In this document: piece by piece, positions 1 through 64,000 of the stretch | Layout of the letters: the number at the start of each line of letters is the position of its first letter | How positions within the stretch are numbered: the stretch's first letter is position 1 | Source: Balneolaceae bacterium | GTDB taxonomy: Bacteria; Bacteroidota; Rhodothermia; Balneolales; Balneolaceae | Assembly: GCA_034521495.1 (NCBI GenBank) | Contig: JAXHMK010000002.1 | Location: 1 to 64,000, forward strand | Length of the DNA: 64,000 nucleotides | Direction of reading: 5' to 3' | The notes under the pieces: generated by a model | The model's input: the letters and a program-made list of their open reading frames with translations, nothing else | Told to the model about the DNA's origin: nothing | Databases searched by the model: none | Translations under genes and position numbers: made by a program

Positions 1-2
1 CC

Positions 3-1451
3 CAGGATCTCGAAAGCTTTGAAGAAAAAGTCACAGAGTTCACACTCGATAATGGTCTCACATTTATTGTAGTAGAACGGCCGGTTGCCCCGGTAGTAAG
101 TTTTGTAACCCATGTGGATGTTGGGGGAGTTAACGAACCCATCGGTAATACAGGAATGGCTCATATATTCGAACATATGGCATTTAAAGGGACGCACTAC
201 ATTGGCACTACAAATTGGGAAGAAGAGAAAAAAGTAATTGAGGAACTGGATCAAACATATCAGCAGTGGTTGCATGAATCGTATAGTCCTTCACCTGATT
301 CTGTAAAGTTAGAAGAACTATGGAATCGGTTTACTGAACTTCAGGAAGAGGCAGATCAATATGTAGTCAATAATGAATATTCTCAAATAATTGATAGAAA
401 CGGTGGTACCGGAATGAATGCCGGAACCGGAGCAGATCTTACAGTTTATTTTTACAGCCTGCCAGAAAATCGAATGGAATTATGGTTCTCACTGGAATCT
501 GCTCGTTTTAAAAATCCTGTATTCCGTGAGTTTTATAAAGAAAAAGAGGTGGTACGGGAAGAGCGCAGATCAAGTGTTGAATCGCAGCCTCTTGGAAGGC
601 TTGTTGAAGAATTTCTTGCCGTAGCTTATACAGCTCATCCATATGGCAGCCCGGTTATTGGGTGGAATTCTGATATTACAGCAACCACTATAAAAGATGC
701 CCGGGAGTTCTATAATACCTACTACGTACCCAGTAATATTACGATTTCCATTGCAGGAGATGTGGATGTAGATGAAGTACGCGAAATGGCAGAAACGTAT
801 TTTGGTGATTTGAAAGAAGGACCTGAAGCTCCGCCGGTTTATACTAAGGAGCCAGAGCAAAGAGGTGAACGGCGTTTTAGTATTCAAGGTCAATCACAGC
901 CAATATTACTGATGGGTTATCATACGGTAGCACAGGATCATCCGGATGCAAAAGCACTTGAAATATTGGGATCCATTATTTCAAGTGGACGTACATCACG
1001 CCTGTATAAAAGATTGGTAGAGGAAGAACAACTTGCTTTAACGGTGCAAGCTTTTAATGGATTTCCGGGCACAAAGTACGAAACCATGTTTCTGACCTAT
1101 GCTTTGCCAAATCAAGACGTAGAAGTAGATACACTTGAAAATGCAATCCATGAAGAGATTCAGAAAGTAAAAAATGGAGAATTAACCCAACAGGAACTCC
1201 AGCGGGCTAAGACAAATGCCAGGGCCAATTTAGTCCGGTCACTTGATTCAAACAGTGGTTTAGCACAAGCTTTTGCTATTGCAGAGGGGCAGCAAGGCGA
1301 TTGGCGAAAGGTTTTTACAGATATAGAGGAACTGAACGAAGTTACCCTGGATGATCTGCAACGAGTAGCAAATACCTACTTTATAAAAGATAATCTTACG
1401 GTTGGAACCATTGTCAACCAAGAGAATGAGGAGGTTGCAGATGCGAACTGA
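3..1451 (+). CDS. M16 family zinc metallopeptidase (5' end outside window)
   Basis: The reading frame is open from the first bases of the window, so the gene starts upstream and is partial. The zinc-binding motif HIFEH (HxxEH) lies at about 162-176, and the downstream region has the usual paired M16 layout with an R/Y-containing substrate segment (SGRTSRLYKRL) in the second half. Family members cleave peptides in the periplasm or act in processing of exported proteins. The stop codon overlaps the start of the next gene, a second M16 protein that lacks the zinc motif, so the two probably form an active/inactive heterodimer, as known for other bacterial M16B pairs. Signal peptide not visible because the N-terminus is missing. 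Confidence 0.9.
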   Translation, partial: QDLESFEEKVTEFTLDNGLTFIVVERPVAPVVSFVTHVDVGGVNEPIGNTGMAHIFEHMAFKGTHYIGTTNWEEEKKVIEELDQTYQQWLHESYSPSPDSVKLEELWNRFTELQEEADQYVVNNEYSQIIDRNGGTGMNAGTGADLTVYFYSLPENRMELWFSLESARFKNPVFREFYKEKEVVREERRSSVESQPLGRLVEEFLAVAYTAHPYGSPVIGWNSDITATTIKDAREFYNTYYVPSNITISIAGDVDVDEVREMAETYFGDLKEGPEAPPVYTKEPEQRGERRFSIQGQSQPILLMGYHTVAQDHPDAKALEILGSIISSGRTSRLYKRLVEEEQLALTVQAFNGFPGTKYETMFLTYALPNQDVEVDTLENAIHEEIQKVKNGELTQQELQRAKTNARANLVRSLDSNSGLAQAFAIAEGQQGDWRKVFTDIEELNEVTLDDLQRVANTYFIKDNLTVGTIVNQENEEVADAN

Positions 1452-3567
1452 TAATCAACAATTCCACAATTTTTTAATTGAAAATATCTCTGGACTTATG
1501 AAAAGAGTTGCCCTTTTATGCATGTTGTTTATTCTAACGAACTCCATACTCCATGCACAAAAAACATATGATGAACTGGAATTTCCCGAACTCAATGAAT
1601 TCCAGGTTCCTGAAGTTGAAACATATACGTCTGATAATGGAATTACATTCTTTCTGCTTGAAGACAAAGAACTGCCGCTGATCGATCTTAGTGTAATCAT
1701 TAAAACCGGCGGTGTTTTAGATCCTGCAGAGAAAGAGGGATTGGCATCCATTACCGGTACAGTAATTCGGTCTGGTGGAACAGAACAGCATCCTGCAGAT
1801 TCGTTGAATGTGATGCTGGAAAACAGGGCGGCAAGTATGGAAACGGGAATCGGATTTTCTTCGGGAAGTGCAAGTATGAACGTTCTGAAAGAAGATTTCG
1901 ATGAACTTCTATCCGTATTTATCGATCTGTTGAAAAATCCTGCATTTCCGGAGGATAAAATTGAACTTGCAAAAACGCAGAGGAAATCCAGTATTTCGAG
2001 GAGAAATGATGATGCCCAGCAAGTAGCTTTTCGTGAATTCCGCCGTTTGATATATGGAAAAGATTCGGTTTATGGACGTAATGTTGAATATGAAACCGTT
2101 AATAATATTACGCGTGATGATATTATCAATTTTCATAACAATCATTTCGTTGCAGAAAACATGATGGTTGGTATTGTTGGAGATTTTGATGCATCTGAAA
2201 TGCGCAAAAAACTGGACAATGCTTTCAGTAATATACCCTCGGGTGAAGAAACAACCCTAAACTTTCCAGACCCGAACTATGAATGGGGGAGTTCAATCAA
2301 CTTTGCAAATAAGTCCGATGTCAATCAAAGTGTTGTTCTTTTAGGACATATTGGCGGTTTGAGGGATAATCCTGATTATGCAGAGATCCAGGTGATGAAT
2401 AATGTTTTGAGTGGAGGTACATTTTCCGGCCGGTTGATGCAGGTGGTTCGAACAGAGATGGGATTGGCATACTCTGCGTTTGGCCAGTACAGCATGAATA
2501 CATTTTACCCGGGAATATTTTACACCGGAGTGATGACGAAAAGCGAAACAACTGCAGAAGCGATTGATGCCATCATAGAACAGATTGAACGATTACAGAA
2601 TGAACCGATTTCGGAAGAGGAACTTCGAAGTACTAAAGATCTCATTCTGAACTCAGCCATTTTTGAGTATGATAGTTACGAAGAGATTCTAAACCAACAA
2701 ATGTCGAACGAATTTCGCGGATTGCCTGAAGATGCCTTTGAGAAATATCTGGATGAAGTTCGTGAGACAACGATTGAAGACGTACAGCGGGTTGCCCAGG
2801 AGTACCTGAATCCCGGTCAGCTTGAAATACTGGTTATAGGTAATGAAGAAGAGATTGGAGATCAGCTTCAAAAATACGGTGAAGTGAATGAAGTGGATAT
2901 CACCATTCCGGAACCGGGAGCTGAGGAAGAATCGGTTGCCGGGGATGCTGCGGCTGGCCGTGAATGGTTCAACAATATGGCGAATGCAGTACTGCCGAAT
3001 GGCCCGATAGATGGTGAACTGGTTTTTGAAGCAGAAAATATTGTTCAAACTCCACAGGGAGAGATGAATCTGGACCTTGTTCAAACCATCAATTTCAACA
3101 CAGATAAATTGGTGGCTGATGTGACTATGCCAATGGGCCAGGTAACCATGCAGATTGTGGACGGAGAAGGTTCAATGAGTATGGGCGGCAACGAAATGCC
3201 AATGCAGCCGGCTCAAAAACAACAGTTGATGGCTGAGTACCACCGCAATCACATCTATCTTGCGCTAAACAGAGATGATTTTAATGTTGAATATCTGGGC
3301 ATGGAACAGATGGAAGGGCAGGAGTTGGCTCATATACGGGTGGAAGCCGAGCCGACACTGCACCTGTATCTTGATCCAGAAACATCACTTCCAATTGTTC
3401 GCACGTATCGCCAGTTCGACCCTCAAGCCGGAGAGCAGGTGGAAGTGAAGATAGTATCAACAGATTGGCGGGAATCCGATGGAGTTTTGATGCCGTATGA
3501 AACCATTTCGTATGCAGGTGGAGAGCAAAATGCGGTAACAAATGTTTCATCGCATTCCGTTGAGTAA
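1441..3567 (+). CDS. M16 family peptidase-like protein, probably catalytically inactive subunit
   Basis: About 708 residues. I chose the ATG at 1441 because AGGAGG lies six bases before it (1429-1434) and it overlaps the upstream stop by 11 bases. A start at 1498 (MKRVALLC) would give a shorter signal peptide. Either way a hydrophobic export segment ends in HAQ. Two M16 lobes follow, but where HxxEH is expected the sequence reads EKEGLASITGT, so the zinc ligands are absent. After the M16 part (about residue 480 onward) there is an extra domain of roughly 200 residues rich in beta structure, similar in style to lipoprotein-carrier-like outer-membrane domains. Likely the structural partner of the upstream peptidase. 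Function of the C-terminal domain is unknown. Confidence 0.88.
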   Translation: MRTDNQQFHNFLIENISGLMKRVALLCMLFILTNSILHAQKTYDELEFPELNEFQVPEVETYTSDNGITFFLLEDKELPLIDLSVIIKTGGVLDPAEKEGLASITGTVIRSGGTEQHPADSLNVMLENRAASMETGIGFSSGSASMNVLKEDFDELLSVFIDLLKNPAFPEDKIELAKTQRKSSISRRNDDAQQVAFREFRRLIYGKDSVYGRNVEYETVNNITRDDIINFHNNHFVAENMMVGIVGDFDASEMRKKLDNAFSNIPSGEETTLNFPDPNYEWGSSINFANKSDVNQSVVLLGHIGGLRDNPDYAEIQVMNNVLSGGTFSGRLMQVVRTEMGLAYSAFGQYSMNTFYPGIFYTGVMTKSETTAEAIDAIIEQIERLQNEPISEEELRSTKDLILNSAIFEYDSYEEILNQQMSNEFRGLPEDAFEKYLDEVRETTIEDVQRVAQEYLNPGQLEILVIGNEEEIGDQLQKYGEVNEVDITIPEPGAEEESVAGDAAAGREWFNNMANAVLPNGPIDGELVFEAENIVQTPQGEMNLDLVQTINFNTDKLVADVTMPMGQVTMQIVDGEGSMSMGGNEMPMQPAQKQQLMAEYHRNHIYLALNRDDFNVEYLGMEQMEGQELAHIRVEAEPTLHLYLDPETSLPIVRTYRQFDPQAGEQVEVKIVSTDWRESDGVLMPYETISYAGGEQNAVTNVSSHSVE

Positions 3568-3594
3568 TTTACTTTAATTACTAAATCAAACAAC

Positions 3595-3628
3595 CTGGCA
3601 GAGCGCCGTGCTTTTCGGCTCCTGCCAG
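3595..3628. repeat. Hairpin downstream of the M16 pair
   Basis: CTGGCAG and CTGCCAG arms (with extra pairing AGC/GCT) bracket a short loop, 27 bases after the M16 stop. No T-run follows, so it reads more like a palindromic repeat or RNA-stabilising hairpin than a classic terminator. CTCTGACAGG is repeated twice shortly after (about 3668 and 3690), and similar CTGACAG words recur near 7239-7344. Confidence 0.45.
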
Positions 3629-3745
3629 AGTTGTGCCAAAGAATTCTCTTAGAAATAGCTAACCGTGACTCTGACAGGAGCTATCGCACTCTGACAGGTC
3701 ACTAACATGTTCATGACTCCAAAACCCATCAATCCAAAAAAGGTT

Positions 3746-4267
3746 ATGAAAATTGAACAAAACGAATACGGCGAGTTTTATGAACGGTATGTAAAACTCA
3801 GCAATAACGTACCGTTGAAAGATCAGCTTCTTTCGAATGCACAAGAGATGAAAAACCTGTTTTTGGGATTAACTGATGAAGATGCATTGTTCCGGTACGA
3901 GAAGGGAAAGTGGACTTTAAAACAGGTTTTTGGCCACCTTACGGATACGGAGAGAATTTTTAACTACCGGGCCTTATGCGTTGCGAGGGGAGAGCCAAAA
4001 CCATTGCCGGGGTTTGACCAGGATCTGTATATGAACCAAGTAAACTTTAACGATCAGTCGCTTGATCATCTGCAAGAACAATATGAAGCCACCCGAAATT
4101 CTACTATTGCTCTTTATTCAAATTTCACCAACGCAGAGTTACTGAGACGGGGGACCATCAGCGGATCTGAATTTACAGTTCGGGCTACCGGCTATGTAAT
4201 TGCAGGCCATGAGCTTCATCACCTGAACATTATCAATGAAAAATATTTGCCAGGGATTAGTGCATAA
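3746..4267 (+). CDS. DinB family protein
   Basis: About 173 residues with the four-helix DinB/YfiT-like pattern: an early histidine in FGHLTDTERIFNYRA and a later HELHHLNII motif, which together supply the usual three-histidine metal site. Family members are metal-dependent enzymes, some acting as thiol-S-transferases, but the substrate cannot be told from sequence. An upstream in-frame ATG at 3707 is possible. I prefer 3746 (MKIEQNEYGEFYERY) because family proteins begin near there. It stands alone and converges on the minus-strand glycosyltransferase, whose stop overlaps its last codons (4257-4267). Confidence 0.8.
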   Translation: MKIEQNEYGEFYERYVKLSNNVPLKDQLLSNAQEMKNLFLGLTDEDALFRYEKGKWTLKQVFGHLTDTERIFNYRALCVARGEPKPLPGFDQDLYMNQVNFNDQSLDHLQEQYEATRNSTIALYSNFTNAELLRRGTISGSEFTVRATGYVIAGHELHHLNIINEKYLPGISA

Positions 4268-5327
4268 TCTCTGAAACCGGCAGATAGGATCTGTAATTCT
4301 CTTTCTCAAGAAGATTTTCAAATTTGAATACCTTGTGATGATTTGTTGCCAGTTCAAGAAGAAGATCAACCAAATTGGAGGTATCGGCAATTTCGGAAAG
4401 CTGAACCGCAGGTGTATGATCAACCCAGTTTTTTATGATACTGACAAAAGACTCATCAATTTTCCGAATGGTTTGAACGCCCATTTGTTGTAAAGCCGCT
4501 GCATTGCAATATTGTTCGTATTGATTTGAGATGGGGATAACCAACAGCTTTTTGCCAAGAAACATCGCCTCAGCACAGGTTTCAAATCCGGCTCCGGTAA
4601 TCACCCCAAGACTGGTTTTCATACTGTCTAAAAACGGTTTATTTCCAACCGGGTTGATGCTCACATTCATCACAGAGTAGGAGTTTTTACAGCTTGGCGA
4701 AAAAATATGCCACTCAACCCGTGGAATATGCAGAAACTTCCGAAGTAATAGTTGATGATCAAAAGCGGGAAGATACACAGTTACATGGTCTCCGTTTTTG
4801 GTTGATAGTGATCGTACATCGCGGCGAATAATAGGAGGAAGTATGTACGAATCATACCGCTTAAAATGAAAACCAATTGGGGCTGAGCAGGGTGCAAAAT
4901 GTTTTAGAATTTGTTCTCCAATCACAGATTTTTTAGCCGGGCGCGGAGAGTTAGGCGAGATGAATGAAGCCTGATGACTAAGCGCAACCGAAAACACATT
5001 TTTCTGTTGAGAAGCCCAGGCTGTTACCGGTTCAAAATCTGAAATGATCAGATCGTAATCTTGCGCATTCATAGTACTAATATCGCGGACAAATGTGATC
5101 GGCTTAAGATTGAGGGCTGTTTTTAAATAAGAAACACTTCCTTCTGAATCATACGAAAGGCTTATTCCTCTTTTTTGAATCACTTCAATATTTTCAAGTT
5201 TCATATTGCAGTTATAGCCGCTTACCAGTACATCTACATTCGCTTTTTCAGATAATATGGGTATGATTTCTCGTGCCCGGCTAATGTGACCATGACCGGT
5301 TCCCTGGATTCCATAAAGTATGTTCAT
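4257..5327 (-). CDS. Glycosyltransferase, GT1/GT28-like (MurG-fold)
   Basis: 356 residues. The N-terminus MNILYGIQGTGHGHISRA is the glycine-rich acceptor-domain loop of GT-B enzymes. The C-terminal half has the nucleotide-sugar region GVITGAGFETCAEAMFLGKK followed by PISNQYEQYCNA, matching the UDP-sugar binding segment of MurG/MGT-type enzymes. Known relatives transfer a sugar to a lipid or cell-envelope acceptor. The actual donor and acceptor are unknown. It overlaps the preceding LpxH-like gene by four bases (ATGA-type coupling), so the pair is probably co-translated and works on the same envelope lipid. Confidence 0.8.
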   Translation of the reverse strand: MNILYGIQGTGHGHISRAREIIPILSEKANVDVLVSGYNCNMKLENIEVIQKRGISLSYDSEGSVSYLKTALNLKPITFVRDISTMNAQDYDLIISDFEPVTAWASQQKNVFSVALSHQASFISPNSPRPAKKSVIGEQILKHFAPCSAPIGFHFKRYDSYILPPIIRRDVRSLSTKNGDHVTVYLPAFDHQLLLRKFLHIPRVEWHIFSPSCKNSYSVMNVSINPVGNKPFLDSMKTSLGVITGAGFETCAEAMFLGKKLLVIPISNQYEQYCNAAALQQMGVQTIRKIDESFVSIIKNWVDHTPAVQLSEIADTSNLVDLLLELATNHHKVFKFENLLEKENYRSYLPVSEIMH

Positions 5328-6139
5328 TTGATAAGAATCTCTGAATTTCGCCGGTGAGAGCGGATTAATTTTTCTATACGTTCGGATTGAACAAAATCTT
5401 CTTCTCTAAATTTGAACATGCTCCACTCATTTCCGTCGTACTCCAGGGCGGTAAGATTTTCAATCCAATCGCCGGAGTTCATATATATTACTGAACCTTT
5501 TTCGTTCTCGTATCCCCGAATTTTGGGTTGGTGGATATGACCACAGATTACATAATCGTATCCCTGTTCAATGGCCAGTTCTATGGCAGTTGTTTCAAAA
5601 TCTTCAATAAAACGAACAGCTTTTTTTACACTGTCTTTTATTTTTTTAGAAAGAGAGAATTTACCTCGACCTGTTTTTTCTGTGATTTTATTAATGGCAC
5701 GATTCAACAAAATGAGCAGATCGTAGCCTTTTCCTCCAATTCTGGCAATCCATTTACTGTGTTTCATGGTGATGTCAAAAATATCCCCGTGGAAAACCCA
5801 GACCTTTTCACCATTTAACTCTAAAACCAGTTTGTCCCGAATAAACAATGGCCCGAGCTGCAGGCTGGATACTTTTCTGAGAATTTCATCGTGGTTGCCG
5901 GTGAGGTAGTAAATGTCGGTTCCGTTGGTCATCATGGTCAGCATGGTTCGCAAAACCATCATGTGCGATTCCGGCCAGTAATACTTTCTGAAATTCCAAA
6001 CATCTACAAAATCACCATTCAGGATTATGATTTTTGGATCAATGGAATTCAAATATTGTAAAAGTTCGAGGGCGTGGCATCCTACTGTTCCCAGGTGAAT
6101 GTCTGACAAGACAACGATATCGAGCGGTTTTTTTACCAT
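5324..6139 (-). CDS. Calcineurin-like metallophosphoesterase, UDP-2,3-diacylglucosamine diphosphatase-like
   Basis: 271 residues with all dimetal phosphoesterase motifs in order: SDIHLG (D13, H15), NGDFVDVW, LTGNHDE, VFHGD and CGHIHQP. Its best-known relatives are LpxH-type enzymes of lipid A synthesis, but many Bacteroidota carry broader LpxH-like paralogues, so the lpxH symbol is not assigned. Coupled by overlap to a GT-B glycosyltransferase, suggesting a lipid modification step. An alternative is a general phosphoesterase. Confident on fold, not on substrate. Confidence 0.82.
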   Translation of the reverse strand: MVKKPLDIVVLSDIHLGTVGCHALELLQYLNSIDPKIIILNGDFVDVWNFRKYYWPESHMMVLRTMLTMMTNGTDIYYLTGNHDEILRKVSSLQLGPLFIRDKLVLELNGEKVWVFHGDIFDITMKHSKWIARIGGKGYDLLILLNRAINKITEKTGRGKFSLSKKIKDSVKKAVRFIEDFETTAIELAIEQGYDYVICGHIHQPKIRGYENEKGSVIYMNSGDWIENLTALEYDGNEWSMFKFREEDFVQSERIEKLIRSHRRNSEILIK

Positions 6140-6772
6140 AACAGATGATTGTTTATGGGTAATAAAACCATCTAATATTATTTGTAGATGTGCCTATTGT
6201 TAGTTTTTAATGATCAGATTGTTAAGAAATCATTTCGGATGATACCTTAGCGGGTATTTGGAAGTCGGTAAGTCGGGGCACAAGTGACGCTTCGCTTAAC
6301 ACTTGAGCCAGTCGGGAGTTTATATCTTTGTGAGGATAGCGAAGCAATCTCCTGGCTTGACAACAAAAGGTAGATTGCCGCGGTCATTTCACTTCCTCAC
6401 AATGACTTTTCTACTTGCTCCGAAGGTCCTCCTTCGGAACATTGCGTCTGGTAGCTCCGCTTCTGGCAAAAACCAGACTGGATAAAGTGACGTTTTGCTT
6501 AACACTTTCGCTAGTGTTACAATCTTTAAAAAAGTTTAGTCAATCAGGTAGCCACAAAAACACGAAATCACAAAATTATTTGTGTTTTGGTGCTTTTGTG
6601 GCCTCTTCTCAGGTGGGCTATTAAATTTATTTATTGATCCTGACACTATATTAATTTACTGGTTACTACACTATCGGCGGTATTTGTTTGAATCATTTGT
6701 TACAAGCAATTCTAAATTTAATTGTATTATTGACCAAAGTTTTAAATCGGAATTAAAAAAATGGATTAGATC
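6140..6772. other. Gene-free stretch with decayed palindromic repeats
   Basis: No convincing coding sequence. It contains an imperfect inverted repeat at 6329-6401 (arms around GCGAAGCAATCT and AGATTGCC...CCTCACA), a perfect small hairpin at 6419-6438 (TCCGAAGG/CCTTCGGA), and a 21-base word (GTGACG.TT.GCTTAACACTT) present twice at 6284-6304 and 6487-6507. Short open frames here lie over the repeats and look spurious. Confidence 0.55.
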
Positions 6773-7219
6773 ATGTCAGAATCAGACAAAAAGAAAATTG
6801 TTCATTTTCATTTGGGCGATGAGAATTATAAAACGGTAATGACAGCTGGTCCCCACGAACTTATTGCCGATGAACCGGAAGATGTTGGCGGTAAAGATGC
6901 CGGGCCAGATCCATACGATTATCTTTTAATGTCGCTGGGTGCGTGTACTGTCATTACGTTGAAGATGTATGCTGACAGAAAAGAGTGGCCTGTTGAGGAC
7001 ATTTACGTTGAAATGCGGCATCACAAAGCCCACGCTGAAGATTGCGAGGATTGTGATGATCCAAAAGCGAGGATTGATAAGATTGAAAAAGATTTGATCG
7101 TGAAGGGAGATTTGAGTGAGGAGCAGTTGAACCGGCTTCTGGAAATATCAAAAAAGTGCCCTGTTCATAAAACATTGCTGAATGATGTGGAGATCGCATC
7201 GAGTGTGGAAAGAAAGTAG
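6773..7219 (+). CDS. OsmC family protein (peroxiredoxin-like)
   Basis: 148 residues. The two redox cysteines typical of OsmC/Ohr proteins are visible in SLGACTVITL and KKCPVHKTLL, with the AGPHELIADEP and GGKDAGPDPYDYLLMSL segments of the family. Members reduce organic hydroperoxides in the cytoplasm using the two cysteines. This one is the OsmC/YhfA-like subtype rather than clear Ohr. A CxxC-like cluster (AEDCEDCDD) in the middle is common in this subgroup. Monocistronic, with a palindromic element just after it. Confidence 0.9.
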   Translation: MSESDKKKIVHFHLGDENYKTVMTAGPHELIADEPEDVGGKDAGPDPYDYLLMSLGACTVITLKMYADRKEWPVEDIYVEMRHHKAHAEDCEDCDDPKARIDKIEKDLIVKGDLSEEQLNRLLEISKKCPVHKTLLNDVEIASSVERK

Positions 7220-7238
7220 TGTTAAGTCAAATATGAAA

Positions 7239-7344
7239 TGTCGGAAGCAACCTGTCAGCACCCACTGGATCTGACAGCGTTGATTTTTGACGCTGACAGA
7301 AACCCGGAAAAGCACCGGGAATGCTGTCAGGTCTATATCCGACA
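7239..7344. repeat. Compound palindromic element after OsmC gene
   Basis: Outer arms TGTCGGA (7239-7245) and TCCGACA (7338-7344), inner CCTGTCAGCA/TGCTGTCAGG words, and two internal hairpins (CAGCGT...ACGCTG and CCCGG...CCGGG). Lies between OsmC and the fasciclin gene and codes for nothing convincing. Shares CTGACAG words with the hairpin region at 3595-3700. Confidence 0.5.
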
Positions 7345-7525
7345 AATGATAATTGACATGACAGTAGATATTTTTTATCTGCCTGATATACGTTTCAATT
7401 GAAAAGGACATTCACAATAAAGGTCTTACGTGAACGCAACTTTTTGTGGTTATCCACAGAAATTTGAACAAAAAACTGTAGCTGGACAACCGAAGGGTAG
7501 AAACCACGAGTTTGATGACATTTCA

Positions 7526-7561
7526 GAAAATAAAATCGGCCTGCCATTACAGCAAGCCGAT
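7526..7561 (-). terminator. Rho-independent terminator of the fasciclin gene
   Basis: On the minus strand an ATCGGC...GCCGAT stem (plus 7535-7561) is followed by a T-rich run (TTTTATTTT), about 70 bases after the fasciclin stop codon. Confidence 0.65.
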
Positions 7562-7630
7562 AGATTTCTAATTCAGAATACTTGATTCTTTGAAACCGGT
7601 AAACGCGTTATAGTACTACTTCGAAAGCAT

Positions 7631-9358
7631 TTACGGAATTAATACGCCATCAATCAGGTGTATTACGCCATTGGTACCCTCGAGGTCTACTGTAATTACG
7701 CTTTCGCCATTTACAGTAACTGAGCCACTGTCATTTACAATCGTAACCTCAGCGCCATTAACCGTACCTATTTCGGTAGTTCCTTCTGGAATGTCGCCAC
7801 TCTTAATAAGATCCGGAATTACGTGATAGGTGAGGACATCCGAGACCTCTTCTTCAGACAATCCTTCAAGAGTATCCGAAATTTCATCAAATGCACTGTT
7901 TACAGGTGCAAAGATTGTGAAGGGGCCATCACCTGAAAGAGTGCCGGCTAAGTCGGCATCAACAACCAAATTCACCAAAGTGGTTAGATCATAGTTTTTC
8001 TGTGCAATTTCAACAACGTTCAGAAATTTATTTGGTAATAATACCTGGTCTATTGCATGAATGGTTCCGTTTGAAGCATCAACATCCGCAGCTATCACAC
8101 TGGAACTCCCGTTCACGGTCACGCCATCGCCTGCTGTTATATAGAGAGCTTCTTCGCTAAGGGCATTCGGCGACTGTTGTTCCTCAAGATCTCCGGATTT
8201 AATATCTGCACCAATTACATGATAGAGAAGTACTTCCTGAAGATCTTCCATCGAAAGGCTTGCTAAAAGTCCGTCCGGAAGTTCAGCAATTGCATCATCC
8301 GTTGGAGCAAAAACTGTAAATGGGCCTTCCGCTTGAAGTGCATCTGCAAGATCTGCATCAACAACAGCATTCACAAGTGTATTGAAATCAAAACGCTTGA
8401 TTGCATTATCAACAACTGTACCGAATGCGTCAGGTAACAGAACGCTATCTACTACATGAATCACACCGTTTGTTGCTTCAATATCTGCTGCAACTACATT
8501 GCTATTTCCATTGATAGTGACAGACCCGTCATCCGCAGAAATATAGAGTTCTTCGCCATTTAGAGAAGCAGGAGCTTGTTGAGATTCGAGATCACCGGCA
8601 AATACTTCGCTATCGAGTGCATGGTAGGTAAGGATTTGTGTTAACTGATCGGCTGTAAGGCTTTCTAACGTTCCTTCAGGCAGAGCGGCAAATGCGTCGT
8701 CGTTAGGTGCAAAAACGGTAAACGGTTCAAGGAACTGAAGGGTGGTTTTTAATCCTGTAGATTCTACCGCGCCAAGCAGTGTTTCAAAACCACCGGCTTC
8801 CTCTGCAACATCAATAATATTGGTTTCACCAAGTGCTTTTCTGATATCTGATGGCAGCAATACCTGGTCTATACCGTGTACTACGCCATTATCAGCGGTT
8901 AAATCGGGTGCAACCACTTCAGTATCTCCGTTTACAAACACTCCGTTATTAGACTGCAGCAGTAGTAACTCACCCTGAACGGTCTCAACATCTGTTTGCG
9001 ATGGTATGTCTCCGGACAGTGTGGTACCGGCCACGAGATGATAGGTAATTATTAATTCTACCTGGTCTTCTGTTAAGCTATTAAGCACATCGGAAGGAAT
9101 CGCTTCAAATGCCGCGTTCGTTGGAGCAAATACGGTAAGCTCCTCATTTTGTAAGTCAGAAAGCAAATTGTCGGGTACAAGTGAAACCAGTGTGCTGTAG
9201 CTGTCATCGTTTGTTAGTACATCCGCGAGTGTTTCTTCAGGTTCGGGTTCTGGTTCGTTTGAGGTTACGTTATCGTCATCACTGCAGGCCTTCATAAAAA
9301 GCAAGCCAAGTGATAACAAGGCGATAAATATTAATTTAGGATTTAAAAGATTTTTCAT
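7631..9358 (-). CDS. Lipoprotein with four fasciclin (FAS1) domains
   Basis: 575 residues. The signal peptide ends at LFMKAC followed by SDDDN, so it is probably a lipoprotein (cysteine 25), and the acidic residues after the cysteine resemble Bacteroidota surface-export signals. Four FAS1 repeats follow (about residues 45-170, 182-308, 318-440, 452-575). Each has TVFAPT/N.AF, TYH and a terminal G.IH.ID.VLLP motif. FAS1 domains mediate adhesion or bind small ligands. The gene ends with a good terminator and is separated by 435 bases from the TonB receptor upstream, so it may have its own promoter, although it lies in the same direction as the sigma/anti-sigma/receptor cassette. Confidence 0.92.
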   Translation of the reverse strand: MKNLLNPKLIFIALLSLGLLFMKACSDDDNVTSNEPEPEPEETLADVLTNDDSYSTLVSLVPDNLLSDLQNEELTVFAPTNAAFEAIPSDVLNSLTEDQVELIITYHLVAGTTLSGDIPSQTDVETVQGELLLLQSNNGVFVNGDTEVVAPDLTADNGVVHGIDQVLLPSDIRKALGETNIIDVAEEAGGFETLLGAVESTGLKTTLQFLEPFTVFAPNDDAFAALPEGTLESLTADQLTQILTYHALDSEVFAGDLESQQAPASLNGEELYISADDGSVTINGNSNVVAADIEATNGVIHVVDSVLLPDAFGTVVDNAIKRFDFNTLVNAVVDADLADALQAEGPFTVFAPTDDAIAELPDGLLASLSMEDLQEVLLYHVIGADIKSGDLEEQQSPNALSEEALYITAGDGVTVNGSSSVIAADVDASNGTIHAIDQVLLPNKFLNVVEIAQKNYDLTTLVNLVVDADLAGTLSGDGPFTIFAPVNSAFDEISDTLEGLSEEEVSDVLTYHVIPDLIKSGDIPEGTTEIGTVNGAEVTIVNDSGSVTVNGESVITVDLEGTNGVIHLIDGVLIP

Positions 9359-9793
9359 TGGAACAGTTACCTTTTTAATTAGTTGTTAGTTTACCATGAT
9401 TGGTCTGCCCTACTAACACGAGAGAATTCCGAGGTGACTAATAATCATTCAAAAAAAATTAGATCAACTTTTGTGGTAATTTTTACGAAAGTTAATACGT
9501 ATGCTCCGTTAGCAGGACATTTGTTGGTAAGCAAAAGACTTTAGCGCAGCATACTGCAGACGCTTAAAATTGTAGGTAACGGCACGTTAGATCAGCTAAA
9601 CGCATCTAACTTTGAAAGGTCAGGACAGTATATAGGATAATCCTGCATTTGCTCAATGAGATAATGATAACGGGAAATAGATGTGGAATAAGCGTGAAAG
9701 CTTCCATGGAAAGCCAAAGGGTAGTTTTTTAAAAAACCACAGTGGGTATTCTAAAATCCGCTGCTTAAACTATAAATTGTTCAGTAGTCTGGA
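9359..9793. other. Gene-free spacer between TonB receptor and fasciclin gene
   Basis: No coding sequence, RNA gene or clear repeat recognised. AAAAAGG lies shortly before the fasciclin ATG as a possible ribosome binding site, and the region probably holds that gene's promoter, but I could not identify it. Confidence 0.4.
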
Positions 9794-12628
9794 TTAAAAT
9801 CCGATCTGAACACTAATGGATGGCGTAAAACCCGGCATGGTTCTCTCCCTGACTTCAAACTCTCTTTCTGAAATTTGAGAAGTTGATAATTCTGGCCGTG
9901 TGGGAACCAACGTTTGATCAATAACATTTTGACGGTTCAGAAGATTGATAAGGTCCAACCGAATCTCAGTGTTCATTCCATAGGCCGATACCTGATATAC
10001 AAATGCAAGATCGAGTTGGTGAAAGGGTTTTAGGCGGTCATTTTCGGGTGTCAAAAAATCACGGCTGCCGGCCGAGTTGAAATTGTGGAGTACAAGAAAA
10101 TCGTAATAGGCCTGCCTGAATCCCCATGTGCGCCCGAAAGTACTCTGCCATTTGGCAATTACTGATAAACCTGGCGTGAGTCTGCCAAGCACCCGCGCCT
10201 GGATCCGATGAGGCTCATTCCACGGTGCAGGTAACACTCTTCCAAACTGTGTTTTGTAATTTACCCTGGAAATACTAAGGTCGTACCCAAGCAGTAGCTG
10301 AAGATCCGAATTCAGCAGAGCCTGATGATACCTGAACCCGCCTCCGTAGATATTCATGTCTGTGAGTTCTGCAAACGACTTGAAACCGGTACGTTCTGAT
10401 TCATTGTTCAGTATCAGATTGTTGTATGAAGTGATATAAGCTGAAGGCTGCTTTTTTACATAGCCTTCAACTCTGAAAGAAGTTCTATCAGTCGGCTCAA
10501 CCAGTAAATCTACATTTGCATTGTACGATAGGGGTTGTTGTATCGCATTGTTGTGAGACCATATCGAAAAGGAGGGGACCAGGGAGCTTGGGCCTACATT
10601 TGTTATATCAAATCTGTTGATGAACTGCCTGTAAACGCCTCCGGAAAGCCTTAAGGACCAATATCCAATAGATGTGTTTGATCGGTCGTACTGAATAGCT
10701 GCTCTCGGTTCAGTATAAATCTCTCCGCCAGATCCAAACATGGTAAATCGTGATCCCCCGGTTAACCTAAAATTTTGAGCAGGCCTCCATTCCGCATCAA
10801 CGTAACTGCTGTAGATATAACTGTTTTGTTGATTCACAGATGGCAGGTAAAAAAGTCCTTCCAGGTCAAAAAACGACTCTACTTTATCCATTTTGATACC
10901 ACCTGTAAGCGAGAAATTTGGAGAAAATGAATAGCTGAGATCACTTTTCAGTGTCAGGTGCCGGATCTCATTTCTGTCGGTTTGTGAACCGGCTTCATCT
11001 ATTCTTTCTGACAACAAACGTAATTCTTCATCGGGTGATCCGACACTATTTCCGGTGATTGCCACAATCTGATCTCTGTCAAACATGGAATATTGATGAT
11101 GGAGCCGGTTGGAACTGTAACTCAATTTCGCCTGGATATCCAAACGGGGAGTCGCTATCCAGTTATACTGAATTTGTGAAATCAGGTTGTTCCAGTCGTA
11201 GGTGTCTGTGGCAAACATCCGGTGCTGTTCGGGATTTTGCATACCGGAGGCGAGCAGATCTGTCTCAACAAAATTTCTCCCTTGATATACCGAAAAAGAG
11301 AAGTCACGGTAATCATCTATTTCGTAGGTTCCCGCCAGGTGTAAATCGTGATAACGTATATCTGTTTGATTGGCGGCGGATTGAAACAGAGGAGTGTCTT
11401 CGTTTGCATTTACAAGAATGTTGTAGGTTAATGGATCAACAGAATCCCATTCCTGTATGGTATTGGATAAGGCCGGAAATTGAAACTGGTTCCAAAAGCT
11501 CAATCTCAGAGCACCCATCAAGCGAAATGCTGAATTTTCACTGCCAATGGTAAACCGGGCATTCGTATTTACCGGATCTGCCTGAATAGTTCCCTGCTCT
11601 TCTCTCCTGTTACTCAGATCATGGGTCAGGTTTATTTTTCCGGCAATATGACTGCCTGAGGATGCCCCGAAGCCTGTTTTCTCAACAGATATCCGGCCCA
11701 GTGCATACGGGCTAAATGCGCTGTAAAGCTGTCCGAAGCTGTATGGATTATAGACGGGAACACCATCCAGGAACATTCTGTGATCGCTGTTTTGGCCGCC
11801 CTGTAGGTGTACATCCGTCATTGGCAAGCCGTATTGCACACCACTAAAAAGATTTAGCGCACGTATAGCATCATTTGATAAACTTCCGGCTTCCCAATCA
11901 GTCTGCATCTGACTGGTAAGTTCATTGCTATGATTGATGGGCATCAGCGGTTGATGTGCGGAAACCACTATTGGTGAAATATCTACTCTTTTTGAACGAA
12001 GGGCTATCTGTTCCGGAGGATCTTCGTCAGATGAAATTGTGACAGATTTTTTTACAGGCCGATAACCTGTGTAGGAGAAAATAATATCATAAGTACCTGT
12101 TTTTAATTTGCCCAAACTGAAATAGCCATTATGATTGCTGCTTGTTCCGCCACTGGCGTCTGCCAGCATTACGGTAGCTCCGGGAAGTACTTCGCCTGTT
12201 TGTGCGTCAAAAATTTTGCCGGCAAATGTACCATATTCAGGCATCCGTTTTGTGGTTCGTATGATTACATAAGTGCCGGATGAGAGTACAAGATAATCTA
12301 AGCCACTTCCGTTGAGCACTGTAGTTAAAATCTGCTCAATAGTCTTATTTTTTATTCGCTCGTATATGTAGAAATCCTCGAGTATGGCCGGATCAAATAC
12401 GATATCAGCTTCAGTTGAATTTGCAATTGTTTTTAATGCATCAAACAATTCAATTCCTGAAAATTCGAAAGTATATCTGTCGGAATCAGAATTCTGTGCA
12501 TTCAGGTTGGGCTGATGGAAAAATCCAACCATCAAAAACACAATCGCAAATGTGCATGCTTTGGTCATTAAGCTGCAAACAGATTTTCCGTGTATTGGTT
12601 TAATTTTCGTTGAAGACGATATACCCAT
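9794..12628 (-). CDS. TonB-dependent receptor with STN signalling domain (FecA-like)
   Basis: 944 residues. After a signal peptide ending in NAQ comes an STN domain (about 50-120, FELFDALKTIA-like region), then a carboxypeptidase-regulatory-like beta domain (about 133-213, GKIFDAQTGEVLPGATV), a plug (about 235-340, with DVHLQGGQ and LDGVPVYNP) and a beta-barrel to the C-terminus. TonB receptors import siderophores, cobalamin or glycans across the outer membrane. The STN domain normally contacts a FecR protein, which is encoded immediately upstream and overlaps by 29 bases. No SusD partner follows, which argues for a metal/siderophore or small-ligand receptor rather than a polysaccharide locus. 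Substrate not determined. Confidence 0.9.
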   Translation of the reverse strand: MGISSSTKIKPIHGKSVCSLMTKACTFAIVFLMVGFFHQPNLNAQNSDSDRYTFEFSGIELFDALKTIANSTEADIVFDPAILEDFYIYERIKNKTIEQILTTVLNGSGLDYLVLSSGTYVIIRTTKRMPEYGTFAGKIFDAQTGEVLPGATVMLADASGGTSSNHNGYFSLGKLKTGTYDIIFSYTGYRPVKKSVTISSDEDPPEQIALRSKRVDISPIVVSAHQPLMPINHSNELTSQMQTDWEAGSLSNDAIRALNLFSGVQYGLPMTDVHLQGGQNSDHRMFLDGVPVYNPYSFGQLYSAFSPYALGRISVEKTGFGASSGSHIAGKINLTHDLSNRREEQGTIQADPVNTNARFTIGSENSAFRLMGALRLSFWNQFQFPALSNTIQEWDSVDPLTYNILVNANEDTPLFQSAANQTDIRYHDLHLAGTYEIDDYRDFSFSVYQGRNFVETDLLASGMQNPEQHRMFATDTYDWNNLISQIQYNWIATPRLDIQAKLSYSSNRLHHQYSMFDRDQIVAITGNSVGSPDEELRLLSERIDEAGSQTDRNEIRHLTLKSDLSYSFSPNFSLTGGIKMDKVESFFDLEGLFYLPSVNQQNSYIYSSYVDAEWRPAQNFRLTGGSRFTMFGSGGEIYTEPRAAIQYDRSNTSIGYWSLRLSGGVYRQFINRFDITNVGPSSLVPSFSIWSHNNAIQQPLSYNANVDLLVEPTDRTSFRVEGYVKKQPSAYITSYNNLILNNESERTGFKSFAELTDMNIYGGGFRYHQALLNSDLQLLLGYDLSISRVNYKTQFGRVLPAPWNEPHRIQARVLGRLTPGLSVIAKWQSTFGRTWGFRQAYYDFLVLHNFNSAGSRDFLTPENDRLKPFHQLDLAFVYQVSAYGMNTEIRLDLINLLNRQNVIDQTLVPTRPELSTSQISEREFEVRERTMPGFTPSISVQIGF

Positions 12629-13580
12629 TTGCTGTCTCTCTGTAATTCAAGCCCTTCACCGTTGTAATATCATCCAGTAATGTTTCTGCATTTTGAGGAC
12701 CGGTATAGAAAGTTGTCAGTACTTCGTTACCGGTTTTTTCATCTTGTATTTCAATATTTACATTAAATTTTCTTTCGATTTCATTAAAAATTAAACGCAG
12801 TGGCTGGCCGATAAATGAGAGGTTATTTTCCTTCCACGCAGTTACATCATCTAAGTCAACCTCATCGGGATCTGTGGGGCTGCGGTCATCGGGATACCAT
12901 CTGCTGGAAAGACCCTGAGTTAATTCTACACCTGCTGACTTGTTTGCAGCCGGATAGAAGCGTACCGTGCCGGATGCAACTGTAACTTGGGCGGCAGAAC
13001 CTGGATCATTGCGCCACGAACGTACATTAAATTCAGTTCCTGTAACTTCCACAACAGCTCCATTAGCCTCAACAATAAATACATTATCTGAAGGTTCTAC
13101 CTCGAAAAAAGCTTCGCCATTGAATTGTAAATGCCTGTTCGTTTTCCCAAATAGGCGATTGTATTGAATTTCCGTGCCACTGTTCATTACTATATTGCTT
13201 CCGTCAGGGAGCTGAATTGTAGCTGTTTCACCGTAGGGTACAGAATGGGTGACCGGCACAACCATGTAGCCGATTCCCGTGGCAATTAATATGACTGCCG
13301 CAGCCAGATAATATCTAAAATTTCGCCATACATTTGATTTGTCACTGGCCTCATGTTGTTTGTCTGCCGGTGCCTCATCTTTTGCATGGCCAAGTTTGCT
13401 TTTTAAAGAATCGAGTACATGTTCTGTTTCGAAATTTGTTACTGTAATTTCATTTGATTCAGAACGGTTGGAATCAGTACTCAGCTTTTCAAAATCCAGA
13501 TCTTCATCGGATAATTCTTCAAATAGCTTTTGCAATACTTCTTTTTCATTTTGTGGGTAATCTGATGGGTCTTTACTCAT
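12600..13580 (-). CDS. FecR family anti-sigma factor
   Basis: 326 residues: an acidic cytoplasmic N-terminus (1-88), one membrane helix (about 90-108, YYLAAAVILIATGIGYMVV), a periplasmic FecR domain (about 112-212, with LPDGSNIVMNSGTEI and GEAFFEVEP) and a C-terminal STN-like/DUF4974 domain (about 255-325). FecR proteins hold an ECF sigma factor until the receptor's STN domain signals ligand binding. The gene sits four bases after the sigma gene stop and overlaps the receptor gene, a standard three-gene signalling cassette. Confidence 0.92.
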   Translation of the reverse strand: MSKDPSDYPQNEKEVLQKLFEELSDEDLDFEKLSTDSNRSESNEITVTNFETEHVLDSLKSKLGHAKDEAPADKQHEASDKSNVWRNFRYYLAAAVILIATGIGYMVVPVTHSVPYGETATIQLPDGSNIVMNSGTEIQYNRLFGKTNRHLQFNGEAFFEVEPSDNVFIVEANGAVVEVTGTEFNVRSWRNDPGSAAQVTVASGTVRFYPAANKSAGVELTQGLSSRWYPDDRSPTDPDEVDLDDVTAWKENNLSFIGQPLRLIFNEIERKFNVNIEIQDEKTGNEVLTTFYTGPQNAETLLDDITTVKGLNYRETANGYIVFNEN

Positions 13581-13584
13581 AAAA

Positions 13585-14145
13585 TCACATATTCATTTGT
13601 GTATATTCATCATGATATTGCTTCAATTTTTTCATTGCATGTACAATATGATTGTTTACAGTTCTTTTTGATATATCCAGAACTTCTGCAATTTCTTCGT
13701 GGCTCAATCCTTCGAACCTGCTCATTTTCAACGTTTCCCGTTGTCTGTCCGGCAGCTTGCTAATCCACTTCTTCACCAAATGAAGCTGTTTATTTTCATG
13801 TAAGCTGCTTGATTCACCATAGAATGGTATTTCATCAGACTCAAGATTTTCAGTTTCAAGCCCGGTTGTGATACGCGATCTGTCGCGAATATAATTCAGA
13901 GATAAATTTCGAACTGTTCTGAACATATATGTTTTAATGGACTGGTTCGGGGATAACTCCTCCCGAATTTGCCACACATTTATAAACGCCTGTTGTACAA
14001 TGTCGCTTGCGGCCGATCTGTCTTTCGTGTATTTATGTGAAAATTTCACTAATGGTGCATATAAGTGGCGAAAAAGTTGATCAAATGCCTTTTCATCTGA
14101 ATCAATTAATCTATTTGTTAATTTTAAAAAAATTTCAGAAGGCAT
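13585..14145 (-). CDS. ECF sigma-70 factor, FecI-like
   Basis: About 186 residues. Region 2 is visible as LFRHLYAPLVKFSHKYTKDR...DIVQQAF and region 4 as LPDRQRETLKMSRFEGLSHEEIAEVL with the recognition helix SKRTVNNHIV. I place the start at the ATG at 14145 (MPSEIFLK). A TTG seven codons upstream (14166) is possible. Bacteroidota FecI-type factors direct transcription of the adjacent receptor operon when released by FecR. First gene of the sigma/FecR/TonB cassette, and a mobile-looking repeat lies about 70 bases upstream. Confidence 0.92.
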   Translation of the reverse strand: MPSEIFLKLTNRLIDSDEKAFDQLFRHLYAPLVKFSHKYTKDRSAASDIVQQAFINVWQIREELSPNQSIKTYMFRTVRNLSLNYIRDRSRITTGLETENLESDEIPFYGESSSLHENKQLHLVKKWISKLPDRQRETLKMSRFEGLSHEEIAEVLDISKRTVNNHIVHAMKKLKQYHDEYTQMNM

Positions 14146-14214
14146 TTTGGGAATGTTTACACTCAATTATTAAACACATTAAAAGTTGGTTATGACTAAT
14201 AGACTTTTAAATTT

Positions 14215-14347
14215 AAGAAGGCTTTGCAAAACTCTGACCGTCATCCTGAACTTGATTCAGGATCTCCTGATACTGGCTATAAAGACGAATGGAGAATCTG
14301 AATCAAGTTCAGATTGACGCATACCCACGGTTTTGCAAAGCCTTCTT
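14215..14347. mobile_element. Palindromic element, family A, copy 1
   Basis: About 133 bases. The ends form a 17-base perfect inverted repeat (AAGAAGGCTTTGCAAAA and its complement) and the interior carries two more imperfect palindromes (CCTGAACTTGATTCAGG and AATCTGAATCAAGTTCAGATT). A TTTAA word sits at each edge (14212-14216 and 14346-14350). Near-identical copies lie at 20264-20398 (reversed) and 57537-57666. No protein is encoded, as expected for a non-autonomous inverted-repeat element. Confidence 0.75.
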
Positions 14348-14606
14348 TAAAATAATAGTAGGTAAGTCTTTTTGAATTTAGAAGTAGATTTTAAAATTCG
14401 CTTGATTATAACGATTTACAGCCCATTAGCATTTGTTGAGTTACACTATTTTTTGTGTGATTTATTTGTTTGATGCTCTATAATTTTTTGGTATGTCCAA
14501 AGGATTCTTACAGAGATACACTCCAAAGAGTTCCATTGTGTAGATACAAATTTGCAATAGAAACAAGTAGATCCTTTCAGCTGTTAGGCGGATCCCTTTG
14601 GAATTT

Positions 14607-14656
14607 ATGTTGGTTCTGAAGCATAAATGATCATCCCCCATTGCCCCCTTCGAAGG
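14607..14656. repeat. Partial copy of repeat family E
   Basis: Words TTGGTTCTGAAGCAT (14610-14624) and TGATCATCCCCCATTGCCCC through CTTCGAAGG (14628-14656) recur in the same order at 17907-17921 and 17965-17993. Here the copy stops exactly where the inverted-repeat element of 14649-15010 begins, as if that element had inserted into it. Confidence 0.6.
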
Positions 14657-15010
14657 CTATCGTGTGGACACATCTTCTACATTATTCAATTATATACCAA
14701 GATCCTTGTGAAGCCGTGCAGGCATAATAAGCCTATATCTATGAGATCCCTCCATGCGTTCGCTCCGCTCTCTTAGTCGGGATGACACAACAAGGGGTGA
14801 GGAAGCGGCGGGCATAAAGGGCCGTGTTTGGAAAAAACGTCATGTACTGCCCGCCGCCGATACCCACCACGCCATTGTCATCCCGACCGAAAACCCCGAC
14901 TGCGATTTTTCTGTCGGGGTTGCAGTGGAGGGATCTCCTGATAACTATTGATCATTGATTCCGGTAAATGTCTTAAAGATAAACTTGTGTCCACACGATA
15001 CCTTCGAAGC
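14649..15010. mobile_element. MITE-like element with long terminal inverted repeats
   Basis: About 360 bases. TCGTGTGGACACA at 14660-14672 is matched by its complement TGTGTCCACACGA at 14986-14998, and the match extends outward with one indel. CCTTCGAAG occurs directly outside both ends (9 bases), compatible with a target duplication, though it is itself nearly palindromic. Inside is a second palindrome built on GTCGGGATGACA and TGTCATCCCGAC. No transposase fits in it. An open frame at 14754-14951 is considered spurious. Confidence 0.65.
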
Positions 15011-15231
15011 TGACATTACCCATGTAATTTTAAATATAGCCAATTTAGGCTATGTAAAAGGTTGGTAATTCTTGACTTAAAGCTGTTACGTATATTTTCT
15101 AAAAATATCCGTTTAATATTTTAAAAATAGATCTACAATAAGCTTTTGAAAGAAGAATTATAGTTATTTCAACATCCATTTATCGCCGTTTTAGAGTTGA
15201 CTTATTTTAGGGTAAGAACAACTCCGGCCTC

Positions 15232-15373
15232 GAAAGAATTGGCGGATTGAGGAAGCCTGAAGATCTGCGGGGACCTTTTATCATACCGGCTCTGAACTAA
15301 TTTAACGAGCTATAAACGAGGCGGACCATTGATAAAAGGTAGCAGAGATTCAGTGACCGCCGCCAATTCTTTC
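15232..15373. repeat. Palindromic element, family D
   Basis: GAAAGAATTGGCGG (15232-15245) and its complement (15360-15373) form perfect 14-base ends, and ACCTTTTATCA (15273-15283) pairs with TGATAAAAGGT (15330-15340) further in. A hairpin built on TTTTGT/ACAAAA follows at about 15389-15418. No coding content. Confidence 0.6.
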
Positions 15374-15536
15374 ACCGCCTTGAATTTTTGGTTCTTTTGT
15401 TTCAAGACAAAATGAACAAGGTAAACGATAAGGTTGATAAACTATTTTATAAATGATATTCATCTTTTCCAATGACAGATACAATATCAATAGGAAATTA
15501 GTTCGCTACAGTACATTTAAGAAAATTATGGTTTTC

Positions 15537-15577
15537 AAGTTGATACCTCGTGGGCTCTGCCATGAGGTAGTTCATTA
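15537..15577. repeat. 41-base repeat family F, copy 1
   Basis: Begins AAGTTGATACCTCGTGGGCT and ends GAGGTAGTTCATTA, forming an ACCTCG...GAGGT hairpin. The same 41 bases with two changes occur at 18042-18082. Both copies lie about 15 bases beyond the 3' end of a minus-strand gene. Possibly a transcription-end or repeat-element signal. Confidence 0.6.
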
Positions 15578-15591
15578 CTGGAATGAAGTGA

Positions 15592-16257
15592 CTACATATT
15601 CATCGATCGTATACCAATCAGAGATTGGATAAACTTGTTTTCGGGGACTTTAAGGTTAGGATATTGCTTAGTGTTTATTGAACAAAAATCGATAATACGA
15701 AGTTGTTCAGATTTCGATGAGTTCGAAAAATCATACCGCAGACACTCTTTCAAGTACCCAATATTCAGCCAGGTAAACGGATTGTTGAACCTGGAATAGA
15801 GAGCTAACCATGTTGGGTAGTCCTCAAATGGTATCTCCTTGTTGGGGTCTGCTTGTGATAAATTATCAGCTTTCTGAACATCAAGCTGGTAGCGTTCTGC
15901 ATATTTGTAAATCATTGAAATTGCATCCTGGTCATCGCTATCTATCACTTTTTTCCAGGTAGAATTGCCGGTAAATTCATTTTTCTCTCCCGTTCGGATT
16001 GCAGCTACAATTTCGGGACTCTCGAGATTTGGAAAACTTTGAATATGAAAGTTCAGATGCCCTTTTTCAATTTTTTTAGAAAGTGCATTTAAAACCTGTC
16101 CTACAGCAATAACTGAGCATCGGTAGGATTCATTTTGTTTCAAGTAAGCAGGCAAAATGGAAAGTTCAATTACATTGCCCGACAAATGATACTTCCAGCA
16201 CTCTGTTTTATAGAGATTCGATTTTGCCCGTATCTCATCAATCCATTTTTTTAACAT
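15592..16257 (-). CDS. Hypothetical protein, distantly similar to Acg-type nitroreductase fold
   Basis: About 221 residues from the ATG at 16257. A TTG at 16284 would overlap the preceding gene. I do not recognise it with certainty. The order CWKYHLSGNVIEL, then VIAVGQVLNAL, FPNLESPEIVAAI and WLNIGYLKECL mirrors landmarks of Acg-like nitroreductases (QPWRF.V, SCGAAL.NL, WLRAGQAL), but the usual PSxHN flavin motif is not evident, so it may have lost FMN binding. It is the last gene of a three-gene run with two YceI proteins, seven bases after the previous stop. Role inferred only from context. Confidence 0.7.
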   Translation of the reverse strand: MLKKWIDEIRAKSNLYKTECWKYHLSGNVIELSILPAYLKQNESYRCSVIAVGQVLNALSKKIEKGHLNFHIQSFPNLESPEIVAAIRTGEKNEFTGNSTWKKVIDSDDQDAISMIYKYAERYQLDVQKADNLSQADPNKEIPFEDYPTWLALYSRFNNPFTWLNIGYLKECLRYDFSNSSKSEQLRIIDFCSINTKQYPNLKVPENKFIQSLIGIRSMNM

Positions 16258-16264
16258 CTCTCTG

Positions 16265-16900
16265 CTAATTTTGCGGCTCGGCAATCAGATCAAAGTTTAC
16301 GGTAAGTTCCTCATTTGCCCTGATCAATCCCATTAAAGCTGTTGGCGGTTCAACGCCAAAATCAGTCATGTTAATAGTAGTTTTCCCGACTGCACGAACA
16401 CGCTGTTGATTTATATAGTATGCCTCTGTATTAAAGTAAATCTCCTTGGTTGTACCGGCTACGGTTAACAATCCATGAACTCTTAACTCGAATCCGTCAT
16501 TCCTGTTCTGAGGCTCACTTAAGAGGGTTGTATTTTGATAGAGAAAGGTAATTTCAGGGAATTTTTCGGCCTGTAATGCTTTTTGCAGGTCCTTATTCAT
16601 ACTCTGTTTTCCACATTCAAAGCTATCCACCTCAATATCAATTTTTAAGAGAAGCAGTTCGCTGGATGCATTAATAACAGATGGTGTCTCTTCCACCTCA
16701 TTGGGCACAGTTGCTTCACCCGAGTAGTTTTCTGCATAACACTCAAACTGATTGACATTTGAACTCCCCTGAATCCAAAGCCTACTCTCGTTAATAGGAA
16801 CAAACGTGGATTGAAATGAAAAAACTTCCCCTGTACTCATCAGTATGAAACTGATAAGAAATAAGCTTTTTAATAATGATATGGAGAGGAAGTTTTTCAT
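16265..16900 (-). CDS. YceI family periplasmic protein (first of two, nearer the hypothetical gene)
   Basis: 211 residues with a signal peptide (MKNFLSISLLKSLFLISFIL, cleavage probably after VFS). The body has YceI landmarks: LWIQGSSNVNQFECYA, KFPEITF, VHGLLTVAGTTKEI and TTINMTDFGVEPPTALMGLI. YceI proteins are lipocalin-like barrels that bind isoprenoid chains such as quinones in the periplasm. Located 13 bases after another YceI gene of the same operon, with which it shares the DFG.(D/E)PPTA ending, so the two are probably an old duplication. Confidence 0.88.
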   Translation of the reverse strand: MKNFLSISLLKSLFLISFILMSTGEVFSFQSTFVPINESRLWIQGSSNVNQFECYAENYSGEATVPNEVEETPSVINASSELLLLKIDIEVDSFECGKQSMNKDLQKALQAEKFPEITFLYQNTTLLSEPQNRNDGFELRVHGLLTVAGTTKEIYFNTEAYYINQQRVRAVGKTTINMTDFGVEPPTALMGLIRANEELTVNFDLIAEPQN

Positions 16901-16913
16901 TGCTTTCTGTTAA

Positions 16914-17513
16914 CTACTTACTGAAAGATACGTCAAATTCTATTCTAATTTCGTCTCTGGAACGAATTGTACCAAAAACTGCGGTAGGAGGATCAATTCC
17001 AAAGTCCGTCATGAGCAGTTCTTTTTTTCCCGTAAATTGGATGCCATCATCAATCAGGTTTGCAGTTACTTGCATATCAACCGGATTTTCAGTTCCTGCG
17101 GCTGTTATTACACCCGAAGCTGTAACCAATAGAGAACCATCCTGTTGTTCTGTTATATCTGTAACGTTATTCAATTCAAAAGTAATGTTGGGATAGTCAT
17201 CTTCTTTTAGGTATTTGTGGAGATTTTTGGTCAATCCATCTGATTCAGCTTCAATTTTTTCAACAGGTATTGTCAGAGATAGGTTTTGAAATGCGTCCGC
17301 TGTTAAACTTTCTGCGGTTAAATTTTCAATGTTTTGCAAAGTCAGCGTACCATCGACTTGATTTATAGCTGCATCCCAGGATTTAATGTTGGCTTCCCCA
17401 TACAAATGCATGTTTGGTGAGTCCTGGATATTAAGCTGAACATCCTGTCCTATAGACACACCTGCTGTGAGGAGGAGTACTGCTAAAAGGGATATAATTT
17501 TTTGAGTAGTCAT
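16914..17513 (-). CDS. YceI family periplasmic protein (second copy, operon leader)
   Basis: 199 residues: signal peptide MTTQKIISLLAVLLLTAGVS ending before GQDVQLN, then the YceI barrel with NMHLYGEANIKSWDA, YPNITFELN, ASGVITAAGT and LLMTDFGIDPPTAVFG. Likely binds an isoprenoid or quinone-like ligand in the periplasm. It heads the YceI-YceI-nitroreductase-like run. A strong terminator-shaped hairpin ends about 15 bases before its start codon (17529-17560), which is unusual and may control its expression. Confidence 0.9.
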   Translation of the reverse strand: MTTQKIISLLAVLLLTAGVSIGQDVQLNIQDSPNMHLYGEANIKSWDAAINQVDGTLTLQNIENLTAESLTADAFQNLSLTIPVEKIEAESDGLTKNLHKYLKEDDYPNITFELNNVTDITEQQDGSLLVTASGVITAAGTENPVDMQVTANLIDDGIQFTGKKELLMTDFGIDPPTAVFGTIRSRDEIRIEFDVSFSK

Positions 17514-17528
17514 AGTTGTTATTTTTTA

Positions 17529-17560
17529 AAAACAGGACTGTCTTTTAGCAGTCCTGTTTT
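17529..17560 (-). terminator. Perfect 12-bp terminator-like hairpin just upstream of the YceI start
   Basis: AAAACAGGACTG and CAGTCCTGTTTT pair perfectly around an 8-base loop. On the minus strand the stem is followed by TTTTT. It lies only 15 bases upstream of the YceI ATG at 17513, so it either ends an upstream transcript or acts as an attenuator. Confidence 0.6.
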
Positions 17561-17832
17561 GGGGTTTATTTAATGTTATTTAGAAACTTACAACGGTTTC
17601 AATACTAATTCCGTCAAATTCAGGGCTGTCTTTTGTTTATTAATCATGGAATAAATATGGGGAGAAAGAGAAATAAGAATAAGGGGACTTAATCTGATTA
17701 GGTACTAAGGGCATCCCCTATGGCAGTAGGGATTTCCCCTAAAAGACGTAAGTAAGAAGTGAGATAATAAGTGACGAATAGTCAATCAAAGGTGGTTTAA
17801 TTCCCCGATCCTCTGGGTCAGAAAAAAGATAA

Positions 17833-18002
17833 AAGTCCCCCTTCGAAGGGGGAAGCGAACGGAGTGAGCTGGGGGATGATGTTCTGAGTTTTGAATTGAC
17901 CAAGTCTTGGTTCTGAAGCATTACACCCCTCCCGGCTAAAGCCGTACTCCCCTCAAGGGGAGATTGATCATCCCCCATTGCCCCCTTCGAAGGGGGACAC
18001 TT
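17833..18002. repeat. Palindromic element, family E
   Basis: AAGTCCCCCTTCGAAGGGGG at the left is matched at the right by CCCCCTTCGAAGGGGGACAC. GGGGGATGATG and CATCCCCC words add inner pairing, and CCCCTC.AGGGGAG forms another internal stem. Part of the same element is present at 14607-14656. A 113-codon open frame over it (17739-18080) is rejected as spurious. Confidence 0.6.
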
Positions 18003-18041
18003 CACAATAAGTGCATAAATTGTTAAAAAAATTTGGATTAT

Positions 18042-18082
18042 AAGTTGATACCTCGTGGGCTCTGCCCCGAGGTAGTTCATTA
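18042..18082. repeat. 41-base repeat family F, copy 2
   Basis: Same as 15537-15577 except for two bases in the loop (CCCC in place of CCAT region). It lies 15 bases beyond the response-regulator stop codon on the minus strand. Confidence 0.6.
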
Positions 18083-18096
18083 AAAAGATAATGCTG

Positions 18097-18753
18097 TTAA
18101 TTGGCGGATTCCTCTACCCATTTAACAGCGTGGCGCATCAATTCGTTTGCAGTATCTACTTGTAGTTTGTCTTTGATGTTAGCCCGATGAGATTCCACTG
18201 TTTTTACTGAGATGTGTAGTTTTTCACCAATATCTCTTGTGGATAGTCCCTTTCCGGTCAATTCAAAAACTTCCAATTCACGGTCGCTGAGCAGATCAAG
18301 TGGATTGTCGCTTTTTGCTGAATTTCCTGAAGCCATTTTCATAATCAATTTTGTGCCAATACTGTCACTCAGGTAAATACCTCCCTTCAGAATTTGCCGA
18401 ATGGCAGTGATCATAACTTCTGCGGCTTCCAGCTTCATCAGGTATCCTTTTGCTCCGGCACGGATAGCACGTTCGGCATACAGCTCTTCATCGTGGCGGG
18501 ATACAACCAATATTTTCAGATCCGGCATCTGATGCAGTACATTTTTAATCAGCTCAATACCGTTCATACCGGGAAGCGAAATATCAACCACCGCAACATC
18601 CGGTTTTAATTTGATAATTTCGGTTAATCCCTCTTCTGCACTTTCGGCCTGGCCGCATACTTCAAAACCCATCTCTTTGTCAATGGTCATCGCCAGGCCT
18701 TTTCTCATAAGTGGGTGGTCATCGACAATGTAAATCTGTTTGTTATCAGCCAT
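18097..18753 (-). CDS. NarL/FixJ-type response regulator
   Basis: 218 residues. The receiver domain has the acidic pair D11/D12 (IVDDHP), the phosphoacceptor D57 in AVVDISLPG, and the conserved late lysine in KGYLMKLEA. A LuxR-type helix-turn-helix occupies the C-terminus (LSDRELEVFELTGKGLSTRDIGEKL cut here as the DREL..V...GLS motif, then VKTVESHRANI). Follows the sensor kinase gene by 25 bases, so the two form one two-component system. Confidence 0.93.
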   Translation of the reverse strand: MADNKQIYIVDDHPLMRKGLAMTIDKEMGFEVCGQAESAEEGLTEIIKLKPDVAVVDISLPGMNGIELIKNVLHQMPDLKILVVSRHDEELYAERAIRAGAKGYLMKLEAAEVMITAIRQILKGGIYLSDSIGTKLIMKMASGNSAKSDNPLDLLSDRELEVFELTGKGLSTRDIGEKLHISVKTVESHRANIKDKLQVDTANELMRHAVKWVEESAN

Positions 18754-18778
18754 GGTTTTTTATTCAGTTTATAGATCG

Positions 18779-20203
18779 TTAAGAAGATAAGATTTTATAT
18801 GATGAACCCACGGATAAAAGAGTTACAATAATGGCAGCTCCGCCAAGACTACTGTTTGCAATGTCGAGATTAGCACCGATCAGCCGAGCCCGGAATTTCA
18901 TGATTCGAACGCCAAGCCCCTTGTGTTGATCCCAATCGGGTGCAAACCCGGTTCCATTATCCTCAATTTTAATTGTAAGCTTGGTATCATCAGACTGCAT
19001 ATCAACCTGTACCTTCGAGGCATTTCCATGTTTTACGGCATTGCTGGTAGCCTCCTGTACAATCCTAAAGAGATGTGTGAGGCTGGTGGGGTCATCAAAT
19101 TGAATGTTCAGGGTATTCTTTAACTCACACTCAATATTAAACAGTCGTTCTGCATTCGAGGCTAAACGCTGCAGTGCTGCCACTAATCCGCTGCTGTCAA
19201 GCTCAACCGGTACCAGGTTTCTGGATAGCCCCCTGGCATATTCATCAGCTTCTTTCAGCAAATCTGTTATTTCATCTACATCTTCTGCAAGGGGGTGGTC
19301 TTCCTCTTTCAGTGTAGCGGCTATGTTTTTATTGATAAGTGTAATCCCGGTCAGCATTTGCCCGAGGCCGTCGTGCAGATCCTGACCAATACGGTGGCGT
19401 TCATGTTCACTTACCCGAAGTACTTCCTGTTCGAGCCTGCGCTGCTCGGAGATATCGCGAATAATTCCCGTATAGAGCCGCTGATCATTTACGTTAACCT
19501 CACTTACGGCAAGATACATCGGGAATGTTGAACCATCTTTTCTTTTACCCGTAACTTCCCGGCCTATTCCAATTATTTTTCGAACACCGGTTTCATGGTA
19601 GTTGTTTATATAATCATCGTGCTCACGCCGATAGGGTTGCGGCATCAGCATTTTTACGTTCTCCCCAATTACTTCAGAGCTTTTGTACTGAAAAAGCTCT
19701 TCGGCCGCCTGGTTAAATGTGCGTATTAAGCCATGGTCGTTAATCGTAATAATTGCATCTACCGTTGTTTTTAGAATGCTTCGGGCACGGGCCTCACTTT
19801 CACGAAGTTTCTGTTCGATGAGAAATTGCCCCTCTTTATTACGTGCCATTTTTTCGGCAAATGCAAGCCGTACATCCAGCCGTTGTTCATCGTAAAGAGA
19901 TTCTATGATATACTGATCAATATCTGCATCGATTAATTTGGGAAGAAGATCGGTCTGATCTTGAGTTATTACAGCAAAAATAGTGTATTTACGCCCATAT
20001 TCCCGCGCTCGTACCAATTTGCAGAATTGAATGACATCGTCTGAATAGTCACTGATAATAATCAGTGAGATATTATTCTTTTTAAGAGTTTCTAAAGCCT
20101 CATTGGTAGGTTCTGAAACAGTTATTTCGTGGTATCGCCTCTCCAGTGCATTAACCAATAGGTTTCGAACCTCTTTATTAAATCCTGTAACCAGTGTGTT
20201 CAT
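18779..20203 (-). CDS. Sensor histidine kinase with FixL-like PAS domain (HisKA_3 type)
   Basis: About 474 residues from the ATG at 20203; a TTG at 20245 is an alternative. Residues here are numbered from that TTG. No membrane segment is visible, so it is cytoplasmic. Residues 15-130 resemble a degenerate receiver domain. Residues about 150-270 are a PAS domain very like FixL, with MLMPQPYRREHDDYI, RKIIGIGREVTGKRKDGSTF and MYLAVSEV. H209 aligns with the haem-binding histidine of FixL and R229 with its distal arginine. The HisKA_3 phosphoacceptor is H291 in QDLHDGLGQ, followed by a HATPase_c domain with NAVKHG and DNGTGF. Pairs with the downstream NarL-type regulator. Confidence 0.9.
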   Translation of the reverse strand: MNTLVTGFNKEVRNLLVNALERRYHEITVSEPTNEALETLKKNNISLIIISDYSDDVIQFCKLVRAREYGRKYTIFAVITQDQTDLLPKLIDADIDQYIIESLYDEQRLDVRLAFAEKMARNKEGQFLIEQKLRESEARARSILKTTVDAIITINDHGLIRTFNQAAEELFQYKSSEVIGENVKMLMPQPYRREHDDYINNYHETGVRKIIGIGREVTGKRKDGSTFPMYLAVSEVNVNDQRLYTGIIRDISEQRRLEQEVLRVSEHERHRIGQDLHDGLGQMLTGITLINKNIAATLKEEDHPLAEDVDEITDLLKEADEYARGLSRNLVPVELDSSGLVAALQRLASNAERLFNIECELKNTLNIQFDDPTSLTHLFRIVQEATSNAVKHGNASKVQVDMQSDDTKLTIKIEDNGTGFAPDWDQHKGLGVRIMKFRARLIGANLDIANSSLGGAAIIVTLLSVGSSYKILSS

Positions 20204-20263
20204 CGGAGAATATTTCAATTTTTTATGACATTCAGAATCTAACAAATATCTGCCTATTTATAA

Positions 20264-20398
20264 GAGAGCTTTGCAAAACCGTGGTTATTGGTCAATCTGA
20301 ACTCGATTCAGATTCTCCATTCGTCTTTATAGCCTGTATCTGGAGATCCTGAATCAAGTTCAGGATGACGGTCAGAGTTTTGCAAAGCCTTCTATAAG
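20264..20398. mobile_element. Palindromic element, family A, copy 2 (reversed)
   Basis: Reverse-oriented copy of the element at 14215-14347, with ends AGAGCTTTGCAAAACC and GAGTTTTGCAAAGCCT. TATAAGA is found at both edges (20259-20265 and 20393-20399), a 7-base direct repeat expected from insertion. It occupies most of the gene-free stretch between xseA and the kinase; the remainder (20399-20608) shows nothing recognisable. Confidence 0.75.
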
Positions 20399-20608
20399 AT
20401 ATATGCTTGTTATTTTCATAGTGATTGGATCTATTTCGAAAAACAAACTCAAATCATAAACAATTAGATCCTATACATTCATTCAGGGATGGCAGTGTTG
20501 TTTAAAAGTTTATCGAGGGGGCTCTGTTACTACAGCAGAATTTTGCAGATACAAAACATATAAAAATAACGGGAACATTCCACGTCATTTAAAGTGTGGA
20601 AACGGTTT

Positions 20609-21940
20609 TCAGGGTATATGAACGGTGCCATCTTTCCATTCAATTTCCAAACTTTTATCCGATTTAAGAGACGATTTGGCACGTACCCATGTACCATCCT
20701 GAAGAATTCGCGAAAATCCACGTTCCAGCGGTGCCTTCGGGTTGATCTCACGCAGCTTTGAAAACAGTTCCTTATACCGGGCTTCTTTTTTCGATTGAAT
20801 TATTGTTGATCTGTTCTGAAGCTTCTCCCGAAGTGACTCGATCCTGTTTACATACTCCCGGATTAAAAAGTCCGGATTTTGCTGTTCAAGCTGATTGCTG
20901 AGATGCTGAAGGTTGGATTGGTGGTCAGTTATCATCTGTCTGAATCGGTTACGAACTTTTTCCGATAAACGTTCCACACTGTTGCGTTGAATGGTGAGTT
21001 TTTCCTGAACAACCAATAGAGCATGCGAATGGGCCAGCCGATCCACATAATCCCGGTAATACTGGAATTTCTGTTTGATAACTGATTCGAGATTTTTTAC
21101 ATCATCTTCAACCTGGAACCGCAACTCGTTTATATCCGGGGTTGAAATAGTAACGGCCTGTGTGGGAGTTGCAGCACGGGCGTCAGCCACAAAATCTGAA
21201 ATGCTAAAATCCACCTCGTGCCCAACCGCACTCACTACGGGAATGGAACAGTTAAAAATAGCGCGTGCAACCGCTTCTTCATTAAATGGCCAGAGATCTT
21301 CCAGTGAGCCGCCGCCGCGACCCATGATGATGATATCCACGGGATCTTCCTGGCGGTCGAAATATTCAATGGCTTTCACCAACTCACCTGCCGCCTGCAA
21401 TCCCTGAACGCTGGCATGATGCAAATACAACGTAGCCACCGGCCAGCGCTGCTGAAAAGTAGATTGAATGTCGTGAAATGCGGCTCCGGTAGAGGAGGTG
21501 ATGACTCCAAACCGGAATGGAAATGGCGGAAGTGGTTTCTTGACGGCATCATCAAACAGCCCTTCATCCTGAAGTTTCTTTTTTAACTCTTCGAATTTCT
21601 TTTGTAGCCTCCCGATACCAGCCTGCTGCACGAGCGATACAATGAGTTGATAACGCCCATGCGGCGGATACACCTGGATATCTCCTCCCAAAACCACCTG
21701 CTGACCATCTTTTATTTCCACATCCATACGGGCTGCTCTGCTTCGCCAAATTACGCAGGGAAGCTGAGCATCATCATCTTTTACTGTAAAATAGTAGTGG
21801 CCATTTCGGCTTTGATTTACATTACTGATTTCACCTTCAACCAAAATATCCCTGAAATTATTTTCCAGCAGGGTTTTAATTTGGTTGGTTAACTCCGAGA
21901 CGGTCGGCACGTCAAATGCGAAAGGAATTTGATTATTCAT
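20609..21940 (-). CDS. xseA: Exodeoxyribonuclease VII large subunit
   Basis: 443 residues, normal length. The N-terminal OB-fold (LVEGEISNVNQSRNGHYYF...VIWRS), the nuclease core with GVITSSTGAAFHDI, IIMGRGGGSLEDLWPFN and SAVGHEVDFSISDFVAD, and a long coiled-coil region (about 270-400) are all present. The enzyme, with the small subunit XseB, degrades single-stranded DNA in the cytoplasm. xseB is not found directly downstream, where it commonly lies. A family A element is there instead. Confidence 0.95.
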   Translation of the reverse strand: MNNQIPFAFDVPTVSELTNQIKTLLENNFRDILVEGEISNVNQSRNGHYYFTVKDDDAQLPCVIWRSRAARMDVEIKDGQQVVLGGDIQVYPPHGRYQLIVSLVQQAGIGRLQKKFEELKKKLQDEGLFDDAVKKPLPPFPFRFGVITSSTGAAFHDIQSTFQQRWPVATLYLHHASVQGLQAAGELVKAIEYFDRQEDPVDIIIMGRGGGSLEDLWPFNEEAVARAIFNCSIPVVSAVGHEVDFSISDFVADARAATPTQAVTISTPDINELRFQVEDDVKNLESVIKQKFQYYRDYVDRLAHSHALLVVQEKLTIQRNSVERLSEKVRNRFRQMITDHQSNLQHLSNQLEQQNPDFLIREYVNRIESLREKLQNRSTIIQSKKEARYKELFSKLREINPKAPLERGFSRILQDGTWVRAKSSLKSDKSLEIEWKDGTVHIP

Positions 21941-22071
21941 AGCTCAAAAATCACTGTTTCAGAATTCAATGTCCAATGGAGAATTGCATCGGCAGCAGTG
22001 AAAAATTTTCCATTCCTCTTGATATATGTGTAAAACATGTGTAATCTATAAAAGCATTAAACATTACGCTT

Positions 22072-22359
22072 ATGGATGACAATAAATTTCCCCCGATCAA
22101 TGTGCTCAATATTATGCGTGGATTTAAAAATCCCGATATCCCTCATCACGTCACGCCGTACCGGTTTGAAACACGGCAGGGAGCCAAGCATAAGATCGCA
22201 CAGATTCGAAAAGTGCACCGCGAACGGGTAGGGAAGGGGTATCAATATCACTACGTGGTACGCACTGACGAACAGCGCTATTTTCACTTGGTTATGGATA
22301 CTCAAACCTTTACCTGGCGGATGGTACAGGAGGTGAATGATGAGTTATTTTTTACCTAA
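22072..22359 (+). CDS. Small conserved-looking hypothetical protein
   Basis: 95 residues, rich in basic and aromatic residues, with no signal peptide or membrane segment. I do not recognise a family. The C-terminal part (RTDEQRYFHLVMDTQTFTW) has an alternating beta-like pattern. It reads convergently with xerD, its stop codon touching a tandem repeat. An overlapping minus-strand frame (22057-22305) looks less protein-like. No strong ribosome binding site precedes the ATG. Confidence 0.55.
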   Translation: MDDNKFPPINVLNIMRGFKNPDIPHHVTPYRFETRQGAKHKIAQIRKVHRERVGKGYQYHYVVRTDEQRYFHLVMDTQTFTWRMVQEVNDELFFT

Positions 22360-22379
22360 AACCTGAAACCTGAAACCTG
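22359..22379. repeat. Three tandem copies of a 7-base unit
   Basis: AAACCTG is repeated three times between the convergent hypothetical gene and xerD stop codons. Confidence 0.7.
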
Positions 22380-22381
22380 AA

Positions 22382-23293
22382 TCAGGCCCGGGGATGGAAC
22401 TGCTTATGAACCTGGTGAAGCAGGGAGCGGTCTACGTGCGTGTAAATTTCGGTTGTGATAATTGAGGTATGCCCGAGCATCTCCTGGACGGCCCTTAGAT
22501 CGGCACCGCCTTCCAGCAAGTGTGTGGCAAAGGAGTGGCGGAAAATATGAGGATATACATTCTTTTTAATCTCCGCTTTGTCGGCATACTTGTTCACGAT
22601 ATTCCAAATGCTCATCCGGCTCAACGGTCCGCCGCGTTGATTCAGGAAAAGCTTGTTTTCACTTTTCTCGGGATTTTTATCACTCAGGAACTCCTGCCGA
22701 GCTGTTTCTATATAATGCTCAATCGCCTGCTGTGCTATCTCTCCGATGGGCACAAGACGTTCCTTATTTCCCTTTCCTATTACCCGGATAAAACCGATCT
22801 CAAAAAACAATCGGTTCATTTCAAGATTGGTGAGTTCACTTACGCGCATGCCGCTGGCGTAAAGGGTTTCAAGAATGGCAGCATCCCGAATACCGGCGGA
22901 AGTTGTGCGGTCGGCAGCATCGATAATTCGTTCAATTTCATGGGCATCTAATACTTCAGGCAGTTTTTGGGCTTTTTGGGGGAGGTCGATCAGTTCCGCG
23001 GGATTGGCTTCAGCCAGCTTTTCAACCAGCGCAAATTCATGGAAACTCCGAATGCTGGAGATATTCCGGGCAATGGTGCTCACTGCTAATCCTAAATCTG
23101 TGAGAAGATCCAGGTATTGCTCGATGTGCGAATGGGTAACCCCACCCAGATCGCGAATCTTCAACTCTTCTACAAGAAACTCCAGGTATCGGTTCAGGTC
23201 GTTCTGATAGGAGATAACGGAGTTTTCGGAAAGGCCTTTTTCAAGTTTAATGAACTGAAGATACTGTTTGAGTTCGCGTTCAAACGCCTTCAT
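22382..23293 (-). CDS. xerD: Tyrosine recombinase, XerC/XerD type
   Basis: 303 residues, standard size. N-terminal SAM-like DNA-binding domain (1-100) and catalytic domain with all six active-site residues: R150 (ASGMRVSEL), K174 (GKGNKERL), H249 and R252 (HIFRHSFATHLL), H275 (LGHTSI) and nucleophile Y284 (IYTHV). Resolves chromosome dimers at dif with a partner recombinase and FtsK. Could be XerC rather than XerD. It lies among housekeeping genes, not in an integron or phage. Confidence 0.92.
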   Translation of the reverse strand: MKAFERELKQYLQFIKLEKGLSENSVISYQNDLNRYLEFLVEELKIRDLGGVTHSHIEQYLDLLTDLGLAVSTIARNISSIRSFHEFALVEKLAEANPAELIDLPQKAQKLPEVLDAHEIERIIDAADRTTSAGIRDAAILETLYASGMRVSELTNLEMNRLFFEIGFIRVIGKGNKERLVPIGEIAQQAIEHYIETARQEFLSDKNPEKSENKLFLNQRGGPLSRMSIWNIVNKYADKAEIKKNVYPHIFRHSFATHLLEGGADLRAVQEMLGHTSIITTEIYTHVDRSLLHQVHKQFHPRA

Positions 23294-23432
23294 AACCCGG
23301 TGAATTTATTGTTATAATCACAAAAAAAGTATAGAAAAATGAAATATAAATACGTGCAAGATATTGATTATTTGCTATTTGTTAATCGTTATTCACCCAA
23401 CTAACAATAATGCAGAAGAACCTTTATCAACG

Positions 23433-25796
23433 TCAGGAGTCAGAAGTTTCTGAAGGTTCGGGCTGATTTTCAGGATTATTTTTTGGCAATTTCTCCGATT
23501 TCTTGTCTTCCTTATCATCGGGGTATTCAATTCTGGAATGATAGACGCCTTTCAGAATGCCCAGGAAAGAATCTTTTATGATCTGAATCTGCTTAAATGT
23601 GAGTGGACAGTTGTTTAGCTGGCCGTCGTTAATATGATCATCAACAACCTTTGTAATCATATTTTCGAGTTTATTATATGTAGGTTCTTTCAAAGATCGG
23701 CACGCGGCCTCTACGCTGTCAGCCAGTAATAAAATACCCTGTTCTCTGGTATAGGGAATGGGGCCGTCATATCGAAAATCTTCATCCTGTACGTTTTCTT
23801 CTTCGTCAGATGCTTTTTTATGAAAATATTTAATGAGCGAATTTCCGTGATGCGTTTTAATAAATTCAACAATTACCTTGGGTAGGTTGTGTTCTTCCGC
23901 AATTTTCACTCCCTCGCTAACATGAGCTTTTATCACAATTGTACTCATGCGCGGTTTCAATTTCTCATGCTCGTTTATCTTATTCTGATTTTCAATAAAA
24001 TAACCCGGTTTTACCATTTTGCCGATATCGTGGTACATAGCACCAACCCTGCATTCAAGGGCATTAGCATGAATTTCTGATGCGGCCGAATCTGCCAGGT
24101 TGGCTACTTGCAGGCTGTGATGAAACGTACCCGGTGCTTTCCCCATCAGTTCTTTCATGAGAGGTAGATTGGTATCTGCCAGCTCAAGGAGGGTAAAATC
24201 TGTAGTGATTTTAAACAATTTCTCAAACAGAAGAATTAATGGGTACGTGAAAAGGATAAACACTGAGTTGATACCTATAAACAGCAGAGTGGGCCAAAAA
24301 TTTTCCCACCCGCTGAGGCGTGTAAGCGCAAACCCTGAAATTATGATTAGATAAGTGACAAAAACGATACCGGGAGTAATAAAGAAAAACTGTGAACGCT
24401 TTTTAATATCGCGGACAGAGAATACACCTAATGTACATGCGGCAGTAGTGGCAACCAGGTATTCAAAATTATTGTCATGTATTAATCCTGTGATAATTGC
24501 AAGGGTAATGGTTGCCATAAGCCCAACCCGGGAATCAAAAATAATAGTCAGAATAATCGGGGCTACAGAAATGGGTATTATGTAGCTGTTAACAACTTCA
24601 ATTGGATAAATAAGAGCACTGGCCAGTGTTACGATGCCCATTATTAGAAAAACCAGTAACAACATGGAGGGTTGGCTAAAAATATTTCTTCGGTAGAGAA
24701 AGATGTAAAAGAGAAACATCAGCGTGGCCATTGTAATTACAATAGACTCACCAAGATATCGCAGCCATCGCTCCAGAGTGGAGGCTGTTTGTGCACGTGC
24801 CTCAGCGAGGCTTCTCAATATATTTGCAGTTTCCGGTGTGATGATATCCCCGTTTCGTATGATAATTTGCCCCTGGTCCACAGCTCCCTTTGTAGGTGAT
24901 ATGTTGGAGCGCTTCTCAGCGAGTAACGCTTCCGTTGCGGCCTCACTATAGATCCAGTTGGGTTTTATCACCTGATTGAATATCTGAAATGAAGCTTGTG
25001 CAACCTCCGGTATAAAAATTCTGTTAAAGTGCCGGCGCGAGTATTCTCTTACTTCCGGTAGGTCTCTCACAGTTTCAACACTGACGGTACGTTCAGTTCG
25101 ATCCTGTAAATTCCGAATAGTAATTTCATCACTCTCCAGGTTCTCTTTACTCCGGTTAATAATGCCGTCTGACAAAACAGAATTCGCAATATTTTGAACC
25201 TGGTTTCTGATCTGGGCGATAACAGATCGTTGTTCGGGCTGATTGTTAAGAGTTACCGCTGAATAATTTTCAAGAATGGTTCTCCAGGAGGAGGAATCAA
25301 GTTCAACATTTGAAAACTCCCGTTCCTGCATGTACCGAATACTGTCGTTGGCACTCGAATTCTCTTGTTGTTTTGATTGCATCCACTGCACGTAGCTGTC
25401 AAGAACGGGTTGGAGATTGCGGTAGAGAGAATCGATCGCTGCATGTACATCCTCGCGGGCATCAGGCTCTACATGAAAAATGGGCGCTGTTTGGCGGCGT
25501 ATCTGCTGTCGTTCCTGTTCAAGTTCTTCGGCTGTTTTCTGAATGGCAAATGTGAAAGGAGCCGTTAAATCTTCCGATCTCCAGGGTTCGCCTACGGAAT
25601 AGTTTGAAACGCTTTGAAATGCAGATCTTGGCAATGTAATGAGAATAACAAGTAGAAAGCAGACAACAATTAAAGCCCGCAGATACCTGTTTTTTCTCTC
25701 TGCAGACTCTTTTTGTTCTTTAATTTTATTAACACCGATATTTGGAGCTGCTTCTTGCTTCTTTTGCCCGAGTCCGAGTTTTTTGAGAATACTCAT
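23433..25796 (-). CDS. 7TM-HD family phosphohydrolase (PgpH-like)
   Basis: 787 residues. One N-terminal membrane helix (about 40-58), a large extracytoplasmic 7TMR-HDED domain (about 60-330), seven membrane helices (about 340-510) and a cytoplasmic HD domain with FHHSLQVANLADSAA and the H589-D590 pair in MYHDIGKM, then KTHHGNSLI. Relatives such as Listeria PgpH hydrolyse cyclic di-AMP. Whether this protein does so is inference from family. C-terminal 40 residues are charged and disordered. Usual length for the family. Confidence 0.9.
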   Translation of the reverse strand: MSILKKLGLGQKKQEAAPNIGVNKIKEQKESAERKNRYLRALIVVCFLLVILITLPRSAFQSVSNYSVGEPWRSEDLTAPFTFAIQKTAEELEQERQQIRRQTAPIFHVEPDAREDVHAAIDSLYRNLQPVLDSYVQWMQSKQQENSSANDSIRYMQEREFSNVELDSSSWRTILENYSAVTLNNQPEQRSVIAQIRNQVQNIANSVLSDGIINRSKENLESDEITIRNLQDRTERTVSVETVRDLPEVREYSRRHFNRIFIPEVAQASFQIFNQVIKPNWIYSEAATEALLAEKRSNISPTKGAVDQGQIIIRNGDIITPETANILRSLAEARAQTASTLERWLRYLGESIVITMATLMFLFYIFLYRRNIFSQPSMLLLVFLIMGIVTLASALIYPIEVVNSYIIPISVAPIILTIIFDSRVGLMATITLAIITGLIHDNNFEYLVATTAACTLGVFSVRDIKKRSQFFFITPGIVFVTYLIIISGFALTRLSGWENFWPTLLFIGINSVFILFTYPLILLFEKLFKITTDFTLLELADTNLPLMKELMGKAPGTFHHSLQVANLADSAASEIHANALECRVGAMYHDIGKMVKPGYFIENQNKINEHEKLKPRMSTIVIKAHVSEGVKIAEEHNLPKVIVEFIKTHHGNSLIKYFHKKASDEEENVQDEDFRYDGPIPYTREQGILLLADSVEAACRSLKEPTYNKLENMITKVVDDHINDGQLNNCPLTFKQIQIIKDSFLGILKGVYHSRIEYPDDKEDKKSEKLPKNNPENQPEPSETSDS

Positions 25797-25917
25797 GAGA
25801 ATTCAGTTAAGTTTCCACGCGGTCAAATACGCTATGGAAGAAATAAAAGTATAAGAAGGGTTTGTGATTATTAAAAGAGACCCCGAAGGGTTATAAATCT
25901 ATTGAAGGTCGTTGAGG

Positions 25918-27930
<2,013 letters not shown>

Positions 27931-29136
27931 TTAAAAGGTGGGGCGATCAGCGAGTGAATCAGGCGGCGGTACACCTTCAGGCAGTTGATACTCAACGGTT
28001 GTTGTCCATTTTGGGTCGGAAGCAAAAAAATCACGAGTAAGTTGAATGTATTCTTCCTCCTGCTGTAGAAATTCCTGTGCAGCATTTTCCACAAGGTGTC
28101 CATCTTTCAGAAGAAGAAGATCGGAATAAGAGCCTCGAATCCGTATTGTATCTCTGAATTCAAATTGCATTGCAGTACCCTGTTCCAGCCAATAGGGATC
28201 CATCCTGGGTTTCAGGTCGCTCCAAACGCGAACGGGTCCTAAGCCGTCGTAGGCAGCATATACGGTCAATTCAAGTATATCACCAAGTTCTGAAGCAGGT
28301 TCCGGTGATGTCATCAATTGTTGTACTGCGTTTGTTGCTTCGGTTGAAGCAAGAGAATCAGACAGATCAAGCGATAAGTTGCTTTGAGATGCTTCATTTG
28401 CAGATGAAACCTGTTCCTGTTGATCACTTTCCGTTAATCCATTGAGAGAAAAAAATCCGTTTTGATAGAGAAAATACCCTGCAAAAGCTGCGATAATCAA
28501 AATAATAATCAGCCCAATTAGCCAAACGGGAGTTTGCTTCTTCTCTTGGTTAAACTTTCTGCCAACATCTGCCCAGTCTACACTTTTAACTGATTTTTCA
28601 GTGCTGCTCGTTTTTTGTCTTACTTTATCTGGTGTAGGGGATTTTTCTCCGGTTTTAGGTTCTTTTTGTGATGCCTCATCAGAGTCTTCATCCGATATAT
28701 CAATATGTTTAATTTCGCTTTCACCGGCATCATTTTCCGGTTTCGGTTTCTCCTCATCAAAAAGTTGCTGCTCGGCTGTTTCAGCCTGGTCGTCTTCTTC
28801 TGATAGAGGGGATGTCTCCGTTTCTGTTTCAGGCTCCTGCTGACTGGTACTATCCTTTAATTCGGGATATTCCTCAAGCAGTAGATTATTGTAATTTCCC
28901 GTTTCATTTTGGTCGAGCGCTTTAATCATCACATCGTCATCAATCTTCAACGCCCGCCCGTAACTTCGAACAAAACTTCTTACATACGTTTGATTTTCTT
29001 CGGGGTGATCGAAAATCGAACCATTTTCTATGTTTTTAAGTGTTGAAACAGGGATTTTTGTGTCATGCTGAACATCCTGGATGGATAAGCCGAGATGAGA
29101 ACGAATTTTAGAGAGGTCTTTACCTAAGGCCGGCAT
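27931..29136 (-). CDS. RodZ-like helix-turn-helix membrane protein
   Basis: 401 residues. N-terminal Xre-type helix-turn-helix (about 6-75; SIQDVQHDTKIPVSTLKNIE, VRSFVRSYG), an acidic low-complexity linker (about 90-175), one transmembrane helix (about 204-225) and a periplasmic C-terminal domain with VRVWSDLKPRMDPYWLEQGT matching the DUF4115/RodZ tail. RodZ anchors the MreB cytoskeleton to the envelope. The helix-turn-helix binds protein rather than DNA in known members. In the same run as ligA and the 7TM-HD gene. Confidence 0.82.
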   Translation of the reverse strand: MPALGKDLSKIRSHLGLSIQDVQHDTKIPVSTLKNIENGSIFDHPEENQTYVRSFVRSYGRALKIDDDVMIKALDQNETGNYNNLLLEEYPELKDSTSQQEPETETETSPLSEEDDQAETAEQQLFDEEKPKPENDAGESEIKHIDISDEDSDEASQKEPKTGEKSPTPDKVRQKTSSTEKSVKSVDWADVGRKFNQEKKQTPVWLIGLIIILIIAAFAGYFLYQNGFFSLNGLTESDQQEQVSSANEASQSNLSLDLSDSLASTEATNAVQQLMTSPEPASELGDILELTVYAAYDGLGPVRVWSDLKPRMDPYWLEQGTAMQFEFRDTIRIRGSYSDLLLLKDGHLVENAAQEFLQQEEEYIQLTRDFFASDPKWTTTVEYQLPEGVPPPDSLADRPTF

Positions 29137-29258
29137 ACAAGCAATTATTTGTAAATTGTTTTTAATAAATCTAATGAATTGTTATGCATTCATAAAGAGC
29201 TAAAACACAAAAAGATTAAAAGAATGTAAGGGTTTTCAAGTTTTAGGTTCATACAGAT

Positions 29259-29957
29259 ATGGAGATAATTAAAAAAATCTGTAAATCATACGCTGAAGTT
29301 GTTTTTCCACCCACTTGTGTGTGTTGTGGCTCCTCTACAAAGAGTGATGAAAACTCTATTTGTTCCCTCTGTCGCCTGGAAAGATTTGAAAGTGCCGGGG
29401 CGGCTGAGAAGAATATACTGCCACAATCTGTATTATACGTACATAATATGTGGTTTTTTGATAAGGGCGGATATCTGCAGGATCTGTTGCACAAGCTTAA
29501 ATATCATTTTATGAGGGGAGTGGGGGTTGAGCTTGGAAGTTTATTGGGTAAAGATTTTTTGCAACTTCAGCCTGGAAAGGAGTTAAAACGGATGGATCAA
29601 ATTGATCCTGTAATAATTCCTGTTCCTCTCTACTTTAAAAAACGCAGAAAAAGAGGTTACAATCAGGCGAGAGCGTTGGCAGAGGGTGTGAGAAGATCCA
29701 CCGGGTGGGCAATCATCAAAAAAGGGACGGTTAAACGGATAAGAAAGACCCAGACCCAAACGGGGTTAACATTGGAAGAGCGTTCAAGAAATTTAAAAAA
29801 TGCTTTTCAAGTTACGGATTCGAACTCTTTCAGAAATCGGCAGTGTATTATTATAGATGATGTTTTTACAACCGGTGCTACCACGTTTGAGTTAGCAAAA
29901 ACACTGTATAAAGTGAATAAGAAACCATCCATAATATTAACTGTGGCAAGGGCGTGA
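29259..29957 (+). CDS. comF: ComF family phosphoribosyltransferase-like protein
   Basis: 232 residues. Two CxxC pairs at the N-terminus (CVCCGS and CSLCRL) probably bind zinc. The C-terminal half is a type I PRTase fold with RGYNQARALAEGV and the phosphate-binding loop CIIIDDVFTTGATTFELA. ComF proteins support DNA uptake in naturally competent bacteria, by an unclear activity. Divergent from the rodZ-like gene. Confidence 0.9.
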   Translation: MEIIKKICKSYAEVVFPPTCVCCGSSTKSDENSICSLCRLERFESAGAAEKNILPQSVLYVHNMWFFDKGGYLQDLLHKLKYHFMRGVGVELGSLLGKDFLQLQPGKELKRMDQIDPVIIPVPLYFKKRRKRGYNQARALAEGVRRSTGWAIIKKGTVKRIRKTQTQTGLTLEERSRNLKNAFQVTDSNSFRNRQCIIIDDVFTTGATTFELAKTLYKVNKKPSIILTVARA

Positions 29958-29965
29958 ATGAGTGA

Positions 29966-30125
29966 GGGGCTGTCCAAAGAGGATGTCATTCTGAACTCGA
30001 TTCTCCAAAGGAGTCCTTGGGACAGAATCTCCACTCTTTAACTTTGTTTGGAGATACCGGATCGGGGTCCGGTATGACAAAAATGAGAATATTGATTTCT
30101 CTCACATCCTTTTTGGACAGCCTCA
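29966..30125. mobile_element. Palindromic element, family B
   Basis: About 160 bases. The ends GGGCTGTCCAAAGAGGATGT and ACATCCTTTTTGGACAGCC are inverted repeats with a few mismatches. The inside contains CATTCTGAACTCGATTC, which resembles the inner part of family A elements, and a GGATCGGGGTCC palindrome. Fills most of the gap between comF and the next gene. No coding content. Confidence 0.65.
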
Positions 30126-30245
30126 GAGAATCTCAGAAATTCTTGAGAATCTCAGAAGCGTGCACGTGGAATGCGAGATTGGTGATACGTTTCCGCCCAT
30201 TCCCTCGGTATCATTTTAGTCGAATAGAGCCTATCTTTTCATCCT

Positions 30246-30881
30246 ATGAATTCTAAGCGTTCTCACTCACAAAATATTCTTGAAACATCCGTTTCCACGG
30301 TTACATCCGGCGGTCATTGGTTTCATGCTACCCGCGAAACGATTGAGGATTATGTTCCGGGACTACTGGATAAATATGATTTTGAGGCTCTTATCAAAAA
30401 AGCGGTCACGTGGATAGACAGTGCCGATTCACTCGCTTTGATTCTATACTTCATTTTGGCGTTTCTTATTAATCCATGGATAGCTGCGGGTATAGCATTG
30501 GGATTCCATGTGTTTTGGTATCACAAAAAAAGTGCTTTTGTAAATATTGTGATGACACCCATTCTGTCGTTTTTTAATATGGATTTCTTCCAGCTTCTTT
30601 TGGCAGCTCTTGTACTGAGTTACATGGGAATGAGTGGAATGTATACGGCAGTTGTCCTTGGAATTATTTTCTTTTTCCTGTTTAAAGTTGGATTACTTCG
30701 AAGGGGATGGGACAAGCTTCAGGATAAAATATCAGATGAGAAATTACCGCTGAATGACAGAGTTTTAAAAATGGTTCTAATTAGGTATTCCATCTATCAA
30801 AATATGCCGCCAAAAGAAGTTGAAAAGTTAGACCGGCATGTTCAGGATGCAGTTTTAAAGTTCAACAGAAAAAAGAAGTAA
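30246..30881 (+). CDS. Hypothetical membrane protein
   Basis: 211 residues. A soluble N-terminus of about 55 residues is followed by roughly four hydrophobic segments (SLALILYFILAFLINPWIAA, GIALGFHVFWY, FFQLLLAALVLSYMG and AVVLGIIFFFLFKVGLL) and a basic tail. I do not recognise a family. Its stop codon overlaps the start of the histidine phosphatase gene by one base (TAATG), so the two are translationally coupled, and it heads a run through ubiE. Confidence 0.75.
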   Translation: MNSKRSHSQNILETSVSTVTSGGHWFHATRETIEDYVPGLLDKYDFEALIKKAVTWIDSADSLALILYFILAFLINPWIAAGIALGFHVFWYHKKSAFVNIVMTPILSFFNMDFFQLLLAALVLSYMGMSGMYTAVVLGIIFFFLFKVGLLRRGWDKLQDKISDEKLPLNDRVLKMVLIRYSIYQNMPPKEVEKLDRHVQDAVLKFNRKKK

Positions 30882-31510
30882 TGAGTCAAGTTCATCTATT
30901 TATAGCCCGTCATGGTGAAACGGATTACAACCGGAAAGGACTGTTGCAGGGCCGCGGGATTGATGCACCGCTGAATGAATTGGGAAAATCCCAGGCGAAA
31001 TATCTCTCTGAGTACCTGGCTACGTATGAAGCTACATCAATCATCAGCAGTAGTTTAACACGGGCATGGCAAACAGCTTCTTTTTATGAGGAAAAGACAG
31101 ATCTTACCGTTCAGAAAAACAAAGATTTGGATGAGATGGATTTCGGGGACTTTGAAGGAGTTTACATGAATGAGATCTCGAAAGAGTTGAATGATCTGCA
31201 AAATGGATGGAAAAGCGGAGATGTTTCCCTGAAAATCCCGGGAGGAGAATCTCCCAAAGAGGTGTTTGAAAGAGCTGATGAAGCTGCAAGATCGTATATT
31301 AACGAAGCTGATTCCCAAACGGTTATGCTGTTTGTTCACGGGCGTTTAATACGGGTTTTGTTGTCGGAGTGGCTGGGTTACGGGCTCAAAAATATGCATA
31401 AAGTGGAACACGGAAACGGTGCAGTGAATCACCTGGTCTTAAATAATGGTTCGTTTGAACCTGTTTACCTGAATAAGACAGATCATCTAAAAATGTTGAC
31501 AACGGATTAA
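30881..31510 (+). CDS. Histidine phosphatase family protein
   Basis: 209 residues. The catalytic RHG motif is at 10-12 (IARHGETDYNRKG), the second histidine in FVHGRLIRVLL, and the conserved glutamate in EMDFGDFEG. Superfamily of phosphoglycerate mutases, cobalamin phosphatase CobC and broad phosphatases. Substrate not clear. Coupled to the membrane protein upstream and five bases before ubiE. Confidence 0.9.
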   Translation: MSQVHLFIARHGETDYNRKGLLQGRGIDAPLNELGKSQAKYLSEYLATYEATSIISSSLTRAWQTASFYEEKTDLTVQKNKDLDEMDFGDFEGVYMNEISKELNDLQNGWKSGDVSLKIPGGESPKEVFERADEAARSYINEADSQTVMLFVHGRLIRVLLSEWLGYGLKNMHKVEHGNGAVNHLVLNNGSFEPVYLNKTDHLKMLTTD

Positions 31511-31515
31511 CGATT

Positions 31516-32211
31516 ATGAGTGAAAAAGTAAAAAACATGTTCGCTGATATTGCGGACGATTATGACCGCATCAACAGTATTCTTTCATTTGGAGTGCATA
31601 ATGCATGGAGAAAGAAAACAGTTTTGGAAAGTGGAGCAAAACCAGGCGATAAAGTATTGGACTGCGCAACCGGAACGGGCGATCTGGCTATTGAGTTCAA
31701 AAAAGCTGTTGGGCACGAAGGAGAAGTTGTTGGTACCGATTTTTGCGAGGAGATGATTGAACACGCTCCGGGCAAAGCCGACAAGGAGAATCTTGTGGTA
31801 GCCTTTGAAGTGGCCGATGCGATGGACCTGCCATACGAGGATGATACATTTGATATCGCCAGTATTGCATTTGGAATTCGAAATGTAGATGATCCGCTTG
31901 TATCCCTGAAAGAGATGGCACGGGTTGTAAAACCGGGCGGAAAGGTTGTAGTGTTGGAGTTTGGTCAGCCGAAAGGAGCAGTAAAAATTCCCTATGAAAT
32001 ATACAGCAAACATATCATGCCGGCCATCGGTGGATTCATTAGCGGAAATCGTGAAGCATACACCTATCTGCCGGAAACCAGTGCGCAATTTCCCGCGGGT
32101 GAAAAATTTCTCAGCCTGATGAAAGAGGCGGATGTTTTCAGCAATCAGAGAGCTGTAAAACTAACAGGCGGAATATCTTACATATATGTGGGTACGGTGA
32201 AAGAGAATTAG
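31516..32211 (+). CDS. ubiE: Demethylmenaquinone methyltransferase
   Basis: 231 residues, normal length. The SAM-binding motif VLDCATGTGDLAIE and the UbiE signatures YDRINSILSFGVHNAWRK and GNREAYTYLPETS are present. Transfers a methyl group to demethylmenaquinone in the last step of menaquinone synthesis. A menaquinone (menG) rather than ubiquinone role is expected in this group. Last gene of the run starting at 30246. Confidence 0.95.
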   Translation: MSEKVKNMFADIADDYDRINSILSFGVHNAWRKKTVLESGAKPGDKVLDCATGTGDLAIEFKKAVGHEGEVVGTDFCEEMIEHAPGKADKENLVVAFEVADAMDLPYEDDTFDIASIAFGIRNVDDPLVSLKEMARVVKPGGKVVVLEFGQPKGAVKIPYEIYSKHIMPAIGGFISGNREAYTYLPETSAQFPAGEKFLSLMKEADVFSNQRAVKLTGGISYIYVGTVKEN

Positions 32212-32375
32212 TATATTCAATTCCTGCTGAAATCAGGTTTTTCAGTTTGACTGATGTTCAGGTTTCTTATTTCATGGAAAACCAACATCTTACATCAGCT
32301 TTGAGATTCTTTGCTGCCTAAAAGTATCAAAAAAAGAAAGACCGGAATTTTTTTAATCATCAAACGTACTATTTC

Positions 32376-32813
32376 ATGGATATTGAAGAAATCAGAAAAT
32401 ATTTACCTCACCGCTACCCATTTTTGCTCGTTGACAGAGTTTTAGAACTTGAAGAAGAACGGATTCGCACAATCAAGAACGTAACAGTGAATGAAGAGTT
32501 TTTTAACGGCCATTTTCCGGGTACGCCAATTATGCCTGCTGTACTGCAAGTAGAGGCGATGGCCCAAAGCGGCTGTATTCTGATGTTGAAAAATAAAGTT
32601 GATGATCCGGATAAATCACTGATTGTATTTACTGGTATTCAAAATGCAAAATTTAGAAAACAAGTGGTTCCGGGGGATCAGTTAGAGATGGAAGTAATAT
32701 TGACCAATATGCGCCGAAATTTTGCAACGATGGAGGGAACGGCGACTGTTGATGGAAATAAGGTTTGTGAATTGGTTGCATCAGCGGCAATTGTTCCACG
32801 GGATAAAGTATGA
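32376..32813 (+). CDS. fabZ: 3-hydroxyacyl-ACP dehydratase
   Basis: 145 residues. Start motif [20 protein letters not shown], active-site H46 in [13 protein letters not shown] and E60 in [10 protein letters not shown]. Dehydrates beta-hydroxyacyl-ACP in fatty acid synthesis. It is a stand-alone FabZ, not the LpxC-FabZ fusion found in some Bacteroidota. Overlaps panB by four bases (ATGA). Confidence 0.96.
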
Positions 32814-33637
32814 GTACACAAAACAAATCAACACAACCTGAAAAGATTACCACCCAGACCGTTGTAGAAATGAAGCGGAACGGGGAAAAGATCAGCATGC
32901 TTACCGCCTACGATTATACAATGGCCGGAATCATTGATTCAGCAGGTATCGAAGTGATTTTGGTGGGTGATTCCGCAAGTAATGTGATGGCCGGGCATGA
33001 TACTACCGTGCCGATGACACTGGAACAGATGATCTATCATACATCATGCGTGGTACGCGGTGTTGAACGTGCTCTGGTGATTGCAGATCTTCCATTTATG
33101 AGTTACCAGGTTACTGCCAAAGAAGCCCTGATAAGTGCAGGACGAATGATGAAAGAAGCAGGCGCGCATGCAGTAAAACTGGAAGGCGGCAAATCGATCT
33201 GTTCTACAGTACGGAGAATTGTGGATGCCGGAATTCCCGTGATGGGACATCTGGGGCTGACACCTCAAAGCATCTATAAATTTGGTACATATAAAGTCCG
33301 GGCGAAAGAAGAAGAGGAGGCTGCACAGCTGCTTGAGGATGCCAAAGCTCTTGAAGAAGCCGGCGTCTTTTCGATTGTTCTGGAAAAAATTCCCGCTGAT
33401 CTGGCTAAAAAAGTAACCGAATCCGTTTCAGTACCTACTATTGGTATTGGTGCCGGCCATCAATGCGACGGTCAGGTACTTGTTTTGCATGATATGTTAG
33501 GCCTCAATAAAGATTTCTCACCACGTTTCCTCCGCCGTTACGAAGATCTTCACAGCAAAATGACAGAGGCGGTAACTCACTACATCCAGGACATCAAAAG
33601 CGGTGATTTTCCCAACGAGGATGAGCAATATAGTTAA
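32810..33637 (+). CDS. panB: 3-methyl-2-oxobutanoate hydroxymethyltransferase
   Basis: 275 residues. [17 protein letters not shown], the metal-binding [15 protein letters not shown] region, KLEGG and [11 protein letters not shown] are characteristic of PanB. Catalyses the first committed step of pantothenate synthesis, making ketopantoate from ketoisovalerate and methylene-tetrahydrofolate. Coupled to fabZ by stop/start overlap, linking coenzyme A supply with fatty acid synthesis. Confidence 0.97.
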
Positions 33638-33709
33638 AAAGAATACCCTTAGAAGGAGGGTGATCAGACAAATAAAATGATTCTATTTCTATTCTATTTT
33701 GAAGGTTGA

Positions 33710-33762
33710 AAGGAAGCGGAGCTTCAGTCCGTGCCGTTGCGAAGGAAGGAGGAGCTTCGCAA
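33710..33762. repeat. Short palindromes between panB and surE
   Basis: GAAGCGGAGCTTC is followed by a perfect hairpin TTGCGAAG...CTTCGCAA (33736-33761). Similar AGCTCCGCTTCT words occur near 34770 and 6450, so this is part of a dispersed family. Confidence 0.5.
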
Positions 33763-33892
33763 CGAGCAAACCAGTACAGAAAATAATTTTTTGGCAGCAC
33801 ATAAGGGATAAATAGCACTGTATCCCCAACTCAATTATTCCTACTTTTACTTCCCATTTTTTTGATAAATACCCCAATTTAGTCAGGACATT

Positions 33893-34657
33893 ATGAGTGA
33901 GTACCAAAAACCGTTGATTTTAGTTTGCAACGACGACGGCATCTTTTCGAAAGGCATTAAAGCTCTTGCGGAAGTTGCAGATGAGTTTGGTGATGTAGAG
34001 ATTATTGCACCCGATCGACAGCAAAGTGCTGTGGGGCATTCTATTACGATCTCCACACCGCTTCGGGCCCGTTCTTTTCGAATAGATGACAGGTTCAACG
34101 GCCAGGCGGTTTCAGGAACTCCGGCTGATTCGGTAAAACTGGCTCATAACCAGCTTCTAAAGAGGAAACCGGATTTGGTGGTGAGCGGAATCAACCACGG
34201 CAGTAACGCGGGTATTAACATACTCTATTCAGGCACTGTTAGTGCTGCTACGGAAGGCACTATTTTGGGATATCCGTCCATCGCCATATCCTGCACCGAT
34301 TTTGAGGAAGATGCCGATCTGAACGGTGCTAAAGACGCTGCACGAAAAGTAATTGGCTATGTGTTGAATCACGGGCTGCCCAGAGGAGTAACATTGAATC
34401 TGAATGCCCCCTCAGGTCCGCTTAAAGGGATCAAATGGGTCCGGCAGGCCAACAGCCGGTATGTGGAGGAGTTCGAGGGGAGAATCGATCCTCACAACCG
34501 TTCCTATTATTGGATGACCGGCAAGTTCCAACTCCTGGACGAAGACGAAAACAACGACATCTCCGCCCTTGAAAAAGGTTATGCCTCACTTACACCCATC
34601 CAATACGATTTAACCGCCTACTCTTTGTTGGATGACTTGAGAGATATTGAGCTATAG
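33893..34657 (+). CDS. surE: 5'/3'-nucleotidase SurE
   Basis: 254 residues. The metal site CNDDGIFSKGI at the N-terminus, VEIIAPDRQQSAVGHSIT, SGTPADSVKLA and SGINHGSNAGINILYSGTVS are all SurE signatures. Removes phosphate from nucleoside monophosphates as a stationary-phase survival factor. Single gene with its own spacer upstream. Confidence 0.97.
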   Translation: MSEYQKPLILVCNDDGIFSKGIKALAEVADEFGDVEIIAPDRQQSAVGHSITISTPLRARSFRIDDRFNGQAVSGTPADSVKLAHNQLLKRKPDLVVSGINHGSNAGINILYSGTVSAATEGTILGYPSIAISCTDFEEDADLNGAKDAARKVIGYVLNHGLPRGVTLNLNAPSGPLKGIKWVRQANSRYVEEFEGRIDPHNRSYYWMTGKFQLLDEDENNDISALEKGYASLTPIQYDLTAYSLLDDLRDIEL

Positions 34658-34671
34658 ACTTACGACATGAA

Positions 34672-34790
34672 ATTCTCCCATTCAGAGGAGAAAAGATTTT
34701 TCAATCGTTCTTGAAAAATCGAGAGGGGTGTTACTTTTACTTGTTCCGTAGCTCTGCTGCGGGACATCCCATTGGAAGCTCCGCTTCTTA
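34672..34790. repeat. Palindromic repeats between surE and the hydrolase gene
   Basis: TTCTCC...GGAGAA, a perfect GATTTTTC/GAAAAATC hairpin (34695-34720) and GTTCCGTAGCTCTGCTGCGGGAC-like palindrome words. Located between convergent genes. No T-run makes any of them a clear terminator. Confidence 0.45.
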
Positions 34791-34848
34791 TTGATTAGCT
34801 TCATCGGAGAAGCAGGCAATCTTGAAATTTAGCAATTGCCGAAAAAAC

Positions 34849-35706
34849 TTATAACCCATTCTCTTTGAGGTTCTCGGCCAGATCAAGCCAAAACTTTTCA
34901 ACCAGCGGTTTTCGATCTTCTTTGACCTGGATCTCAATCTGTTCCAAATGGCTGATGGGCAGTGTTTCTATGTGCGTTCCCCACTTTGCACTTTCATCCG
35001 TTACAAATGAATCATTAATACCTTCGTTTTGAAAGATAAGCTGATTTTGAAGCCGGTAAATTGGATGAAGCGGCTCTTCTGTGCCTTTACCAACTGCTGC
35101 ACTATACGAGAAATATTCGATTCCATCTTTGTCAAGAATCGTGGGATTGAACTCATTGATAACATAGTCTCGTGTTAACTGCTGAACGGCGGCTACAGCA
35201 TCACTTTTTGTGGTGGGGTAGATACTCTCACCAAACCAATCCACAAATTCAGCCAGTTTATCCCGGATGGTATCCGGAGATTTGAGCACAAGTTCTGCCA
35301 GGCTTGTTCCCCGGTGAGGAGTGGCGATTGTTGTCAGGGATGCAACAGAATCATCAACTCCAAGTTTTGCAATAGCATATCGCATATCCAGTCCGCCCAT
35401 ACTGTGTGCAACCACATTCAGCTTCTTATATCCATACTTTTCCTGAAGTATGTCAATAATTCGCACCCATTGTTCGGCTCTGATGGAGATAGTTCCGTAA
35501 GGAACAATATTCGGTGCAAACGCATGAATTCCAAGGCTTCGAAGCCTCAAACAGGGTTTATGCATGGGAGCAGGAGAGAGGAGAGTTGAAAATCCGCCGT
35601 AACCGTGGCATAATAAAACCGGGTATTTTAACTGGATAATATCCGGTTGAGGGAACTCAGACAGTTCTAATTTTTTCAGATATTTTTTTGGCTCAATCCA
35701 CTTCAT
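34849..35706 (-). CDS. Alpha/beta hydrolase, triacylglycerol lipase-like
   Basis: 285 residues, no signal peptide. The oxyanion segment VLLCHGYGGF and nucleophile S102 in VVAHSMGGLDMRYA match secreted-lipase-like alpha/beta hydrolases (class with GHSxGG). A downstream region ATPHRGTSLAELVL also fits bacterial lipases. It probably hydrolyses carboxylic esters. Lack of an export signal suggests an intracellular esterase, or an unrecognised N-terminus. Stands alone. Confidence 0.85.
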   Translation of the reverse strand: MKWIEPKKYLKKLELSEFPQPDIIQLKYPVLLCHGYGGFSTLLSPAPMHKPCLRLRSLGIHAFAPNIVPYGTISIRAEQWVRIIDILQEKYGYKKLNVVAHSMGGLDMRYAIAKLGVDDSVASLTTIATPHRGTSLAELVLKSPDTIRDKLAEFVDWFGESIYPTTKSDAVAAVQQLTRDYVINEFNPTILDKDGIEYFSYSAAVGKGTEEPLHPIYRLQNQLIFQNEGINDSFVTDESAKWGTHIETLPISHLEQIEIQVKEDRKPLVEKFWLDLAENLKENGL

Positions 35707-35867
35707 ATAGATTTAAGATAAAATGTTTTAGAATTGAAAAGTAGGATTCATTTCTATCAAGATTGAGATCCGGGAATTTCTTTTAATTGGTTCTCATTTG
35801 ATTTCTATATTTTAATAATAAGCTACGATATAAAATTCTGCACATACTCATCAAAAAAATTACAGTT

Positions 35868-38096
35868 ATGAAAAAACTACTGCTAACAATTCTATTTCTC
35901 GGGGCAACTGTTTTTAACAGTTTCGCTCAGTTGACAGAAGAACAGATCGCCCAAAAGGTGGATTCTGTGATGCAAACTATGACGCTTACCGACAAGGTAG
36001 GGGAGATGACGCAGCTTGCAATCGATATGGTATCAACTCCAGGCGGTGAACCGGAGAATTTGAATGAAGAAAATCTTCGAAATGTATTGCTGAATCACAG
36101 AGTTGGTTCTATTCTGAATGTGGCGGGACACGCTTATACACTGGATGAATGGCACAGTGTGATTCGGCAAATCCAGGAAATGGCCGTTAATGAAAAACCG
36201 ACCGGCATTCCCGTGATTTATGGCATTGATTCGATCCACGGGGCAAATTACACGATGGGCTCAACACTTTTTCCGCAGCAGATCGGGATGGCCGCAACCT
36301 GGAATACAGATTTAATTCAGGAAGGATCACGAATTTCTGCCTATGAAACGCGAGCCTCCTGGATTCCCTGGAATTTTTCACCGGTTCTTGATATCGGGAG
36401 AAACCCCGAATGGCCGCGATTTTGGGAGACATTTGGGGAAGATGTACATCTTGCATCAGAAATGGGAGTAGCTATGGTGAAAGGTTTCCAGGGAGAAGAT
36501 GTAAGTAATCCCTATCGGGTGGCAGCGACTGCCAAACATTTTCTGGGCTACAGTTTACCCGCCTCGGGTCATGACCGGACGGTAGCCTGGATTCCTGAAA
36601 TTCAACTTCGCGAACACGTATTGCCGACATTCGAAGCCGCATTTGATGCCGGTGCACACACGGTTATGATCAACTCGGGTGAGATTAATGGAATTCCGGT
36701 TCACGCAAATGAAGAGATTTTAACCGATCTGCTTCGCGATGAACTCGGGTTTAAAGGAATTGCCGTGAGTGACTGGGCAGATATTATTTACCTGCACGAC
36801 CGGCATAAAATCACAAAAGATTACAAAGAGTCGATAAAAGTGGCGATTAATGCCGGGGTGGATATGAGTATGGTACCGCTGGACCTTGAATTTCCGCGAT
36901 TGTTGAAAGAACTGGTAGAAGAGGGCGAAGTACCGATGAGCCGGATCAATGAATCGGTTCGCAGAATTTTAAGAGTAAAATTTCTGCTTGGATTATTTGA
37001 TCAGCCATATCATCCCGATGTGGACTACTCAAAGTTTGCTTCGGATGAACATGCAGAGGCGAGTTATCAAACCGCAGTTGAGTCCATTACACTTCTGAAA
37101 AATGAGAACGATATTCTGCCATTGGATAAAAACAGCAATGTTTTGGTAACAGGGCCGACAGCAAATTCATTAATCTATCTGAATGGCGGATGGAGCCGAA
37201 CCTGGCAGGGTGATGATCCGCAGTACGATACTCCCGGCAAGAAGACAATTCTGGATGCCATTCGGGATGAGATCGGCGAAGGGAATGTGAATTATGTTGA
37301 GGGAACATCCATCCATGAAGCAATTGATATTGACGCTGCTGTTCAAGCCGCACAGAACTCAGATGTTGCTGTGATTGCAATTGGGGAAAAAAGCTACACG
37401 GAGACCCCCGGCGATCTTTCTGATATGCACCTACCTGAAGCACAACGAGAACTCGTTAAACAGGTAGCGGCTACCGAAACGCCGGTTGTGTTGGTTTTGG
37501 TTGAGGGTCGACCGCGAATTATCAACGATATTGTTCCAGAGGCTGATGGAGTTCTGATGGCATATCTGCCGGCGCACGAAGGCGGCAGAGCTGTTTCTGA
37601 TATTCTATTTGGAGATCAAAACCCAAGCGGACATCTGCCGTTTACTTACCCCAGCGATTCGAACGATCTTGTGCCGTACGATCATAACTACACCGATGAA
37701 GTAGGACCTTTGGGATTCAATCCGGAGTGGGAATTTGGCACCGGATTAAGCTATACCACTTTTGATTACAGTAACCTGAGTGTGAGCAGTTCTGCCTTTG
37801 GGCCAAATGATGAGCTTGAGATCTCTGTGGATATCACAAATTCAGGAGAGCGGGCCGGAAAGGATGTGGTTCAGCTCTACGTGAGTGATCTGGTGGCAAG
37901 TATCACACCACCTGTGAAACGACTCCGGGGATTTGAAAAGGTTGATTTAGAACCCGGTGAAACTCAAACGGTCAGTTTTTCAATTACGGCAGATGATCTG
38001 GCATTTATCGGGAAAGAACATCAGTGGATTACCGAAAAAGGAGAGTTTAAAATTCAAGTTGATGACTTAGAACAAACAGTTACCTATCAAAAATAG
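35868..38096 (+). CDS. Glycoside hydrolase family 3 beta-glucosidase
   Basis: 742 residues with a signal peptide (MKKLLLTILFLGATVFNSFA). The family 3 N-terminal barrel carries the nucleophile D302 in GIAVSDWADI and the substrate-binding KHFLGYSLP region. The C-terminal sandwich domain (about 400-600) and a fibronectin-III-like tail (about 655-740, VQLYVSD) complete the usual three-domain form. Hydrolyses beta-linked oligosaccharides in the periplasm or outside. The whole length fits BglX-type enzymes. Followed by its own terminator. Confidence 0.96.
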   Translation: MKKLLLTILFLGATVFNSFAQLTEEQIAQKVDSVMQTMTLTDKVGEMTQLAIDMVSTPGGEPENLNEENLRNVLLNHRVGSILNVAGHAYTLDEWHSVIRQIQEMAVNEKPTGIPVIYGIDSIHGANYTMGSTLFPQQIGMAATWNTDLIQEGSRISAYETRASWIPWNFSPVLDIGRNPEWPRFWETFGEDVHLASEMGVAMVKGFQGEDVSNPYRVAATAKHFLGYSLPASGHDRTVAWIPEIQLREHVLPTFEAAFDAGAHTVMINSGEINGIPVHANEEILTDLLRDELGFKGIAVSDWADIIYLHDRHKITKDYKESIKVAINAGVDMSMVPLDLEFPRLLKELVEEGEVPMSRINESVRRILRVKFLLGLFDQPYHPDVDYSKFASDEHAEASYQTAVESITLLKNENDILPLDKNSNVLVTGPTANSLIYLNGGWSRTWQGDDPQYDTPGKKTILDAIRDEIGEGNVNYVEGTSIHEAIDIDAAVQAAQNSDVAVIAIGEKSYTETPGDLSDMHLPEAQRELVKQVAATETPVVLVLVEGRPRIINDIVPEADGVLMAYLPAHEGGRAVSDILFGDQNPSGHLPFTYPSDSNDLVPYDHNYTDEVGPLGFNPEWEFGTGLSYTTFDYSNLSVSSSAFGPNDELEISVDITNSGERAGKDVVQLYVSDLVASITPPVKRLRGFEKVDLEPGETQTVSFSITADDLAFIGKEHQWITEKGEFKIQVDDLEQTVTYQK

Positions 38097-38113
38097 ACAA
38101 TCGGAATTTCATG

Positions 38114-38147
38114 AAAGAGCTGAGGGCTGTTTTCTTCAGCTCTTTTT
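38114..38147 (+). terminator. Terminator after the GH3 gene
   Basis: AAAGAGCTGA and TTCAGCTCTTT arms followed by TTTTT, 18 bases after the stop codon. Confidence 0.75.
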
Positions 38148-38267
38148 ATTGATTGGATAAATATCACATTTAAAACAAAATCGATAACAACTGATCAGAT
38201 AGAGAAATCAACAATCAATCTGTATATTGATGTCGTTAACAAACGAACAGTAAATAAATTCAGAAAT

Positions 38268-38714
38268 ATGAAACAGACACTTTTTGCTATTACAATGGCT
38301 CTTATATTTTTGGCTGCTGGATGTCAGCAAAGCCAGGAATCTTCTATGAACACAGAAGATTCAACTGAAACATCATCAACCTCAACTACAGAAAACTCAA
38401 TCGGAATGCTGCAACACACGGTTTATTTTTATCTGAATGAAGATGTAACGGAAGAAGAACGGGAACAATTTGAAGAGGGACTTAAGGCACTGCTCTCTAT
38501 CGAAGAGATCTACAAGTCTGAGACGGGTGTCCCGGCCGGAACGCCGGAGCGCGATGTAACCGATCATTCCTTTGGCTACTCGATCTTTGTCTGGTTTGAA
38601 ACGATGGAAGATTACGAAGTATATGCCGAGCATCCCGATCACATGGAGTTTATCGACAAATATCAAAATCTTTGGGCTGATGTGAAGGTGTACGATTCCA
38701 ACATTATTGAGTAG
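38268..38714 (+). CDS. Lipoprotein with Dabb-like stress-responsive barrel domain
   Basis: 148 residues. The signal ends in FLAAGCQQS (lipobox), then a serine/threonine-rich linker of about 25 residues, then a Dabb-type ferredoxin-like barrel: LQHTVYFYLNEDVTEEEREQ, a central DHSFGYSIFVWFETMEDYEV and HPDHMEFIDKY. Dabb domains dimerise and are found in stress or small-molecule enzymes. The role here is unknown. Membrane-anchored form is common in this phylum next to sugar-related oxidoreductases such as the Gfo/Idh protein downstream. Confidence 0.85.
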   Translation: MKQTLFAITMALIFLAAGCQQSQESSMNTEDSTETSSTSTTENSIGMLQHTVYFYLNEDVTEEEREQFEEGLKALLSIEEIYKSETGVPAGTPERDVTDHSFGYSIFVWFETMEDYEVYAEHPDHMEFIDKYQNLWADVKVYDSNIIE

Positions 38715-38760
38715 AATGAAAGATCGGAAATATTAGGATGCGTACTTTTGTATAGCAAAT

Positions 38761-38800
38761 AAAAAAAGCCTGTCGAGAGAAATCCTGACAGGCTTTTTTT
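38761..38800. terminator. Bidirectional terminator
   Basis: AAAAAAAGCCTGTC and GACAGGCTTTTTTT arms around a 12-base loop lie exactly between the convergent lipoprotein and oxidoreductase genes, serving both strands. Confidence 0.9.
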
Positions 38801-38816
38801 GAATAGATTGAGTTAA

Positions 38817-40223
38817 TTAAGAAACCAACTCCATATTTTCGGGATCCCATTGAACGACCCGTTGCTCCTTCAAACTTGTGTTTGTTAGAAGAGCAGGAGC
38901 TGCAGCTCTGAATCCAAAGGTGGAATCTTCGAACACAGGTGTGCCATTTCGGATGGAATCGAAGAAATTGACGAAGTGATCCAGTCTTGAATCATAACCA
39001 TCAGGTGTACGGAACTCTTCGGTTTGATTCATGGCAGGTTTATATTCCACTTCATCGGCATGCTCCTCACGATAGTTTTCTTTGAACTCATTCTGTACCT
39101 CTTCAGAAAAGGTGAGCAAAGAGTTATAGCCTTGTAGATCATCCAGGGAAGGTTCTCTTCGCGGAATTCGAGTCAATTTAACAGAACTTCCGGGAGATAT
39201 TTCCATCGCGCCTTCGTCTCCAATAAACTGGAATCGTGTGCCCGTTCCGCCGCCGTCTGCAAGATTACTTTGCAGTGTAAGTGTAAAATCAGGATGATTT
39301 TCTGTTTCCGGATAGTGGTATTGGCCATTAATTACATCAGGTGCTTCACGTCCGTCAAACCATGAGCGGAGGCCGCCAGTCCCTGAAACATGAGTTGGGC
39401 CTACTGCACCAAGAACGGTATGAATTCCGGTAAACAAGTGAACAAAAAGATCTCCGGGAACGCCTGTTCCGTAATCGTCATAGCATCTCCATCTGAAGAA
39501 TCGCTTGGGATCCCATGGTCTCTCCGGTGCATCTCCAAGAAACAGATCCCAGTCCACTGTTTCAGGAGTAGCATCTTCGGGCATTGAATATTGCCATGCA
39601 CCGAGTGAGGAGTTCCGGTTGTATACAGCAACTACCTGGTTCAGAGTCCCGATAGCTCCTGACTCGTAAAGCTCTTTTGCTTTTTGAAAAATCATGTCAC
39701 TTGTAAACTGGCTGCCCACCTGCAAAACGGCATCGCTTTGTTGATCAGCCCGGATTACCTCGTGTCCCTCATCAATCTGCTGGACCATCGGTTTTTCGCA
39801 ATAAACATGTTTACCAGCACCCAGGAAGTCAATGGAATGTTTTGCGTGCCAGTGGTCGGGTGTGCAGAGCAGGACGGCGTCAATATCGTCTCTTTCCAGA
39901 ATTTCCCTGTAATCTTTTGTGGTGAAGACATCATCTCCGAATACCTCTTTTGTGCGAACCAATCTCGAGTCGTAGCAGTCGGCCGCGGCAACCATTTTTA
40001 CGCCCGGAACCTCCAAGGCTGTTGGTGTATCAAAATGGGCGATGATTCCCATACCAATTGTGGCAATTTGAATTTGATCATTCGCCTGAAACTTTTTTTT
40101 CCAGTCGCGACTTTGTAGCTCCTCAAACCGTTCAGCAGCTTTGCCACTTTTTGGGGCAATTGCCAGGCCGGCCAATCCGAGAGCGCTGTTTCGCAGAAAA
40201 TTTTTACGAGAAATATTAGACAT
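38817..40223 (-). CDS. Gfo/Idh/MocA family oxidoreductase with Tat signal
   Basis: About 468 residues from the ATG at 40223, which has GGAG seven bases upstream. A TTG eight codons earlier has no better support. The N-terminus SRKNFLRNSALGLAGLAIA resembles a twin-arginine signal (RK variant), so it is probably exported folded with its cofactor. The Rossmann loop IGMGIIAHFD and the EKP motif in VYCEKPMVQQI identify the family, which oxidises or reduces sugars and inositols with NAD(P). Near the GH3 gene on the other strand, so carbohydrate metabolism is likely. Confidence 0.92.
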   Translation of the reverse strand: MSNISRKNFLRNSALGLAGLAIAPKSGKAAERFEELQSRDWKKKFQANDQIQIATIGMGIIAHFDTPTALEVPGVKMVAAADCYDSRLVRTKEVFGDDVFTTKDYREILERDDIDAVLLCTPDHWHAKHSIDFLGAGKHVYCEKPMVQQIDEGHEVIRADQQSDAVLQVGSQFTSDMIFQKAKELYESGAIGTLNQVVAVYNRNSSLGAWQYSMPEDATPETVDWDLFLGDAPERPWDPKRFFRWRCYDDYGTGVPGDLFVHLFTGIHTVLGAVGPTHVSGTGGLRSWFDGREAPDVINGQYHYPETENHPDFTLTLQSNLADGGGTGTRFQFIGDEGAMEISPGSSVKLTRIPRREPSLDDLQGYNSLLTFSEEVQNEFKENYREEHADEVEYKPAMNQTEEFRTPDGYDSRLDHFVNFFDSIRNGTPVFEDSTFGFRAAAPALLTNTSLKEQRVVQWDPENMELVS

Positions 40224-40689
40224 ATTCACTCCATTTAAATTAATCAATATATAGTTAGTTATCGGGCGATCTGACCTCAGAAATTAGTTCCCGAACATCT
40301 TTTTGTGATATAAACTTTGAGCAAAGTATATATCAAACAGGTTATTTAAAACCTGTCACTAAATCAATAATAATCTGGGGTGAATTGGAGGTGCTATTGC
40401 ACAATTCCGAATTCGCTATCTAATAAAAAATCAAAATGTTGGTAAATGCTAAGAAGCTTCCCTGCTGGGTGGATTTAATGGCTCATCATTCTGTTGGGTG
40501 TCCCTGCTGATTGAAAGATTAGAAATTTTTGGTTTGATCCAGGTTTTAAGAGTCTTGGTTTTGTTTTCCATGGTTGATTGGTTTAGATCGTTGGTTTTAA
40601 ATAGTTGCTTGTACTTCGTTTCGCTCTTTCCCCTTCTCCCGCTGGGAGAGAGGGGAACCGGTTTTCGCGGGTCAGCGACCCGCGCTACG
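40224..40689. other. Gene-free spacer with hairpins at its right end
   Basis: Nothing coding is recognised. Two hairpins are near the right side: CCCC.TCTCCC/GGGAGA.GGGG (about 40629-40654) and GCGGGTC/GACCCGC (40666-40682). The second lies just beyond the surface-protein stop codon on the minus strand but lacks a T-run. Confidence 0.5.
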
Positions 40690-43600
40690 TTACTTCACAA
40701 TGGTCAATTTCTTAGTCATAATCGTACTTCCGGCTTGTAGCCGATACAGGTACACGCCGCTGGAAAGTTGGCTGGCATCGAAGTTGACGGTGTGACGGCC
40801 CGCTGATGTCTGTTCGTTGACCAGCGTAGCAATGTGGCGCCCTACCATATCGTACACATCCAGGCGCACTTCGGCAGATTGCGGCAGTTCGTAGCTGATG
40901 ACCGTGGTTGGATTGAACGGGTTCGGGTAATTCTGGTTCAGGGTAAAATCATCAGGCACGTCTCCCAATTCGGTTCGTCCATCTACGCCGGAAGCAGCCA
41001 CCAGTAGTTCAAACCGCGGTGTGGCCCCGGCATTCATCCGATGAGTATGTAAGCCCATAGATCCGATTTCAGCTACTTCACTCATCGGATGAGTATCCTT
41101 GGCGATTTGAACTGGCTCGATTTCAAACGTGTACCTGTCAGTTTGATTCAGATCAATCACATCGTTCGTTCGGGTATCCTTCAGAAAATACTGGCCGTCA
41201 AATACGTGTTGATCCGGCAGATTCCAGGATAAGGTGAATGAACGGTTTTCTGTGGTTTGTACGCCAATGGGGATGGTGGTTTTTGCCTGTTGATCTGTTT
41301 GGGTTGATTCACTCATCGCAGATTCATCCACAGGAGGCCGGCTTTGCAGCGCGTATTTGTTACCTTTTTGATCCAGGGAGTGGAGCGAAACCCAGTGTTC
41401 GGCTAATCCTGCTGCACTCAGTTTGGGCGCATCGATGGGATCAAGACCGGGCGTTGCTTCAGCAGAGAAAAAGATGTGAGTGGAATTGGAGAATTTCTGT
41501 TCTTCGTCCTGAACCGTTAATCCTATGGCAAACTCATTATTCACAATCCCTGATTTTTCAGACGATTTGGATGTGGATTGTTCTGAAGTTTCTAATGAAG
41601 ATGTCGATGCTTTTTGAGCAACTGCTTTCTGTTGATATTTAAAATATCCCGGCTCGGTACTTTCTTCGTATGCGTCTTCAGGAATACCAAGAGATGGATT
41701 GGAGGCCGTGGTTCGTATCCAAAATGCCTGGAACGGGGAGATGAGTACCTCGCCTTCTTCAAGATCACAACTCACATTGACATAATCGCCAAAACCTGCC
41801 CCGGCATTGGGATTCCAAAAATAGAGCGAGGTTGCAATTTCAGCATCTGTAAACTCGCAAAAGTTCAGTGCAATGGGATGCGGATTGGCAAGCAGGTAGA
41901 AATTGCCGGGATTGGCGCTGCTGTCGTCCCCGTTGTAGTCCAGGCCGCTGTAGTTGAAACTGCCGTCCAGTTCCTCCCAGGATTCGCCGGAGGATAGAGT
42001 TGTGGGTAGCTCGTCTTCAACAAGAACAATAAATCCTTTACCCGGATCGATTTCTGAGTTCATGTTTCCAACGGCATTCCATTCGTACTCATCTTGATCC
42101 AGTTGATAAAGAGTAGGAAACGCGGCGGACGCCGTTTCTACAGAGATCGGATCAAGGAAACTGCTAAAGGTTTCGCCATCCGACGGACTGGTCATAAACC
42201 GCCAGCCTTCACTGCCGGTCAGTTCTACGGTGGCAGCCGCCAGATTGATGGTCAGGGTGTAGGTGTCTTCACTTTCATTATCGCTGGAGTCCTTAATGTT
42301 AAAGTCGAATTTATCGTAGTCTATTCCATAAGCGGTGTTATCATCCGGAGTCCAAACAAGATCTTCGTTGTCAATATCGCCGACTAAAATATCCTGCCCG
42401 TCCGAAACAACATTGCCGTCCAGTTCCAGGCTGCCCTCTTCCGGGAGATCCTCGACATGAACAAATAAATTGTTATCCGTCTGGCTAAAATCATCAGGGG
42501 TAAAGGTGTACCCGTTTTGATTACCGGCAAGAACTCGGTTGTCATTTCCAGATAGGGGAGTACTGATTGTAAGTTCATCCGTTGCAGGATCGGCAATCGT
42601 GCTGTTGCCGGAAGACAGTGCAGAGGTTGTACTTGTATAGTTTCCGAGTCTGGCATTATTTGGAAGTTGCAGGGTAACATCAAATGTGCAGGTACTTTCA
42701 CTCGAAGTATTGCCTCCGGTAAGGGTGAGTGTACTCGTACCCGATATTTGAGAACCAGCTCCGCAAACATCGTTTTTTGGCAGGCCAGAAGCCTCCAGCC
42801 CGGGTAGTAGAGCATCCAGATCATCCGTAAAGTTGAGATTAGCCAGAGACTCAGACGTATTGTTTGTAATCGTGAACTCCAGGGTTACGGTGTTGCCAAC
42901 GGCAACGGGATCATCAAAAGATTTGGTGAATTGAATAGCGCCTGGGTCACCCTGGAATTCGTAGGCTCCCATATCAATAATTTCGGTCTCACCATTAAAA
43001 ACCCGCGAGTTATCTGCAAGGTCTGTGTCGTTATCAACATCACCGCCGGCATCTGTATAAAGCTGGTTGCTCGCTTTGTTAATAGCCGGGCTAAGCTCCT
43101 GTAAACTATAATCTCTATTATCCGGATCAGCATAAAGCGGGTCATCAGTAATGGAATTTGTTATCGTTCGGTCACCCGTGCCGGAAATGTCATCTTCAAT
43201 ATCTATTTCATCGTCGAAGTTACCATACAGGCTGTATTCGAGTGTTAAAGATCCGTTACTTGAAATTTCGTTGCCGGGTTGTGAGGCATTGTTCCCCCAA
43301 ATAATGGAATTACTTATTTCTGTCGTACTATTTTCGCGGGTACGAATTCCACCGCCACCGCCATCAGTTTCATTATTTGCGAATGTGGCATTGGTTATTT
43401 CTGCCGAGCTATTTCTATCCACATAAATTCCTCCTCCACCTTGGCTCGCACTGTTTTCAGCGAAGAGTGCATTGGTAAGTGTGACAGAACTCTCTTCGAA
43501 GTTATACATCCCCCCGCCGTTAATAAGAGCGATATTATTGATGAAACTGACATTTCTAAGCGAAGGAGAGCTGTTGTCGTTATAGATACCTGCTCCACTG

Positions 43601-45547
43601 GAGTTACTGGTATTATCTCTGAAGATGATATTTGTTAAAACGGGAGAACTGTTTTGATTATTCATTCCTCCACCATCCAGGAAGGCTTTGTTTCCCCTGA
43701 ATATGATATTTCGGACCGTTGGATCTCCATTTTCATTGTTCATCCCTGCGCCATCAAAGATTAATTCCGAACCGTTATTTGCAAAACCTCCGGTAACCAA
43801 AAAGCCGTCGATAACGGCGCTGTTGCCGGTATTGCTTTCCGGTCACAATTTGGTAGCTGTTGTTGCCACTAATATGATCTGTTTGCGAGGGAGTAGATGA
43901 ATTCTCATCGCTATTTGTGGATGGGGCGAAGTCGTCATCATTGTCATCTATATCGCCACTCAGAATAGTTGTATGAGTTTTCCAATCGCGGTTTTCAAGG
44001 GATTCTTCATTCCCATCAAATCCACCATACACTTCTACATGGTTGACCAGTTGAAAGGTTGCTGACTGGTCCCCCTCTTCGCCCGGCGTATAGGTTCCGG
44101 CTGCTACCCAGATTTGGAGGGTGCCGTCCTGCTCTGCATTCCAGTCTGATGCCGCCCAATTCAAAGCGCGCTGAAGCTCACGAATAGCATTATCCCAGGA
44201 ATCCCCGCTTTCGTTTCCACCTTCCAGATTGATATTCACGAACAGTATATTTTCATTATTGGGATCAATTGGTTTTTCGGAATCGGTTGGCTCACCCTGG
44301 AATTCGTAGGCGCCTATATCAACAGTTTCTGAGTTATAAATTCGAGAGGTACCGGCCAGGTCGATAGTAATTCCTTCTGCTACTCCACCTGTCTCAAAAG
44401 GACTATTGGTTCCAACATTGATCGCAGGGCTGTTACCTTGCAATCTATAGTTGCCGACAGAAGTATCTTCAAATATTGGATTTTCATTGATAATTGTAGA
44501 TTTCATCTCCGCAATTAGTATCTGTTGGACAACCACCCTGAACCAATGAGTAACGGACGTTCGGTGAAGCGTTTAGGTTCCCAATTTCATTGCCTGCACC
44601 GGCATTATTACCAAATAAAATGGTATTCCTTATCATAGGACTGCTTTTGCCGTTACTTCCTTCATTAGAAATAGCCCCGCCGCGAAACCCAAATCCGCTT
44701 AGGTCGGCAGTGTTGTTAAAGAACGTAGAATTTGTAATGATTGGACTACTATCTCCACTATTTAAGCCAACATTATTGATGGCCCCACCACTGTTTTGGG
44801 CGTTATTATTCGTAAAAAGGCTGTTGGTAATGATTGGGCTGCTTTCACCGTTGTTAATCCCCTGGTTATAGATGGCTCCTCCGCTTTCAGCAGAATTTTT
44901 ATCAAATATTATACTCGTGAGTGTAGGGCTGCATATATTTTTCGCTTCCGTTGCCATCGCAGAAAATACCACCTCCGCGGTCGTTTGGAGAAGAAGAGGC
45001 ATCGGCGTTCCCGCCGGTAATGGTTACACCCTCCAAAACAGTAGAGTTGGTAATATTTGTACTCTTCCGTCCCATCAAATACCAGTACGTGATAGTTATT
45101 GTCTGAAGCATCATTAGCACTGCCGATATCCCCGGAGAGCACAACGGGGTGATCGGCGGGATTGCGCTCGTTAAATGAGTCACCGGAAGCAAAGCCGCCA
45201 TAGATTTCAATCCCGTCCTGATTGCCGGTGATTGTAAAGCTGTCGTCCCGATTCGTACCGGGATGATACGTTCCCTCGGCAATCCAAATTTCATCGTTGA
45301 ATGTTGCAGCAGTTAAAGCATCTTGCAGGTCGGAGAAAGCATCGCCCCATGAGGAGCCGTTGTTCCCACCTCCGGAGACTTCGCTGTTTACGTATAAGGT
45401 AAGCGGAGGATCAAATACACCTTCGAAGGCACCGAGATCTACTGTTGAAGAATTGTCACTGATACGATTATCACCCATTATATCGAATGGAATTGGTTCG
45501 CTTGTATCTCCGTCACCGTCAAGATCTGGAGTGTCTGCCGGAATATC

Positions 45548-46445
45548 GCTATTACTGCCTGTATCGATGGCGGGGCTGTTGGGTTGTAGTTGCAGCCCGT
45601 CATCTGTGGTGGCGAAGACGCCGTCGGGGCCGGCCACATCTCCCGAATTGACAAATTGGGGATTGGCGTCAATGTTGCCGGTACCCGGATAGCCGCCGTC
45701 CACCAGGGAGTAGGTGATTATTGGAGTGGCTATGCGGTTAAAGATTTCGTCACCATTTCCATAGATAATACTATTTGTGATTACGGGGTTGCTTGCCTCC
45801 CCATTGGCGCCGGTGTTGTAGATAGCTCCACCTTTGTCGAAAGCAGTATTGTTGTAAAAAATGCTGTTAGTGATAACAGGAGTACTCGGACCGCTGCCAT
45901 CTATTCCACCTCCGACATTTCGGATCGCGCCGCCAAAGACAGCTTTGTTATTGAAGAATATTGCATTGGCAATCAAGGGGCTGCTTTCACCGCCAGCGCC
46001 ATCGTTGTAGATAGCTCCACCTAAATTACCTTGATTGTCGGTGAAGACAATGTTGGAGAGGGTGGGGCTGCATGTGTTGCCGCTCTCCGGCGGCCGTTAC
46101 AGAACAGGCCGCCGCCCGCGTTATGGGGGAAATCAGTGGCGTTTTCTCTGGCGTAGCCGGCAGTCACCGTCACGCCGTCGAGCACGGTGGCACGGGTGAT
46201 GTTATCGAAATTTCTGCCGTCAAAGAAGAGCACATGGTAGCTGTTGTCCGAGTGGTTACCGGAGGTACCGATCTCCCCGGAGAGGACGACGGGATGGGCG
46301 CCGGGATCGCGGCCGGAACGGGTTGATTCGTTACCGGCAAAGCCCCCGTAGATCTTCAGGCCATTTTTGTTACCGTTGATTCTGAAACTATCGTTCCGGT
46401 CCGTACCCGGATAATACGTCCCCTCCGCTATCCAAATCTGGTCAT
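45548..46445. repeat. 0.9-kb direct repeat, copy 1 (inside the surface-protein gene)
   Basis: Nearly identical to 46645-47545, offset by about 1,098 bases. Much of it (for instance 45560-46010) matches base for base. Each copy codes for one beta-helix unit. Confidence 0.85.
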
Positions 46446-46644
46446 TTTCCGTAGCAAATGAAATTGCATCTTGTAGGTCAGGAAATGCATCATTCCAGGA
46501 CGATCCGTTACCTGCACCGGTAGCTGAGGCATCAACGTAGATCGTCAGGGCCGGATCTGGCTTTTCATAGGCACCCATATCGACGTTTTCGTATTGGATA
46601 CGGGCCGTACCGGTGAGGTCTGTGGTCAACCCATCAGGTACGGC

Positions 46645-47545
46645 ACTATTATTTCCTGTATCGATGGCGGGGCTGTTGGGTTGCAGTTGCAGCCCGTCAT
46701 CTGTGGTGGCGAAGACGCCGTCGGGGCCGGCCACATCTCCCGAATTGACAAATTGGGGATTGGCGTCAATGTTGCCGGTACCCGGATAGCCGCCGTCCAC
46801 CAGGGAGTAGGTGATTATTGGAGTGGCTATGCGGTTAAAGATTTCGTCACCATTTCCATAGATAATACTATTTGTGATTACGGGGTTGCTTGCCTCCCCA
46901 TTGGCGCCGGTGTTGTAGATAGCTCCACCTTTGTCGAAAGCAGTATTGTTGTAAAAAATGCTGTTAGTGATAACAGGAGTACTCGGACCGCTGCCATCTA
47001 TTCCACCTCCGACATTTCGGATCGCGCCGCCAAAGACAGCTTTGTTATTGAAGAATATTGCATTGGCAATCAAGGGGCTGCTTTCACCGCCAGCGCCATC
47101 GTTGTAGATAGCTCCACCTGAAATTACCTCGATTGTCGGTGAAGACAATGTTGGAGAGGGTGGGGCTGCATGTGTTGCCGCTCCCGCGGCCGTTACAGAA
47201 CAGGCCGCCGCCCGCGTTATGGGGGAAATCAGTGGCGTTTTCTCTGGCGTAGCCGGCAGTCACCGTCACGCCGTCGAGCACGGTGGCACGGGTGATGTTA
47301 TCGAAATTTCTGCCGTCAAAAAAGAGCACATGGTAGCTGTTGTCCGAACGGTCACCGGAGGTGCCGATCTCCCCGGAGAGGACGACGGGATGGGCACCGG
47401 GATCGCGGCTGGAACGGGTTGATTCGTTACCGGCGAAGCCTCCGTAGATCTTCAGGCCATTTTTGTTACCGTTGATTCTGAAACTCTCGTCCCGGTCTGT
47501 AACCCGGATAACATGTTCCCTCCGCTATCCAGATCTCATCAGTCC
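46645..47545. repeat. 0.9-kb direct repeat, copy 2
   Basis: Partner of 45548-46445. The two differ by scattered substitutions and a few indels at the frameshift sites near 47120 and 46088, where one copy keeps the frame that the other loses. Confidence 0.85.
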
Positions 47546-47717
47546 CATCAGCTGATGAAAATCGCATCCTGGAGGTTATTATAGGCATTACCCCACGATG
47601 TTCCATCATTACTACCTGAAGCATTTATATCAACATAAATAGTCTCTTGGGCTTTACAGATATTGTAAAAAACCAAGGATAAAATGATTGTAAATAAGAT
47701 TTTTTGGGTATTCATTT

Positions 47718-47882
47718 TTACGTTTCTTGATCTGAATTTTCTGATTCACGTTTATCCTCATCTGACTCCTCAGATTCTTCGTCCTGAGATAAAATCGATT
47801 CAAGCGCACCCACCTCAATACTCAGAGGATCGTCTGGTTTTCTTGATGTGGGTTCGGAATCGTTATCATCTTCTAAAGCCAA
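47718..47882 (-). CDS. Possible small acidic protein or 3' remnant of a lost gene
   Basis: 54 codons from a TTG, with no ATG in frame before a stop. The translation is strongly acidic with serine (SILSQDEESEESDEDKRES) and ends in TAA three bases before the surface-protein ATG. The reading is coherent and free of stops, but it may equally be the tail of a gene whose front was lost. Low confidence. Confidence 0.25.
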   Translation of the reverse strand: MALEDDNDSEPTSRKPDDPLSIEVGALESILSQDEESEESDEDKRESENSDQET

Positions 47883-48027
47883 AGCAGAGTTTGTTTTTTG
47901 CTTACCGGTCTAAATAGTATAGATTTAAGCCCTTAAGGGTTTTCACAAATCGTGCAAATCCTTGTACTTTTGTTGGCAGAATCCTTTCAGAAGGGGCAAA
48001 ATGTTCAAATAGGGAACAGAACTTGGT

Positions 48028-51000
48028 TTGACGATTTTCTCAAAAAGACAACATTTCAGTCATCTTTTCTTTCTGATTACTTGGATTGTTCTCTGTGTGA
48101 GTCAGCCTGTACAGTCACAAAATCAGTCTCGTTTTGTTCATCCTGACTACATTCTTGAACACTGGGATATTGAAGACGGATTACCTGTCAATTCCGTTAA
48201 CAAAGTGATTCAAACATCCGATGGATACCTTTGGCTGGCTACAACGGATGGACTGGTTCGGTTTGATGGTGTTTCGTTCACTCCATTTAAAACGTGGCAA
48301 TATCCCGGTTTGTCCAGTAACCGAATTGATGGAATTGTGGAGGCACCGGACAGCACGCTCTGGCTGGAGACCGAGCAGCAACATCTTGTAAAATTCGATG
48401 AGTTAACATTCGCGGAGATCGATTCATCCGAAACCTTCAACGGAAACCTGGTCAACAAGCTTTATCTCGATTCTCAAGGGCGATTGTGGATTGGTTCAGA
48501 TACAGGCCTGAATCTTTATGAAAATGGTCAGCTTGAACCGTTTTCCCCGAAGAAAATTCAGGGGGAGATTGATCGCATTTTTTACCAGAGCAATGGCACA
48601 CTTTGGCTGAGGGATGGATCCAATCAGAATATCTATCGGTTTGGATCAGATAAAATCCTTCAAAAAATTGCAGAGGGTCAAGCTGTTGATGATGCGACTC
48701 CGTTTTTTGAAGACGATCTGGGGAATCTTTGGTTTTCCACGCCGGACAGCCTGTTCAGATATCAAAATGGTATCAAGGAGTCCTTTCAAACGTCAGTAGA
48801 AATTATCGATATCTACCAGGCATCCGATACGCTCTGGTTTTCAACCGATGGCGGCGGGTTTATGTATTTCAAGGGTGGGAAAATTGTCGAGGTCGGAAGA
48901 GGAGAGGAAACGGAAGTGTTGCTGAGTGGTTCCTTTTTTGAAGGGCCAAACGGACAGCTCTGGAAAGCAACGGGAAATGAAATTTATCGCGGGGATGAAC
49001 TGATCATTCGAAGCCCGACCGATATTACAGACGTGATGTTTGACCGCGAAGGAAGTCTCTGGTTTGGAACTTGGAATGACGGGTTATATCGCATCAAACC
49101 AAATCTGTTTACCGTGTTCAGTACGGAAGAAGGCCTGCCAATGCGAATTGTATATCCCGTTTTGGAGGACGACCAGGAAAATATTTGGCTGGGCATGCAT
49201 GGAGAGGGAGTCGCCAGAATCAGCAATGCAAAAGTGATGAGCGGTTATAATTTCATTGGAAAAGAATCCGATGCGTATATGAGATCTCTCTGGCAAAAAG
49301 ATGACGGGACGATCTTGGCTTCGATGTTTGATGACGGAGTGTATGAATATGTCGAGGGTACCAAAAATTTCAGGCTGTATCCAACACCGGATGAACTGAA
49401 TTCATCAACTGTAACGGCACTCTTTGAAGATTCTTCCGGCCGGTTATTTATCGCTTCCGATAACGGTTTTTTTATTGAAGAAAATGGCGAATGGAGATCT
49501 TATAGTAACAGCGATTTCGAGGGAGCAAACCGTATTCGAACAGCAGAAGAAGCTCCCAATGGAGATGTTTGGTTTGGGACGAACGGTTCCGGAATTGTTC
49601 GGTTGGATGGGAATGAGTTTACCACCTTTACTACGAGCGATGGCCTCTCCAGTAACCTGATACGATCCATTTTTATTGAAGAAAGCCAGGGAGAAATGAA
49701 TTTGTGGATCGGGACCGAAGATCGCGGACTCATTCACACAATTTGGAGTGAAAATTCAGATAGCCTCGGACAAATTACATTGATGGATCGTTCTGACGGG
49801 CTTTTCGACAATGTGATTCATTCGATTGTAGATGACCAAAATGGGAAATTCTGGATGAGCACGAACCGCGGAATTTTTTGGGTCCAAAAATCAGAGCTTT
49901 ATGATTTTACGGCTGGGGAGATTTCTGAAATTCGATCCACATCCTACAATGAAGATAACGGAATGAACAACCGGGAAGCGAACGGAGGTATTTTTCCGTC
50001 AGGAGTTCGCTCGTCTGATGGAAGGCTTTGGTTTCCCACGCAGGATGGAGTGGTGGTGGTAGATCCCACATCGGTCAACAGGAATGCGCTTCCTCCAAAA
50101 GTTGTGATTGAGCAGGCAGAGGCGGATACATCTGTCTTCAACATGCCAGAAGAGATCTCGCTGGAAGCCACTCAACGGGACCTTACCATTCAGTACACCG
50201 GGCTGAGCTACATGGTTCCGGAGGAGGTGCAATTCAGGTATCGAATCAAAGAGTTGAATGAAAACTGGACGGAGGCTGGAACTCGGCGAGAAGCATTTTA
50301 CACAAATCTACCCAAAGGAAATTTTACGTTCCAGGTTACGGCCGCAAATAATAATGGGTCCTGGAATGAATATCCCGCTGAACTGGCTATTACCGTTGCT
50401 CCCTATTTTTACGAAACAACGTGGTTTCTCATTTTATGCGCTTTTTTGATTACTGGACTGGTACTTGGCATTTTTCAATGGCGGATGCATCGCCTTAAGA
50501 TGGAAGAGAAAAGACTGAAAGTGAAGGTGAGTGAACGCACAAAAGAGTTGCGTGAAGAGAAAAAGAAAACCGAGCAACAGGCAGAAGATCTGAAAGAATT
50601 AGATCGTGCCAAGTCCAGGTTTTTTGCAAATGTGAGCCATGAATTCAGAACACCTCTAACGTTGATTTTAAATCCTCTTCAGCAGTTGTTGGAGAATAAA
50701 AAAGGGCTTAAAGATAAAGAGAGAGAGAAAATGGAGATGATGCTCCGCAATGGTCAGCGGTTGATGCGCCTGATCAACCAGATTTTGGATATTGTAAAAC
50801 TGGAAACCGGCAAGATGAGTTTAAATCTCCAACCCATAAATATGGTGGAGTTTTCTGAGGAAACGCTGAAGATGTTTCGCCCGATTGCGGATCAAAGAGA
50901 GATAGAACTGCATTTTACATCGGAGTTAAATGAATCCTATGTGAAGGCAGACTTTCAAAAAATGGAACAGGTGTTGGGAAATTTGATTGCTAATGCCGTA

Positions 51001-52152
51001 AAATTTACACCGGAACATGGAGATGTATCCGTTCGGGTTTTTGAGGAGGGAAATGAAATCCGAATAGATATACAGGATACCGGAAAGGGGATACCACCCG
51101 AAAAAATGGATAAGATATTCGGCCGGTTTTACCAGGTTGATGAATCCGATACCCGAACTTCTGAAGGGCTTGGAATTGGATTGGCTCTCTGCAAAGAGTT
51201 GATTGATTTGCATGATGGAACCTTGACCGTAAGGAGTGAAGAGGGGGAAGGTGTTTGTATGCAAATCAGCCTTCAAAAAACTGCTGTGAAAGGGAAAAAA
51301 CCTTCCCAGAAATTAGTCGATGAGTTTAAAACGAATGAGAGTTCAACCGATGAAGTCACTGAGTTTTTTAGAAAGGAATCAGCAGATCAAGAATCAAGTT
51401 ACAGGCGTCCCGAAGATCGGACAAATATTCTGATTGTGGAAGATAATCGTGATATGCGATCCTATATCCAATCGGTTTTAGAGTCAGAATTTCATATCAA
51501 AACGGCAAAAAACGGGGAAGAGGCTTTGGAGAAAATTGATCAATCGCCGCCCGACCTGATTGTTGCTGATATTATGATGCCGGTGATGGACGGGTTTACT
51601 TTCAGCCAAAAACTGAGGGAAGATCCGCTTCATAAAAACATTCCGCCGCTGTTCCTCACAGCCCGATCCGGCGAAGAAAATGAAATTGAAAGCCTGGAAG
51701 AAGGTGGCGATGACTACTTGTCCAAACCGTTCCGGCCGGATGTGCTAAAGGCGAGGATTTTATCACTTTTAAATATGCAACAAAGGCTTCGTGAGAAGTT
51801 AGTATCTAAACAATCAAATGCTGGAAATTCTTTACCGGATGATTGGCTGAAACGATTCAATTATCATATTGAGCAAAATCTGGATAACCCTGATTTTGGG
51901 ATTTCTGAACTTTCAGAGTTGATGCATGTAGAGCGGACCCAGTTGTACAGAAAATGCAAGAAGTTTACGGATCAGTCTCCTCAAAAAATGCTAACAGAAG
52001 CAAAATTAAATCGAGCTAAGAAACTGATTTCCGCCGGGCATGATAATTTTTCTGAAGTGGCCTATGCATGCGGATTTAATAGCTTATCGTACTTCAGCCG
52101 GAGGTTTAAAAAGCGTTTTGGATTTCCGCCCTCGGAATTACACAACCGGTGA
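48028..52152 (+). CDS. Hybrid two-component regulator with propeller sensor and AraC output (HTCS)
   Basis: 1,374 residues. The only suitable start is TTG at 48028, with AGGGA upstream. A signal segment ending VQSQ precedes a periplasmic double propeller made of Reg_prop repeats (e.g. SDGYLWLATTDGLVRFDG), a Y_Y_Y domain (about 690-785), a membrane helix (about 793-818), HisKA with H871 in NVSHEFRTPL, HATPase_c (DTGKGIPPEKMDKIF), a receiver with D1181 in VADIMMPVMDG and an AraC helix-turn-helix (about 1270-1374). HTCS proteins usually sense oligosaccharides and switch on nearby degradation genes. Transcribed away from the surface-protein gene, which may be its target. Confidence 0.93.
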   Translation: MTIFSKRQHFSHLFFLITWIVLCVSQPVQSQNQSRFVHPDYILEHWDIEDGLPVNSVNKVIQTSDGYLWLATTDGLVRFDGVSFTPFKTWQYPGLSSNRIDGIVEAPDSTLWLETEQQHLVKFDELTFAEIDSSETFNGNLVNKLYLDSQGRLWIGSDTGLNLYENGQLEPFSPKKIQGEIDRIFYQSNGTLWLRDGSNQNIYRFGSDKILQKIAEGQAVDDATPFFEDDLGNLWFSTPDSLFRYQNGIKESFQTSVEIIDIYQASDTLWFSTDGGGFMYFKGGKIVEVGRGEETEVLLSGSFFEGPNGQLWKATGNEIYRGDELIIRSPTDITDVMFDREGSLWFGTWNDGLYRIKPNLFTVFSTEEGLPMRIVYPVLEDDQENIWLGMHGEGVARISNAKVMSGYNFIGKESDAYMRSLWQKDDGTILASMFDDGVYEYVEGTKNFRLYPTPDELNSSTVTALFEDSSGRLFIASDNGFFIEENGEWRSYSNSDFEGANRIRTAEEAPNGDVWFGTNGSGIVRLDGNEFTTFTTSDGLSSNLIRSIFIEESQGEMNLWIGTEDRGLIHTIWSENSDSLGQITLMDRSDGLFDNVIHSIVDDQNGKFWMSTNRGIFWVQKSELYDFTAGEISEIRSTSYNEDNGMNNREANGGIFPSGVRSSDGRLWFPTQDGVVVVDPTSVNRNALPPKVVIEQAEADTSVFNMPEEISLEATQRDLTIQYTGLSYMVPEEVQFRYRIKELNENWTEAGTRREAFYTNLPKGNFTFQVTAANNNGSWNEYPAELAITVAPYFYETTWFLILCAFLITGLVLGIFQWRMHRLKMEEKRLKVKVSERTKELREEKKKTEQQAEDLKELDRAKSRFFANVSHEFRTPLTLILNPLQQLLENKKGLKDKEREKMEMMLRNGQRLMRLINQILDIVKLETGKMSLNLQPINMVEFSEETLKMFRPIADQREIELHFTSELNESYVKADFQKMEQVLGNLIANAVKFTPEHGDVSVRVFEEGNEIRIDIQDTGKGIPPEKMDKIFGRFYQVDESDTRTSEGLGIGLALCKELIDLHDGTLTVRSEEGEGVCMQISLQKTAVKGKKPSQKLVDEFKTNESSTDEVTEFFRKESADQESSYRRPEDRTNILIVEDNRDMRSYIQSVLESEFHIKTAKNGEEALEKIDQSPPDLIVADIMMPVMDGFTFSQKLREDPLHKNIPPLFLTARSGEENEIESLEEGGDDYLSKPFRPDVLKARILSLLNMQQRLREKLVSKQSNAGNSLPDDWLKRFNYHIEQNLDNPDFGISELSELMHVERTQLYRKCKKFTDQSPQKMLTEAKLNRAKKLISAGHDNFSEVAYACGFNSLSYFSRRFKKRFGFPPSELHNR

Positions 52153-52188
52153 TTAATCAATTTCCGAGGAATAAAAAGTTTTGAAGAG

Positions 52189-52581
52189 TTAAGACTCAGC
52201 TTTTACTTCAATCACATAAGAAGTCATTTCTTTGATAGCTGGATTTTTGCCGCCTCGTAGTTTATAAACTTCAGAAAACGAATTATTTGGTCTGTCTTTC
52301 CGGCGGATAATTCCCTCCATTGCGCAGGATTTTCCATTCGTAATGATATGATTGAGCTCGAGTTCTGTGATCGTTGTACTATCCATCCCATCGAGATACT
52401 TTTTAAAGTTGTCTATTCCTTTGATCTTCTTTTCTCCCATGATCTGCCAGGTAATATTATTCGTCACATAGTTTGACAGTGCATCAAGATCCTTGTTGAC
52501 AAAAGCCGTTTTAAAGTCCCGAAGCAGGATTTTATTCGGTGCATTTCCACAATCTTCTTCAACTATAACTTTGATACTCAT
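52189..52581 (-). CDS. SnoaL-like/NTF2-fold protein
   Basis: 130 residues with the NTF2-like pattern: LRDFKTAFVNKDLDALSNYV, NITWQIMGEKKIKGIDNF and SEVYKLRGGKNPAIKEMTSYVIEV. Such small cone-shaped proteins act as isomerases, cyclases or ligand binders, and the function cannot be told. The C-terminal wording KEMTSY is repeated in the broken gene just upstream (52585-52920), so they are paralogues. Convergent with the HTCS gene. Confidence 0.8.
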   Translation of the reverse strand: MSIKVIVEEDCGNAPNKILLRDFKTAFVNKDLDALSNYVTNNITWQIMGEKKIKGIDNFKKYLDGMDSTTITELELNHIITNGKSCAMEGIIRRKDRPNNSFSEVYKLRGGKNPAIKEMTSYVIEVKAES

Positions 52582-52584
52582 AGC

Positions 52585-52920
52585 TCTACTCGTCTATTTC
52601 AATTGCATATGAAGTCATCTCTTTGATCTTTGGGTCCGAGAATCCATCGAAGGAATAAATATCACAAAACGCATAGATTTTTCCGTCTGCTGATTTCATC
52701 AAACCATTCACAGCCGCCGAATATCCGTAATTTCATGCTGCGAAGCAATTTTAAATGTGCTTTTATCAAGAAGCATAATCGGCACTTTTTTCTCGCCTAA
52801 TTCCATCGCGATCATGTTTTCCATTTCCCGGTCTTTAAATGAGAAACCGATTTTAGCGAAGAATTCTTTAGATTTTTCAAGGTTTTTTACCGGAAGATTC
52901 AGCCATAGTTCTTTCGTCAT
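52585..52920 (-). pseudogene. Deletion fusion of a VOC/glyoxalase gene and a SnoaL-like gene
   Basis: The first 66 codons (MTKELWLNLPVKNLEKSKEF...) are a VOC-superfamily N-terminus that stops in QHEITDIRRL. In another frame, overlapping that stop, the end of an NTF2/SnoaL-like protein continues (AVNGLMKSADGKIYAFCDIY...KEMTSYAIEIDE) to a TAG at 52585-52587. The simplest reading is a deletion that joined the 5' part of one gene to the 3' part of another in a different frame near 52715. Neither fragment is complete. Confidence 0.7.
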
Positions 52921-52950
52921 AATTCAATGATAAGGCTAATGTTTATGTTT

Positions 52951-53325
52951 CTAAGATTTCCAGTTCACGCCTTTCTTTTTGCTTTCCCAGTCCCGGTATT
53001 GGGTAATTTTGGTGATCAGCTCGGTTGGAAGCGGCTCATTATATGGAAATTGAATAGAGCCTGACCCTGTTCTATAACTCTTTAGTTCGTCTTCAAACTC
53101 TTCCAGGGTACTGGGTGTAGAGTAAAACCCAATGTGATTTTTGAACCCTCCGAACATCACTAAAATTCTGCCATCTACAAAAGCCGGCCGGTTCCATTTC
53201 ATCTCCTCATTGGCTTCTGGAATTGCTTTCTGGATTGTTTTCCGGATTTTCTGCAATTTTCTCTGAACATCTTTCGGAAAAGTGTTTATATAATCATCAA
53301 TTGTTTTTGATTTATTTGTTGACAT
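52951..53325 (-). CDS. DUF1801 family protein (frataxin-like fold)
   Basis: 124 residues. DDYINTFPKDVQRKLQKIRK, IPEANEEMKWNRPAFV and HIGFYSTPSTLEEF match the DUF1801/YdhG family, whose structure resembles frataxin and which is often annotated as an iron chaperone. Biochemical role is not established. Starts three bases after the end of the broken VOC gene. Confidence 0.85.
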   Translation of the reverse strand: MSTNKSKTIDDYINTFPKDVQRKLQKIRKTIQKAIPEANEEMKWNRPAFVDGRILVMFGGFKNHIGFYSTPSTLEEFEDELKSYRTGSGSIQFPYNEPLPTELITKITQYRDWESKKKGVNWKS

Positions 53326-53328
53326 CGT

Positions 53329-53877
53329 TCAACTTTTCTCATAGGCTTTTTGAAGTTCAGCAATATCCAGTTTTTTCATCTTCAGCATAGCATCCATCAT
53401 TCGTTCGCTTTCTTCAGTGGCCGGACCGCTCATCAAATCTTCAATCATGGTTGGCACAATCTGCTAGGATAACCCGTATTTGTCCTTTAGCCATCCGCAT
53501 TGCTCGGCTTGTGGATCGACTGGGAGTTTTTCCCAGTAATAATCGATCCCTTTCTAGGATTCGCAATTTACAACCAGCGAAATCGCTTCATTGAATTTGA
53601 AATGTGGACCTCCGTTCAGCGCCTGGAAACAGCGTTCGTTGAGCTCAAAATCAACCGTTAATACAGTGCCAGCTTTTTGTCTGTGAATTTCATGGCCCAC
53701 ATTGCCATAGTAACTGGTTTTCAAGATCTTTGAATTTTTAAAGATGGAGGTATAAAACTTGGCTGCTTCTTCGGCTTGGTCATCAAACCAAAGGCAGGTT
53801 GTTATTTTTGGAAATCCATTTATATTCTTGATTTGATCATTATTTAGGGGAGAACTACTGTTAAATCGAATATCCAT
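53329..53877 (-). pseudogene. VOC/PhnB-like gene interrupted by two in-frame TAG codons
   Basis: Reading through gives a full PhnB-like VOC protein: KITTCLWFDDQAEEAAKFYT, FQALNGGPHFKFNEAISLVV, DYYWEKL, CGWLKDKYGLS and QIVPTMIEDL, KMKKLDIAELQKAY. TAG occurs after NCES (near 53554) and after KYGLS (near 53466). The second position is normally tryptophan (SWQIVP), so one TGG-to-TAG change explains it. The frame is otherwise unbroken across 180 codons, so the loss is recent. Confidence 0.75.
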
Positions 53878-54017
53878 GGTTGAGTATGATTGTCAATAAA
53901 AAATATTTCTGTTTATAAAATCCGTATTCCAGTTTTTATGAAGCAGCTGAAGTTTAAACTTTACAATCTATTCGTGTAAATTTTGGGTGAAAGGATGAAC
54001 CGCCAAAACTTAACACC

Positions 54018-54326
54018 ATGCGAATTATAGCTATCGAAGTAGAAAAACCAGGACTCAACAAGAGAGATTTTGTACCGCACCTGCGGGATGAAGCCAAACA
54101 AGGATGGGAGTTGTACAAGGAGGGATTTATCCGTGAGATGTACTTCCGGGATGATAAACCCGAAGCTGTATTGATTTTGGAAGCAAAAGATGTTGATCGG
54201 GCAAAAAAGAAATTATCAACTCTGCCTCTCGTTAAAAACGGGCTCATTACTTTTGAGTTGATACCTTTGAAACCCTATTACGGATTTGAACGGCTTTTTG
54301 GAAATGATGGGAAGAAATCAGTTTAA
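54018..54326 (+). CDS. Small YCII/muconolactone-isomerase-like barrel protein
   Basis: 102 residues. Ferredoxin-like pattern with RIIAIEVEKPGLNKRDFVPH, GWELYKEGFIREMYFRDDKP and ALILEAKDV-like LILEAKDVDRAKKKL followed by PLVKNGLITFELIPL, which fits the dimeric alpha/beta barrel superfamily. The function is unknown. Lies alone between the decayed VOC cluster and the tRNA genes. Confidence 0.75.
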   Translation: MRIIAIEVEKPGLNKRDFVPHLRDEAKQGWELYKEGFIREMYFRDDKPEAVLILEAKDVDRAKKKLSTLPLVKNGLITFELIPLKPYYGFERLFGNDGKKSV

Positions 54327-54341
54327 AATAATCTTGGAGAG

Positions 54342-54414
54342 TACCGCGTACGGGATTTGAACCCGTGTTACCGCCGTGAAAGGGCGGCGTCCTAAACCCC
54401 TAGACGAACGCGGC
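54342..54414 (-). tRNA. tRNA-Glu (anticodon TTC), copy 2 in transcription order
   Basis: 73 bases. Cloverleaf with acceptor GCCGCGT/ACGCGGT (a G-U first pair), anticodon stem CCGCC/GGCGG around loop CTTTCAC, and T-arm ACGGG-TTCAAAT-CCCGT. Identical to the copy at 54721-54793. CCA is not encoded. Confidence 0.95.
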
Positions 54415-54467
54415 AGGTTAGAAGCTGAGATATGAGTAGTGAGAACAGATCGTCACAGCATGTGATA

Positions 54468-54521
54468 GCGCGAGCGTCTCGCTCGTGCTCTTATTTTTGG
54501 GCACAAGCGAGACGCTTGCGC
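54468..54521. repeat. Inverted repeat between tRNA genes
   Basis: GCGCGAGCGTCTCGCTCGTGC is matched by GCACAAGCGAGACGCTTGCGC with three mismatches across an A/T-rich loop. It lies between tRNA-His and the last tRNA-Glu and may be a palindromic intergenic element. Confidence 0.6.
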
Positions 54522-54545
54522 CAATCGAATTTTACATCTCAAAAG

Positions 54546-54620
54546 GGAGCCTGATGGGATTTGAACCCACGGCCTCCAGGGCCACAACCTGGCGCTCTAA
54601 CCAACTGAGCTACAAGCTCC
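54546..54620 (-). tRNA. tRNA-His (anticodon GTG)
   Basis: Anticodon stem CCAGG/CCTGG with loop TTGTGGC. Acceptor GAGCTTG/CAGGCTC with the extra G(-1) encoded and paired to C73, the identity feature of histidine tRNA. T-arm GTGGG-TTCAAAT-CCCAT. Confidence 0.95.
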
Positions 54621-54699
54621 ATACTTCAAAATTCCAATCATCAAATTACAAATTCCAAAAGCGATTACGTTGGAATTTGGATATTGAAATTTGTGATTT

Positions 54700-54716
54700 C
54701 CTTCGCTTTGCGAAGG
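54700..54716 (-). repeat. Hairpin just 3' of tRNA-Glu
   Basis: CCTTCGC and GCGAAGG pair perfectly around a three-base loop, four bases beyond the 3' end of the tRNA at 54721-54793. Possibly a processing or stability signal in the tRNA transcript. Confidence 0.4.
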
Positions 54717-54720
54717 TTTG

Positions 54721-54793
54721 TACCGCGTACGGGATTTGAACCCGTGTTACCGCCGTGAAAGGGCGGCGTCCTAAACCCCTAGACGAACGCGGC
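54721..54793 (-). tRNA. tRNA-Glu (anticodon TTC), copy 1 in transcription order
   Basis: Same 73 bases as 54342-54414. The duplication places tRNA-His between two identical tRNA-Glu genes. Confidence 0.95.
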
Positions 54794-54836
54794 TAATCAG
54801 AAATGAGATCTTAAGATTTGAGTAATGAAAGAATAA

Positions 54837-54864
54837 TCTCACATCTCAAATCTCACATCTCAAA
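54837..54864. repeat. Two tandem copies of a 14-base unit
   Basis: TCTCACATCTCAAA occurs twice in a row between tRNA-Cys and tRNA-Glu. Confidence 0.6.
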
Positions 54865-54884
54865 TCAATAATTCAAAAAAAAAG

Positions 54885-54955
54885 AGGCGACAGGCGGATT
54901 CGAACCGCCGTACGAGGTTTTGCAGACCTCTGCCTAACCACTCGGCCATGTCGCC
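54885..54955 (-). tRNA. tRNA-Cys (anticodon GCA)
   Basis: 71 bases. Acceptor GGCGACA/TGTCGCC with discriminator T73 typical of cysteine tRNA. Anticodon stem GAGGT/ACCTC with loop CTGCAAA. Confidence 0.95.
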
Positions 54956-55027
54956 TGGTAAATTCGCCTCTGAATAATCTGTATAACAAATTAATGTTTA
55001 TCAATCATTCAAATCAAGTAACCTTCG

Positions 55028-55101
55028 TACGCCCAACAGGAGTCGAACCTGTAACCTACGGCTTAGAAGGCCGTTGCTCTATCCAGTTGAGCTATGGGCG
55101 C
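55028..55101 (-). tRNA. tRNA-Arg (anticodon TCT)
   Basis: 74 bases. Acceptor GCGCCCA/TGGGCGT (G-U first pair), anticodon stem ACGGC/GCCGT with loop CTTCTAA, T-arm ACAGG-TTCGACT-CCTGT. Confidence 0.95.
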
Positions 55102-55191
55102 TAATTGGAATGAAGATTGTAGAGTGTTGAATGGCGAATTACAATCGCGCCCGCAATGAATTCAACATTCACAATTCAACCTTCCTAAATG

Positions 55192-55265
55192 TCGGGGAGA
55201 CAGGATTTGAACCTGCGACCCTTCGCTCCCAAAGCGAATGCGCTACCGGCCTGCGCCACTCCCCG
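55192..55265 (-). tRNA. tRNA-Pro (anticodon TGG)
   Basis: 74 bases. Acceptor CGGGGAG/CTCCCCG, anticodon stem TTCGC/GCGAA with loop TTTGGGA. It is the first tRNA in the minus-strand array Pro-Arg-Cys-Glu-His-Glu. Confidence 0.95.
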
Positions 55266-55365
55266 AAATACCTGTCAAAAATAACTGACAAGGCTCTTCT
55301 GTATCAGAATGTCAAAAGAATCATAAGATAAAAGTTTTTGAATCTGATTGCAATTTCAAAATGGG

Positions 55366-56334
55366 TTAAATTTCAGATTCTTTTACATCGTTCCACAGCT
55401 CGGAGAGGAATCCAATTGCATAAGCAGAAAGTTGGGTAAATGACGTGATAATCGATAGAAGGGCAATTAAGATATTTTTTTCCTGGATCAATGAACTAAT
55501 AAAAAGCAGAGCAGCGTAGAGTACATACAGCAGATAAAACTGGTTTAAAATATTCATATCCATAACCAGGAACAGTATTGAGAGAATCAGTCCAATAAAG
55601 AACAAAGTAGGGAAGAGGTGGACCGGTTTTACCTCATTGGGGTAAAATCTTCGGATATTTATGCGAGCCCGCCCAAAAAAGTGAAGTTGCCAGAAAAACT
55701 GACGCAAATTTGTTCTCCGTTTATGGTAGACATAAGCATTTTCAATAAGAACTGATTTAAATCCATGTTTAATAATCCGAATGCTAAACTCTAAATCTTC
55801 ACCCATTCGGGTAATCTTGTATCCGCCTGTTTTTGCATAAACCTCGCGGCTGATTCCCATATTAAAACTTCGAGGGTGGAAGCCTCCCAGGTTCTTTTTT
55901 AAGCCGCGTATTCCACCTGTTGTCAGGAATGAGGTCATACTGAAATTGATGGCCTTTTGAAGAGGTGAGAATGATGGATGAGCCCGATCAGGCCCGCCCC
56001 AGGCATCAACAGAGTGTTGGGCCAAAAATTCATTTACAGCTTCAAAATAATGTTCCGGAATGATGCAGTCTGAATCAAATACTACAAAATAATCGCCATC
56101 CGCTCTCTCAAATCCGTAGTTTCTTGAAAATCCCTGTCCGCTGTTTTCTTTATAGTAATACGTGATGTCCAATAATTCAGAAAATTTCTTAACTACATCT
56201 TCAGAAGTTTTTTGGGAACCATCCTCTATGATTAGAACTTCAAAATTTGTGTAGGTTTGTTTAGTCAGACTCTCAAGAAGCTCATAAATTTCAACCGGTC
56301 GGTTGTACACCGGTATAATAATGGAGTAGAACAT
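55366..56334 (-). CDS. Family 2 glycosyltransferase with C-terminal membrane helices
   Basis: About 322 residues from the ATG at 56334. GT-A features: YSIIIPVYNRPVEIYELLES, a DxD-like VVFDSDCIIPEHYF, and GGFHPRSFNMGISREVY with TRMGEDLEFSIRI. The last 90 residues contain about three hydrophobic helices. Transfers a sugar to an envelope or polysaccharide acceptor at the inner membrane. Substrate unknown. Positioned between the tRNA array and a secreted protein read the other way. Confidence 0.88.
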   Translation of the reverse strand: MFYSIIIPVYNRPVEIYELLESLTKQTYTNFEVLIIEDGSQKTSEDVVKKFSELLDITYYYKENSGQGFSRNYGFERADGDYFVVFDSDCIIPEHYFEAVNEFLAQHSVDAWGGPDRAHPSFSPLQKAINFSMTSFLTTGGIRGLKKNLGGFHPRSFNMGISREVYAKTGGYKITRMGEDLEFSIRIIKHGFKSVLIENAYVYHKRRTNLRQFFWQLHFFGRARINIRRFYPNEVKPVHLFPTLFFIGLILSILFLVMDMNILNQFYLLYVLYAALLFISSLIQEKNILIALLSIITSFTQLSAYAIGFLSELWNDVKESEI

Positions 56335-56404
56335 CAATGCATTTCATTACAAAATTCTCGTTCTTTAAGTGAATTTGAATATAACAACATTAACGGTTCA
56401 TTCG

Positions 56405-57508
56405 ATGAAGTTTCTTCTCACAGTATTTATTTTAATAAGCTATTCACCATTACTATTTGCTCAAACGTTAGTAATAGAACCCGATCCGGCTCAGAGTTCT
56501 TATACGGCTAACACATTTACAGCAGGGGAGGGCACCATAACAGTTACCGGCAGCCAATTTGTTTTGGGGTCTGCTCAAATTGCCAATCCAGAGGCATGGT
56601 CGTTTTCATCATCAAACCAAAGAGCTTCTTTTTTGCAGAGGGGAAATGGTATCAACCTAACAAGCTATACCGCAGTGGGCGATGTACTTGTCGATCAGAA
56701 CCTTGAATTTTTCTCTCCATCTGATAATACCATTGATACTTACCAGTTTGATAATGGAGCAATTATATTGCGAGATAATGTAGCTAACTTTTCATTTTTG
56801 AATGCTAAAGGAGAGACATCATACCAGGTATCCAACAGCTCCGGGAGTACAGAAGGAGAACAGGAATCCCAATTGGTATCAGATCCAACCGGAAGTACGA
56901 TTGTACTGTATAACCCCGTAATAGCGTATGGCTCTGAAACCGGATCGAGAGCTCAGTTGGTTTATGGCGAACAGGACAGTGAGGTGTTTTTCAATAGCAG
57001 GGAAGATGAGATCAGGAATGTTCGCGTAAGTAAAAATGGTGAGTTTATTTCGATTGTAACTGCAGGATCAGCTGGGGGTATGGTTTATCTTTATGACCGA
57101 TTTGGCAACGAACTTTTTCAAATTACAAGTGATGAAGATTTGATTGGGGCAACGTTGAGTGAAAATGCGACACATCTGACGATCTACTCAAGCGGCAGGG
57201 TACAGGTATATGAGGTGCCAAGCGGCCAGCGTCTTGGAAGTGCATCATCCAGGAGTTCCATTGTTTTTGCAGGGTATGATCCCGATGCTCAAACGATCAT
57301 CGCCCTCGGTGGTTCGCGAAATGGATTGAGGATTGAAGAACCTGAGATTACGGCTGTTAGCATATCTCAGCGGGAAATTGCACGTGATGAGATACCATTC
57401 TCAATTTCTACTTTAGATTTGAGTCGATTAGATATTATAACAACCGGTTCTAATTCTTATGAAATTTCCGGATTAAACCGTGATCTGTTTGTTGATGTAG
57501 CTTTTTAA
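56405..57508 (+). CDS. Secreted hypothetical protein, propeller-like
   Basis: 367 residues from the ATG at 56405 (MKFLLTVFILISYSPLLFAQ signal peptide). The rest is beta-rich with recurring YLYDRFGNELFQIT, ATHLTIYSSGRVQVYE and TIIALGGSRNGLRI blades, similar in style to WD40/PQQ-type propellers, but no family is certain. Not in an operon. A family A palindromic element begins about 28 bases after the stop. Confidence 0.75.
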   Translation: MKFLLTVFILISYSPLLFAQTLVIEPDPAQSSYTANTFTAGEGTITVTGSQFVLGSAQIANPEAWSFSSSNQRASFLQRGNGINLTSYTAVGDVLVDQNLEFFSPSDNTIDTYQFDNGAIILRDNVANFSFLNAKGETSYQVSNSSGSTEGEQESQLVSDPTGSTIVLYNPVIAYGSETGSRAQLVYGEQDSEVFFNSREDEIRNVRVSKNGEFISIVTAGSAGGMVYLYDRFGNELFQITSDEDLIGATLSENATHLTIYSSGRVQVYEVPSGQRLGSASSRSSIVFAGYDPDAQTIIALGGSRNGLRIEEPEITAVSISQREIARDEIPFSISTLDLSRLDIITTGSNSYEISGLNRDLFVDVAF

Positions 57509-57536
57509 ATTCTTTTTTCCTGAGACGCTTCATGAG

Positions 57537-57666
57537 AGGGCTTTGCAAAACTCTGACCGTCATCCTGAACTTGATTCAGGATCTCCAGATACTGGCTATA
57601 AAGACGAATGGAGAATCTGAATCGAGTTCAGATTGACCGATAACCACGGTTTTGCAAAGCCCTCCA
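57537..57666. mobile_element. Palindromic element, family A, copy 3
   Basis: Almost the same sequence as 14215-14347, in the same orientation, with ends AGGGCTTTGCAAAAC and its complement. CATGAG sits just outside both ends (57531-57536 and 57665-57670), a third distinct flanking direct repeat. Confidence 0.78.
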
Positions 57667-57741
57667 TGAGTTACGTTGGCGTTATAAATCTTTGTTTTAA
57701 CATGATTACTTCGCTCACTTTAAACAGCAAAGAGAAGGCAT

Positions 57742-57774
57742 AAAAAAAGCACGTGACCATTGGCCACGTGCTTT
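57742..57774 (-). terminator. Terminator of clpC
   Basis: AAAGCACGTG and CACGTGCTTT pair across a short loop. On the minus strand the stem is followed by TTTTTTT, 29 bases after the clpC stop. Confidence 0.85.
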
Positions 57775-57802
57775 CAAAAATGATCTGTTTTACTTGGGCA
57801 GA

Positions 57803-60397
57803 TTAGGCTTTCGCTTCCTGTTCTGATTCCTCCGAAGGAGAACTTTGTTCATCATCTTCGCTCGTGTTTTCAGCTACAGGTGTTTCCGGGTCAGTCCAAT
57901 CGAATGCAAGGCCATCACGGGATTTATTCATCTTAATTTTGATGAGTGATCCCTCGGGATGATCCACGCCAAGTAGTTCTTCAGCAAGCGGATCTTCCAC
58001 ATATTTCTGGATAGCTCGCCTCAGCGGCCGTGCACCATATTTCTGATCAAATCCTTTATCAGTGATGAACTCTTTGGCACCTTTTGTGAGTTCGAGTTCA
58101 TATCCAAGATTTCGAATTCTGTCGAACAGCTCATCAGAAAGAATATCGATAATTTTGAAGATATCCTTCCTTTCGAGAGGCCTGAACGTGAGGACATCGT
58201 CAATCCTGTTCAGAAACTCAGGGTTGAAAACTTTTTTAAGAGCGTCCTGAATGGTCGATTTCATCTGAGCGTAATCAAATTCTCCTTCTCCTGTGGAGAA
58301 ACCAATTCCTTTGCCCATATTTCGAATATCACGTGCGCCAATGTTAGACGTCATGATGATAATGGTGTTTCTGAAATCGACTTTTCTGCCAAGGCTGTCA
58401 GTCAGAATTCCATCATCCAGGATCTGTAACAAAATATTAAACACATCCGGGTGAGCCTTCTCAATCTCATCGAGAAGAACTACACTATACGGTTTTCTCC
58501 GAACTTTCTCGGTCAGAATTCCACCTTCCTCGTAACCAACATAACCGGGAGGCGCACCTACAAGACGTGATACACTGAATTTTTCCATGTACTCACTCAT
58601 ATCAATTCGGATGAGGGCTTCATCCTTATCAAACAGGTATTTGGCAAGTACTTTAGCCATTTCGGTTTTACCTACACCGGTAGGGCCGAGGAAAATAAAT
58701 GAACCGATAGGACGTGCCGGATCTTTTAAACCAGCGCGTGTTCTCTGAATTGCTTTGGTAAGTTTAATGATCGCTTCGTCCTGGCCAACAATACTTTTGC
58801 CAAGCTCTTCTTTCATCTTCAAGAGCTTTTGTCCCTCTTTCTGGCTGATTTTGTTAACAGGAACACCGCTCATCATTGCAACAACCGATGCAACATCTTC
58901 ATCCGTTACATCATAAACAATGTGTTCAGATTCTTTTTCCCACTCTTTTTGAGCCTGATCTAACTCTTCGATCAACCTTTTTTCCGTATCACGGAGACGT
59001 GCAGCTTCTTCAAATCGCTGCTTTTTGACCATAGAATTTTTTTCCTGGCTCGTTTTTTCAATCTCATCTTCCAGCTCCAGAATGTGATCGGGAACTGTAA
59101 TATTTGATAAGTGAACACGAGCACCAGCTTCATCAAGAGCATCAATCGCCTTGTCGGGGAGAAAGTGATCGGTCACATATCGGTCCGTCAATTTCACACA
59201 TGCTTCAATCGCATCTTTTTCATATCGAACACTGTGGTGCTTCTCGTACTTCCCTTTAATTTGAATTAAAATTTCAAGGGTCTCTTCGATAGTGGTTGGA
59301 TCAACCATAATTTTCTGGAAACGTCTTTCCAATGCACCATCTTTCTCAATAAACTGCCGATATTCATTCAGTGTGGTTGCACCTATTGCCTGAACTTCGC
59401 CGCGTGCGAGAGCAGGTTTTAACATATTAGATGCATCTAATGACCCACTGGCTCCACCGGCTCCTACAATGGTATGAAGTTCGTCGATAAAGAGAATAAC
59501 ATTCTCTGTCTTCTCCAATTCTCCCATAACCGCTTTCATTCGCTCCTCGAACTGGCCGCGGTATTTAGTTCCCGCCACAAGTGCAGCAAGATCAAGCGCA
59601 ATCACACGCTTGTCATAGAGAACTCGCGAAACTTTTCGCTCATTAATTCTGGTTGCCAAACCTTCGGCTATTGCGGTTTTTCCAACTCCCGGTTCACCAA
59701 TAAGAACAGGGTTATTCTTCTTGCGGCGACTCAGCACCTGGGCCACCCGCTCAATTTCTTTTTCTCTTCCAATAATCGGATCGAGCTTACCATCCTCAGC
59801 AAGCTGAGTAAGGTCTCTGCCAAAATTGTCTAATACTGGTGTTTTTGACTTTTCCATTTTCTTTTCTCGTGAACTACCGGATGATTGTGAACCTTTAGAT
59901 GACGATGGCGGCGTAGAAGAACTTGCGGTTCGGGTGTCAGACTGATCTGTATCCCGGGTGTTGCCGGAAATAATCATGTCAAGTTCTTCACGTACAGCAT
60001 CGTACGACACACTAAACTGCTGTAAAATTTGAGCAGCTATATTTTCTTCATCCCTCAGGAGAGATAACAGAAGATGTTCTGTACCTATTGTATCGCTTTT
60101 GTACAATTTTGCTTCGAGGTAAGTGATACGAAGTACTTTTTCAGCCTGTTTTGTGAGAGGAATATTTCCCACAGTAACCGTACCTCCGGTACCCCGGACT
60201 GTGTCTTCAATAGTTTTTTTGAGCTTAAATAGATCGCAATTCAAATTTTTCAGTATTCGAATGGCAACACCGTCGCCTAATCGAACAATTCCTAAGATGA
60301 GATGCTCGGTGCCAATATAATCGTGGCCTAACCGGAGCGCCTCTTCTCGGCTGAATTGAATTACATCACGAACTTTACTTGAAAAATTACCCTCCAT
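57803..60397 (-). CDS. clpC: ClpC-type AAA+ unfoldase
   Basis: About 864 residues from the ATG at 60397 ([20 protein letters not shown]), preceded by AGG and matching the usual family start; a longer frame opens at 60469. N-domain double repeat (1-150), a serine-rich linker, first AAA domain with [13 protein letters not shown], a central UVR-containing coiled coil and second AAA domain with [13 protein letters not shown], sensor and tip regions intact, plus an acidic C-terminal tail of about 35 residues. ClpC unfolds proteins for ClpP and controls stress responses. Confidence 0.97.
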
Positions 60398-60548
60398 AGT
60401 GGGACCTAAAAGATTTGTCGTTACTAATTTTTTACGGTAACGAGTGAAGTAGTTTTTTAGTTCATTCACCTACGAAAGTAGTATGGTGAAAATGCAAATG
60501 CAAACAATTAAAAAGGAATTTGGAATAAATCGAGAAGTGAATTGTTTT

Positions 60549-62054
60549 TTAAAACAACGAAGTACCGGTCATCTCTTCTGGCTGCTCCAGATCCATTATT
60601 TTTAGAAGAGTTGGGGATACATCGGCCAGAATACCATTCTTGAGCTCAGTATTTCTTTCTGAAACAAGTACAACAGGTACCGGGGCTGTAGTATGAGCTG
60701 TATGCGCACTTCCGTCTGGCTGAACCATGCAATCAGCATTCCCGTGGTCGGCTATAACCAAAACTTCATAGCCATTTTGCGTAGCTGCTTCAGTTACTTT
60801 TTTGAGTTGTTCATCAACTGTTTCCACAGCTTTTATGGCGGCTTCCATATCGCCGGTATGTCCAACCATATCGGGATTGGCAAAATTTACAATGACAAGA
60901 CTGAAATCATTTTTCAATCCCTGTACCACTTTATCACCAACTTCAGCAGCGCTCATTTCAGGTTGCAGGTCGTAGGTTGCAACTTTAGGACTTGGTACCA
61001 TAATCCGTTCCTCTCCGTCATTGGGTGTTTCCTCACCGCCATTAAAGAAGTAAGTAACGTGTGGGTATTTCTCTGTCTCGGCGATCCGAAGCTGTTTTAG
61101 TCCCTTTGCGCTGACAAACTCTCCGATTGTATTTTTTAAACGGGTAGGAGGGAAGGCCACATGAGCAAACGAGTTAAATGTATCATCATAATCGGTAAAA
61201 GTAACATAATGGAGGTCCAGATTCTCCATTTCAAAAGGAATATCTCCAACCTGGAAGAATGCTTTTGTTATCTGCCGTGCTCGATCTCCCCGAATGTTGA
61301 AGAATACAACTACATCGCCTTTTTCAATTCGGCTGTTTTCAGGTGTATTTATTAAGTGTGGTTTAAGAAACTCATCCGTTATATCGTTTTCATAACTCTG
61401 CTCAAAAACTTCTGATGCTTCATCAACTTCCTCTCCTTTTCCATGAATCAAAAGATCGTATGCTTTCTCAGTTCGTTCCCACCTGTTGTCGCGGTCCATT
61501 GCATAATATCGTCCGATAACGGAAGCAATTTTTCCAACGCCAATATTGTCGGCTTTCTTCTCAAACTTTTTCAAATATTCTGCACCGCCGTGGGGAGAGG
61601 TATCTCGCCCATCGGTAAAAGCGTGGACAAAAGCGTTCTCAAGATCGTATTTCTTTGCCATCTTGAGCAGGGCATACAGGTGTTCATTATTACTGTGAAC
61701 TCCACCATCCGAAAAAAGCCCCATAAAATGGATTTTTCCTTTTTCTCTGGCCTTTTCGAAAGCCTCGGTCAGCATCTCATTTTCGAAAAACTCTCCGTCT
61801 CTGATGGATTTGTTTATCCGGGAAAGTTCCTGCCATACAATGCGCCCGGCTCCTATATTAAGGTGTCCCACCTCGGAATTTCCAAATTGGCCGTCTGGTA
61901 ATCCTACATCTTCTCCGCTTGCAGAGAGTTGTGCATGGGGATATTTCTTAATGAGAGAATCAAAATATGGTTTACTGGCCTTTTCAACGGCACTAACTTC
62001 TGGATTCTCGGCAATTCCGAAACCGTCAAGTATAACAAGAAGGGCTTTAGACAA
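60549..62054 (-). CDS. gpmI: 2,3-bisphosphoglycerate-independent phosphoglycerate mutase
   Basis: 501 residues. The start is TTG at 62054, two bases after the rpsT stop, and fits the family N-terminus (SKALLVILDGFGIAE). Catalytic S60 in FGNSEVGHLNIGAGR and the alkaline-phosphatase-like metal ligands (VIADHGNAD, MVGHTGD) are intact. Converts 3- to 2-phosphoglycerate in glycolysis using manganese. Stop/start closeness to rpsT suggests coupled translation. Confidence 0.95.
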   Translation of the reverse strand: MSKALLVILDGFGIAENPEVSAVEKASKPYFDSLIKKYPHAQLSASGEDVGLPDGQFGNSEVGHLNIGAGRIVWQELSRINKSIRDGEFFENEMLTEAFEKAREKGKIHFMGLFSDGGVHSNNEHLYALLKMAKKYDLENAFVHAFTDGRDTSPHGGAEYLKKFEKKADNIGVGKIASVIGRYYAMDRDNRWERTEKAYDLLIHGKGEEVDEASEVFEQSYENDITDEFLKPHLINTPENSRIEKGDVVVFFNIRGDRARQITKAFFQVGDIPFEMENLDLHYVTFTDYDDTFNSFAHVAFPPTRLKNTIGEFVSAKGLKQLRIAETEKYPHVTYFFNGGEETPNDGEERIMVPSPKVATYDLQPEMSAAEVGDKVVQGLKNDFSLVIVNFANPDMVGHTGDMEAAIKAVETVDEQLKKVTEAATQNGYEVLVIADHGNADCMVQPDGSAHTAHTTAPVPVVLVSERNTELKNGILADVSPTLLKIMDLEQPEEMTGTSLF

Positions 62055-62056
62055 TG

Positions 62057-62311
62057 TTACGATAGATTATTTACGTGAGTAGTAAGCTGTGATTTTTTTC
62101 GTGCTGCTCTATTCGGATGAATTATATTTTTTACAGCCAGTCTGTCAATTAAGCTTACTGCATCTTTTAAATGCTTTTCAGCTTGTTCTTTGTCAGTAGA
62201 ATCCATCACTTTTTTTATAAGCGTTCGCATTTTAGAACGACGTGCGTTGTTGTGTGATCTGCGCTTCTTGTTTTGGCGCATTCGTTTGATAGCTGATTTA
62301 TGCTGTGGCAT
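62057..62311 (-). CDS. rpsT: 30S ribosomal protein S20
   Basis: 84 residues, normal size, basic and helical: MPQHKSAIKRMRQNKKRRSH, then KAVSLIDRLAVK-like LKDAVSLIDRLAVKNIIHP. Binds 16S rRNA at the bottom of the small subunit. First gene of the rpsT-gpmI unit, divergent from cmk-rpsA. Confidence 0.97.
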   Translation of the reverse strand: MPQHKSAIKRMRQNKKRRSHNNARRSKMRTLIKKVMDSTDKEQAEKHLKDAVSLIDRLAVKNIIHPNRAARKKSQLTTHVNNLS

Positions 62312-62357
62312 AACGAATTAATAAAATTTATAAATACTCTTTTTGTTTACAGAATCA

Positions 62358-62388
62358 TAAAATTAACGCTTCTGTATTCAACTTACAA
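62358..62388 (-). promoter_or_regulatory. Candidate promoter of rpsT
   Basis: On the minus strand TTG (plus 62386-62388) is followed after 20 bases by TAATTTTA (plus 62358-62365), seven of eight bases like the Bacteroidota -7 element TAnnTTTG, about 50 bases before the start codon. Weak evidence only. Confidence 0.25.
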
Positions 62389-62438
62389 GAAGGGATTGAA
62401 TATTAAGTATAAAAAATTTAATTTAGCTGTTCTCTGAT

Positions 62439-63104
62439 ATGATCATAGTAATCGATGGGCCGGCAGGATCCGGCAAAAGTTCTACCGCAAAAAAATTAGC
62501 CGAATTGCTCGATATTCAATATCTCGATTCGGGTGCTTTATACAGAGCACTTACTTTTCTGTGGTTAAACAACGATAAACCTGATTTATCGGAGTTCTTT
62601 GACATGTTGCCGGAGGTTAACCTGGAAACCGAATATCGTGATCAACTGTTTCATGTAAAAGTGAATGGAAATGATATCACAAATAAAATTCGGACACAGC
62701 GAGTTGCAAATCATGTAAGTGAGATAGCGGCAAAACCGGAAGCCCGAATCTTCGTGAATCAATATATGAGAAAGCTTGTTATGCATGACACATATATAGC
62801 GGATGGAAGGGATCTTGGAACAGCTGTATTTCCTAACGCGGATTTGAAATTTTACATGGATGCATCATTGGAAGAACGGGCTAAGCGGCGATATCGCGAA
62901 TTGATCTCTGTTGGATCTGATATTTCTTTTGAAGAAGTAAAAATTAACTTAATAGAAAGAGATCACAAAGATAGCAACAGGGCTGCCGATCCGCTCAAAA
63001 AAGATGCAGATGCAATATTAATTGATACGACCGGCAAGACATTTGAAGAACAACTGAAGGAAATGACTACTATTATCAGAAAGAAACTTAAACTAAAACA
63101 ATAA
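62439..63104 (+). CDS. cmk: Cytidylate kinase
   Basis: 221 residues. P-loop IDGPAGSGKSSTAKKLA, LDSGALYRALTFL and IADGRDLGTAVFP are the nucleoside-monophosphate kinase motifs. Phosphorylates CMP and dCMP. Followed 53 bases later by rpsA, the widespread cmk-rpsA order. Confidence 0.96.
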   Translation: MIIVIDGPAGSGKSSTAKKLAELLDIQYLDSGALYRALTFLWLNNDKPDLSEFFDMLPEVNLETEYRDQLFHVKVNGNDITNKIRTQRVANHVSEIAAKPEARIFVNQYMRKLVMHDTYIADGRDLGTAVFPNADLKFYMDASLEERAKRRYRELISVGSDISFEEVKINLIERDHKDSNRAADPLKKDADAILIDTTGKTFEEQLKEMTTIIRKKLKLKQ

Positions 63105-63111
63105 TTAAACC

Positions 63112-63136
63112 CTGTATTTCGAAAGTCGAAATGCAG
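63112..63136 (+). promoter_or_regulatory. Hairpin in the rpsA leader
   Basis: CTGTATTTCGA and TCGAAATGCAG form an 11-pair stem (one G-U) around AAG, ending 21 bases before the rpsA ATG. No T-run follows, so it is more likely a leader or processing structure than a terminator of cmk. Confidence 0.5.
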
Positions 63137-63157
63137 TAGTATTTAACAGGTAATTAA

Positions 63158-64000
63158 ATGACAGAAGACGTAAACAAAAACAAAGAACAACAAGAAGAAG
63201 TTGAGACTGCTGTTGCAACTGAAGAGGAAGTTGAAGAAACAACCGAAAGTGAAGAAGCCGTTGCAGAAGAAGCAACCGAAGAAGAAGAAACAGAAGACAG
63301 AGAGAGATCTGAAGAATCGATACCAACCTTTACCGGCGAGGTAGATGGAGATACCTACACATTTGATCAACTCCAGGCTGCATCTGAAGATTATACAGAT
63401 GAAGAGTTTCATGAGCTGGCCGGTATGTATGAGAATACACTCAGTGAAATTGAAGAAAAAGAGATTGTTACAGGAATTGTTGTTTCTGTTGATGAAAAAT
63501 ATGTGATCGTTGATATCGGATTTAAATCCGAAGGTATTGTTCAGGCAAACGAATTTTCAGATAAAGTATTAGAAAACCTTGCACCGGGTGATGAAGTAGA
63601 AGTTTTTCTTGATAAAGTTGAAGACAGAGAAGGTCAGTTGATCCTTTCCCGTAAAAAGGCAGACATTCTCCAGGCCTGGGAAAACCTTGAAAGCTCTTAT
63701 GAAACCGGTGAAGTTATTGAGGGATATATTCAGCGGCGTATTAAAGGGGGTATGGTCGTAGATGTATTTGGAATTGACGCTTTCCTTCCCGGATCACAAA
63801 TTGATGTTCGCCCTGTTCGGGACTTCGACGCGTATGTTGGCAAAACCATGGAATTCCAGGTTGTGAAGCTCAACATGCAAGTTGAAAACGTTGTTGTTTC
63901 ACACAGAGCTCTTATCGAATCTGACCTTGAAGATCAGCGCCAGGAAATTCTCGAAACCATCGAAGCCGGTCAGGTTCTCGAAGGCATCGTGAAAAATATT
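63158..64000 (+). CDS. rpsA: 30S ribosomal protein S1 (3' end outside window)
   Basis: The ATG at 63158 has ACAGG upstream. The visible part (281 residues) starts with a glutamate-rich tail of about 50 residues, longer and more acidic than in E. coli S1, then a first S1/OB domain (EIVTGIVVSVDEKYVIVDIG...EGIVQANEFS) and a second (GEVIEGYIQRRIKGGMVVDV...AFLPGSQIDVR), and the third begins at the edge (VLEGIVKNI). S1 helps mRNA bind the ribosome. The frame is open to the window end. Confidence 0.96.
   Translation, partial: MTEDVNKNKEQQEEVETAVATEEEVEETTESEEAVAEEATEEEETEDRERSEESIPTFTGEVDGDTYTFDQLQAASEDYTDEEFHELAGMYENTLSEIEEKEIVTGIVVSVDEKYVIVDIGFKSEGIVQANEFSDKVLENLAPGDEVEVFLDKVEDREGQLILSRKKADILQAWENLESSYETGEVIEGYIQRRIKGGMVVDVFGIDAFLPGSQIDVRPVRDFDAYVGKTMEFQVVKLNMQVENVVVSHRALIESDLEDQRQEILETIEAGQVLEGIVKNI

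Follow-up and report, generated by a model that had tools for sequence, protein, structure and literature searches.

A kinase-regulator gene pair in a Balneolaceae genome is likely to form a soluble haem-b two-component system, one that senses oxygen or redox state and acts through palindromic promoter sites on a neighbouring envelope operon. In this nitrogenase-free bacterium its role is probably that of a general sensor of low oxygen or redox state. The pair lies in positions 1 to 64,000 of contig JAXHMK010000002.1 (‘the window’, the whole 64,000-nucleotide stretch that was analysed), part of a 4.57 Mb genome near Rhodohalobacter; the host is a salt-loving bacterium of the marine Balneolota. 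This reading is favoured because the PAS domain of the kinase shares approximately 50% identity with that of FixL and is predicted to superpose on it, because its pocket is invariant, and because the catalytic motifs of both kinase and regulator are intact. It is favoured further by the palindromic boxes, which occur in promoters of the first gene of the operon (c3), accompany that operon in a genome where it lies apart from the kinase (G019), coincide with the kinase in every genome with a perfect copy, and recur, in perfect or strong form, before an oxidase subunit II gene. Thousands of FixL-type PAS domains are on record (PMC10468136). The novelty lies in finding such a domain in Balneolota joined to HisKA_3 and a pseudo-receiver, together with, on sequence comparison, a conserved operon and a candidate operator common to a paralogous system that loses the haem pocket. 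The literature searched yielded no description of an oxygen-sensing two-component system from this phylum, and nothing specific on a kinase-regulator system in Balneolota or Rhodohalobacter.

Table 1. Features of the kinase-regulator locus, in window coordinates.
Feature	Position	Strand	Evidence
Sensor histidine kinase, 474 aa (pseudo-receiver, FixL-type PAS, HisKA_3, HATPase_c)	18779..20203	-	
N-terminal pseudo-receiver, residues 1-120	19844..20203	-	AF2 fold, PDB matches; Pfam PDE8A_N 6.7e-5
FixL-type PAS domain, residues 134-260	19424..19804	-	Pfam, phmmer, NCBIfam, structure match
H195 codon, equivalent to BjFixL haem ligand H200	19619..19621	-	gapless alignment
N201 codon, position of BjFixL R206 / SmFixL R200, differs from FixL	19601..19603	-	alignment; role: PMC10765370
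R215 codon, equivalent to BjFixL distal arginine R220	19559..19561	-	gapless alignment
HisKA_3 dimerisation/phosphoacceptor domain	19202..19402	-	Pfam 1.1e-11
Phospho-histidine H277 codon, in DLHDGLGQ	19373..19375	-	HDxxGQ H-box
HATPase_c catalytic domain	18818..19078	-	Pfam 2.4e-11
NarL/FixJ-type response regulator	18097..18753	-	Pfam Response_reg 1.9e-25, GerE 3.6e-16
Multi-copy repeat between regulator and boxes	17784..18081	-	about 50 full or partial genome matches
Tandem palindromic boxes, candidate operator: 17725-17743 TTTAGGGGAAATCCCTACT and 17704-17722	17704..17743	-	
c3 remnant, C-terminal end ...FDGISIETVVSF*	17583..17630	-	tblastn of c3 orthologues
YceI-family secreted protein, first gene past the boxes	16914..17513	-	Pfam YceI 3e-16
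Second YceI-family secreted protein	16265..16900	-	Pfam YceI 3.6e-15
c5, last gene of the conserved cluster, remote homologue of nitroreductase-like c17	15592..16284	-	HHalign

Both genes lie where the original prediction had placed them (kinase from a Met at 20203 to 18779, regulator from 18753 to 18097, minus strand). A kinase start at an in-frame TTG 42 bases upstream was dropped as unsupported, since orthologue alignments begin at residues 9–15. The kinase had been called cytoplasmic, and it does appear soluble: no transmembrane segment was seen in it, the Kyte-Doolittle maximum over 19 residues being 1.63, in the ATPase domain. The degenerate receiver anticipated ahead of the PAS domain is recovered as a receiver fold by AlphaFold2 (AF2), which modelled the first 125 residues alone with a pLDDT of 92 as a complete (beta-alpha)5 fold; its top PDB hits were the CheY, PhoB and MtrA receivers. 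Because the acidic pair of this fold is replaced by G7/F8 and the conserved Lys by E101 in nearly all orthologues, it is here termed a pseudo-receiver; the acceptor-position D52 is retained in 18/24 orthologues. The domain is specific to family-level orthologues, the PAS-HisKA_3 core being preceded in other families of the order by a GAF domain or another N-terminal region. That core, which the original prediction did not mention, fits the HisKA_3 (NarX/DesK-like) definition, with an HDxxGQ H-box and HATPase_c. The partner is the NarL-type regulator expected, consisting of a receiver with its phosphorylation residues intact (DD, D57, K) and a GerE/LuxR helix-turn-helix (HTH), as in NarL/FixJ-type proteins.

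The proposed closeness of the PAS domain to rhizobial FixL stands well beyond chance: the best phmmer matches among solved structures were FixL chains (E 8e-35), followed by DosP (E 4e-17). In the AF2 model of the kinase (41 homologues, mean pLDDT 82.8), Foldseek superposed the predicted PAS domain on BjFixL haem domains at an rmsd of 0.6–1.1 Å (TM 0.94–0.97, 45–50% identity). The two residues singled out beforehand, the histidine of RREHDDYI and the arginine of IIGIGR, fall without gaps on the haem ligand and the distal, O2-contacting arginine of BjFixL, respectively. As judged from the model and the alignment, the domain has the fold and F-alpha histidine of the FixL/DosP-type haem PAS domains (cluster 3); 60% of that cluster retain this histidine, the residue on which haem binding chiefly depends (PMC10468136). 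The same two residues are present in DosP, in six FixL sequences (plasmid FixL) and in Burkholderia/Cupriavidus relatives; whereas the haem-binding FixL and DosP carry both, five other PAS domains of the window's own genome, of unknown cofactor, carry neither.

Conservation separates the haem-pocket residues from those of the fold. H195 and R215 are both invariant in 39/39 window-type kinases (Balneolota orthologues from several families), and the pocket-lining I215, I216, Y207 and L236 (BjFixL numbers) are likewise unchanged in 39/39. Another 23 kinases served for comparison, almost all of them paralogues from an Hsp20/SDR/PEP-synthase-like locus; both residues were kept in 11 and lost in 7, with His alone lost in 5 and Arg alone in 0 (Fisher p=0.005 for coupling of the two, kinship ignored). 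The haem-pocket positions I215, I216, Y203 and Y207 relax along with H and R in the paralogues, and the fold positions F176, G217, G224 and L191 remain conserved. Invariant in orthologues and lost in paralogues, H195 and R215 thus behave as functional haem-pocket sites, in keeping with the equivalences originally drawn. That the domain retains FixL fold and residues for structural reasons, empty of haem or with another ligand, is unlikely, its chance being slim: the decay of H and R around an unchanged fold argues against it, as does the presence of both residues in every orthologue except one (L070), although approximately 40% of the FixL/DosP cluster lack the histidine at similar overall conservation, so that the fold can work haem-free (PMC10468136), and a paralogue in the window's own genome has lost both residues and presumably still works. 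The exceptional kinase (G061, 4677-6539), counted among the 23 and window-type by its locus, has lost both haem residues yet keeps the c3-YceI operon, which counts against a haem-based oxygen or redox sensor. Its c3 promoter is without a strong box.

Two positions where the window kinase departs from FixL, R206 to Asn and H214 to Lys, were also counted against the haem-based reading. The former change, which the earlier description had not mentioned, is compatible with haem binding, since SmFixL R200 variants keep haem and CO binding (PMC10765370). The R200A/Q/E/H variants of SmFixL undergo autoxidation in air (PMC10765370), and by analogy N201 leads one to expect a bound haem with possibly more redox-labile iron. 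It lends some support to the main rival to oxygen sensing, to which we allow a modest chance: a haem PAS kinase that responds to NO, hydrogen sulfide or the redox state of its haem, the ferric form being the one that would be active or bind the ligand. Precedents exist in DosS and DosP, which respond to H2S via ferric haem, and in Bacillus licheniformis NreB, a sulfide sensor controlling sqr (PMC9918477). Against it, the distal Arg, whose known role is in O2 binding, is invariant.

Comparison with characterised systems places the pair among several of them. With FixL/FixJ (BjFixL, SmFixL) it shares the PAS domain with proximal His and distal Arg, a two-gene kinase-regulator operon, and a regulator built of a receiver and a GerE/LuxR HTH. 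FixL, however, has HisKA, mostly membrane helices and no pseudo-receiver, whereas the window kinase is soluble, with HisKA_3, a pseudo-receiver and Asn in place of R206. Orthology to FixL was accordingly rejected: the NCBIfam equivalog sens_FixL_Rhizob (NF041777) scored 156.1 bits, confined to the PAS domain, against a curated cut-off of 850; the core matched HisKA_3 (1.1e-11), not HisKA; and nitrogen-fixation context was lacking, a NifH search of the genome returning only weak, short P-loop ATPase matches and nothing convincing. FixL adjoins fixK, cbb3 oxidase and nif genes; the window's genome is without NifH and carries a cbb3-type ccoN, which, together with the candidate regulon described below, fits the suggestion of an oxygen or redox sensor outside nitrogen fixation.

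The DosS/DosT-DosR (DevS-DevR) system of mycobacteria likewise joins a haem sensor (here predicted) on a HisKA_3 kinase to a NarL-type regulator, but DosS/DosT hold haem in a GAF domain and act through a different operator; the window kinase has a FixL-type PAS domain and gave no Pfam match to GAF. The mycobacterial DosR regulon includes Hsp20, USP (universal stress protein) and nitroreductase-like proteins, as does the candidate regulon in Balneolota. NreB/NreC of staphylococci and B. licheniformis also pair a soluble PAS-HisKA_3 kinase with a NarL-type regulator, and use GC-rich palindromic operators in an anaerobic or sulfide response (PMC8139620, PMC9918477). The staphylococcal NreB PAS domain binds a [4Fe-4S] cluster through cysteines; this type was ruled out for the window PAS domain, which is free of cysteine (residues 134-260). 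Burkholderia FixLJ and the B. stagnalis L088 kinase have a FixL-related PAS domain with His and Arg, and the latter has an HDDLGQ H-box like that of HisKA_3 and an adjoining response regulator gene, but both are membrane-bound, without a pseudo-receiver, and only distantly related to the window kinase in their PAS domains. In B. dolosa, low oxygen activates FixLJ in a setting other than nitrogen fixation (PMC5234846). E. coli DosP belongs to the same PAS cluster and carries His and Arg at the matching positions, but is a c-di-GMP phosphodiesterase.

Behind the pair, most orthologues (≥20 loci, spread over three families) have one and the same set of genes: c3, two for YceI proteins and one for a c5, c13 or c17 protein. 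The product of c3 is an outer-membrane-like protein of ~430 aa that belongs to no Pfam family; c5, c13 and c17 form one remote family by HHalign, nitroreductase-like according to weak Pfam matches (Nitroreductase, weakly, for c17). The window keeps only the last codons of c3, and no c3 was found elsewhere in its genome. This deletion, with the promoter boxes retained (17583-17743), adjoins the multi-copy repeat at 17784-18081; an ORF at 17739-18080 was dropped as a gene, lying mostly inside that repeat. Because the boxes outlast the loss of c3, the first gene, they suggest that the candidate operator still serves the YceI genes, the first of which begins ~190-230 bp beyond them, within or just beyond the usual box-c3 distance. 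In G019 the c3-YceI-YceI-c5 operon lies on a different contig from the kinase, and there the box accompanies the operon. YceI proteins are not hypoxia-specific, which was counted against the oxygen or redox reading. In some genomes of one family (f3; loci L060, L062 and L083), genes for HemN (oxygen-independent haem synthesis) and USP stand directly beside the pair.

Alignment of c3 promoters gave tandem palindromes with the consensus TGTAGGG-N5-CCCTACA. Scores of ≥19 were reached by 74% of c3 promoters (n=34) against 0.07% of dinucleotide shuffles, a contrast that describes rather than tests, the score having been built from the consensus of these same promoters in related genomes; this circularity, too, weighs against the preferred reading. 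The two boxes in the window are its two best box sites and the sole tandem match of the whole genome. Across the genus, the tandem pattern was found in 11/28 genomes, mostly at c3 or c3-like promoters (G019 included), compared with 0/28 for a reversed-pattern control. A single-copy pattern with 2 mismatches gave fewer matches than its reversed control and so by itself defines no regulon, for which reason the tandem and perfect forms were used.

The perfect 14-base form occurs in 7/116 genomes of the order, five times at c3, once ahead of the genes for haem-copper oxidase subunits II and I and once ahead of a CheB-like gene. Oxidase promoters carry the box in 4/26 genomes (against 0.6% of shuffles) and CheB/USP loci in 3/20, a sporadic membership that counts against the haem-based reading, as does the lack of a strong match in the ccoN region of the window's own genome. 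The perfect oxidase box (L158, G046:C1, 1-1269) is followed by a short subunit II and a subunit I, possibly ba3-like. A weaker box in the window's genome (L154, G000:C4, 6104-8204) lies upstream of a gene for a CheB-like response regulator/methylesterase and then one for a universal stress protein; in G039 a similar CheB-like gene is accompanied by a perfect box. In R. sulfatireducens, whose kinase is 89% identical to that of the window, one tandem-box match precedes an SQR-DsrC-DsrE operon, as a sulfide-responsive or redox-responsive haem kinase might lead one to expect; that box is found in one genome only, however, the window's genome lacks this SQR, and the boxes at oxidase promoters point instead to O2. 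The operon (L148, G015:C105, 5400-7543) encodes an SQR/FCSD-type FAD-dependent oxidoreductase, DsrC and a DsrE-like protein, and its boxes differ little from those of the window.

The palindromic box is also present in front of hsp20 in the paralogue clusters (56% of hsp20 promoters scored ≥17, against 2% of shuffles) and before c3-like genes in two genomes that yielded only the paralogue kinase (G001 and G008), which raises the question of whether it belongs to another regulator, such as that of the Hsp20 locus alone, with the pair controlling something else. This seems rather improbable: the box is strongest beside the window-type pair in three families, all 7 perfect-box genomes carry that pair (hypergeometric p 3e-4, kinship ignored), and the two regulators are paralogues that may share a site. 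Autoregulation through the box was rejected, there being no box upstream of the kinase, where only a TTAGATTC-like block is conserved, and its absence there was set against the preferred reading as well.

A soluble haem-based sensor acting on the envelope operon would work as follows. H195 would bind haem and R215 would touch bound O2, as R220 does in FixL, and the O2-bound state would hold the HisKA_3 kinase off. On loss of O2 or a change in haem state, the dimeric PAS-HisKA_3 coiled coil would free H277 for autophosphorylation, from which the phosphate would move to D57 of the regulator; the direction of switching, off with O2 and on without, is borrowed from FixL and DosS. Bound to TGTAGGG-N5-CCCTACA, the regulator would activate the neighbouring genes (outer-membrane-like, YceI, YceI, nitroreductase-like) and, in some genomes, also haem-copper oxidase, sulfide oxidation or Hsp20/USP stress genes. 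The pseudo-receiver may be an additional, phosphorylation-independent input or a docking module. We would also entertain, tentatively and as the less probable case, a joint scheme in which two paralogous pairs, one with the haem pocket kept and the other with it lost, feed one operator, so that haem-gas and haem-free signals would be integrated, with the pseudo-receiver as a third input, at promoters of envelope, stress and respiratory genes.

The window kinase places a predicted FixL haem pocket on a NarX/DesK-type kinase, and with a candidate operator and target operon named, the path from gas to promoter becomes testable with few proteins. YceI-family proteins and the outer-membrane-like c3 family would gain a physiological context. 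Paralogues without the haem residues offer natural negative controls for the shift of a PAS domain from haem sensing to another signal. The paralogue kinase of the window's own genome (L002, 1420-2829; G000:C4:344261-345232) has a FixL-type PAS domain from which both haem residues are lost, and its first PAS domain includes a run rich in cysteines (VLCDCKMPFKCLLERC), a possible site for a metal or Fe-S centre.
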